NCBI GenBank assembly: GCA_027451885.1
Contig: DAIDHX010000233.1
Location: 1 to 42,467, forward strand
Reading direction: 5' to 3'
DNA length: 42,467 nt
From: Planctomycetales bacterium
GTDB lineage: Bacteria; Planctomycetota; Planctomycetia; Isosphaerales; Isosphaeraceae
This document shows, one piece after another, positions 1 to 42,467 of this stretch. Each line of letters begins with the position of its first letter. Position 1 is the stretch's first letter. The notes below the pieces were generated by a model, which worked only from the letters and a program-made list of their open reading frames with translations, was not told where the DNA came from and ran no database searches. The position numbers and the translations under genes are program-made.

Positions 1-1409
1 GCGGATCCGGAGTCGGCGGCCCAGCCCTCCGCGGTGCGGAGCTCGACCTTGACCCGATCCTCGACGAGATCACGAGGCACAAGCGCGGGCCAGTATGTAA
101 AGGCCGGCAGCGGTCCTGGGCGTCCTGAGGCATAGCCCGCGATCCCCGGCGGTCCCGCCGTGACGAGGGGGGCGAATTCGCGGCAAAAGCGGTCGATCGC
201 CTCGCGCCTGGGATCGCGTGCGGTAACGCGGAGCACAACCTCGAACGGCGGGCAGGCGGGCTTGACCACACCGGGCGCGACGTCCCCCGCGCCCAGGCAC
301 TCGACGAGCGACTCCGCCAGCTCGAAGCCAGCACGCTTGACGCGCGCGAGAATGATCCTGCCGGCTGCCCGTGCCTTGGCCTCGGCGTCGCGGCCGACGA
401 CGGCGAGCATCCCGCTCGCGGTCCAGCCATCGCGAGCGACCGCGGCGAGCTTGAGCGCGTCCGGCCTCGGCAGCCCGCGCGCACCCGTGATCCGCACCCG
501 ATCAGGGCCGATTTCCTCAACTTGAAGCCCCGTGAAATCGAGGTTTACATCGGGCGTGCGATAACAGGCGGGGTCGTCGACCTCGTAGAGCATCTGCTCG
601 ATGATCGAGGCCTGCGAGACGCGGCCGCCTGTCCCCGCGGACTTGGTAATCACGCACGCGCCCGATTCCTCGACTTCCGCGATGGGATAACCGACGTTCG
701 CAAGGTCAGGCAGATCAGCCCAGTCGTGCAGCAGGCCCCCCGTCGCCTGGGCGCCGCATTCGATCAAATGGCCGGCGACCGTTGCGCCAGCGAGCCGATC
801 CCAGTCCTCGAAGCTCCAGCCGAACCGCGCGGCGGCCGGCCCGACCGTAAGCGCTGCATCCGCCACGCGGCCCGTGATCACAATCCTCGCCCCTCGCTCG
901 GCTGCGCGGACAATCGGTTGTGCTCCCAGATAGGCGTTCGCGGAGATCATCCGGTCGACCATGAACTGCCCGAGCGCTTCGCCTGTCTCCACGTTCTTGA
1001 GATCAACTCCGCTGGCTTGCCAATCCGGAAGCAGCGGCAACACATCGTCGCCAGTGACCACGGCGACGGGGATCGAGCCGAGCCCGCGCGCTGCCAGAAT
1101 CTCGCCAACCTTGCGCGCGCAGGCCTCGGGATTGAGCCCGCCGGCGTTGGTGACGATGCTGAGCTCGGGTCTTGCCGCGAGCGTTTCCGCAAGGGTATTC
1201 GCGAGCGTGGGGAAATCGCTGATGTAGCCCGCGTGTGGATTCTTGAGCCGAAGATGCGCAAGAATCCCCAGCGTGAGCTCGGCAAGGTATTCGAGGGTCA
1301 GCACCTCGACGGACGGGTCGCGCGCGAGCAGGGCGGGTGCATCGAGATTATCGCCCCAGAACCCTGCGCCGTTGGAGATCCGGATTGGAGCGACGGCCGC
1401 GAGCGCCAT
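1..1409 (-). CDS. AtuA-like protein (DUF1446), 3' end outside window
   Basis: This minus-strand gene starts at the ATG whose first base is 1409, after a good ribosome site (GAGGGAG), and stays open to base 1, so its C-terminus lies beyond the window. The N-terminus reads RISNGAGFWGDN and further on it has GDDVLPLL, GRVADAALTVGP, ATGGLLHDW and FTYWPALVPRDLV, a pattern I recognise from the DUF1446 family. That family is named after AtuA of the acyclic terpene utilisation cluster; its biochemical role is not settled. It begins 26 bp after the stop of the carboxyltransferase gene, so the two are probably co-transcribed. In known Atu/Liu-type clusters such a protein accompanies a biotin-dependent acyl-CoA carboxylase, so a role in branched-chain or isoprenoid acyl-CoA breakdown is inferred. 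Family call fairly sure; exact substrate unknown. Confidence 0.8.
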   Translation of the reverse strand, partial: MALAAVAPIRISNGAGFWGDNLDAPALLARDPSVEVLTLEYLAELTLGILAHLRLKNPHAGYISDFPTLANTLAETLAARPELSIVTNAGGLNPEACARKVGEILAARGLGSIPVAVVTGDDVLPLLPDWQASGVDLKNVETGEALGQFMVDRMISANAYLGAQPIVRAAERGARIVITGRVADAALTVGPAAARFGWSFEDWDRLAGATVAGHLIECGAQATGGLLHDWADLPDLANVGYPIAEVEESGACVITKSAGTGGRVSQASIIEQMLYEVDDPACYRTPDVNLDFTGLQVEEIGPDRVRITGARGLPRPDALKLAAVARDGWTASGMLAVVGRDAEAKARAAGRIILARVKRAGFELAESLVECLGAGDVAPGVVKPACPPFEVVLRVTARDPRREAIDRFCREFAPLVTAGPPGIAGYASGRPGPLPAFTYWPALVPRDLVEDRVKVELRTAEGWAADSGS

Positions 1410-1435
1410 GGCTTCTGCTCCCTCGCTCGAGTGAG

Positions 1436-3085
1436 TTATACCTGGAAGACGCCGGTAGTGATTGGGCTGGTCGCCCGGTTGCTCGTGGCAAAATCAAATA
1501 ACCCGGCCAGCACGTCGCGCGTCCTGCGTGGGTCGATGATGGCGTCGACCCAGAGCCGAGCGGCGGCGTGGCGGATGTCGGTCTCCTCGTCATAGCGTTT
1601 GGTGAGCGCGGCGGCCATGGCCGCGAGCTCGGCCTCGTCGATCGGGCGTCCCTGGCGCTTGAGAGCGGCGATGTTGACGTCGAGCATGGTCCTGGCGGCC
1701 TGGCGTGCGCCCATCACAGCGTACCGAGCGGTCGGCCACGCGACCAGGAAGCGGGGATCGAACGCCCGGCCGCAAAGCGCGTAATGCCCCGCGCCGAAGG
1801 AGTTCCCCGTGATGAGCGTGATCCTGGGCGTGGTGCAATTACTGACTGCGCTGACGAGCTTGGCCCCCTTGCGAATAATGCCTGAGCGTTCAGCGTCGCG
1901 GCCGACATCGAATCCCACCACGTCCTGAATGAACAGGATCGGCAGCCGGCTCTGGTTGCACTCGAGCACGAAGCGCGCGGCCTTGTCCGCCGAATCGCCA
2001 TAGACCACGCCGCCGAACTGCATGGGCCCGTTCCCCTCGGCGCGGAACCGCAACCGCTGTGAGGCCACGACCCCAATGCCAAGCCCCTTGAGCCTGCCGA
2101 AGCCGCAGACGAGCGTTCTGCCGAACTCGGCCTTGTACTCGTCGAGCCTGCCGCCGTCGAGGATCGCGGCGAGCAGGTCATGCACGTCGAACTGGGCGCT
2201 GGGATCCGCGAAGGCTGGGTTGAGAAGCGATTCGGGGCCGCGTGCGGCGGGCTCGGGCGCGGCATCGTGTTCGCGAGCGAGATCGGCCGGCAAGAGCGCA
2301 AGCAGCCTGCGCAGGCGAGCCAGGCAGGAGGCGTCGTCAGGCTCCCGGTAATCGATTGTGCCGCTCAGGGCCGCGTGCACCCGGGCGCCGCCCAGCTCGT
2401 CGTGCGAGATTTCCTGCCCGATGGCCGCCTTCACGAGCGCGGGCCCGGCGAGATACAGGCCCGATCCCTCAGTCATGAGCACCGTGTCGCAAAGCACGGG
2501 TAAATACGCCCCGCCGGCCACGCAGTTGCCCATGATCGCCGCGTATTGCGGCACGCCCTGGGCTGATAGAACGGCGTTATTGCGGAAGATCCGGCCGAAG
2601 TCATCCGCATCGGGAAACACCTCGTCCTGAAGCGGCAGGAAGACGCCGGACGAGTCGACCAGGTAAACGATCGGCAACCGGTTCTCGGCGGCGATCGCCT
2701 GCGCGCGGAGGATCTTCTTGATGGTGAGCGGAAAGCACGCGCCGGCCTTCACCGTGGCGTCATTGGCAACCACGATCACCCTGCGCCCGGCAACGCGCCC
2801 GAGCGTCACAATCACCCCCGCCGCGGGAGCGCCGCCCCACTCGTCGTAGACCCCTCGGCCCGCCCACAGACCGAGCTCAAACCGGAACCCACCCGGATCG
2901 AGCAGCGCATCGATCCGCTCGCGCGCGGTCATTCTGTGCTTCGCGTGCTGCCGCGCAACCGCGTCCGCACCACCCCCCTGCTCGATCACATGCTCTTCGC
3001 GCAGGATCTCGGCCAGAACCGCGCGCGGGCCGCTGGCGGAATTCGAATCCACGTGCGCGGCGGAATTGACTGGGCTCGCGACCAT
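1436..3085 (-). CDS. Acyl-CoA carboxylase, carboxyltransferase (beta) subunit
   Basis: The 549-residue protein has the crotonase-fold carboxyltransferase layout of methylcrotonyl-, geranyl- and propionyl-CoA carboxylase beta subunits. It shows HRMTARERIDALLD near residue 55, the N-terminal half with VVANDATVKAG and YLVDSSG, MGNCVAGGAYLP around 180, and a C-terminal half with IQDVVGFDVG and ITGNSFGAGHYALCG. The length matches the MccB/AtuC/LiuB group (about 535 residues). These subunits move the carboxyl group from carboxybiotin to an acyl-CoA in the cytoplasm and need a biotin-carrying alpha subunit. None is visible here, so it may lie beyond the left edge or elsewhere. The gene sits 68 bp behind the VOC-like gene and 26 bp ahead of the AtuA-like gene. 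The ATG start has GAGG upstream. The context favours leucine or isoprenoid acyl-CoA degradation, but the acyl specificity cannot be read from the sequence. Confidence 0.85.
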   Translation of the reverse strand: MVASPVNSAAHVDSNSASGPRAVLAEILREEHVIEQGGGADAVARQHAKHRMTARERIDALLDPGGFRFELGLWAGRGVYDEWGGAPAAGVIVTLGRVAGRRVIVVANDATVKAGACFPLTIKKILRAQAIAAENRLPIVYLVDSSGVFLPLQDEVFPDADDFGRIFRNNAVLSAQGVPQYAAIMGNCVAGGAYLPVLCDTVLMTEGSGLYLAGPALVKAAIGQEISHDELGGARVHAALSGTIDYREPDDASCLARLRRLLALLPADLAREHDAAPEPAARGPESLLNPAFADPSAQFDVHDLLAAILDGGRLDEYKAEFGRTLVCGFGRLKGLGIGVVASQRLRFRAEGNGPMQFGGVVYGDSADKAARFVLECNQSRLPILFIQDVVGFDVGRDAERSGIIRKGAKLVSAVSNCTTPRITLITGNSFGAGHYALCGRAFDPRFLVAWPTARYAVMGARQAARTMLDVNIAALKRQGRPIDEAELAAMAAALTKRYDEETDIRHAAARLWVDAIIDPRRTRDVLAGLFDFATSNRATSPITTGVFQV

Positions 3086-3153
3086 CCTTTACCTCGCGGG
3101 TTTCGGGGTACGCTCAGTTTTGGGCTCGCTCGGCGAGAGAGCCTGCCTCGGCT

Positions 3154-4590
3154 CTAGTACCGCCGGGGATCGGTGGCGGCGATGATGGCACTCACGGCCT
3201 GCTGGTTAAAGCCCTTGTAGCCCTCGGTTCGTTCCAGGTTCTCGAGATGGCTGCCGATCGTTCCTTCCTCGCGAAAGCGCGCATGCTGCTCGGCGGTGAT
3301 CCAGCCCCGCTCCAGTGCGCGATCGAGCCTCCTGGGAGGGATCGCCCAGCGCTCGCCGGCGGTGAACGCCTGCCGCAGGAACGGAAAGTTTGAAAACGGG
3401 GGCATGGTGTCGATGTTCGCCTCCGCCTTGAGCCCGTCGCGCAGGCGATCGAAATCGAACTGAGCCTCGAGATGGTGCATGCCCGCCTCGAGAATCGATT
3501 CGCCATGGAGTGCGACCCAGAGCCCCACCGTGCCGGGGCGCTCGAGCTCTGGCAGCGCAAGGTGCGTGAAGTCGCAATCGGCTTCCTCGGGGGCGAGGTC
3601 GAGATCGGCGAAGATGACGATGCCCGTGACCGGCTGCTCGACAATCTGCGCGCCCCAGCCCGCCTGTGCCCCGGCGTGGAACCGCTCACGAAGCTCGAAT
3701 CCCAGCCTCTGGAACATCGCAATGATCCGCGGGAAGAATCTGCGCGAACAGCGGAAGGTGTGATGATCGTGATTGGCCCAGCCCAGGCCGAGCCGATCCT
3801 GCCGCGCCTTCTGCACGCGAGCCGCGCGATTGCGCGACTGCCAGTATTCGCGCTCGACCTCGAAGATCAGGTGGCATGCCAGGTCGGCCGAACCTGCGCG
3901 TTCGATCACGTGATTCAGCAGGCGCTCGGTGCAGGCGATGCCTTCCTCGTCGTCGTCGAATCGGCGTCTGCGCGCTTCCCAGAGCTCGCGGGCGGCGAGC
4001 GCATCGCGCGCGGCGGAGGGGGTCATCCGGCCTTCGCGGACGAGGTCGCTCGGAAACGGATCAAAGCCGCGATAGGCCCTGCGCTCCACGACCGCAAGCG
4101 TTGTCGACACCCCGGCAATCCGTGCCACGCGGTAAGGGCCAAGCGGCACACCCTCGATCTCGAGCCCCAGGTCGTGCGCCCGCGAGAAGGCCGCCACCGA
4201 CTCGCACTTGAGCGCCAGCTCAAGCACCGCGTGGGCGTCGTCGCGCCCGTTCGCGCCCGCCTGCGCGTCGGCCGGCACAATCACCACCCGCGGGAACATC
4301 CCTCCCTTGTGGCCGAAGACCGGGTTCGAGACATCGTGCGATTCAGACTCGCGCTCGTAGCCAAGCGCGCTGAGCTTGCGCCCAAGCGCGGGCCCGCCCC
4401 GGACCACGATGTGATCGACCCACACCTTGAAGCGCGTGCCAGTCTCGCCGCGCAGGCGCTCGGCCAGCGTGGCCGCGAAGGCGTTGCCCTCGAGCCCGCG
4501 GGCGATCAGCCCATCAACATATGCTTCTGTTTCTGGCCAGCGCCGCCATTCAAACGTGCTCGGGGACGCTGGGACCGTGACCTGGGACAT
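3154..4590 (-). CDS. Unassigned protein with VOC/glyoxalase-like halves
   Basis: I do not recognise a named family. The chosen ATG (first base 4590) has GGAGGA 8-9 bases upstream, which beats an ATG 60 bases earlier; the gene then overlaps the aminotransferase end by 41 bp. The 478-residue product has two segments resembling vicinal-oxygen-chelate units. The first contains VDHIVVRG followed by a helix and LGYERES. The second contains NHDHHTFRCSRRFF, an LGFELRERF strand, then GWGAQIVEQ and VIFADLDL. The His-rich openings could bind a metal as in dioxygenases of this fold. The C-terminal part contains GYKGFNQQAVSAII. The characterised 2-oxoadipate dioxygenase/decarboxylase HglS (DUF1338) also has a VOC fold and acts after an aminotransferase in lysine breakdown, but its NHLTPR motif is not found here, so equating the two would be speculation. 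No signal peptide; probably cytoplasmic. Confidence 0.6.
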   Translation of the reverse strand: MSQVTVPASPSTFEWRRWPETEAYVDGLIARGLEGNAFAATLAERLRGETGTRFKVWVDHIVVRGGPALGRKLSALGYERESESHDVSNPVFGHKGGMFPRVVIVPADAQAGANGRDDAHAVLELALKCESVAAFSRAHDLGLEIEGVPLGPYRVARIAGVSTTLAVVERRAYRGFDPFPSDLVREGRMTPSAARDALAARELWEARRRRFDDDEEGIACTERLLNHVIERAGSADLACHLIFEVEREYWQSRNRAARVQKARQDRLGLGWANHDHHTFRCSRRFFPRIIAMFQRLGFELRERFHAGAQAGWGAQIVEQPVTGIVIFADLDLAPEEADCDFTHLALPELERPGTVGLWVALHGESILEAGMHHLEAQFDFDRLRDGLKAEANIDTMPPFSNFPFLRQAFTAGERWAIPPRRLDRALERGWITAEQHARFREEGTIGSHLENLERTEGYKGFNQQAVSAIIAATDPRRY

Positions 4591-5878
4591 GCTGGGAATC
4601 CTCCTCGGCGGATGCGAACACCGCTCCCATGAGATCGAGCCCGATTTCAACCTGCCGGGGCGTCAAGCACAAGGGAGGGCAAAAGCGGATCGTGCTCGGT
4701 CCGCACGGTAACAAAAGCAGCCCGCGTTCAAATGCAAGGTCGATGAGCCGGTCGCGTAAGAGCGGGTTCGGGCGCCCGTCGGGATCCTGGATCTCTGCGC
4801 CGATCATGAGCCCGAGTCCGCGCACCTCGCGGATCGCGCGGTAGCGCTCCGCCAGGCGATCGAGCCCTGCGCGAAGCTGCGCGCCACGCTCGGCCGCGTT
4901 TGCGCGGTATCGTTTCTCGATGAGCGCCACCGTGGCGTTGGCCGCTGCGCACGCGACCGGGTTGCCGCCGAAGGTCGACGCGTGGCTGCCGCTCGGCCAG
5001 TCCATCACCGAACTCCGCGCCACGATCGCACCCAGCGGCAGCCCGTTGGCGATCCCCTTGGCCATGCAAATGATATCGGGCGCAACCTGCCAGTGCTCGC
5101 AGGCGAAGAACTTGCCCGTGCGCCCCATGCCCGCCTGGACCTCGTCGAACACCAGCAGCACGCCGTGCTCGTCGCAGATTCGCCTTAGCCCGGGCAAAAA
5201 CTCCGGCGGGGGCACGATGTAACCCCCCTCCCCCTGGATCGGCTCCACGAAGATCGCGGCCAGCTCATCCGGCGGGCAGATGGTGGAAAGCAGCGTGCGC
5301 ACGCTCTCCAGGTCGCCATAACGCGCATGATGAATCTCCGGCACCAGGGGCGAAAAACCCCTGCGCTGCATCGGCTTTGAGCCCGACAGCGACATCGCGC
5401 CATAGGTCCGGCCGTGGAACGCCCCCATGAACGCCGTCACCCGCTTGCGGCCCGTGTGCCGCCGCGCGAGCTTGAGCGCGGCCTCGATGGCCTCGGCACC
5501 GCTATTGGTGAAGAAAACACGCTTGGGCTCCGGCCCCGGCGCCAGCCTGGCCAGCTTCTCCGCCAGCTTGACCTGCGGCGTGTAGTAAAAGTCGGTGCCG
5601 GACATGTGCACCAGCCGGCCCGCTTGCCTGCGGATCGCCGCCACCACCCGGGGATGCGAATGCCCCACGTTCGTCACCGCGATACCCGCCGTGAAGTCAA
5701 GAAACAGGTTGCCGTCCATGTCCTCGACCATCGCGCCCTTCGCCCGCCGCACCACGAGCGGATAAACGCGGGTGTACGACGGCGACATCACCGCCTCGTC
5801 ACGCTCCAACCAGTGCGCGCTTTTGGGCCCAGGCAACGGACCGAGAATCCGCGGCTCCAGACGTGCCAGGTTGGCCAT
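4550..5878 (-). CDS. Class III PLP aminotransferase (GabT / acetylornithine type)
   Basis: The 442-residue enzyme has the complete class III aminotransferase pattern: LDFTAGIAVTNVGHSHP near 60-76, NSGAEAIEAALKLAR at 125-139, GAFHGRTYGAMSLS near 152, VEPIQGEGGY at 211-220, FDEVQAGMGRTG with Asp245 contacting the PLP ring nitrogen, and CMAKGIANGLPLGA with Lys274 as the Schiff-base lysine. The family moves amino groups from omega-amino acids such as 4-aminobutyrate, ornithine or lysine to 2-oxoglutarate. Some archaeal members racemise leucine or methionine instead, and the YYTPQVKLAEKLA region looks similar to those. It is the first gene of the minus-strand operon, with an AGGGG ribosome site, and its 3' end overlaps the next gene. 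Its company (acyl-CoA carboxylase, AtuA-like) suggests a lysine or branched-chain amino acid pathway. The exact substrate is undecided. Confidence 0.9.
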   Translation of the reverse strand: MANLARLEPRILGPLPGPKSAHWLERDEAVMSPSYTRVYPLVVRRAKGAMVEDMDGNLFLDFTAGIAVTNVGHSHPRVVAAIRRQAGRLVHMSGTDFYYTPQVKLAEKLARLAPGPEPKRVFFTNSGAEAIEAALKLARRHTGRKRVTAFMGAFHGRTYGAMSLSGSKPMQRRGFSPLVPEIHHARYGDLESVRTLLSTICPPDELAAIFVEPIQGEGGYIVPPPEFLPGLRRICDEHGVLLVFDEVQAGMGRTGKFFACEHWQVAPDIICMAKGIANGLPLGAIVARSSVMDWPSGSHASTFGGNPVACAAANATVALIEKRYRANAAERGAQLRAGLDRLAERYRAIREVRGLGLMIGAEIQDPDGRPNPLLRDRLIDLAFERGLLLLPCGPSTIRFCPPLCLTPRQVEIGLDLMGAVFASAEEDSQHVPGHGPSVPEHV

Positions 5879-6410
5879 CCCCGCACCCCTTTCGAGATCC
5901 TTCGAGGGTTCAAACCCGCTCCAGGCAAGGCCGCGCCGCGGACCACAAGACCGCCGCGGGACCAGAATCGCTGCACCACCTGCAAGAAATGTAACTGAAT
6001 TATCAGGGGCTGGGCGATTTTCGTCAAACCGAGCCTCCCCCGTCGAACCCGCTCAACCCACCCTCCGCACCCAGCGCAACATAACGCCTTCTCATGATCT
6101 TACGACGTGCCTGATCTTCCGGTTTGCTCGTAATCGGACAAATCTGTCGCAGCCCAACCCGCGACCCATCCCACGCGCCAAACCCTCACCACGCCGATGC
6201 ACGTCCGCCTCTTGATCCGTCCACCTCTTGATCATTCCCAGCGCGAATCTGGGTAACGGTGCTCGAAGCCTGAAGACGCATTCCCGCGGCACAAACCGCC
6301 CAGTTGCCAGGGTGCGCTTTCCAGGCACGACCCGCCCAGCCGGAAACCAGTCTCATGATCAATCGACTGCCGCATTCGACTCTCACCGTCACCACCCGCG
6401 CGAGGTGGCC

Positions 6411-6598
6411 TGGGTTCGCTCTGGCGACGCCGTTGGGTTCGGTTCGCAGACCGCTCCTGGGTTCGCTTTGGCACCACCGTTGGGTTCGGTTCGCAGACCG
6501 CTCCTGGGTTCGCTCTTGCGACGCCGTTGGGTTCGGTTCGCAGGCCGCTCCTGGGTTCGCTCTGGCGACGCCGTTGGGTTCGGTTCGCAGGCCGCGAT
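6411..6598. repeat. Four tandem copies of a 47-bp repeat
   Basis: Units run 6411-6457, 6458-6504, 6505-6551 and 6552-6598. Each opens with TGGGTTCGCT, continues with a GGCGACGCCGT-like core and TGGGTTCGGTTCGCA, and ends in CCGCTCC; the last unit diverges at its end. Copies differ at only a few positions (the second has GGCACCACC in the core). Each unit itself contains two TGGGTTCG strings. Because 47 is not a multiple of three, the array changes reading frame at each copy and is not a protein repeat. There are no spacers, so it is not a CRISPR array. Confidence 0.92.
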
Positions 6599-7169
6599 CG
6601 AGTTGCTACATCTCATTTCATGGCTTCACCTTGCGGCGGCATAAAATTCACTTCGCCGCTTCGATTACGGTCGCGTTTCTCGGGTTGATCGCTGCACTTT
6701 CTGGCGCGATTGGCTTCGCTGCGTCGACCCGGCCTGGGGTCGCTCAGTCGGCCCGTGCCACGACGCCTTCGCCCGTGCCGAGCTCGCAAGCTCGAACCGC
6801 GCGTGAGGGTGTTTTACCACCCCACATTCGCCTTGCGGGGTTTTCGACTCGGGGAAGGCCGAGGTGCGTCGCGTGAGTCGTGGAAGGTGGAAGACGGAGG
6901 GCAGAGACGCCTTGCCGGGTTCTTCTCACCCTGAATCTAACGCACCTTCGCGCGAGTGGAGTCAAGAAACTCTGGATTTCTGCTCGACCCGGTTGGACTG
7001 CGCAAGGAGTGAGGATTCTCGCGAAAATCCCGTTGATTACGCTCCAAAGTCGCGCGGTGCCCGGGCCTTTCCACCGCGGTGAGCGGCGTCCATTTTCATC
7101 GCCGCGGAGCACGGAGCGTAAGCGAGTGTACTGTAACGCTAATACGAGGTAACCCCACGGGCCAGGTGG

Positions 7170-7206
7170 GTAATACACACCTGCTTGCTCTTCACGGTGG
7201 TATTAC
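7170..7206. repeat. Imperfect inverted repeat (GTAATAC / GTATTAC)
   Basis: The left arm GTAATACACACC (7170-7181) pairs with the right arm GGTGGTATTAC (7196-7206): seven pairs, a bulge, then four pairs, around a 14-base loop. It is not followed by a T run, so a terminator is unlikely. It could be a protein-binding site or part of a decayed element. Confidence 0.5.
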
Positions 7207-7276
7207 TTATGCGTCTATTACTCGTCCCTGCATTACACCTGCTGATATTACTCGTTCTGGTATTGTGGATGCGCCC
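7202..7276. repeat. Degenerate 15-bp direct repeat, about five units
   Basis: Five consecutive 15-base units begin with ATTAC or ATTG at 7202, 7217, 7232, 7247 and 7262 (ATTACTTATGCGTCT, ATTACTCGTCCCTGC, ATTACACCTGCTGAT, ATTACTCGTTCTGGT, ATTGTGGATGCGCCC). In the plus frame they would read as a five-residue repeat beginning Ile-Thr. This is not the A(D/N)Lxx pentapeptide family. The surrounding frame is short and lacks a good start, so I treat it as a DNA repeat. Confidence 0.45.
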
Positions 7277-7639
7277 GCGGATTTGGCCTGCGCTGCGCGG
7301 CTCTGGTTTCATCCCAGCTCGTGCCGGGTTCCAGGAACCGCGCCATGCGTGATGCCCACAATCGCGCCGGCGGCCCAGTTCAGAGCAACCGCAATTTCAG
7401 CAGCCTCTTGAAGAAGTCGAGGCCGATTATCCCGCGGCGCCGTCGCCACTCCTTCAAGACTGGAATTCCGAATCGCCGCGAACCAGCCACGACAAGCGCC
7501 CGGCGACCGCGCTCGCCCCCAACATCGACAGGCTCTCCGCATCTGGCGTTTTGCGTCTCACGCGAAGGACGTAAAAGCGCACGTGCCCCCCACCACGCTG
7601 TTCCCAGGGCTCGGCCTTGACACGCGGCGGGGTTGTACT

Positions 7640-7651
7640 AAACTTTTGTTC
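7640..7651 (+). promoter_or_regulatory. Possible LexA (SOS) operator before the Y-family polymerase
   Basis: AAACTTTTGTTC lies directly against the ATG at 7652 and differs at one position from the Gram-positive-type LexA consensus GAAC-N4-GTTC. Such a site would fit an error-prone polymerase gene. No lexA gene is in the window and the operator used by this lineage cannot be read from here, so a chance match is possible. Confidence 0.3.
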
Positions 7652-8896
7652 ATGGCACGAAAATCGATGCTACGGGCAGTGGGGCATCTGGACGCCGACT
7701 GTTTTTACGTGTCGGCGGAGCGGGTGCGCGACTGGTTTTTGCGGGACAAGCCGGTGGGTGTGCTGGGCAATCAGGGGGCGTGCGTGATTGCCAAGAGTTA
7801 CGAGATGAAGCGGGCGGGGGTGGGCACGGGGATGCCGATCTGGGACGCGCTTGTGAAGTGCCCGGATGGGGTGTATGTGAAGCGGGATTTCCGCTGGTAC
7901 GAGGTACTGAGCCGGCTGATGCTGGAGGTGGTGCGGGAGATTTCGCCGCGGGTGGAGTATTACTCGATCGACGAGTTTTTCTTCACGGCGGAGGGGGCGT
8001 GCGCGGACGATTTTCAGCGGCTGGCGGAGTCGATGCGGGACCAGATCTGGGAGCGGCTGGGGGTGCCGGCGACGGTGGGGATTGCGCGTACGCGGACGCT
8101 GGCGAAGTTGATTTCGGACTCGGCGAAGCCGTTTGGTGCGCTTGCGGTGATGGACCGGGATGCGGAGGAGCGGCTGCTGGCGGACCGGCCGGTGACGGAG
8201 ATCACGGGGATCGCGGGCCGGCGTGGAGCGCGGCTGGCCGTCTGGGGGATCAAGACGTGCCTCGACCTGGCGCGGGCGGATCGGCGGCTGGTGCGTTCGG
8301 TGCTGACCGCAACGGGGGAGGCATTGTGGTGGGAGCTCAACGGCGACCCGGTGCAGGCGATCCAGGTGAAGAGGCCTGCGCACAAGGCCATCGCGCGCGG
8401 GGGGAGCTTTGGGGAATCGACCTCCGACCCGGTCCTGCTGCACGCGTGGCTGGTGCGGAACCTGGAGCGGTTGATCGAGGAGCTTGAGTATCACGGGGTT
8501 GCGGCGGGCCGGCTCACGGTGGCGATCCCCTACAAGGACGGGCGTTCCGGCGTGGGGCAGATCAACCTGGCTGCGCCCAGCGACCGGTTCGACATCCTGC
8601 TCGAGGCGGCCCGGCCCTGCCTGCGCACGGCGTGGATCCCGCGGGCGGTGGCCACGCACATGCACGTGATTGCCGAGGATCTCACGCGCAGGCCCGACTG
8701 CTCCGCCGGCGACCTGTTCGAGCCCCCCGGGCGTGCGGAACAGGCCCAGGCCATCGCCCGGCTCAAACGCGCGGTCAACGCCCGCCACGGGCGCTTCGTC
8801 CTCCGGAGCGCAGCCACGCTCGCACTCCCCGCAATCTATCGCGACACCGCCAACTCCTACGACATCTGCGACGTTCGTGGCAAATCCTGCTTCTAA
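7652..8896 (+). CDS. Y-family (translesion) DNA polymerase, UmuC/DinB type
   Basis: From the ATG at 7652 the product has 414 residues. It opens with GHLDADCFYVSAERV, in which Asp14 is a catalytic metal ligand and Tyr19 sits at the steric-gate position. It continues with a UmuC-like VGVLGNQGACVIAKSYEMKRAGVGTGMP segment and YYSIDEFFF (Asp107 and Glu108 catalytic). TVGIARTRTLAKLISD and a helix-hairpin-helix-like region (ITGIAGRRGARLAVWGI) follow, then a little-finger domain from about residue 245. These enzymes copy damaged templates inaccurately and are usually damage-induced. An earlier in-frame start would add only low-complexity sequence. No clear ribosome site precedes the ATG; instead a LexA-like sequence abuts it. 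The SRAP-like gene begins 20 bp after the stop. A long frame on the opposite strand is a GC shadow. Confidence 0.9.
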   Translation: MARKSMLRAVGHLDADCFYVSAERVRDWFLRDKPVGVLGNQGACVIAKSYEMKRAGVGTGMPIWDALVKCPDGVYVKRDFRWYEVLSRLMLEVVREISPRVEYYSIDEFFFTAEGACADDFQRLAESMRDQIWERLGVPATVGIARTRTLAKLISDSAKPFGALAVMDRDAEERLLADRPVTEITGIAGRRGARLAVWGIKTCLDLARADRRLVRSVLTATGEALWWELNGDPVQAIQVKRPAHKAIARGGSFGESTSDPVLLHAWLVRNLERLIEELEYHGVAAGRLTVAIPYKDGRSGVGQINLAAPSDRFDILLEAARPCLRTAWIPRAVATHMHVIAEDLTRRPDCSAGDLFEPPGRAEQAQAIARLKRAVNARHGRFVLRSAATLALPAIYRDTANSYDICDVRGKSCF

Positions 8897-8916
8897 CCCG
8901 AGCGATCGATCCAACG

Positions 8917-9384
8917 ATGTGCATGGGAATCGCCCTGGCCCGATGCGAGCTCCCCCAGGTGCTGGTCGACCGCCACGACCTCACGAGGCGCATCCACGAA
9001 CGCGGCGGCGAGCCCGAGGTCCGCTTCCTTTACCGCGACCGCAAACCCCGACTCCCCGTCTGGCGCGACGGCCGCCTCCAGATCGTGCGCTGGGGGAATG
9101 GACGCAGCGAAAGCCGCTTTCTTCCCGAAACCGGCTGGACCTGGCAAGCCACCATCGACCAGGGCTACTGGAAAAACCTCAACCCCGAAATCGTCGACAT
9201 CCCCGCCTCGCTCGGCCTCGAACGCGGAGTCTGGTACCGCATCCGCCAGGGAATGCGCGGGCTGCTCGTGCCCGACGAAAAGGGAATCGCCGTGGTCTAT
9301 GTGATCTGCGAACCCGCCAGCCACTATTACCAGATCATGACCCGCTCGAACCGCATGCCGGTTCTGATCGACGAACGGATCTAG
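8917..9384 (+). CDS. Small SRAP/HMCES-like protein (tentative)
   Basis: The ATG at 8917 gives 155 residues starting Met-Cys. SRAP proteins (YedK, HMCES) use Cys2, exposed after Met removal, to crosslink abasic sites in single-stranded DNA. Other pieces fit in the family's order: LPVWRDGRLQIVRWG (46-60, compare the RWGL region), NPE at 89-91 where the family has NARAE, GLLVPDEKG (115-123, compare RCLVPADGFYEW), and IMTRSNRMPVL (140-150, compare HDRMPV). The protein is shorter than YedK (about 220 residues) and the usual His before RMPV reads Ser-Asn. It follows the Y-family polymerase by 20 bp on the same strand, consistent with a damage-tolerance pair. The assignment rests on motif order judged by eye. 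As an alternative it may be a separate planctomycete family. Confidence 0.55.
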   Translation: MCMGIALARCELPQVLVDRHDLTRRIHERGGEPEVRFLYRDRKPRLPVWRDGRLQIVRWGNGRSESRFLPETGWTWQATIDQGYWKNLNPEIVDIPASLGLERGVWYRIRQGMRGLLVPDEKGIAVVYVICEPASHYYQIMTRSNRMPVLIDERI

Positions 9385-9390
9385 AAGCGA

Positions 9391-10497
9391 TCATTCCGCC
9401 TCGAGCTTCTTGATCCGCTCGGCCGCGACCCGGGCGGCGTCGGTGCGGGGATAACTCTTCACGACGACCTTGTACATCGCGAGCGCGGCTCTGGTTTTGC
9501 CGTCCTTCTCGAGCCTGCGCGCGGTCTCGAGGGTGCTCGCGGCACGCGACGCTGGGGTGGGCCTGGAAGCGCTCCTGGCCGCGGTTTTCGTCTCGGGTTT
9601 GGCCTCGGGCTCGGCCGCCGAGGCGGCGGCAGGCGCAGCGGCCTTCTTCATGGCCGGCTTCGGTTTCTCGACCACGTCATCGGAAAACGCGTCATCCCGC
9701 GCACTCACGCGCGCGGGCGCGGCCCCCCTGGGCTTTTTACTCTCCGCGGCCATGCGAAGCGCGAGCTTCTTGATGTATTTTTCCGGATTGTCGTTGAACT
9801 CGTCGCGGCAGCCGGTGCAGCAAAGTGGAATCGTCTGCCCCTTGTATGACACCGACATCGTGGCCGCGCCCCCGGTCACCACGCACTTGACCTTGTCGTC
9901 GCCTCCGCCCGATCCCGACGCCGCGAGCGATTCCCCCTCGCGCTGAAGCCCAGCCTGGATCATGCGGCGAAATTGTTTCTCCCCCGCGTCCTGGTGCTCT
10001 TCCAGCAGCGTGTAACGGATGCTGTCGGCATTCGGGCGGATCGAGAGCCGGATCTTCGCCTCGTTCGCCCCGGTCGATGCCGAGACAAGCTGGAGCTGCC
10101 TCGCCCTGGGGTCATACGTCCCTTCGAAGACGAGGTCACGCGGCTTCGCGCCGGTTGTCTTTGCCTCAAACCGGTAACGCGACGTCCTGGGGTCGAACGT
10201 CAGGCGGCCGGAGGCAAGGCTCTTGCTCCCCTTGATCTGCACGGAAAGCCCCACCGGCTTGCCTGACTTGAAAATCCACGCCCAGGAATGCGATTCGCCC
10301 CAGCCCCGAAAGCGCTGGGCGGAATTGTCGAGCGGCATCGCCTGGCCCTTCCACTGCCCGGTGAGATACTCGAGAGGCGCGAGGCCGGCGGGCAGATCGA
10401 GCGTTTCGCCCTGGGAACGGGCTCTTGCCCCTTCGGCTCCCAGGACAAGGGCGGAGACGGCAACGAGACCAAGCAACAGCCGCCGGGTCGGGCTCAT
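9391..10497 (-). CDS. Exported protein: lipocalin-like region, YHS-like metal site, TPR-like tail
   Basis: A signal peptide (MSPTRRLLLGLVAVSALVLG...) starts this 368-residue protein. Residues 35-190 resemble DUF1579/lipocalin-like beta barrels (LEYLTGQWKGQ, GWGESHSWAW, then repeated beta strands). Residues 203-245 hold a TRASH/YHS-like metal motif with Cys205 and the cluster LCCTGC (Cys226, 227, 230), followed by DEFNDNPEKYI. An Ala/Pro/Lys-rich linker (about 255-325) leads to a C-terminal helical pair (AALAMYKVVVKSYPRTDAA) like one TPR unit. Such Cys clusters bind heavy metals, often copper or zinc. Its start overlaps the stop of the redoxin/copper gene by four bases (ATGA), so translation is coupled; together they suggest metal-dependent redox work outside the cytoplasm. 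Specific function unknown. Confidence 0.7.
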   Translation of the reverse strand: MSPTRRLLLGLVAVSALVLGAEGARARSQGETLDLPAGLAPLEYLTGQWKGQAMPLDNSAQRFRGWGESHSWAWIFKSGKPVGLSVQIKGSKSLASGRLTFDPRTSRYRFEAKTTGAKPRDLVFEGTYDPRARQLQLVSASTGANEAKIRLSIRPNADSIRYTLLEEHQDAGEKQFRRMIQAGLQREGESLAASGSGGGDDKVKCVVTGGAATMSVSYKGQTIPLCCTGCRDEFNDNPEKYIKKLALRMAAESKKPRGAAPARVSARDDAFSDDVVEKPKPAMKKAAAPAAASAAEPEAKPETKTAARSASRPTPASRAASTLETARRLEKDGKTRAALAMYKVVVKSYPRTDAARVAAERIKKLEAE

Positions 10498-12515
10498 GGT
10501 CGCGAACCTTTCGCTGGAGAGTTCGAAGCGCCCGCGGCGTTCGACGATTTCTCGTTCGAGACCAGCCGGCGAACGGTCCGAAGTGCTGTGATGGTGGCTT
10601 TTTCCCTGCGTGAAGCAAGCTCCGGCCCCTGAGGACGCCCCGCGCCCGCCGGCACATCCAGATCAACAAACCCGATCATCATCTCCTCAAACGTCTGCTC
10701 GCCCCAGTGAATCGTCGCGTTCGGGTCGGGGTTGTAGGGGTTTGCCGCCGAGTTGTCGAAATGCGCCAGGCAGTCGATCCGCGTGCCCCTGGGCAAGTCC
10801 ATCGGACTCTCAAAAATATAATAGCTCTGCCACGCGAAGTCGTACGCCGGCACCGAAAGAACCGTGACAGGTTTTTGCCCGGGCAAGGTTACGGTGTACT
10901 TGAAGTCCTTGCCGCGCAGGTGCATGTGCGGCAGAAAGCTTAGCAGCCTGGCGTCGGCCTCGAGCGTGAACGAGGCGGAAACGGCGACGTTGTTCGCCCT
11001 GGGCGGAATGATGAAATCGAGGTTGGCGATGGGGATGGTATAGGCCTCGCGTTTCGGCGGGGTTTTGGCGAAAACGAAGCCCACCTTCGAGCGATCGTTA
11101 CGAATCTTGCCGTTGGGGGTGTAATGGATCTGGAAGAGCAGGTCGGAGCCGGCGGGGATGCGCTTGGCCACGCCATCGGGGAGCTTGGTCGGCAGGTCTC
11201 CCGGCGCATAGGCGCAGAAGTGGACCAGATCGGGCCGGCCGTCGGCCTTCTTTTTGTTTGGGTCCAGCAGGTACACGATGATGTGGTGCACGACAGTGCG
11301 ATCCCCTGGCACCGCCTCCGCGGCCTGAATGAACCGATCTTCCTTCCAGCCGGTCGGCACTTTGAAGTGCACGTAATCGACCACACCCTGCGCGGGGACG
11401 TAATACGGCTCGGGGATCTCGAAGACGACGTCGGGCTTGCCGATCGTCCAGCCGTCGGAGAAGGAAGTGGGTTTGGGCAGGGCGGACGGATCGCCAAGGG
11501 CGGTTCCCTGGTCGAGCCAGGCGAGCAAGGTTGCGCGTTCCCGGGGCGTGAGGCCGCGATCGTTCTTGAAATGGCCGAAATGCGGATCGGCGTGCCAGGG
11601 CGGCATGCGGCGATCCTCGACGGCTTCTCGGATCACGCCCGCCTTGCGTCTGGCGTCGTCATAACTCAGCAAGGAAAAGGGCGCGACCTGGCCGGGGCGA
11701 TGGCATGACTGGCATTTGCGCGCCAGCAGGTCGGCAACGGCGCCGGCATAGGTCACCTGCCCCACGTCGATCGGATGCGCGGATTCCTCGCGATCAAGCT
11801 GGGCGGCCACGCTCTCAGCCAGGCCCCGAATCCTGGGCTGCCGCGCGGCCGCGTTCGCCGGCGCCGCGGCCCGCTCGATCACACACCCGGCGACCTCGGT
11901 CGCGGTAACCTTGATCGGCTTGCCCGCGACCATGGCCTCCAGGGCGTCTTGCAAGAAGTTGTGAACCGCCCTGTCCTTCGCCTTGCCGTAGGTGTACTGA
12001 TCGTCGATCGCGCCGCGGTAACGCAAGCGGCAAAAGCCGTCCAGTACGAGCGTCTCGCACGTTCGCTCGACAAGCGCGGAATCCGCCACCACATTGCCCA
12101 CGTCCTTGAGCACCGGGAACGTCAGGCCGTATTCCCGAGCGTGTTTGGCAACCGCCTCCAGGCTGTCAGACGCGTTGGAATTCACTCCCAGAAACACCAC
12201 TCCGCGCGGGCCGAAGGATTTCTCCAGCTCCACCAGGCGGGGCAGATAAAGATTGCCGACGGGGCAATCCGTTCCGAGAAAGACGATCACGATGGCCTTT
12301 TTGCCGATGAAGCCATGCAGCGTGACCTCGCGGCCGCTGATCGCGTCCTTGAGCGTGAAATTGCTCACGCGCTGCATGAGCCCGCGATTCGCCGGGAGCG
12401 TTTTGGAACTGGGCGCAGCGTCATCCCCGCGTGCCGGGGCGAGCCAGGCGATCGAGGCGGCAACCGCCATCGCAACCAGAGAGAAAGATACGCCCAGCCA
12501 ACGAGATCGGGCCAT
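10494..12515 (-). CDS. Secreted redoxin / c-type haem / copper monooxygenase-like fusion
   Basis: After a signal peptide (residues 1-30) this 673-residue protein carries three units. First is a thioredoxin-fold redoxin (50-200) with FLGTDCPVGN; Cys84 is present but the second Cys of CxxC is not, as in many AhpC/TSA-like redoxins. Second is a haem-binding segment with CQSCH (268-272) and MPPWHAD. Third is a region like the C-terminal half of copper type II ascorbate-dependent monooxygenases, with TVVHHIIVYL (His410, 411), QIHYTPNG (His464) and PHMHLRG (His530, 532). I have seen this arrangement as typical of planctomycetes; its substrate is not known. The ATG has AGGAG upstream. The gene is first in a two-gene unit with the YHS-like protein. 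A periplasmic location is inferred from the signal peptide and haem motif. Confidence 0.85.
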   Translation of the reverse strand: MARSRWLGVSFSLVAMAVAASIAWLAPARGDDAAPSSKTLPANRGLMQRVSNFTLKDAISGREVTLHGFIGKKAIVIVFLGTDCPVGNLYLPRLVELEKSFGPRGVVFLGVNSNASDSLEAVAKHAREYGLTFPVLKDVGNVVADSALVERTCETLVLDGFCRLRYRGAIDDQYTYGKAKDRAVHNFLQDALEAMVAGKPIKVTATEVAGCVIERAAAPANAAARQPRIRGLAESVAAQLDREESAHPIDVGQVTYAGAVADLLARKCQSCHRPGQVAPFSLLSYDDARRKAGVIREAVEDRRMPPWHADPHFGHFKNDRGLTPRERATLLAWLDQGTALGDPSALPKPTSFSDGWTIGKPDVVFEIPEPYYVPAQGVVDYVHFKVPTGWKEDRFIQAAEAVPGDRTVVHHIIVYLLDPNKKKADGRPDLVHFCAYAPGDLPTKLPDGVAKRIPAGSDLLFQIHYTPNGKIRNDRSKVGFVFAKTPPKREAYTIPIANLDFIIPPRANNVAVSASFTLEADARLLSFLPHMHLRGKDFKYTVTLPGQKPVTVLSVPAYDFAWQSYYIFESPMDLPRGTRIDCLAHFDNSAANPYNPDPNATIHWGEQTFEEMMIGFVDLDVPAGAGRPQGPELASRREKATITALRTVRRLVSNEKSSNAAGASNSPAKGSRP

Positions 12516-12812
12516 GCGAGCGACTCCTGCGAGCAGATTCCATCCAGGGCAACGACAAACCGGTTATCCGTCTATTCGTCGATGCTGCCATGGTATTCAG
12601 CCTGAGCGTGAGGAATCAAGGGAACCAGCACGGTTGCCGGTTGCTCGCTTCCTTTGCGGCTGCGTGGACCTTGCGGCCTTTAGGGAGTGGATAGCAAACG
12701 GCGCCACAAGCCAGCGTAATCGGCCCTGATCACGCGCATCCGAGGCCACAGCAAGGCCGATAAGACTCTCGATCCGGCAGGAGGCCGGCGTGTCGCGAGG
12801 GTCAGACGGACG
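12516..12812. other. Divergent upstream region, no gene seen
   Basis: This 297-bp stretch separates the minus-strand redoxin fusion from the plus-strand glycosyltransferase, so it should hold both promoters. I could not pick out convincing -35/-10 pairs, a tRNA or a small gene. Confidence 0.4.
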
Positions 12813-14498
12813 ATGCCAATCGATCGAGCAGAGAGCTCGGAATGGTCGCCCCCTGTCGCAGGAACGGGCGAGATCGCAACAGGGCGGGCGCTTGAGCGTC
12901 TCGTCTGGCTGTTTGTCGGCCTGGGGCTGGCCATCCGCGTCACGCGTTATCTGGTCGACTACCCGCTCTGGCATGACGAGGCATTCGTCGCCGCCAACCT
13001 GATCCACCGGGGATTTGTGGAGCTCCTGCGCCCGCTCGATTACAGCCAGGTCGCCCCCGCGGCGTTTCTGGCGATCGAGCTTGCCGCGGTGCGGCTGTTC
13101 GGCTTTGCGGAGTTGCCGCTGCGGCTGTTCCCGTTTCTTTGCGGTCTGGCGGGGATGGTCGTTTTTGAGCGACTGGCGCGCGCGATTCTATCGGGGCCGG
13201 CGCGGGTTGCGGCGGTGGCCATTCTGGCGACGTCGGTCTACTCGATTCGGCACACGGCGGAAGTCAAGCCATACTCGAGCGACCTGCTCGCGGCGGCGGT
13301 CCTGCTTCTGTTTGCCGTGCGTGCCGCGCAGGAGCCTGGGCGGAGCCGGCGGCTCTGGTGGCTCGCGGCCATCGTGCCCGTTTGCCTGGCTGTCTCGTAC
13401 CCGGCGATTCTGGTCACGGGGGGGATCCTGTGTGCGCTCGCCCCGCAAGCTCTGCGGGCGCCCTCCCGGGCCGTGCGGCTGGGGTTTCTCACCTTCGCCA
13501 TCGTCACCGTCGCCAGCTTCCTGGCAATTTACTTCGGCGTGACTTACATCCAGAGCGATGCGCTTCGGGTGCATTACCGCGAGGGATACTGGCGCGAGGC
13601 GTTTCCATCGTGGGATCGGCCCTGGTTGATTCCCCTGTGGCTCTTGCGGGTTCACACCGGCACGCCCATGGCCTACCCCGTTGGCGGCGACTGGGGCGCA
13701 AGCTCGGCGACCTTCGCGGCCTGCGTGGCGGGCGCGATTGCCCTTCACCGAGCAGGCCGGAGTGTCGAGCTCAAGCTCCTGCTCGCGCCCGTGCTGATGG
13801 GCCTCATTGCCGCCTCACTGGGCCGCTATCCTTACGGTGGCGCACCCCGGCTCACGCAGTATCTCGTGCCAACCATCGCCATCCTCGCCGCCGCGGGGCT
13901 GGGTAGACTCTTCCAGTATCTGGCCACGCGAGGCGTCTCCCACGGCGGCTTCCGGCTCGCCACCCTGGCGTTCGCCCTCCTCGGCTGCGGGATCATGGCG
14001 CGGGACGTGATCTGGCCTTACCGCGTTGAAAGCGACCTCCGGACCCGCCAGTTCGCACGCTGGTTCTGGACCGAGTACGCGCGCGGAACCGACCTCGTTT
14101 GCGCCCGCGAGGACCTGCAAATCGACGCCCGCCCCGCGCTCTGGAATCGGGGCATGAGCGCCATCTATCTCTGCCACCGCGCGATGTTCGCCCAGCGGCA
14201 ACCCGCCCCAACCCGCGATCCAGCCAATCTCGCAGCCTCAGACCGCCCAGCGCGGATTGTCTTCTTTGACAAGCTCCCCGAGGCGGGAACGGGCCCCTCA
14301 GCCTGGCTCTCCGCGCTGAGCACGACGCATGAGATCGGTCCGCCCCGCGAATTCCTGATCCATCCTGGCCGTCTGGGCGAGGCCTGGCTGCGTGACTGTT
14401 ACATCGTCGTGCCGGTGACCCCACGAAACGGGGAGGCGCTCGCCCGCAAGCCCGATCCCCAGGATGAGAGGCCGACCCAGGGCGTCTTCACACGGTGA
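12813..14498 (+). CDS. GT39-type membrane glycosyltransferase
   Basis: The 561-residue protein has a short cytoplasmic N-terminus and about ten hydrophobic segments, starting with RLVWLFVGLGLAIRVTRYLV. The first extracytoplasmic loop contains YPLWHDEAF; the Asp-Glu pair in this loop is the catalytic hallmark of the dolichyl-phosphate-mannose:protein mannosyltransferase / ArnT-like superfamily. Further pieces that fit are FAELPLRLFPFLCG, HTAEVKPYSSDLLAAA and a GRYPYGGAPRLTQYLVP loop. Members transfer a sugar from a polyprenyl-phosphate donor to protein, lipid A or glycans on the outer side of the membrane. The acceptor cannot be inferred here because no glycan-biosynthesis genes are adjacent. 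A second, different GT39-like protein lies at 37666-39099. The ribosome site is weak (GACGGACG). The call as a superfamily member is fairly secure. Confidence 0.8.
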   Translation: MPIDRAESSEWSPPVAGTGEIATGRALERLVWLFVGLGLAIRVTRYLVDYPLWHDEAFVAANLIHRGFVELLRPLDYSQVAPAAFLAIELAAVRLFGFAELPLRLFPFLCGLAGMVVFERLARAILSGPARVAAVAILATSVYSIRHTAEVKPYSSDLLAAAVLLLFAVRAAQEPGRSRRLWWLAAIVPVCLAVSYPAILVTGGILCALAPQALRAPSRAVRLGFLTFAIVTVASFLAIYFGVTYIQSDALRVHYREGYWREAFPSWDRPWLIPLWLLRVHTGTPMAYPVGGDWGASSATFAACVAGAIALHRAGRSVELKLLLAPVLMGLIAASLGRYPYGGAPRLTQYLVPTIAILAAAGLGRLFQYLATRGVSHGGFRLATLAFALLGCGIMARDVIWPYRVESDLRTRQFARWFWTEYARGTDLVCAREDLQIDARPALWNRGMSAIYLCHRAMFAQRQPAPTRDPANLAASDRPARIVFFDKLPEAGTGPSAWLSALSTTHEIGPPREFLIHPGRLGEAWLRDCYIVVPVTPRNGEALARKPDPQDERPTQGVFTR

Positions 14499-14502
14499 AC
14501 GA

Positions 14503-14519
14503 CCGATCGCGGCGATCGG
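14503..14519 (+). terminator. Possible stem-loop after the glycosyltransferase gene
   Basis: CCGATC (14503-14508) pairs with GATCGG (14514-14519) around a five-base loop, starting four bases after the stop codon. There is no T run, so it may only weakly terminate transcription or protect the 3' end. Confidence 0.35.
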
Positions 14520-14680
14520 AGCGTTCCTGTGCCATGGCTGGCGGAACTCCTGCGAGGTTCGGTCTGGCAAGCAGGGTCGACGAGGGTTAATATTGGCAGT
14601 GAAGTGGTCAGGAGAGGACGCGCGAGGTCGCTCCTGATCGATGCCGGTCTTGATCCAGAGTCACGCGACGGGGGTTCACC

Positions 14681-14947
14681 ATGCGCTTTGCAGAGGTGAT
14701 CCTGCCCGATCTGGGTACCGGTCCGGACGTGCCGATTGTGGTGAGCTACTGGTTCGCTGCCCGCGGCGACCAGGTCTTTGAGGGTGAGCGTTTGGTGGAG
14801 GTCCTTGTGGGGCCTGCCACTTACGACGTCTCAGCGCCCGCGTCGGGACGTTTGGCCGAGATTCGTGGTCGGGAGGACGACCGGGTGAAGGTCGGGTCGG
14901 TGCTCGGCCTGATCGCGACCGGCGAGGAACCGTCGGACGTACCTTAG
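14681..14947 (+). CDS. Lipoyl/biotinyl-like domain protein lacking the acceptor lysine
   Basis: The 88-residue protein is a single lipoyl-like domain: VILPDLG at the start, GDQVFEGERLVEV, then VSAPASGRLAEI, and VKVGSVLGLIATG at the end, the paired half-motifs of a beta sandwich. In E2 lipoyl domains the hairpin between the halves reads DKA, with Lys carrying lipoate; here the corresponding stretch reads VGPATYDV and has no lysine. It also lacks the biotin motif AMKM. It is therefore unlikely to be lipoylated in the normal way. It stands 39 bp before the Nudix gene on the same strand and may share its transcript. Possible roles are a structural module or a non-covalent partner domain; the function is unknown. 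Confidence 0.7.
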   Translation: MRFAEVILPDLGTGPDVPIVVSYWFAARGDQVFEGERLVEVLVGPATYDVSAPASGRLAEIRGREDDRVKVGSVLGLIATGEEPSDVP

Positions 14948-14986
14948 CCCGTCTCCCTTGCACGGACTGTCGACCAGTCGCTGCCC

Positions 14987-15451
14987 ATGACGACCATTCA
15001 CGAGCGCTCCGCCGGGATCATTCCCTATCGCCGGGGCAAGGATCAGCAGAATGAATATCTGATCCTGCATTCGGCGACGGTGCGCAACCCGCGCGCCAGG
15101 TGGGAATTTCCCAAGGGGGGCGTGGAGACGGGCGAGTCGACCCGCACGACCGCGTCGCGTGAGTTCCACGAGGAAACCGCGCTCGTCGACTGGGAAATTG
15201 TGGAGGGGTTTGAGCGCAGCCTGTCGTACACCTATGTGCGCAAGGGGCGCAAGGTGGTCAAGACGGTGACGTATTACATCGCCCGGGTGAATGATTCGTC
15301 CTCGCTGGCGAAATCGCCGGAGCACGTGGAGGATGCGCTCGGGCGCTGGCATTGCTGGGGCAGTTTCGAGGAGATCAGCCAGCTTCTGTTTCACGCCAAG
15401 ATCCGCCAGGTCTTCGCGGAGGCCGACCTCTGGCTCAAGGGGCGGTCATGA
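14987..15451 (+). CDS. Nudix hydrolase (bis(5'-nucleosyl)-tetraphosphatase-like)
   Basis: The 154-residue protein begins HERSAGIIPYRRG and has the motif WEFPKGGVETGES...ASREFHEETAL (residues 39-65). It matches the Nudix box GX5EX7REUXEEXGU, with the final Gly replaced by Ala; Glu59, Glu62 and Glu63 would hold the metal. The WEFPKGG lead-in is typical of diadenosine-tetraphosphate hydrolases, which split Ap4A to ATP and AMP, but MutT-like activities are possible. Its stop codon overlaps the thymidylate kinase start (ATGA), so the two are translationally coupled, giving a small nucleotide/replication operon with holB. Confidence 0.85.
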   Translation: MTTIHERSAGIIPYRRGKDQQNEYLILHSATVRNPRARWEFPKGGVETGESTRTTASREFHEETALVDWEIVEGFERSLSYTYVRKGRKVVKTVTYYIARVNDSSSLAKSPEHVEDALGRWHCWGSFEEISQLLFHAKIRQVFAEADLWLKGRS

Positions 15452-16143
15452 CGAGCGAACGTCCGCATGGGCATCCGGGGCTGTTTTTGGTTCTTGACGG
15501 GCCTGACGGCGGCGGCAAAACCACACAAGTTCAGCGTCTGGCGGAGTGGCTGCGTTCGCTGGGCTGGCGGGTGACAACCTGCCGCGATCCCGGCGGCACG
15601 GCCCTGGGCGACCGAGTGCGCCCGATCGTGCTTGACCGCTCCGAGATCCGCATCGGACTGCGGGCAGAAATGATGCTTTATCAGGCCAGCCGGGCGCAGC
15701 TTGTGGAGGAGATCATCGCTCCCGCGCTCGCATCCGGCGGGGTGGTCATCTCCGACCGATACTTGCTGGCGAACATTGTGTATCAGGGGACCGCGGGGGG
15801 CCTGATCGAGGAGGAGGTCGGCCTGGTGGGGCTGGTGGCGACCGGCGGCGTTTTGCCCGATTTGACGCTCATCCTCGACGTTCCGGTGGAGGTCGCGCGC
15901 GCCCGGGTGGGCCCCGCGCGGGATCGGATCGAGGATCGGCCGTGGGAATATCATGAACGGGTGCGATCGGGGTTTCTGGCCGCGCTTGCAAGCGGTTCGC
16001 CCTGTCCGTATTACCCCGCGCCGCTGGTTCGGATCGACGCCGCGCAGGATGCCGACCACGTTTACGAGAATCTCAAGCACGAGGTGGAGCATGTCCTGGC
16101 TGGGCGTGAAGGTCGCGAGCCGCGCTCCGGAAAACCTGCGTGA
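15448..16143 (+). CDS. tmk: Thymidylate kinase
   Basis: The ATG at 15448 overlaps the Nudix stop by four bases and gives 231 residues, the usual size. The P-loop reads LDGPDGGGKTTQ (residues 17-27), followed by TTCRDPGGTALGDRVRPIVL (the substrate loop with the DPGGT variant of the EPGGT motif). Then come MMLYQASRAQLVEEII and the DRY-type sequence VISDRYLLANIVYQG (binding dTMP), and LTLILDVPVEVARARVG before the lid region. The enzyme phosphorylates dTMP to dTDP with ATP, the committed step to dTTP. The next gene, DNA polymerase III delta', starts inside its end by 53 bp; tmk-holB neighbours are a common bacterial arrangement, which supports both calls. Confidence 0.93.
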   Translation: MTSERPHGHPGLFLVLDGPDGGGKTTQVQRLAEWLRSLGWRVTTCRDPGGTALGDRVRPIVLDRSEIRIGLRAEMMLYQASRAQLVEEIIAPALASGGVVISDRYLLANIVYQGTAGGLIEEEVGLVGLVATGGVLPDLTLILDVPVEVARARVGPARDRIEDRPWEYHERVRSGFLAALASGSPCPYYPAPLVRIDAAQDADHVYENLKHEVEHVLAGREGREPRSGKPA

Positions 16144-17149
16144 GCGCTGGCGCAAGGGGCGATTCCCGCACGCCCTTTTCTTTGTGGGCCCCGCGGGCGT
16201 GGGCAAGCGCACCTTCGCGCGCGTGCTTGCCCAGGCGATCCTGTGCGAAGCCCGGGCGGAGCACGAGCTCAAGGCGTGCGGCCTGTGCACGAGCTGCAAG
16301 CTCGTCGCGGCCGACGCCCACCCCGACCTGCTCGAGACCCGCCGGCCGGAAGACAAACAGGATGTCTCGGTCGAGCTGGTGCGCCAGCTCTGCGATTGGT
16401 TCGCGCTCAAGCCCATGCGCGGCGCGCGCAAGGTTGCCATCCTCGATGACGCCGACGATCTGACGACCGAGGCCTCGAACGCGTTCCTGAAAACGCTGGA
16501 AGAGCCGCCGCCGGGCGCGATCCTGATCCTGATCGGCACCGCGCCTGAGCTTCAGCTTGAGACCGTGGTGTCTCGCTGCCAGGTGGAACGATTCGCGCCC
16601 CTGCCCGCCGAGGAGCTGGCTGATCTGCTGCTGGAGAAGGAGGTTGTGAGCGATCGCGCAGCCGCGCTCGAACTTGCGTCGATGGGCGAGGGAAGCATCG
16701 CCCGGGCGATGGCGCTGGCTGATCCGGAGACCGCGCGGTTCCGCCGCGTGCTCTTTGAGGAGCTTGCGGGTCCCGCGGCCACAGCGCCCGACCTGGCGAG
16801 CCGCATGCTCGCCTTCGCCCGCACAGGCGCGCGGGAATCCGCCGAGCAGCGCCGCCGCGCTGAGCTCATGGTCGGAGAGATCGCCCGCCTGCTCCAGGCC
16901 GCACTCAAAGCGCGCGTCGGCCTGGCGCTCGAAGGCCCCGCTCCGGAGATCGCCCAGGCATCCGCCCAACTAGCACAACATCTTTCTCCAGAACAGCTTG
17001 TATCGATTCTAGACCGCTGCCTGGAGGCCGAATACCACATCGGCAGGCGGCTCTATTTGCCGCTTGTGCTCGAGTCGTTCATCCATGATCTGGGCGTGAT
17101 TCTGGATCAGGGGCGAATGATTGCCACGCCGGGCGCAGCCGCGACGTAA
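16091..17149 (+). CDS. holB: DNA polymerase III delta' subunit
   Basis: The best start is the ATG at 16091 (MSWLGVKVASRAPENLRERW), giving 352 residues and a 53-bp overlap with tmk. The clamp-loader AAA+ fold is clear: FPHALFFVGPAGVGKRT carries a Walker A-like loop (33-41), four cysteines (52, 63, 66, 69 in CGLCTSCK) form the zinc module, VAILDDADDLTTEASNAFLKTLEEPP is the Walker B/sensor region, and VVSRCQ contains the SRC arginine finger. Delta' is part of the gamma-complex that loads the sliding clamp onto DNA. A complete Walker A is unusual for E. coli delta' but normal in many other bacteria. The C-terminal helical collar region (from about 220) is divergent. Confidence 0.9.
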   Translation: MSWLGVKVASRAPENLRERWRKGRFPHALFFVGPAGVGKRTFARVLAQAILCEARAEHELKACGLCTSCKLVAADAHPDLLETRRPEDKQDVSVELVRQLCDWFALKPMRGARKVAILDDADDLTTEASNAFLKTLEEPPPGAILILIGTAPELQLETVVSRCQVERFAPLPAEELADLLLEKEVVSDRAAALELASMGEGSIARAMALADPETARFRRVLFEELAGPAATAPDLASRMLAFARTGARESAEQRRRAELMVGEIARLLQAALKARVGLALEGPAPEIAQASAQLAQHLSPEQLVSILDRCLEAEYHIGRRLYLPLVLESFIHDLGVILDQGRMIATPGAAAT

Positions 17150-17175
17150 CCGGTTCGTTCCTGGATCTGGGCGGA

Positions 17176-17205
17176 TTGCCGCTCCCCAGCGTAATAGATT
17201 AGATA
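17176..17205 (+). promoter_or_regulatory. Weak candidate promoter before the decarboxylase gene
   Basis: TTGCCG (17176-17181) and TAGATA (17200-17205) are 18 bases apart in an AT-richer patch upstream of the ATG at 17271. Both boxes only partly match sigma-70 consensus, so this is a suggestion. Confidence 0.25.
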
Positions 17206-17270
17206 GAGAGCACTCCGAGCCCGGGCGTCTTTTCCCAGGAGGCTCGAGCCATTCTAGCGAGGACGACGTC

Positions 17271-18971
17271 ATGGCGAGCCCGCGGACGGTCCGGAGCGAA
17301 CCCGAGACCGCAACAGCCCCCACGATCGGCGAATATTTGATCGGGCGGCTTCAGGAACTGGGAGTCGAGCACGTCTTCGGGATCCCGGGTGATTATGTGC
17401 TCGGGCTCTATAAACTGCTCGAGAAGAGCTCGATCGAGCTGGTGGGGACGACGCGGGAAGACTGCGCGGGGTTCGCGGCCGACGCATACGCCCGCATCAA
17501 GGGGCTCGGATGCGTTTGCGTGACCTACTGCGTGGGGGGGCTGTCCACGGCGAACAGCATTGCGGGTGCGTATGCGGAAAAATCGCCGGTGATCGTGCTT
17601 TCGGGCTCGCCCGGGGTGAGCGAGCGCGAGCGGAACCCGCTGTTGCACCACAAGGTGAAGGACTTCGGCACCCAGGCGGACGTGTTTGAGAAGATCACGG
17701 TGGCCTCGGCGGTGCTGGACCGGCCGGAAACGGCGTACGAGGAGATCGACCGCGTGCTCTCGGCGGCGATCCAGTTCAAGCGTCCGGTTTATCTCGAGCT
17801 GCCTCGCGACCTGGTGAACGCGCGGCATGGCGCCCCTAGGCGGGCGCCCGTCGGACTGCCTCCCTCCGATCCCGATGCGCTTCGCGAGGCGCTCGATGAG
17901 GCCGCGGAGCTCCTCAAGGCCGCCAAACGCCCCATGATCCTGGCCGACGTCGAAATCCATCGCTTCGGGCTCCAGGACGCCCTGCTGCGGCTGGCCGAAT
18001 CCACCGGCATGCCCATCGCCACCACAATCCTGGGCAAGAGCGTGATCTCCGAAGCCCACCCGCTCTTCGCCGGCGTCTACGAAGGCGGAATGGGTCGCGC
18101 TGAGGTCACCGAGCTCGTCGAATCCTCCGACTGCCTGCTCATGCTCGGCTGCTTCCTCACCGACATCAACCTGGGAATCTGGACGGCCAAGCTCGACCAG
18201 TCGTGCTGCATCCACGTGACGAGCGAGGATCTCCGCATCCGCCGCCACCACTACCCCGACGTCCGGCTCGACGACTTCATCGCCGGGCTCACCGAGCGCA
18301 CGCTGCAAGTCGCGCAGGTGAAGCTGCCGCCGCGGACGAATCCCTTCGCCGGCGTCGGCGCCCAGTCCCCCGCCGATCCCGTGACCTCCGCGATTCTCTT
18401 CGAGCGGCTCAACCGCCTGCTGGCCGAACACCCCAACATGACGGTCGTCACCGACGTCGGCGATTGCCTCTTCGGCGCCGCCGATCTGGAGATGAGCCGG
18501 CAGACCGAATTCTTGAGCCCGGCATACTACACGTCGATGGGCTTCGGCATTCCCGCGGCCGTCGGCGCGGGGAAGGCCCACCCCGATTCCCGCATCCTTG
18601 TCGTCGTGGGCGATGGCGCCTTCCAGATGACAGGCGTTGAGCTCTCAACCATCGTCCGCCATCGCATGAACCCCATCGTCGTGGTGCTCAACAACCACGG
18701 CTATACGACCGAGCGGTTCCTGCTCGAAGGCTCCTTCAACGACATCCAGAACTGGTCGTATCACAAGATCTGCGACCTGGTTGGCGGCGGCCAGGGGTTT
18801 GAGATTCGAACCGCCGGCGAGCTCGAGGAGAGCCTCACGCGCGCTTACGCCAATACCGAGAGCTTCAGCCTGCTGAACGTGCACCTGGATTCGTACGATC
18901 GCAGCCCCGCGCTCGAGCGGCTGGCGAGCCGGTTGTCGAAGCTGGTCGTCGCGGACGGCTCAGCGCACTAA
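17271..18971 (+). CDS. Pyruvate/indolepyruvate decarboxylase-type ThDP enzyme
   Basis: From the ATG at 17271 (566 residues, the usual size) this has the three-domain ThDP decarboxylase layout. All hallmark residues of the PDC group are present: Asp41 in GIPGDYVLGLY, Glu63 in TREDCAGFAADAYAR (activates the cofactor), His126-His127 in LLHHKVKDF, and Glu481 in NNHGYTTER. The cofactor-binding GDG...NN motif runs 447-475. This set separates 2-oxo acid decarboxylases from acetolactate synthase, which lacks the HH pair. Products would be aldehyde plus CO2 from pyruvate, phenylpyruvate or indolepyruvate; the substrate cannot be fixed by eye. It stands alone on its transcript as far as visible. A long minus-strand frame across it is a shadow. 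Confidence 0.87.
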   Translation: MASPRTVRSEPETATAPTIGEYLIGRLQELGVEHVFGIPGDYVLGLYKLLEKSSIELVGTTREDCAGFAADAYARIKGLGCVCVTYCVGGLSTANSIAGAYAEKSPVIVLSGSPGVSERERNPLLHHKVKDFGTQADVFEKITVASAVLDRPETAYEEIDRVLSAAIQFKRPVYLELPRDLVNARHGAPRRAPVGLPPSDPDALREALDEAAELLKAAKRPMILADVEIHRFGLQDALLRLAESTGMPIATTILGKSVISEAHPLFAGVYEGGMGRAEVTELVESSDCLLMLGCFLTDINLGIWTAKLDQSCCIHVTSEDLRIRRHHYPDVRLDDFIAGLTERTLQVAQVKLPPRTNPFAGVGAQSPADPVTSAILFERLNRLLAEHPNMTVVTDVGDCLFGAADLEMSRQTEFLSPAYYTSMGFGIPAAVGAGKAHPDSRILVVVGDGAFQMTGVELSTIVRHRMNPIVVVLNNHGYTTERFLLEGSFNDIQNWSYHKICDLVGGGQGFEIRTAGELEESLTRAYANTESFSLLNVHLDSYDRSPALERLASRLSKLVVADGSAH

Positions 18972-18985
18972 ACCAAACGACCGAG

Positions 18986-19026
18986 GTCGAGGCGCGTCCC
19001 GTCCAGAAGGACGGTTCGCCTCGACC
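18986..19026. terminator. Bidirectional stem-loop between convergent genes
   Basis: An inner stem CCGTCC / GGACGG (19000-19005, 19010-19015) with loop AGAA sits within an outer pairing GGTCGA(G)GCG / CGCTCGACC (18986-18995, 19018-19026). It lies midway in the 88-bp gap between two genes that end facing each other, so it plausibly ends both transcripts, although neither side has a strong T run. Confidence 0.6.
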
Positions 19027-19059
19027 CCGGGAACGAATGCGTGTTCCTGCGAATCGAGC

Positions 19060-21747
19060 TCAACGGAGCTGGGTGTCGCGGTAGCTTTGGGTGCGGGTCT
19101 GGATCGGCACGATTCCGGTCAAGAAGCCGGTGTTGTGCGACCGGTGCGTCCAGGTGTAGTAGCGCTGGGGATGGAACCGGCTGCGGTCAAAGACGTGGCT
19201 CGGAAGCTGGTTGAAGCCGCCGATTCGGCCGCGCGGCTGACCGCGGTTGTACTGAATGTTGGGCAGGTGCTTGCCAGGATGGTTAAACATGTACATCCGC
19301 TGGCGGAAACCGGGCGGAGGCAAGAACTGCTGGAGCGCCACCGAGATCGGGATCGGCTGATAGTTGTAGGCCGAAAGCGCGGTCAGCGACGGCGTGAACT
19401 GGTTGGCGCCGAAGGGTGAGTTATACGTCGTCTCAGTGACCGGGCCAGGAGCACCCGAGGTGATCACCGACACGATCGGGGTCGACGAACCGCCCGTCAC
19501 GGTCACCGTGGCCGACCCGGTCCAGGTCTGGTTCGGCAACGGCGAGGTTGACAGCGTCTGGCCGGTGACCGTGATCGTGGTGGTGCCAGAAGCCAGATTC
19601 AGCCTGGAACGCGGCGAGATCGTGATGATCGCGTCCGGGATCCCATTCAACCAGTTGTTCTGGTTCGGATCCTGCTGGATGGTGGCGTTGGTGTAGGCCA
19701 CGCCGTTGACGACCACGGTGGCGGGATTGATATCCTTGGCCGGCTGGAAGGAGGGGTTGGTCGTGGTGGTGCCGAAGACGTAAATCTGCAAGTTACTCGG
19801 CGAGGTTGCGTTGATCGAGAAGGGCGCGAACGGAGTGCCGACGCCGATCTGAGTGGTGATCGAAGCGGAGCTGGGCACGGGGACGTTGATGTACCCGCTC
19901 TGGATGATGGTAGCGCCGCCGGCCAGCAGCCGCGCGGTGTTCTGCGTGATGTCGTAACCGGGTGCGCCGATGATGAAGTCAGCGCGGTTATCGCCATCCG
20001 CCGTGAAGGCCGTATCCTGGAATCGGCTGGAGAGCGACGCACCGAAGAAGTTGGGCGAATTCGAAGGCGAGCTGGGCGTGCTCAGGGTGAACTGCACGCC
20101 CGAGATCGGCGAGGACTCGGCGTTCGTCAGCGAGTAGGTGCCCGTGAATCCGGTTCGTCCCGGGATCAGATACGCGGTACCCGCGTTGCTGTTGAAGCCA
20201 GGCGCGCCGACCAGGATGTTATTGGGCTGGTTGGTGTTGATGAAGCCCGTGAAGGCGACCGCGTAGCCGGCCATGTCGCCGGCGTTGGCGCCGGTGAAGT
20301 TCACGGCCTGAAGACCGCTCGGGGGATTCGCCAGCGTGATTGTCCCGGTCAGGCCGCTCGAGGAGCCGTAGAGCAACGTGGCTTCGCCCTGGTTGGCCAG
20401 GATGGAGCTGCTGGAATAGCCCGGCGAGCCGATCAGGATATCGCCGAAGCCGTCGGCATTGAAGTCGCCGGCGGAGGAGACCGAGTAACCGGTCTTGCTG
20501 CTGCCGCCCGGCCCCAGAATCTGAGCGCCTGGCACGGTGTTTGAGCTTGCGCCCACGCGGCCGAGGTTGATGTAATTGACGCCGTTGGTGATCGTGGCCA
20601 GGCTGGCCAGGCCGGAGCCGCCGTAGACCAGATAGGCCGTGCCGGCGGTGGAATTCGACGAGGGCGCACCGATCAAGAGGTCGTTGATGTTGGTGCCGCC
20701 CGAGTTGGCGCCGTTGACGTCGCCGCCGTCGGCCACGGAGAAGCCGGCCTGATCGCCGGAATTGGCGCCGGCGAGAATCACGCTCTGCGATCCGGACTGC
20801 CCCAGCGTGGCGACGTCGATCGTCTGCGAAGATCCCGACAGCAAGCGGCTCGACATCACGTAGACCGCACCCGTGTTGGCGGTCACCGCGCCCGGAGTGG
20901 TCGAGGTTCCGATGGTGGCGGCGGGAGCGCCCATGATGATGTCAGTCGCGCCGTCGCCCACGATGTTCGTGCCGGCAGCGACCGAGAAGCCGAGCTGGCC
21001 GTTGTTGGAGCCGCTGTTGACGAACGTCACGATGTTCAAGCCGGTGTAGGCCGTGGGCGTGTCGAGGTTGATCGTCTGGCCGATGAAGCCGTTAAAGTTG
21101 CCATAGATCAGGTAGACGCGGCCGGTGCCGGGATCAGCGCCGCTGGCGTTGGTTGCGCCAGGCGCACCCAGCAAGATGCCGCTTTGACCATTGGCGAGCC
21201 GGATACCCGCGGCGGACGCCCCGAGCATCGACTGGGTCTGGGCCGCGGTGATGAACGTGATGCCCGCGAACGGGAACCCGAGCGGGTTCGTCGTGATCGG
21301 GTTGGTCTGGGAGGGCGCTCCAAGCTGACCCAGGTCGCCCACACGGTCGTTGGTTGTATAGGGATTGGTGGTGCTCAGCCAGTCGGTCGCGGTGCTGACG
21401 TTGACCGTTTGCGAGCCAAAAACCAGATACGCCGCGCTATTGATCCCGGTGCCGAGCGTGCCGGGAGTCGAGCCCACGGTGGGCGCGCCGATGACAAATG
21501 AGTCATAACCGCTACTGTTCAAGCTGCCGACATCGGCCACGCTCCAGCCTGCGCCCTGGCTGGGCTGAGGCCCGCCGAACGCCATTCCATAAGGGGCGCT
21601 GGCGATGTGCGGCGAAATCGAGGGCAACGTACCGCCCAGATCGATGGCGAGCAGGACCCTGTCTTCCAGGTGATCGCCCCTGGGTCGAAAATCCACGGTG
21701 TGCCGGCTTGCGGCTTGCGAACGAGCCCGGCTCTTGCCACGAAACAT
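19060..21747 (-). CDS. Secreted seven-blade FG-GAP (integrin-alpha-like) surface protein
   Basis: I take the ATG with first base 21747, which has GGAGGAGGGAG upstream; a longer frame adds unsupported residues. The 895-residue protein starts with basic residues and then LEDRVLL (27-33), a motif common at the N-terminus of exported planctomycete proteins in place of a classical signal. Seven FG-GAP-type repeats follow, each ending in IGAP/LGAP/MGAP/VGAP-like turns (for example GWSVADVGSLNSSGYDSFVIGAP and GYSVSSAGDFNADGFGDILIGSP). Some contain Ca-binding Asp/Asn loops (DFNADGFGD). Seven is the number needed for one integrin-type beta propeller. A beta-rich, Thr/Ser-rich Ig-like region follows (about 610-760). 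The tail is rich in Arg, His and Tyr (FRQRMYMFNHPGKHLPN). Adhesion or surface binding is inferred. Confidence 0.8.
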   Translation of the reverse strand: MFRGKSRARSQAASRHTVDFRPRGDHLEDRVLLAIDLGGTLPSISPHIASAPYGMAFGGPQPSQGAGWSVADVGSLNSSGYDSFVIGAPTVGSTPGTLGTGINSAAYLVFGSQTVNVSTATDWLSTTNPYTTNDRVGDLGQLGAPSQTNPITTNPLGFPFAGITFITAAQTQSMLGASAAGIRLANGQSGILLGAPGATNASGADPGTGRVYLIYGNFNGFIGQTINLDTPTAYTGLNIVTFVNSGSNNGQLGFSVAAGTNIVGDGATDIIMGAPAATIGTSTTPGAVTANTGAVYVMSSRLLSGSSQTIDVATLGQSGSQSVILAGANSGDQAGFSVADGGDVNGANSGGTNINDLLIGAPSSNSTAGTAYLVYGGSGLASLATITNGVNYINLGRVGASSNTVPGAQILGPGGSSKTGYSVSSAGDFNADGFGDILIGSPGYSSSSILANQGEATLLYGSSSGLTGTITLANPPSGLQAVNFTGANAGDMAGYAVAFTGFINTNQPNNILVGAPGFNSNAGTAYLIPGRTGFTGTYSLTNAESSPISGVQFTLSTPSSPSNSPNFFGASLSSRFQDTAFTADGDNRADFIIGAPGYDITQNTARLLAGGATIIQSGYINVPVPSSASITTQIGVGTPFAPFSINATSPSNLQIYVFGTTTTNPSFQPAKDINPATVVVNGVAYTNATIQQDPNQNNWLNGIPDAIITISPRSRLNLASGTTTITVTGQTLSTSPLPNQTWTGSATVTVTGGSSTPIVSVITSGAPGPVTETTYNSPFGANQFTPSLTALSAYNYQPIPISVALQQFLPPPGFRQRMYMFNHPGKHLPNIQYNRGQPRGRIGGFNQLPSHVFDRSRFHPQRYYTWTHRSHNTGFLTGIVPIQTRTQSYRDTQLR

Positions 21748-21923
21748 CGGAGACTCCCTCCTCCCAAACCATGGGTCGCGCAACCGCCGCGAGCGACGCT
21801 CCACGCGTCTCCCCAGGCCGCTTCCGGCGTCGATGTGCGCCTTGCGCGGGGACCAGCAGGCGCTCGGCGGACGGGTCCCGGGCGGCCCCGCCGCCAAGGG
21901 TTCCCTCGTACCTCAGCAGATTT

Positions 21924-21936
21924 CGGTTCGAAACCG
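21924..21936. promoter_or_regulatory. Palindrome CGGTT-CGA-AACCG
   Basis: Five-base arms around CGA form a near-perfect 13-bp palindrome in the divergent region upstream of the efflux operon and the FG-GAP gene. It shares TTCGAAAC with the palindrome 65 bp further on. A regulator-binding role is inferred only from position and symmetry. Confidence 0.35.
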
Positions 21937-21988
21937 CTCTTGACTCCACCGAAATCGAAACTGGGCCTTGAGGAAGGGCGCGCCGGCA

Positions 21989-22003
21989 CGTTCGAAACGA
22001 ACG
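21989..22003. promoter_or_regulatory. Palindrome CGTTCG-AAA-CGAACG
   Basis: Six-base arms are perfectly inverted around AAA. Together with the similar site at 21924 it gives two operator-like sequences at a spacing of 65 bp between start points in the same divergent region. A regulator-binding role is inferred only from position and symmetry. Confidence 0.35.
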
Positions 22004-22989
22004 GCATGCGAGGCAGAACCGTGCGAACCGCTGCGTTCGGTTGGTCCGGCGTCTGCGCCTCAACTCGGAGAACCCGCTCTCCCGATATATCACGCAGACG
22101 CGGACGACCTCCGTGTCTGCGCCGCAAGCGCGCCTGCCCTGGACCCGCGATCGCACGCCGTCCTCCGAGGTCGCGGACGGTCGATCGCCCGCACCCGGGG
22201 GTGGCGTACTCCTCACGCTTCGGTGGCGCCGCGAACCTCGGAATCCCCCGGACGCAACCCCTGGCGTCCACCGGTATTCCAAACGCGGCGAACAAACCGG
22301 TCCGTGCCAAGGCCGAGCCCAACCCGCTCGGATTGAGGTCCGCGCCGGCGAGGCAACGTTCCACAAAGTAGGCGCAGTCAATCCCCAGTTCGAGGAAACG
22401 GCAAACGCCCGCCGCGCTTGCCGCAATCCCGAACGAGCCCCGTGCAAAGGCCAGTGCCATGACCAAAATGAGGAGCATGCACAAACCGCCGGCCGTCCCG
22501 CGGCTGACCCTGACGGCGCTTCTGGCGTCGCTCCTGGGCGCGCAGGTCGGCTGTACCCGGGAATTCTTCCGGGAATGGGCCAACCAGGACGTATCCGAGG
22601 CGGTGTTCGAAAAGAGCCGCGACCCGCGTTGGCGGCTCGACGTGTTCTCGATCGAACCGCCCGCGTTGTCCCGATTCGCCGATCCCTACGACCCCGATGC
22701 TCCTCCCGCGCCGCCGGACGACCCGGCGTCCGAGGCCCTGTCGCCCGTGCCGCAGTGGCCTGATAACCGGCTGATGGTGCCCGTCGAGGGGACGGGATAT
22801 CTTGATCTGCTCGAGTTCTGGCAGCGTCAGGATCGGATGCGCCAGGAAGCCAATCCTGGGGCGATGGGCAACGGCACGGGCTACGGCGCACCGGGCGGCA
22901 TGCCTCCCGCCGCGCCGACCCAGCCGCCAGGAACGGCCTCCCCATTCGCGCCACCTGGCCTGAATCCGCCAGCAGGCGGAGCGGGTGCG

Positions 22990-23063
22990 CCTCCCGCGAA
23001 CGCCGCGCCCTCGGCCGCGCCGCCAGGTGCCCCTCCCGCGAACGCCGCGCCCTCGGCCGCGCC
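22990..23063 (+). repeat. Direct repeat inside the TolC-like gene
   Basis: A 32-base stretch beginning CCTCCCGCGAACGCC occurs at 22990-23021 and again identically at 23032-23063 (period 42 bp, 14 codons). It encodes a doubled PPANAAPSAAP segment in the proline-rich extension. The period keeps the frame, so copy-number change would alter the length without breaking the protein. Confidence 0.85.
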
Positions 23064-25495
23064 CGCCGCGCCGCCAGGTACTCCCCCGCAACCGCCGGCC
23101 GTGCCTCCCGCGGATGATCGCGCTTCGTTCGGCCGCGTTGCGCCCACCCTCTCAACTCGCCCCGCAACCGCGCCCAACGTTTCGATTATCCGGCTCCAAA
23201 GCCCCGATAACGGCAATCCCGCCACACCAGCCGCCGCTTCTCGAGCGCAAACTGGAAAAGGCGGGACGAGGAAGGCGGCTGCGACGCCAAATTCTCATGG
23301 GTCGGCGAGCGTGAAGACGGCTTCAACGCCTCGAATTCCTCCACCCTCCTCCGCGGACCGATTCTTGCCCAACCGCAAGACCGCCGCACCCAGATCACAG
23401 GACCGATCGGTGGCCCCGGCAGCCTTCCAGAACCCGAGCACGCCAGCCGCGGGCGCAACTCCCGCCCAGGCGCCCGCCCAGGTTCCAGGCCAGCCCCCCA
23501 CACCGCCGCCGATCCCGCCGAGCTCCCCGCTCCCCAGCGAAAAGCTCTACCTCCAACCCCCCGTGCAAGATCAGCCCCGCCGACCCGGCGGCATGGATCC
23601 CAACGCCCCCCAGCAACCGATCGACCCAGAACTCCTCAAACGCGCTGGCAGCCTGCCCCCAGGCAACCAGGCCGAGGCCCAGGGCCTGGCCACCATCCTC
23701 GTCCCCATCGTGCCCCCGCTCGATGAAGCCGAGGCCATGGGTCTGCCACGCGGCTTCCCCGCATACAAGATCGGCATGCAGCAGGCGTGGTTGCTCGCAC
23801 TCCTGAATGGCCGGTTCTATCAGTACAATCTCGAGGCACTTTACCTCTCCGCGCTGGCCGTCACCCAGCAGCGCTTCGCCTTCCAGCCGCAACTCTATGC
23901 CGGATTGGGCTCGACCACACCCGTGCCGGGCGGCCCGGCCAGCACGCCAGGTGTGTCCACCGGCACGAGTTACTCCTACGGCTCGAGCTACTCGCCCACG
24001 GGCCCAGCCTCGCGGCTGAGTCTCGGCACCATGGCCGGCGTGGGCAAGCTGTTCAACTCCGGCGGCCAGCTCCTCATGGGCTTCGCGAATGAGGTTGTGT
24101 TCAATTTCCTGGGCAAGAATCCCAAACAGCCGACGGTGCTCTCGGCCATGCCGATGAGCTTCGTGCAGCCGTTCCTGAAGGGGGGCGGCCGCGCTGTCAC
24201 GCTCGAGCCGCTCACGCTGGCGGAGCGTGCCCTGCTCTACCAGGTTCGCGAGTTCGCCCTCTTCCGCCAGCAGTATTTCGTGGTCACACTGACGGCCGGC
24301 ACGGTGCAGAACTTCGGTAATACCTTCACCCTGGCCGGTTTCTCGGTGCCCGGCAACTCAGACCCGACCGTCGGCTTCATCCCAGCCGTGGTGAATATCG
24401 CCCAGGTTGAGATCGGGCGCAAGAATGTCCGCTTCTATGAAAACCTGGTCCAGTTGTATAATGAACTGATCCAGGGCGAGGGGTCGGGCCTGTCGCAATT
24501 GCAGGTGGACCAGGTTACATCCAACCTCGTCGGCGCCCGCCAGACCTTGTTCGGTCTGAAGATCACCTACCGGCAGGCACTCGACGGCTTCAAGATGCAG
24601 TTGGGCATGCCCCCCGATACCCCGCTCGTGATTGATCAGCACCTGATGCAACCCTTTTACGACGTGTTCAACGGAGTGGATAACTGGCAGCGTAACCCCA
24701 ACCGCACGCTCGAGGAGCTTCCGGATATCATCAAGCGGCTGCCCGAGCTCGAGGACATCGACGTCGAGGGGCGTTCGGTTCTTGGACTCTATCGCAACTA
24801 CGCGGCGGAGCGGCGAACATTCAAGGCCGAGGACGAAGATCCCCTCGAGGACGAACTGCAAGCGGCCGTGCGCATCGCGCTGGAGTATCGCCTTGACCTG
24901 ATGAACGCCCGCGCCCAGCTTTACGACGCCTGGCGCCAGATCCGGGTGACGGCCAATGCCCTGCAGGGAGTGCTGAACCTCACACTGACCAACAACTTCT
25001 ATACCCCGGTGAACGGCACGGAGCCGCTGAACTTCCTGAGCAAGGCCAATAACCTCAGCCTGGTGCTCAACGCCGAACTGCCGCTGGTGCGGATGACGGA
25101 GCGAAACAACTTCCGCTCCGCCCTGATCTCCTACCAGCGCTCGCGGCGTGCTCTCCAGCAAGCCGAAGACAACCTCAAGATTCAGCTCAGGAACGACCTG
25201 CGTAACGTGCATACGAGCTACATCGGCTACGAAATCGCCAAGCGGATCTACGAGCTCAACGTACGGCTGAAGGACCAGGCGTTCGAGCAGATCGTGGCCC
25301 CGCCCGCGGGGGGCACGCAGGCCCTGGCCCAGTCCGCCAACGCCGCGGCCCAGACCTTGAACCTGCTCACCTTCCAGACACAGGCCTATAACGCTCAGCA
25401 GGGCCTGGTCACCGCCTATCAGAGTTTTGAACAGAATCGCCTGATCGTGTACCGTGATATCGGCACCCTGCCCTACGACGAATGGGAGGCATTCA

Positions 25496-27378
<1,883 letters not shown>

Positions 27379-27382
<4 letters not shown>

Positions 27383-28269
27383 ACGTGATCGACACCCAGT
27401 CCCCGGCCTCTGATCAGCCGATCGTCCGGATCGCGGACGTCAAGAAGATCTACGTGATGGGACACGCCGAGAGCGGCGGCGGCCTCTTCAGCCGCCGCCA
27501 GAATGTCGCCACCGTCACCGTCCACGCGCTCCGCGGCGTCTCCGTCGACTTCTACCCCGGCGAGTATGTGGCCATCATGGGCGCGTCGGGCTCCGGCAAG
27601 AGCACCATGCTCAACCTGCTGGGATGCCTCGACCGACCCACCACCGGCGAATACTACCTCGGCGGCCGTGATATCTCCCGGCTCGACGACGATGAACTCT
27701 CCGAGATCCGCAGCCGCTATCTCGGCTTCATCTTCCAGTCCTACAACCTGATCCAGCAGTACACCGTGCTGGAGAACATCCAGCTCCCGCTGACCTATCA
27801 GGGCACGGGCGAGATCAGTCCCGAGGCCGCGGCCCGCTCGGTGGAGGTGGCCCGGCTCGTCGGCCTCGGCGAGCGGCTCGACCACCGCCCCTCCCAGCTT
27901 TCAGGCGGCCAGCAACAGCGCGTGGCGATCGCCCGCTCGCTGATCAACGACCCCTACATCATCCTGGCGGACGAGGCCACCGGCAACCTCGACTCCAAGA
28001 CAAGCCACGAAATCATGGAAATGCTCGAGCGGCTCAACGACGCCGGCAAGACCATCATCATGGTCACCCACGAAGACGACATCGCGGAATGCGCCAAGCG
28101 CATCATCCGCATGAGGGACGGGCAGATCATCGACGATTCGCCCAGCCCGCGCATGCGAAAAAGCACCGTCGCCATGCCCGCGGAGCCGGTCGCTCCCGAG
28201 GCGTGGAGCAATGGTTTGAACAACGGCGACCCCGAACTGGGCCGCCCGAGCGAGGAGCTCGCACACTGA
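27379..28269 (+). CDS. MacB-type ABC transporter ATP-binding protein
   Basis: The 296-residue ATPase shows Walker [10 protein letters not shown] (68-76), the Q-loop FIFQSYNLI, the signature [15 protein letters not shown] (174-188), Walker [14 protein letters not shown] (194-206) and the switch His in VTHEDD. The sequence pattern ([35 protein letters not shown]) places it in the MacB/LolD/FtsE group. Compared with typical members it has a longer loop between the first strands ([19 protein letters not shown]), and it ends in a 50-residue polar tail. GGAGG precedes the ATG, which overlaps the adaptor stop. It powers the pump formed with the FtsX-type permease 13 bp downstream. Confidence 0.93.
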
Positions 28270-28282
28270 TCTCGAGGCCGAC

Positions 28283-29560
28283 ATGGGACGCATCTGGCGC
28301 GCACTGAAACTGGGAATGAGGAGCCTGCTCCTCCACAAACTTCGCTCAGGGCTGACCGTCCTGGGCATCGTCTTCGGCGTCGCGGCGGTGATCGCCATGC
28401 TCGCCGTGGCGGAAGGTTCAAGCCGCAAGGCGCTCGAGGAAATTCGAGCCCTGGGCGCAACCAACATCATCGTGCGCTCGGTCAAGCCCTCGGCCGAGGC
28501 CGAGGCCACCGGCGGCAGGCCCGCGCGCATTCTCAATTACGGCCTCAAGTACTCCGATTACGACCGGATGCTCGACACCATCCCCACGATTCGCAAGGTG
28601 CTCCCCATCCGCGAGATTCGCAAGCAGATCCGCCGCGGTTCCTCGTTCCTCGATGGCCGCGTCGTCGGCACCACCCACGACTACGCCGACTTCAACATGC
28701 TCCAGATCGAAAAAGGCTGCTTCCTCACCGCCAGCGACAACGAACGCTACGAAAACTTCGCCGTCCTGGCCAACGAAACCGCCCGCAGGCTCTTCCCCTA
28801 CGAAGACCCAATCAAGAAGGCCATCAAGCTCGGCAGCGACTACTACACCGTCATCGGCGTCACCCGCGAACGCGCCTCCTCCGCCGGCATCGGCAGCAGC
28901 CTGGCCGCACAGGACTTCAATAAAGACGTCTACATCCCGCTCAATACCTGCCGCCTCCGATTCGGCGAGCGCATCATCGATAGCCGCTCCGGCTCCATGC
29001 AGGCCGAGGAAACCCAGCTCAGCCAGATCACCCTTCAGGTCGGCACCATGGAGCAGGTGATCCCCACCGTACCGCTCATCAAGCAGTGCTATGAGCCCTA
29101 CCACCCCAAGAAAGACGTCGAGATCACCGTTCCCTATGACCTGCTCGTGAAGGCGCAGGAAACAGCCCGGCAATGGAGCATCGTGCTGGGCTCGATCGCC
29201 GCCATCTCGTTGCTCGTCGGCGGCATTGGCATCATGAATATCATGCTTGCGACCGTCACCGAACGCACCCGCGAGCTCGGCATCCGCCGCGCCCTGGGCG
29301 CCAAGCGCAAGGACATCACCCAGCAGTTCCTCATCGAAACCATGGTGCTCTCGGGCGTGGGTGGTTTGCTGGGCGTGGCCGTGGGATTCTCGATTCCCAT
29401 CGTCATGGTCTACTTCATCAAGGATCTGCAAGCGATCGTCACCGGGGCTTCGGTGCTCCTGGCGTTCAGCATCTCGGTCGCGGTGGGTGTGCTCTTCGGC
29501 ATCTACCCCGCCCGCCGCGCGGCCCTGATGGATCCGATCGAAGCCCTGCGGCACGAATAA
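28283..29560 (+). CDS. MacB/FtsX-type ABC transporter permease
   Basis: The 425-residue protein has one N-terminal membrane segment (LRSGLTVLGIVFGVAAVIAMLAV), a large periplasmic domain (about 40-280) with FAVLANETARRLFP and DYYTVIGVTRERAS. Three C-terminal membrane segments follow, starting SIVLGSIAAISLLVGGIGIMNIMLATVTERTRELGIRRALGAK, the sequence hallmark of the MacB permease. It ends with PARRAALMDPIEALRHE, also family-typical. MacB works by transferring motion from the ATPase across the membrane to push substrates through the adaptor and the TolC channel. In E. coli the ATPase and permease are one polypeptide; here they are two adjacent genes. Likely substrates are macrolides, lipopeptides or surface proteins. 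The gene is last in the operon and is followed by a terminator. Confidence 0.93.
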   Translation: MGRIWRALKLGMRSLLLHKLRSGLTVLGIVFGVAAVIAMLAVAEGSSRKALEEIRALGATNIIVRSVKPSAEAEATGGRPARILNYGLKYSDYDRMLDTIPTIRKVLPIREIRKQIRRGSSFLDGRVVGTTHDYADFNMLQIEKGCFLTASDNERYENFAVLANETARRLFPYEDPIKKAIKLGSDYYTVIGVTRERASSAGIGSSLAAQDFNKDVYIPLNTCRLRFGERIIDSRSGSMQAEETQLSQITLQVGTMEQVIPTVPLIKQCYEPYHPKKDVEITVPYDLLVKAQETARQWSIVLGSIAAISLLVGGIGIMNIMLATVTERTRELGIRRALGAKRKDITQQFLIETMVLSGVGGLLGVAVGFSIPIVMVYFIKDLQAIVTGASVLLAFSISVAVGVLFGIYPARRAALMDPIEALRHE

Positions 29561-29908
29561 GCAACCACGCCTCACCCCGCGCTGCTCCACACCCGCTCCG
29601 CCCGTTGGGCTTGCGGCCGTGGCAAGTCAAGGCTACGCTTAACTTTCACGTATTCGGTCAACCGCGGCTTCCAAGCTTTTGGAGTCGCGGTTTTTCTCGT
29701 GATGATGTGCGCACGGTAAAGCTCGATTAAGAGCCGACCAGGCGCAAGGCCTCCTTGTGACCGGCGACGTTTTACCCTGGCGGATGTTTCACCCGCGCTC
29801 TTTGCTGGATGCAAGCCGAAGGTACAGTCCTGGCTCCCATTTCGGTGGGGCCAGGTTGGCTTGCTTGCGAACAGGATGGGTTGGACGTCAACTGGAGAGC
29901 GAATCGTA
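29561..29908. other. 348-bp intergenic region with the efflux-operon terminator
   Basis: The stretch holds an intrinsic terminator at 29660-29696 and, after it, presumably the greA promoter. I saw no gene and could not choose a promoter with confidence. Confidence 0.5.
29660..29696 (+). terminator. Rho-independent terminator of the efflux operon
   Basis: AACCGCG (29660-29666) pairs perfectly with CGCGGTT (29686-29692). The stem continues inward with CTTCCAA against TTGGAG with one bulge, and TTTTT follows. It stands 100 bp downstream of the permease stop. Confidence 0.85.
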
Positions 29909-30388
29909 ATGGCTACCGACCGGATCCCGATGTCGAAAGAAGGCTACGAGAAGCTCAAGGCCCAGCTCGACCGGATGAAGAACGACGAGATGCCCCGGAT
30001 CGCCGAGCAAATCGCGCAGGCACGCGGCTTCGGAGACCTCTCCGAAAACGCCGAGTTCGACGCCGCGGTCGAGGCCCAGGGCATGCTCCAGGCTCGGATC
30101 AACGAGCTCCAGGACAAGCTCGGCCGGGCTCTGATCGTCGACACCGCGAATCTTTCAACCGAACGCGCTGCGTTCGGCCTGCGGGTGCGCGTGCTCGATC
30201 TCGACCTCGACGAGGAGGAGGACTTCGTCCTCGTCGGCCCGGGTGAGGAAGACTACGACCAGAACAAGATTCTGCTCACGAGCCCGATCGGCCAGGGTTT
30301 GCTTGGCAAGATGGTGGGTGAGGAGGTCGTGGTGCCGATTCCGAAGGGCCAGCTCAAGCTGCGTATTGTGAATATCAGCGTGGCGTAG
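29909..30388 (+). CDS. greA: Transcription elongation factor GreA
   Basis: The ATG at 29909 (ribosome site GGAGAG) gives 159 residues, the standard GreA size. The N-terminal coiled coil begins MSKEGYEKLKAQLDRMKN and carries the tip motif GFGDLSENAEFDAA; Asp43 and Glu46 are the acidic residues that reach the polymerase active site. The C-terminal FKBP-like half reads LTSPIGQGLLGKMVGEEVVVPIPKG, typical of the family. GreA rescues backtracked RNA polymerase by stimulating transcript cleavage. An acidic loop (DLDLDEEEDFVLVGPGEEDYD) lies between the halves. Its end overlaps the convergent pseudouridine synthase gene by 14 bp. Confidence 0.95.
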   Translation: MATDRIPMSKEGYEKLKAQLDRMKNDEMPRIAEQIAQARGFGDLSENAEFDAAVEAQGMLQARINELQDKLGRALIVDTANLSTERAAFGLRVRVLDLDLDEEEDFVLVGPGEEDYDQNKILLTSPIGQGLLGKMVGEEVVVPIPKGQLKLRIVNISVA

Positions 30389-31118
30389 CGTGGGGCTCTG
30401 GGTCTGGGTCGCGGAGGAGGATTCCCGCCTCGGCCCAGGATTGCGGCACGGGTGCGCGCAGAGCGAGAGGCATTCCGGAGATGGGATGGCGCACCTCGAG
30501 CGTGTGGGCGTGGAGCGCGATTGCGCCTGGGGGTGCGAAGGGGCGGGTTGAGCCGTAGGCGTGATCGCCGACGATCGGCATACCGCGGCTCGACGCCCCT
30601 GCGCGAAGCTGGTGCGTTCGGCCCGTTTCCGGCCAGAGCCGGAGCCAGGCAAGGCCGCTGGGAATGGCGTTTGCGTGCTCCAGGGCCGCGCGTGTGACAG
30701 CCTGCCGGGCTCGCTCCGCGCCGGGCGAGACCACGCGGGCAACGCCCTCCTTGTGGGCGTCCGTGAGCCAATCCTCCCAACGCGGGTCGAAACGCGCGCT
30801 GAAACCCCGCTCCACGATCGCCCAGTATTCCTTCCTCACCGTTCGATTCTCGAACTGGCGCGAGAGCCTGCGAGCGGCCTTGGGGTGCTTCGCCCAGAGC
30901 AACACGCCGGACGTCACGCGATCCAGCCGGTGGACCACCCCAACGTACACTGCGCCTGGATGCGCGGCGTCCAGATGCACGCGCACATCCGCCTCGACGG
31001 TCGTTTCTCCCTCGGGCGCCCAGACGCCCAGGGGAAACTGGCCCGCCGGTTTGGCAAGTCCCAGGACGTGCTCGTCCTCGAAGAGTACGTGGAGCGGTCG
31101 ATTCACAACCCGGTTCAC
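30375..31118 (-). CDS. RluA-family pseudouridine synthase
   Basis: The frame extends to a TTG at 31178, but I favour the GTG at 31118 (VNRVVNRPLHVLFEDEHVLGLAK) because the family begins at about this point; neither has a clear ribosome site. About 247 residues. The catalytic motif GVVHRLDRVTSGVLLWAK contains the Asp of HRLDR that attacks the uridine. ETGRTHQLRAGASSRGMPIVGD and ALHAHTLEVRHP are the other family blocks. It lacks an N-terminal S4 domain, as in RluA/RluC-short types, so rRNA or tRNA could be the substrate. It converges on greA with a 14-bp overlap and no terminator between them. Confidence 0.88.
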   Translation of the reverse strand: MNRVVNRPLHVLFEDEHVLGLAKPAGQFPLGVWAPEGETTVEADVRVHLDAAHPGAVYVGVVHRLDRVTSGVLLWAKHPKAARRLSRQFENRTVRKEYWAIVERGFSARFDPRWEDWLTDAHKEGVARVVSPGAERARQAVTRAALEHANAIPSGLAWLRLWPETGRTHQLRAGASSRGMPIVGDHAYGSTRPFAPPGAIALHAHTLEVRHPISGMPLALRAPVPQSWAEAGILLRDPDPEPHATPR

Positions 31119-31209
31119 CCGTGGAGAAGCGCACGATCGACGGCCGGCTCGAGTCTCCCCCCGCGCCGGCCCGATCAAGCAAGTTTACGCTTCAGTCCAC
31201 GCGCGTGCC

Positions 31210-31521
31210 CTAACGCGGCGACATCGGCATTCCGCCAGGCGCTGAACTCGAGGCCGGCGAGCCGAATTCCGGCAAGCCCGCACCGCCGCCGCCAGGAGTG
31301 TTCGGCGTCAGCCCGTTCGGCCCGTAGATCCCAGCCGCGGCACCCGTGTCCGGCCGAGGCTGCGAACCAAACCCCACAGGCGCCTGCGCACCCGGCGTGG
31401 TTGTAAATGGCTTCCCAGGCGGCACATCGCTGTGCATGCTCCGGCAGCCAGCACCCATCACCCAAAGACCCACGGAGGCAAGCATCAAGCGCCACCCGTT
31501 TCCGCGACTGCGTCGATCCAT
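31210..31521 (-). CDS. Small putative lipoprotein, Gly/Pro-rich
   Basis: The 103-residue protein has a clear ribosome site (GGGAGGG, eight bases before the ATG), a basic start, a hydrophobic stretch (LMLASVGLWVMGAGC) and Cys26 in a lipoprotein-like position, although the -3 residue is Gly rather than Leu. After Cys comes RSMHSDVPPGKPF, then a low-complexity Pro/Gly/Ser tail with no domain I recognise. It is probably exported and lipid-anchored, with unknown role. It stands between the pseudouridine synthase and the superoxide dismutase on the same strand, with 261 bp between it and the latter. Confidence 0.65.
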   Translation of the reverse strand: MDRRSRGNGWRLMLASVGLWVMGAGCRSMHSDVPPGKPFTTTPGAQAPVGFGSQPRPDTGAAAGIYGPNGLTPNTPGGGGAGLPEFGSPASSSAPGGMPMSPR

Positions 31522-31782
31522 CGACTCACCCTCCCTGCGTCATGCCCATGCCACGGCTCGAGGCTCGGCCGCGCACCCTGGTCCTATTTCCCCACGCTCG
31601 TAACAGAAACCCGAGCGACCGCGACGGCCCCACTCGATCGAGATGTGCTCGCAAAGATGTGTGGGACGCCTCGAGCAGGCGCAGACCAACGCCCATGCGC
31701 CCCAGGCGACGGCGGGGATCATACCCACTCGCCGCCTCGGGTCAACGCCATTTCCGTTTTTAAGCCCAATCCCAGGGCCGAT

Positions 31783-32400
31783 TCAGGAACGCGCAGCCGC
31801 AAACCGGCTCGACACCTCGTCCCAGTTCACCACGTTCCACCACGCCGCGATATAATCCGGGCGCCGATTCTGATACTTCAAATAGTAAGCGTGCTCCCAA
31901 ACATCAAGACCCAGAAGCGGCGTCAGCCCTTCCATGATCGGGCTGTCCTGGTTCGGCGTGGAGGTCACCGCCAGCTTGCCGTTCGCTCCCACGATCAGCC
32001 ACCCCCAGCCCGAACCGAAACGACCCACGCAAGCCTTGGACAGAGCCTCCTTGAAGGCCGCGAACCCACCCAGGTCGGCCTCGATCGCCGCCGCCAGCGC
32101 ACCGGTCGGCTCGCCGCCGCCTCCCGGCTTCATGATCTTCCAGAACAGCGAGTGATTGGCATGCCCGCCGCCGTTGTTCCGCACCACCGTGCGAATCGAT
32201 TCGGGAATGGTGTCGAGCGAACGGATCAGCTCCTCGATCGGCTTACCCTGCAAATTCGGGTGATCCTTGAGCGCGTTGTTGACGTTGGTAATGTACGCCT
32301 GATGATGCTTCGTATGGTGAATCTCCATCGTCCTGGCGTCGATGTGCGGCTCGAGCGCCGCGTAGTCGTAAGGCAGCGGGGGAAGGGTGTATTCGGCCAT
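31783..32400 (-). CDS. sodA: Superoxide dismutase, Mn type
   Basis: The 205-residue enzyme begins [18 protein letters not shown] and has [24 protein letters not shown] and [20 protein letters not shown]. The metal ligands are His28, His83, Asp166 and His170. The active-site Gln is in the later part (Gln151, in TPNQDSP) as in Mn enzymes, and GG precedes HANH, so Mn is more likely than Fe; a cambialistic enzyme cannot be excluded. It turns superoxide into oxygen and hydrogen peroxide in the cytoplasm, since no signal peptide is seen. The ribosome site is GGGAGA. It appears to be transcribed alone. Confidence 0.94.
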
Positions 32401-32827
32401 GAAATCGGTCTCCCGTGAGGCTTGAAACCAAGGATGGGCCGGGGCGGCGGTGCACCTCGGCCGGGTGTTTTGCTCGATCCTATGGACTGGCGCGTTACCC
32501 TACCACAGCCCCGCCGGCCGATTCCAGCATCACCCCGCGATCCGCTCCCCGCGCAGGCCCGGCCCGCGCGAGGTTAAAATCGGGCGCGGAATGAACCAGG
32601 AAGGTGGACCATGGGCAAGAAAGTGACGCTTATAGTAAAGTGTGAGGATGTTCGGGTTCCGGCGCGCGCGAAGTCAGGAAACGCAGCTCCGGGGCCGACG
32701 ATTGCCGCCAGAAGCCGCCGATAACACCACGGATCAGCCAGGCAGGTCGGCTCTCGACGACTCAACTCAATCGAATACAACGCTTCTACCGGGTGGGTCT
32801 CGCTCGTCCTTGAGGGATATGTCTGCC
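32401..32827. other. 427-bp region between divergent genes
   Basis: This holds the superoxide dismutase promoter side and the upstream region of the second adaptor. TATAGT at 32631-32636 in an AT-rich patch (CTTATAGTAAAGTG) is the best -10-like element, without a good -35. A 37-codon frame at 32611-32724 has an AAGGTGG ribosome-like site but low third-position GC, so I do not call it a gene. Confidence 0.4.
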
Positions 32828-34828
32828 ATGTCCATCGGCCATGAGTTGCCCAAACTGACCGCGATTCCCCAGCCCAGGCAACGGAACCGGTTGCAGGGAA
32901 TGCTCAAGATCGCGATCGCCCTCGCCGTGATCGGCGGCGCAGGCTGGGCGATCACCAGCGGCGAAGTCTCCCGGCGGATGTTCAAGCAGGAGAAGCCAAC
33001 CGAGCGCTTCGTCGAGGTCGATCGCGGCCAGATCGGGCTTACGATCGTCGAAAACGGCACCGTCGAAAGCGCGAACAACGCCGTCCTTCGCTGCCAGGTC
33101 GAGGCACTCGTGGGCCAGATGGGCGGAACCCAGGGGGGCGTGGCAACTTCCAGCGGCTCAGGCGCCCAGGCTTCCGGTTCCTCGGCAAGCACCTCAACCC
33201 AGGCAAGCTCATCGGCCTCCAAGACCTCAACCAGCAAGACCTCAACCAGCAAGACCTCGACCAGCAAGACCTCGACCAGCGGATCAACCACTAAAAGCAC
33301 CAGCTCCTCGACCACCAGCGGCTCGACCGCGTCGACGTCAAGTTCTTCGAGCTCAAGCTCCACCGCAAGCTCATCCTCCAGCTCTGGAACCTCCAGCTCT
33401 GGAACCTCCAGCTCCGCCACCTCCAGCACGGGCAACGTCAAGCCCGTGATCCGCAGTTTCTCCTACGTTGTTCCCGCCCACGTTCCCTTGCGGCCCGTCA
33501 CCCAGTCCTCGGGTGGAACCATGTCCAAGAAACAGGGCGGCCAGGGGGGCATGGGCGGCGGCGGCGGCGGTCGCGGCGGTGGTGGTCGCGGCGGACGCGG
33601 CGGCGGCAGCATGATCGACGACGAAAAACCAGGCTCCACTCGCATCGTCGAGATCCTCGCCGAAGGCACTCGCGTCAAGAAAGGCGACATCGTCTGCAAG
33701 CTCGATTCCTCCGCCTATGACGACGAAGAAAAAGCCCAGCAAATCCGCTACTACCAGGCCAAGTCCTATGTCGACCAGGCCCAGGCCATCCTCGACGTCG
33801 ATAAGATCACCCTCGAGGAATACCGCGACGGCATCTTTCCCCAGGATTTGCAGCTCATCCGCCAGTACATCACCACCTGCCAGCTCGACAAGGACCGCGC
33901 TGAGAGGACCATGCTCTGGTCCCGCGACATGCTCAAAAAGGGCTTTCGCACCCCCTACCAAACCCGCGCTGACGAACTCGCCTTTCAGCGCGCTGAGATC
34001 GCCCTCAAGGAAGCCCTCGGCATGCGCGAGCGCCTGGTCAACCAGACCGGTCCCAAGCTCACCAAATCCCTCGAGGCCAATGTCAAGGCCGCCATGGCGG
34101 ACAAGCTCACCCAGGACGCCTCCTTCAGCCTGGAATCACAGCGGCTCACCAAGATCCGCCGCAATATCGAACATTGCACCGTCCGCGCGCCCCGTGACGG
34201 CATCGTGATCTACGCCAACCAGACCAACCCCTGGGGCATGGTCACCGCTCGCATCGATCAGGGCGTCACTCTCCACCAGGATCAGCCCATCATCAACTTG
34301 CCAGACCCCCAGCAAATGCGAGTCAAGGCAAGCATCAACGAATCCAAGATCAGCATGATCCAGCCCGGCGTCCTGGCCGAAATCAGGGTCGACGCCTTCC
34401 CGGACCGACCCATGCGGGGCCGGGTTTCCGAGGTCATCCCCATCTCAACACCCCTCCGCGGCTCCGACGTACACGTCTACTACGCCTTCGTGGACATCCT
34501 CGACGAAATCGAAGAGCTCCGTCCCGGCCTCTCCACCGAAATCAGCTTCCAGATCCAGCAAAAGAAAACCGCGTCACGCGTGCCCGTCGAATCGATCCGC
34601 TGGATTGGCGAGCGCCCCTTCGTCGCGCTCCATGCTGCCGGCTCGGACGACTCCTCCTGGACCTGGAAGCCAATCCAGGTGGGAATGTCCGACGCGGTTT
34701 ACGCCGAAGTCGTCTCCGGGCTCCAGGTCGGCGATCGCGTTGTGGCCGATCCCAGCAAGCTCCCCGCACCCGACGCCTCAACACCCAGCCAGGCCGCGGA
34801 GCAAGTCGCCTCCTCGGCCCGCGAATAA
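32828..34828 (+). CDS. HlyD-family efflux adaptor with a Ser/Thr/Gly insert in the lipoyl domain
   Basis: An open frame starts at 32642, but codon use is poor until the ATGs at 32819 and 32828; GAGGG at 32812 fits 32828 best (666 residues). After a membrane anchor (MLKIAIALAVIGGAGWAI) comes a first lipoyl strand (VDRGQIGLTIVENGTVESANNAVLRCQVEA, to about residue 93). Where the other adaptor (25496) has only a few residues, this one has about 175: a Ser/Thr run with KTSTS repeats, a short hydrophobic piece (VKPVIRSFSYVVPAHVPLRP) and a Gly run. The domain then resumes with TRIVEILAEGTRVKKGDIVCKLD at about 270. The coiled coil, second half (CTVRAPRDGIVIYANQ) and barrel domains follow. No pump genes adjoin it, so its partners are elsewhere. 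Confidence 0.8.
   Translation: MSIGHELPKLTAIPQPRQRNRLQGMLKIAIALAVIGGAGWAITSGEVSRRMFKQEKPTERFVEVDRGQIGLTIVENGTVESANNAVLRCQVEALVGQMGGTQGGVATSSGSGAQASGSSASTSTQASSSASKTSTSKTSTSKTSTSKTSTSGSTTKSTSSSTTSGSTASTSSSSSSSSTASSSSSSGTSSSGTSSSATSSTGNVKPVIRSFSYVVPAHVPLRPVTQSSGGTMSKKQGGQGGMGGGGGGRGGGGRGGRGGGSMIDDEKPGSTRIVEILAEGTRVKKGDIVCKLDSSAYDDEEKAQQIRYYQAKSYVDQAQAILDVDKITLEEYRDGIFPQDLQLIRQYITTCQLDKDRAERTMLWSRDMLKKGFRTPYQTRADELAFQRAEIALKEALGMRERLVNQTGPKLTKSLEANVKAAMADKLTQDASFSLESQRLTKIRRNIEHCTVRAPRDGIVIYANQTNPWGMVTARIDQGVTLHQDQPIINLPDPQQMRVKASINESKISMIQPGVLAEIRVDAFPDRPMRGRVSEVIPISTPLRGSDVHVYYAFVDILDEIEELRPGLSTEISFQIQQKKTASRVPVESIRWIGERPFVALHAAGSDDSSWTWKPIQVGMSDAVYAEVVSGLQVGDRVVADPSKLPAPDASTPSQAAEQVASSARE
33221..33280 (+). 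repeat. Four tandem 15-bp units coding KTSTS
   Basis: AAGACCTCAACCAGC occurs twice at 33221-33250, then twice with one change (AAGACCTCGACCAGC) at 33251-33280. It lies inside the Ser/Thr part of the adaptor insert. The period is a multiple of three, so copy changes keep the frame. Confidence 0.92.
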
Positions 34829-35007
34829 TCTCGACCCGCTTCGACCAGGCTGCAACCCAAACCGCCATTGCCCAAAACAGCCGCGCGGGATACGATCCCG
34901 GCTCGCAGGGTTGCCGGGCGGCGTGCCCTTCTTGCGCGGTGGGACCGGTTCAGGTCCAATCGCTCGTGCCGCCCGTGCTGGATTCTCAAGTCTTGTGGCG
35001 GGGTGAC

Positions 35008-35694
35008 ATGCCCATTCGGCAAGCGCGTACCAGAATGCGCACGGCGTGCGCTCTTTCGAGCCTGGCTCTGATCGCCGGCGGGGGCGGATGTTCCACCGTG
35101 AAGACGACGGGCTCGGCCCGCTCCGGTACCGAGCAGCTCTTGCTCTCGGGTGCATGGGACAGCGTGCTCACGCGGGTCGATTTCCATGCGCTCACGGGCC
35201 AGAAGGTCTACCTCGATTCCGATCAGGTCGGCATCGTCGACAAGGGCTACGTGGTCTCCTCGATCCGCCGCGCGATGGCCGAGCAGGGAGTCCTGCTCGA
35301 AAACAACAAGGACAAGGCCGAGGTGATGGTGGAAGTGGCCTTCGGCGCCTACGGCACGGACGAGCGCGACGCCAAGGCGGGCCTGCCGTCGGTGGGAGTC
35401 GCCCCTTCGCTCCTCGGACCCTCGGTCACGTCTGGTTCGGGCTCGGGCGTCACCTTTTCGCAAACCGTGCGGCAAGACGCGGTGGTGAAGGCTGGGATGT
35501 TCGCTTACGAGGCCAAAACGGGCCGGCTCCTCTGGGAGTCAGGGCCGATGCTGGCAGCGCAGGGCGTGCGCGACCATTTCTTCCTCAGCTCGGGACCATA
35601 CCGCTTGAGCTCGTTGCCCGAGGTTGAAAAGTATCCAGACGAGGCCCAGGGCCGCACCAACAAGCATCTCTGGCGCAAGATGACCGGGCGTTAA
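35008..35694 (+). CDS. DUF6655-type putative lipoprotein
   Basis: From the ATG at 35008 there are 228 residues. A signal sequence (MRTACALSSLALIAGGGGC) ends at Cys28, the likely lipidation site. It is followed by STVKTTGSARSGTEQLLLSGAWDSVL, a pattern I recall from planctomycete DUF6655 proteins. The body contains GQKVYLDSDQV, GYVVSSIRRAMAEQGVLL, VEVAFGAYGTDE and FAYEAKTGRLLWESGP, and ends NKHLWRKMTGR. It is probably an outer-membrane or periplasmic lipoprotein, and its biochemical role is not known. Its stop overlaps the convergent glycerol kinase gene by four bases. Confidence 0.72.
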   Translation: MPIRQARTRMRTACALSSLALIAGGGGCSTVKTTGSARSGTEQLLLSGAWDSVLTRVDFHALTGQKVYLDSDQVGIVDKGYVVSSIRRAMAEQGVLLENNKDKAEVMVEVAFGAYGTDERDAKAGLPSVGVAPSLLGPSVTSGSGSGVTFSQTVRQDAVVKAGMFAYEAKTGRLLWESGPMLAAQGVRDHFFLSSGPYRLSSLPEVEKYPDEAQGRTNKHLWRKMTGR

Positions 35695-37190
35695 CGAGAC
35701 GCGTGCCCCACGACGGCCTCCACCGCGCTTCGCCAGCGTCTGGCGCGCATGGCTTGCTGCTCGGCGTCGAACCGGGGCTTGTAGCGCTCTCCGAGCTGGT
35801 CCACCCGCTCAAGCGCGCTTGAAACGCTTTGCCACACCCCCGCGCCCAGGCCGGCCAGAAGCGCAGCCCCCAGGGCCGTTGACTCAATCTGGCCGCTCCG
35901 CACCACCGGAATTCCCAGGATGTCAGCCTGAATCTGAAGAAACACGTCCGATTGAGCCATGCCGCCGTCAACCCGCAGCTCCTCCAGCGGCGCACCCAGG
36001 TCGACCGTGATCGCCTCGATCAGATCCGCCACCTGAAACGCCACGCCCTCGAGCGCGGCGTACGCCAGGTCCGCCAGCGTTGTGGCGCGGGTCAGGCCCA
36101 GAATCGCGCCCCGCGCACCCGGCGCCCACTGCGGCGCACCCAGCCCCGTCAGCGCAGGCACAAACACAACCTCAGATTCCCGATCCGCCTGCCCCGCAAG
36201 CGCCCCAATCTCCGCCGCCGCTCCCACCGCCTTCAGACCATCCCGCACCCACTGCACCGCCGCTCCCGCCACAAACACGCTCCCCTCGATCGCGTATTGC
36301 GCCGGCCCCTCCTCAACCGAAGCCGCCAGCGTCGTGATCAACCCTCGCGTCGATGCCACGATCCGCGTACCCGTATGCGCCAGCAAAAACGCCCCAGTCC
36401 CATACGTGCACTTCGCCTGCCCTGCCCCAGTACACCCCTGACCCACAAGCGACGCCTGCTGATCCCCAGCCACCCCCGTGATCGGCAGCCCGTCCGGAAG
36501 AAAGTCAAGCCCGCGCGTTCGACCAAATTCACCTCGGCTCGGCAAGATTTCCGGCAATATCCCGGCCGGAATTCCGAACAGGTCACAGAGCTCCTGATCC
36601 CACGCACGCCGCCTGAGATCCATGAGCATCGTCCGGGAGGCATTCGTTTCGTCCGTCACGTGCCGCTGCCCACCGGTCAGCCGCCAGATGAGGTAACTGT
36701 CCACCGTACCCGCCGCAAGCTCGCCCGCGTCCACAAGCCTGCGCGCGCCCAGCACCTCATCCAGCAGCCAGGCCATCTTCGTCGCCGAAAAATAGGGGTC
36801 GACCACCAGCCCAGTCCGTTCCGAGATCAAGGCCTGCCGATGCCGCAACCGATCGCAAAGCTCCGCCGTTCGGCGATCTTGCCACACCAGCGCAGGGGCA
36901 ATCGCTCGACCCGTGCGCCGATCCCACATAATCGTCGTCTCACGCTGATTCGTGATCCCCACACCGGCCAGCCGGTCCGCCCGAATCCCCGCGTTCAAAA
37001 GCGCAGCCGTCGTCTGCGATCCCACAGAATGCACAAGCGCCTCGGCGTCGTGCTCCACCCAACCCGGCTTCGGATAACTGGGCAAAACCTCAAGCTGGCT
37101 TTGCCCAACCACACGCAGGTGCGAATCGTAAACAATCACCCGCGTGCTCGTGGTACCCTGATCAATCGCCAGCAGGTGATCGCGTGCCAT
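35691..37190 (-). CDS. glpK: Glycerol kinase
   Basis: The ATG with first base 37190 (GAGGGCG upstream) gives 499 residues, the normal GlpK length. The ATP-site start LLAIDQGTTSTRVIV, the substrate residues in NQRETTIMWDRRTG (Arg83, Glu84), WQDRRT and Asp243 in GVAGDQQASLVGQ are all in place. FVPALTGLGAPQWAPGARGAILGLTR and the C-terminal LRVDGGMAQSDVFLQIQADILGIPVVR confirm the family. The enzyme makes glycerol-3-phosphate from glycerol and ATP. No glpF or glpD is adjacent. The long frame on the opposite strand (35952-37262) is a shadow. Confidence 0.95.
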   Translation of the reverse strand: MARDHLLAIDQGTTSTRVIVYDSHLRVVGQSQLEVLPSYPKPGWVEHDAEALVHSVGSQTTAALLNAGIRADRLAGVGITNQRETTIMWDRRTGRAIAPALVWQDRRTAELCDRLRHRQALISERTGLVVDPYFSATKMAWLLDEVLGARRLVDAGELAAGTVDSYLIWRLTGGQRHVTDETNASRTMLMDLRRRAWDQELCDLFGIPAGILPEILPSRGEFGRTRGLDFLPDGLPITGVAGDQQASLVGQGCTGAGQAKCTYGTGAFLLAHTGTRIVASTRGLITTLAASVEEGPAQYAIEGSVFVAGAAVQWVRDGLKAVGAAAEIGALAGQADRESEVVFVPALTGLGAPQWAPGARGAILGLTRATTLADLAYAALEGVAFQVADLIEAITVDLGAPLEELRVDGGMAQSDVFLQIQADILGIPVVRSGQIESTALGAALLAGLGAGVWQSVSSALERVDQLGERYKPRFDAEQQAMRARRWRSAVEAVVGHASR

Positions 37191-37258
37191 GGCTTCGCCC
37201 TCACGAAAAGTCAAAACGTCTCGGATCGATTCGCCCGCCATCGGCCAGGAGATCGCTC

Positions 37259-37708
37259 ATGATGCCCGTCAGCCCCTTGCTCATCCCCATCATCGCCATG
37301 ATGATCCCCTTGATCTTGGTGCCCACCGCGCTGATTCTCAAGCAGCGACAGCGCCGGCGGGAGCTGGAACACCTCGAACGGCTGGCCGCCATCGAGCGCG
37401 GACTCCCCTCAAGCGCAGGCCAGTCCCGGTCGTTCTGGCTTACCGTGGCCGCCATCGGCGCAGGCGTCCCCTTCTTCGCAATCGCCTGCGCGTTCCTCGG
37501 CGGCCTCGCCTACGCGCCAGACGAGACGGCTGAAGCCGCCTGGGTCGCCGCCACTCTCATCAGCATCGGCGCCTTCATCACCAGCGGCTCGCTCGTCTGG
37601 ATGCACAACAAGGCTCTCGAACGCGCCTGCGAACGCGAGCACCTCGCTCAGTCACGCAAGCCAGTCTACGATCCCGACGAGTTCGACGTCGTCTCCAGCC
37701 GCGGCTGA
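37259..37708 (+). CDS. Small membrane protein of unknown function
   Basis: The ATG at 37259 has AGGAG seven bases before it and gives 149 residues; a second ATG follows at once. There are three hydrophobic segments: residues 6-28, 59-83 and 92-115. Between the first two is a basic, helix-forming stretch (LKQRQRRRELEHLERLAAIERGLP), and the soluble C-terminus ends in PVYDPDEFDVVSSRG. I do not recognise the family. Its start lies 69 bp from the divergent glycerol kinase start. Its last 43 bp overlap the convergent membrane glycosyltransferase gene, so no terminator separates them. Confidence 0.7.
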   Translation: MMPVSPLLIPIIAMMIPLILVPTALILKQRQRRRELEHLERLAAIERGLPSSAGQSRSFWLTVAAIGAGVPFFAIACAFLGGLAYAPDETAEAAWVAATLISIGAFITSGSLVWMHNKALERACEREHLAQSRKPVYDPDEFDVVSSRG

Positions 37709-39099
37709 AACCGCCCCAGCCGGAACCAGATCGCCTGAACCTGCCGCGCCAGGGCCGGCACGGCCTCTCGCGCCCGCGCCAAACCCGCCGCAAACCACAG
37801 GCCCAGAACCGGCTCAAGCGGAATATGAAATCGTGCCGACGTGATTGTAAATATATGAAAGAGCGTCACCAGCACGGCCGTCAGAAGCGTCGGCCCCAGC
37901 TTGCCAAGCACGCGCCCGCCCGCCAGCAATAACCCCGCAACCGCGGCCAGACTGAGCCCAAGGTGCGAGACGCGATACGCCAGCACCCGCGTCTTGGGGT
38001 TCGTCTCGTCGAACAGCAAGAAGTAGCGCAGCCGCTTCAGACAAAGCCGCGCGTACCGCCCAGGCTCAGCCGCCAGATCCGCGCACGCCCAGCGGAACAG
38101 CACGCGCGAACGCGCAGGCTCGGGCAAACGGCCCAGCCACGCCCTGTCCGCGCGCGAGAGCATCACGTCGTCGATACAGCCCGCCTCGTGCCGCGCGGCC
38201 CAGAGCTTTCGATTCAGTCCCGCCAGGCCGTCCCCCGCCCCAGCCGCCGAAAGCTCCCGCTCCACCGATGGCCGCACAACCTTGTCCGTCCCCTCCGAAA
38301 GCCGGCAGTTCCCCTGCCAGAACGCATACCCAAACGTGCTCTTCACCGCCACGAATTCGTGATGCACACGCGCGTTCCGCACCAGCCACGGCATCACCAC
38401 AACCGTGCTGATCAGGCCCACCGTGCCAAGCTCCACCGCCACCGTGCGCATCCCGCCACGCGACCACGCCCGCCCGCCAATCGCAAGCCCAACGCCACCG
38501 CACACAAGCGCCAGTATCGGGTCGGTGAGCACCAGCACGCCGAGCACGATCCCCGTGCCTACCCGGTCCCGCAACCGACCCGTCCGACCCGCCGCATAAG
38601 CCAGCGCCAGCGTCCACACCAGCAGCACCGAAGCCACGGGCGCAACCTGCACGTGCGTCGCGGCGTAGACCAGCGTGGGATGAAGCGCGGCCACACAACC
38701 CGCCGCCCAGGACGCAAGCCTCTGACCCGGTAAGACCTCGTTCGCCAGCCGCGCTACCCCCAGCACCAGCACGCCGCCCAGCACCGCCTGGCCAAGCTCC
38801 AGATACAAAAGCGCCCGCGGCGACTCCACTCCCCCCACCGCATACGCCGCCGCCACCAGGCACGGATACACAGGCGCCTGCTGCGACGTCGGGCCGTAAG
38901 AGCCCAGAAACTCCATCGAGAACCCACGCCCCGCAACCAGATTCGCCGCGATCTCCCCGTGCTCGTAAGTACTGCGCGGAGTGTGAGGCGCATCGAGCAC
39001 CAGCACCGCCCCCGCGCGGACCCCGATCGCCAGCAGCACCAGCCAGAGCGTCACCCCCTCGATCCGTCGCACGGCCCAGCCCCCATCCCTGATCGCCAC
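37666..39099 (-). CDS. GT39-like polytopic membrane protein
   Basis: The frame reaches a TTG at 39237, but the GTG at 39099 has GAGGGGG upstream and starts just before the first membrane segment (VTLWLVLLAIGVRAGAVLVL), giving 477 residues. About ten hydrophobic segments follow. The first loop holds TYEHGEIAANLVAGRGFSMEF and PVYPCLVAAAYAVGG, the layout of the GT39/ArnT superfamily, although the usual Asp-Glu pair reads His-Gly-Glu here. MPWLVRNARVHHEFVAVKSTFGYAFWQGN is another family-like block. It differs clearly from the other GT39-type protein at 12813. It would transfer a lipid-linked sugar outside the membrane if active. Confidence 0.68.
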   Translation of the reverse strand: MAIRDGGWAVRRIEGVTLWLVLLAIGVRAGAVLVLDAPHTPRSTYEHGEIAANLVAGRGFSMEFLGSYGPTSQQAPVYPCLVAAAYAVGGVESPRALLYLELGQAVLGGVLVLGVARLANEVLPGQRLASWAAGCVAALHPTLVYAATHVQVAPVASVLLVWTLALAYAAGRTGRLRDRVGTGIVLGVLVLTDPILALVCGGVGLAIGGRAWSRGGMRTVAVELGTVGLISTVVVMPWLVRNARVHHEFVAVKSTFGYAFWQGNCRLSEGTDKVVRPSVERELSAAGAGDGLAGLNRKLWAARHEAGCIDDVMLSRADRAWLGRLPEPARSRVLFRWACADLAAEPGRYARLCLKRLRYFLLFDETNPKTRVLAYRVSHLGLSLAAVAGLLLAGGRVLGKLGPTLLTAVLVTLFHIFTITSARFHIPLEPVLGLWFAAGLARAREAVPALARQVQAIWFRLGRFQPRLETTSNSSGS

Positions 39100-39357
39100 C
39101 CCAGACGCCCCCTCGCCCCAATCCTCCCGCCTCGCCAAACTCTCGCTCAATTCACCACATCCGTCAACGCGAGCCGCCGCGACACTCCCCTGTCTCAAAC
39201 TCGTCTCACAGCACAATCCCCGATCACTCCACGGCAAATCGGTCCAATCACCGCTCTCCCCAGCGCCGAATCGATCCGTGCTTGAATTGCCTCAACCACC
39301 TGATACACTGAATTCCTTCCCAAACCTTTCTCATCGATTTCGCATGGGAGCCCGCGG

Positions 39358-41112
39358 ATGGCCGCTGCTTCGGTCCGATCGGGGATCTTCCGCCTGGGAT
39401 TCGTCTTCGGCCTCCTGATCTCGAGCCCCGCGCTGGCACAAAACCCACCCTCGCTCGAATCCTGGGTTGGCAAGGACGTTGTCATCAAAATCGGCTCAGG
39501 CGTACTGGGAGATCATGGCAACCCTTGCATCGCCGACAATGATATGTATGTCCTGTCAGTCTTCAAACGGTGGCTGCAAGTTCAATCCGTCAACCACCCT
39601 GAATTCACTGGACTGGTTGCCAGCGACAGGGTCGTCGCACGCGAAAACGCCGTCGAATACTACAAATCCTATCTCGCCGCTCACCCCCAAAGCGCCGTTG
39701 TGCACGCCAGCCTCGGCGAACTTCTGGCTCAAGATCAGCCGGGATCACAGGAAGCAATCGACGAGCTCACCCGCGCGATCCAGCTCAACCCTCGAGACGC
39801 ACATTCCTACGCGACGCGGGGCTTTGCTTACGGCCAGAATCTTGAATTCGCCAGAGCCCTGGCGGATTTCAATGAAGCCATCCGCCTGAACCCCAGGGGC
39901 CATGGGGTCTACGAACTACGCGCGAGCGCGAAACTCCTCCTCAACGACACCAACGGAGCCATGGAGGATTATGAAAAGGCCGTGCAGCTCGAGCCGAACT
40001 CCGCCGAAGTCCTCGTGAGTCGCGGCTGGGTACGCGAACAAATCAACCGGATTCCCCAGGCGATGGAGGACTTCGAAAAGGCGGCCCAGCTCGCTCCGCG
40101 CAACGAGTCGGTCCTGAACGAGTGTGCCTATTTCTGGCAACGTCAAGGACGAAATGACAGGGCAATCGAATACTTTTCGACCCTGCTTCAAATCGATCCC
40201 ACCAATCACGACGCGTACCCAGCGCGGGCGGGGGTCTATCGCAGCATGAAGGACCTGGACAGGGCGATCGCCGACATGGACGCCGCGATCCGGCTGGAAC
40301 CCGAGAATCCAGGCGATTACGACACCCGAGGCGATCTGTTCCTTGCAAAGAACGACTATTCCCGAGCCCTCAAGGATCTCGACACGGCGATTCGACTCGC
40401 CCCCGATTTCAATGAGTACTACTGGCACAGGGCACGCGTTTGGCGCGAAAAGGGCGACCGCGTCAAGGCCATCGAGGATCTCGATAAGGCAATCAAGCTC
40501 GAGCCGGAAGCCTGGTTCGCGTTCGAAGATCGAGCGCTGCTTTGGTCCGAGCAAGGTGAGCACGAAAAGGCCGTCGCCGATCTCACCATGGTTATCGAGA
40601 AAGGGATGAGTGAACCCTGGGTCCTTGAGCAGAGAGGCCGTGACCTCGTGGCACTCAGGCAATACGAGAAAGCCATCGCCGACCTCAACGAGTCGATCCG
40701 GCTCAATGACAAATCGAGCGAGTGTTTCGATTTGCGCGCCCTGTGCCATCTCACGCTGGGCCAACCGGAGAAGGCGGCTCTGGACTATGCCGAGGCGATT
40801 CGACTCGCCCCCGACTCCTGGTCACCGCTCCAGGGGCTCGCCTGGATCAAGGCAACCAGCCCGCGGGACGCCCTGCGCAACGGCCGCCAGGCCCTCGAGC
40901 TCGCCCTTCGTGCTTGCGAGCTCACGAAGAACAACGACCCCTATTGCCTCCAGTCGCTCGCCGCGGCCTACGCCGAAACGGGGGATTTCCCCCGGGCCAT
41001 CGAGACCCAGGAGCAAGCGATCCGCCTCCACACGGAGGGCGAGCACAAGGAAGTCGCACAGCGTCTGCTCGCCATATACAAGCACGGCCGACCCGCACGA
41101 TTATCTGACTAA
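39358..41112 (+). CDS. Exported TPR-repeat protein
   Basis: A signal peptide (FRLGFVFGLLISSPALAQ, cleavage near residue 28) is followed by a short domain (WVGKDVVIKIGSGVLGDHG), perhaps an SH3-like piece. Some eleven to twelve TPR units then run from about residue 95 to the end. The 34-residue spacing is visible in repeated pieces such as AIRLNPR, AIRLEPENPGDYDTRGDLF, AIKLEPEAWFAFEDRALL and AIRLAPDSWSPLQGLAW. TPR arrays bind proteins or peptides. The export signal places it in the periplasm or at the cell surface. The ATG at 39358 is preceded by GGGAG. 584 residues; stands alone. Confidence 0.85.
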   Translation: MAAASVRSGIFRLGFVFGLLISSPALAQNPPSLESWVGKDVVIKIGSGVLGDHGNPCIADNDMYVLSVFKRWLQVQSVNHPEFTGLVASDRVVARENAVEYYKSYLAAHPQSAVVHASLGELLAQDQPGSQEAIDELTRAIQLNPRDAHSYATRGFAYGQNLEFARALADFNEAIRLNPRGHGVYELRASAKLLLNDTNGAMEDYEKAVQLEPNSAEVLVSRGWVREQINRIPQAMEDFEKAAQLAPRNESVLNECAYFWQRQGRNDRAIEYFSTLLQIDPTNHDAYPARAGVYRSMKDLDRAIADMDAAIRLEPENPGDYDTRGDLFLAKNDYSRALKDLDTAIRLAPDFNEYYWHRARVWREKGDRVKAIEDLDKAIKLEPEAWFAFEDRALLWSEQGEHEKAVADLTMVIEKGMSEPWVLEQRGRDLVALRQYEKAIADLNESIRLNDKSSECFDLRALCHLTLGQPEKAALDYAEAIRLAPDSWSPLQGLAWIKATSPRDALRNGRQALELALRACELTKNNDPYCLQSLAAAYAETGDFPRAIETQEQAIRLHTEGEHKEVAQRLLAIYKHGRPARLSD

Positions 41113-41173
41113 GGCCCCAGGCACGCGACCAGAACCAGGCGCAAAGCCTCAATCGTCCCCCCCGCGCGCCCGC

Positions 41174-42467
41174 TCACGACCCGGTTTTTCCCAGATCCCC
41201 AGCCGCCTGGAGGTCGATGCAGTCAATCTCCCCAACCCCCGCGCCCCTGGCAAACCGAATCGTGTTCACGCCCTTTTTAAGCGCGACCCGCACGAACGCG
41301 TTCGACCACTCGTCCCAGCCTGACCAGGGATACTGGACCTCACCCACGCCCGCCCCATTGACGGCGACCTTGTGGCTCGCCGCGCGTCGCCCTTCGGTCC
41401 CGTTCCCGAACCGGACCGCGATGCCGTATACCCCCGCGGCCGCCGCGGTAACCCTGAACATCACAAAACTCTCTGGCGTGTCGATCTGTCCAACTTTTGC
41501 CCGCTCCGAAGCCCCACGACCCGCAAGCACCCGCGCATGGCCCCCCAGCTCCGCCCGCTCCGCCTCATAACGCACCCGTGGCGGATCGCCGCCCGGCAGC
41601 GTAAGGAGCGCATTGGGATCGGCAGGCATGCCGAAGTTCGCCAGCCCCTCCCTGCTCCAGGAAAACGGCTGGGCGCGCACCTGCCGATTCCACCCCGCCT
41701 TCTCGTATCGCGCACAGTGATAGACAAGCCAGTCCTCACGCCCGTCCGGCGACCTGGTGAAGCTGCAATGCCCAGGACCGCGAACCCCATTCCCCCCGCG
41801 AAAGACAGGCGCATTCCCTTTCTGCCACGCGGCTGGCGACAGCAGGTCGCTGTCCAGCCGAGCGGTGAGCATGCCCAGGCAGTAATCGTCCCCCCAGCTT
41901 CCGCCGGCCGAGTACACAAGATGCACGCGATTGGACCGAACCAGCACTTCCGGCCCCTCGTTCACCTCCGGCAGCTTGCGCCCGCGGTCGCTCCCCGCCT
42001 TCTCCCACGCGAATCGCGGCCTCGAAATCTCCACCCGAGGCCCGCTCAGCCTGAGCGGGTCGCGCATCGGGGCAATATAGAGGTTCTGCCGTTCGTTCTC
42101 ATTCCCCTCCCACCCCGACCAGACAAAAAACAATCGCCCCCCCGCATCAAACACCGTGCCGTCGATCGCCCACCGGTCCGCCTGGGGATCGAAGACCTTG
42201 CCCCGGAGCACGAACTCGCCCTGGAACGGATCCGCGTGCTCATTTTCAAGCACATACATCCGGTGGTTCTCCCACCGGCCATCGTCCGCGGCGACGTAGA
42301 TGTACCACCGCCCACGCAGATAATGCAGCTCAGGCGCCCAGAGGTCCTTGCTGGCTGGCCCGCGTGCGGGAGGAGTCCACACGATCCGCCGTTCCCCGCC
42401 CCCCAGGCCGCTGAGCGCGCGCGACCGCCACAAGGTCACGTTCACTCCCGTCGTGACCGTCATGTAG
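41174..42467 (-). CDS. GH43-like glycoside hydrolase with C-terminal carbohydrate-binding domain, 5' end outside window
   Basis: The minus-strand frame is open to the right edge, so the N-terminus, including the first catalytic Asp expected in family 43, is missing. What is visible is a five-blade-propeller pattern of arabinanase/xylosidase type: DLWAPELHYLRGRWYIYVAADDG, WAIDGTVFDAGGRLFFVWSG (the Asp is a candidate for the pKa-modulating residue), EGPEVLVRSNRVHLVYSAGG (Glu candidate general acid) and GPGHCSFTRSPDGREDWLVYHC. A C-terminal beta-sandwich from about residue 300 reads VRYEAERAELGGHARV and ends FARGAGVGEIDCIDL, typical of CBM6/CBM35. It would act on arabinan, xylan or similar plant or algal glycans. 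Family call by motif only. Confidence 0.8.
   Translation of the reverse strand, partial: YMTVTTGVNVTLWRSRALSGLGGGERRIVWTPPARGPASKDLWAPELHYLRGRWYIYVAADDGRWENHRMYVLENEHADPFQGEFVLRGKVFDPQADRWAIDGTVFDAGGRLFFVWSGWEGNENERQNLYIAPMRDPLRLSGPRVEISRPRFAWEKAGSDRGRKLPEVNEGPEVLVRSNRVHLVYSAGGSWGDDYCLGMLTARLDSDLLSPAAWQKGNAPVFRGGNGVRGPGHCSFTRSPDGREDWLVYHCARYEKAGWNRQVRAQPFSWSREGLANFGMPADPNALLTLPGGDPPRVRYEAERAELGGHARVLAGRGASERAKVGQIDTPESFVMFRVTAAAAGVYGIAVRFGNGTEGRRAASHKVAVNGAGVGEVQYPWSGWDEWSNAFVRVALKKGVNTIRFARGAGVGEIDCIDLQAAGDLGKTGS

Follow-up and report, generated by a model that had tools for sequence, protein, structure and literature searches.

A two-barrel VOC protein of Planctomycetes and Verrucomicrobia as a candidate divergent 2-oxoadipate dioxygenase of lysine catabolism

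A gene for a protein of 478 amino acids lies between genes for an aminotransferase and an acyl-CoA carboxyltransferase in a Planctomycetales bacterium (Table 1). The stretch of DNA analysed, hereafter the window, comprises 42,467 nucleotides. Which reaction might this protein catalyse, and in which pathway? The initial annotation described an ORF with two VOC-like units, marked by VDHIVVRG (residues 58-65) and NHDHHTFRC, and a 41-bp overlap between the end of the aminotransferase gene and the VOC gene, all of which are present in the sequence. It proposed a metal-dependent enzyme for a 2-oxo acid that is 'parallel to but distinct from HglS'. This interpretation is partly supported by our analysis, in that it is right in kind and is corrected here on the pathway and on the relation to HglS. 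On balance, we lean towards a decarboxylating 2-oxoadipate dioxygenase of divergent sequence and two-barrel build, which would carry out the HglS step of lysine catabolism.

Table 1. Features of the VOC gene and its neighbours, with positions in the window.
Feature	Position	Strand	Description
Two-barrel VOC gene	3154..4590	-	478 aa, start MSQVTV; predicted divergent HglS-like 2-oxoadipate dioxygenase; from ORF, conservation and structure
N-terminal VOC barrel	3895..4536	-	Residues 19-232; degenerate metal site; from secondary structure and residue counts in 89 aligned sequences
C-terminal VOC barrel, predicted catalytic	3157..3894	-	Residues 233-478; best match FLO7/HglS
NHDHHTFRC motif	3748..3774	-	Residues 273-281
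H276, predicted metal ligand	codon 3763-3765	-	Invariant, 89/89
R280, predicted substrate arginine	codon 3751-3753	-	Invariant, 89/89; His+4
H373, predicted second metal ligand	3472..3474	-	Invariant; first strand of second VOC unit; putative ligand role
E450, predicted third metal ligand (SHLENLER)	3241..3243	-	Invariant; last barrel strand; putative ligand role
Class-III aminotransferase	4550..5878	-	Upstream; PF00202, 415 bits; conserved partner
Acyl-CoA carboxyltransferase	1436..3085	-	Downstream; PF01039, 429 bits; beside the VOC gene in some genomes
AtuA (acyclic terpene utilisation family)	3-1409	-	PF07287, 470 bits; cut by contig end

The ORF is not a chance reading frame, because its product has matches in 52 of 99 related genomes, relatives are encoded at 417 loci in GTDB genomes, and an alignment of 72 diverse homologues (47-80% identity) contains approximately 65 invariant columns. 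These loci are found mainly in Planctomycetota and Verrucomicrobiota, and the best 80 of the 417 belong almost entirely to these two phyla, with single Ignavibacteriota and Chlamydiota MAGs. The Isosphaeraceae members compared here include Singulisphaera acidiphila, whose strain DSM 18658 has a homologue at L078:8001-9398, and Paludisphaera. Two MAG records (L095, L099) are titled 'Candidatus Kuenenia stuttgartiensis' while their genomes (G024, G033) are placed in Isosphaeraceae, and these titles look misassigned. A tblastn search of plasmids with the VOC protein gave no match.

Sequence searches of Pfam, NCBIfam and the PDB, made with the single protein and with a 72-row profile, yielded no usable family. 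Specifically, no HPPD, hydroxymandelate synthase (HMS) or Glyoxalase sequence family in Pfam or NCBIfam matches the protein, and the sole PF00903 match among the 72 homologues has an E value of 0.16. None of these homologues matched PF07063 (DUF1338), the family of HglS, FLO7 and YdcJ. On sequence grounds, we would therefore not file the protein under PF07063, because the sequence model of that family does not recognize it.

Structurally, the AlphaFold model (pLDDT 92.4, pTM 0.90) forms two consecutive VOC barrels, in agreement with the fold that had been anticipated. The order of secondary-structure elements and the matches to VOC structures both indicate the paired beta-alpha-beta-beta-beta units and half-open barrel of this superfamily. 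A Foldseek search with the whole model places HMS and HPPD at the top. By VIA-align, the whole model matches rice FLO7 with bound 2-oxoadipate first (Z 15.0), followed by the DUF1338 structures 3iuz and 3lho. The C-terminal half retains a confident prediction when folded alone (pLDDT 87.7), and its alignment to the same FLO7 complex (6w1k) spans 215 residues with a Z of 16.4, a deviation of 3.7 A and 17% identity. The Z scores that follow are 14.9 for 3lho, 14.1 for 3iuz, 12.8 for HMS, 12.3 for P. putida HglS, 12.2 for HPPD and approximately 12 for YdcJ. The level of identity is low, and FLO7 and P. putida HglS themselves share a mere ~15% (PMC7286885). A comparison by hhalign with small DUF1338 alignments is weak, with E values of 0.0015 for the N-terminal half and about 0.02 for the C-terminal half.

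Judged from the model, the C-terminal half appears most like the DUF1338 barrel, since 6w1k, 3lho and 3iuz all rank above HMS and HPPD, and the tandem layout appears most like that of HPPD. Indeed, the protein shares with HPPD and HMS two tandem VOC barrels with a predicted metal site in the C-terminal one only, although its C-terminal half matches them with a lower Z than it does FLO7. Methylmalonyl-CoA epimerase and glyoxalase I are also built from beta-alpha-beta-beta-beta units and match this half, but only with a Z of about 8-9, and they consist of a single small VOC domain with no helical preface. By itself, the predicted fold would leave room for other VOC chemistries.

The candidate active site adds to the resemblance to HglS. 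The P. putida enzyme coordinates its iron through His70, His226 and Glu294; its Arg74 holds the substrate 2-oxoadipate by the distal carboxylate, and the R74A variant is inactive (PMC7286885). H276, R280, H373 and E450 of the two-barrel protein are each invariant in all 89 aligned sequences, as is H372. R280 follows H276 by four residues, which is the spacing of Arg74 from His70, and HDHHTFRC aligns by eye, and weakly by hhalign, with NDHIAFRT of short DUF1338 proteins. By this motif, H276, H373 and E450 would be the counterparts of the HglS iron triad, with H373 and E450 suggested as ligands by their position and conservation. The initial suggestion of a metal-dependent enzyme for a 2-oxo acid thus gains support as a prediction from both the fold matches and the invariant residues. 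Its separation from HglS does not hold up as worded, because the predicted catalytic barrel is structurally nearest to HglS and FLO7 and carries a motif like that of their metal histidine and substrate arginine. In the N-terminal barrel, D59 and E169 are kept almost throughout the 89 sequences. This barrel is probably non-catalytic, because some members lack H60 and residue 128, at the position of the second ligand, is variously K, R, H or M.

In other words, the protein resembles HglS, FLO7 and YdcJ in its predicted C-terminal barrel fold, in a predicted metal histidine with Arg at +4 and in a lysine-catabolic context. It differs from them in approximately 17% identity, in the additional degenerate N-terminal VOC barrel, in many added invariant residues (HGE, AGMHHLE, KGFNQ) and in its occurrence in anaerobic anammox bacteria.

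The lysine-catabolic context is found in at least three gene layouts. L-lysine 6-transaminase (LAT), L-piperidine-6-carboxylate dehydrogenase (P6CDH) and the VOC gene follow one another in the Verrucomicrobia Pedosphaera, Verrucomicrobium and Chthoniobacterales; the VOC gene, saccharopine dehydrogenase (SDH) and P6CDH share a strand in Opitutae; and divergent SDH and P6CDH genes lie beside the VOC gene in Planctomycetaceae. LAT is assigned by TIGR03251 (575.8 bits against a cut-off of 520.8) and P6CDH by NF050084 (805 bits against 730). P6CDH, SDH and LAT are the recurrent neighbours outside Isosphaeraceae, and both of the deep halves into which midpoint rooting divides the tree contain such neighbourhoods. 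Together, these genes span the route from lysine to 2-aminoadipate, and the next intermediate, 2-oxoadipate, is the substrate of HglS. Among the three pathways that had been considered at the outset, lysine is therefore borne out by LAT, SDH and P6CDH as neighbours, while leucine and isoprenoid catabolism are not.

Isosphaeraceae, the family of the window's genome, present a different arrangement. LAT is found in 0/45 of their genomes, SDH in 2/45 and P6CDH in 29/45. A class-III aminotransferase of the NF004426/PRK05769 family is located directly upstream of the VOC gene on the same strand in 25 of the 33 genomes examined, which supports the proposed coupling of the two genes. In the window this aminotransferase scores 575.6 bits against a cut-off of 552. 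The gene overlap is 38 bp in a genome of the same genus (G001, locus L032; aminotransferase match 6163-7488, VOC gene start 7451), and gaps take its place in remoter relatives. P6CDH is present in 21 of the 25 genomes with the adjacent aminotransferase and in 0 of the 8 without it (Fisher p 4e-5, with no correction for phylogeny); these eight carry the VOC gene with neither P6CDH nor the adjacent aminotransferase. This co-occurrence suggests that the aminotransferase fills the lysine 6-transaminase role, and in the window it is probably a lysine omega- or 2-aminoadipate aminotransferase. The window's own genome encodes P6CDH on contig C52 (761 bits), and P6CDH is present in 33 of 45 further carriers of the VOC family. 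In the Planctomycetota sample as a whole, carriers of the VOC family show no enrichment of P6CDH (10/28 versus 93/195), and so the argument is carried by physical adjacency and by the correlation within Isosphaeraceae. The window also contains a 47-bp tandem repeat in four copies (6409-6595, 92% match), located between the aminotransferase gene and the plus-strand gene that comes next.

The second neighbour had been viewed as an equally fixed partner, and in this respect the conservation of the neighbourhood extends to the aminotransferase and not to the carboxylase. The carboxyltransferase adjoins the VOC gene in only ~10 genomes, all from Isosphaeraceae. It was rejected as an obligate partner since it is missing beside the VOC gene in most relatives. 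The carboxyltransferase and AtuA genes lie outside the conserved unit, and they appear to form a separate module that adjoins the VOC gene in a subset of Isosphaeraceae. Elsewhere in the window, two short 15-bp tandem arrays (33220-33280 and 33375-33427) are located inside an ORF (32642-34828) that matches an HlyD-type membrane-fusion domain (PF16576).

The distribution of the known HglS family is consistent with a shared role. PF07063 was not found in the window's own genome, nor in any of the 45 further carriers of the VOC family. Among 195 Planctomycetota genomes there are 28 VOC carriers and 22 PF07063 carriers, and no genome carries both, where 3.2 would be expected (hypergeometric p 0.03, with no phylogenetic correction). 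In family f12, one genome (G260, locus L165) carries the VOC family while six sister genomes carry PF07063, which is an apparent replacement of the long HglS of the sisters (L171, L172, L184).

For the reaction itself, we infer the identity of the metal, the substrate, the use of O2 and the product, together with the exact step of the adjacent aminotransferase. The C-terminal barrel would hold Fe(II) through H276, H373 and E450, with 2-oxoadipate as a chelating ligand (2-oxo and carboxylate oxygens) whose distal carboxylate would be held by R280. O2 would then drive decarboxylation and hydroxylation to give 2-hydroxyglutarate and CO2, and the N-terminal barrel, having lost its metal site, would be structural. 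In the window's organism, lysine might be converted by the aminotransferase or an equivalent enzyme to piperideine-6-carboxylate, which P6CDH would oxidize to 2-aminoadipate, followed by 2-oxoadipate and 2-hydroxyglutarate. Through this last product, lysine carbon would presumably flow back into the TCA cycle.

The main reason that our confidence in 2-oxoadipate dioxygenation is only slightly better than even is the presence of an intact family in anaerobic anammox bacteria. Hydrazine synthase, found in 11 of the 14 genomes of f40 and f61 Planctomycetota with the VOC gene, marks these families as anammox organisms. Their VOC copies (L152-L166) form one clade in the tree and keep every motif residue, and P6CDH is absent from these genomes. 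An O2-dependent step of lysine catabolism is unexpected in organisms that are anaerobic and without P6CDH. Either the enzyme works there under microoxic conditions, or this clade has changed its substrate or chemistry, or the reaction of the whole family is not an oxygenation. In five f40 loci, the gene immediately upstream encodes a class-I aminotransferase (PRK06836) that is unrelated to the class-III enzyme. A GlcD-like FAD oxidase beside one anammox VOC gene (L163) was considered as a 2-hydroxyglutarate dehydrogenase and set aside, as it occurs at a single locus and scores well under the model cut-off. A limited search of the literature found no work on lysine or 2-oxoadipate metabolism in planctomycetes or anammox bacteria.

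These genomes lend some weight to an unlikely but serious alternative, in which the same metal site grips a 2-oxo-dicarboxylate for a reaction that needs no O2 (an isomerization, epimerization, aldol reaction or hydrolysis), or in which the substrate is a different 2-oxo acid. Such an enzyme could serve aerobes as well as anammox bacteria. The motifs are intact where P6CDH is missing, the PRK06836 aminotransferase again implies a 2-oxo acid, the invariant residues far outnumber the few that are essential in HglS, and VOC epimerases match the fold as well. However, the nearest folds are all HglS or DUF1338 proteins, followed by the oxygenases HMS and HPPD, and both the His+4 arginine and the complementarity with PF07063 favour dioxygenation of 2-oxoadipate. 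A more specific proposal, which we regard as rather improbable, is that this previously undescribed family, extending from lysine degraders to anammox bacteria, is an O2-independent counterpart of HglS acting on 2-oxoadipate or a close 2-oxo-dicarboxylate.

The remaining readings keep either the oxygenase chemistry or the lysine context. An HPPD- or HMS-type dioxygenase for an aryl-2-oxo acid or alpha-ketoisocaproate, feeding the carboxyltransferase and AtuA in leucine or isoprenoid catabolism, is close to the idea first put forward for this locus. It would account for the tandem barrels with a predicted active C-terminal one, for the high rank of HPPD in Foldseek with the full model, and for the two genes that adjoin the VOC gene in the window. 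We consider it very unlikely, given the few genomes with this adjacency, the lysine genes that make up the wider neighbourhood, the VIA-align ranking of DUF1338 over HPPD, and an invariant His+4 arginine fit to bind a distal carboxylate, as Arg74 of HglS does. We know of no HPPD with Arg at this position, and no tyrosine-catabolic neighbours of the VOC genes were seen. VOC folds serve as binding proteins too, and the adjacent genes make and oxidize piperideine-6-carboxylate, so that the protein could have another role in lysine metabolism (e.g. on piperideine-6-carboxylate or 2-aminoadipate semialdehyde) or be regulatory or non-catalytic. This also seems improbable, as those steps already have enzymes in the same operons, and the combination of His/His/Glu with Arg, all invariant, speaks for an enzyme that turns over a chelating 2-oxo acid.

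Assignment of the family to 2-oxoadipate dioxygenation, which we favour, would fit a gap in the Planctomycetes and Verrucomicrobia that carry it, where the front half of lysine catabolism is present and the known HglS family is absent. The intact anammox copies pose the question of what role an apparently O2-using active site has in an anaerobe. If the assignment is correct, hundreds of 'hypothetical proteins' would gain a function, with named residues predicted to be catalytic.
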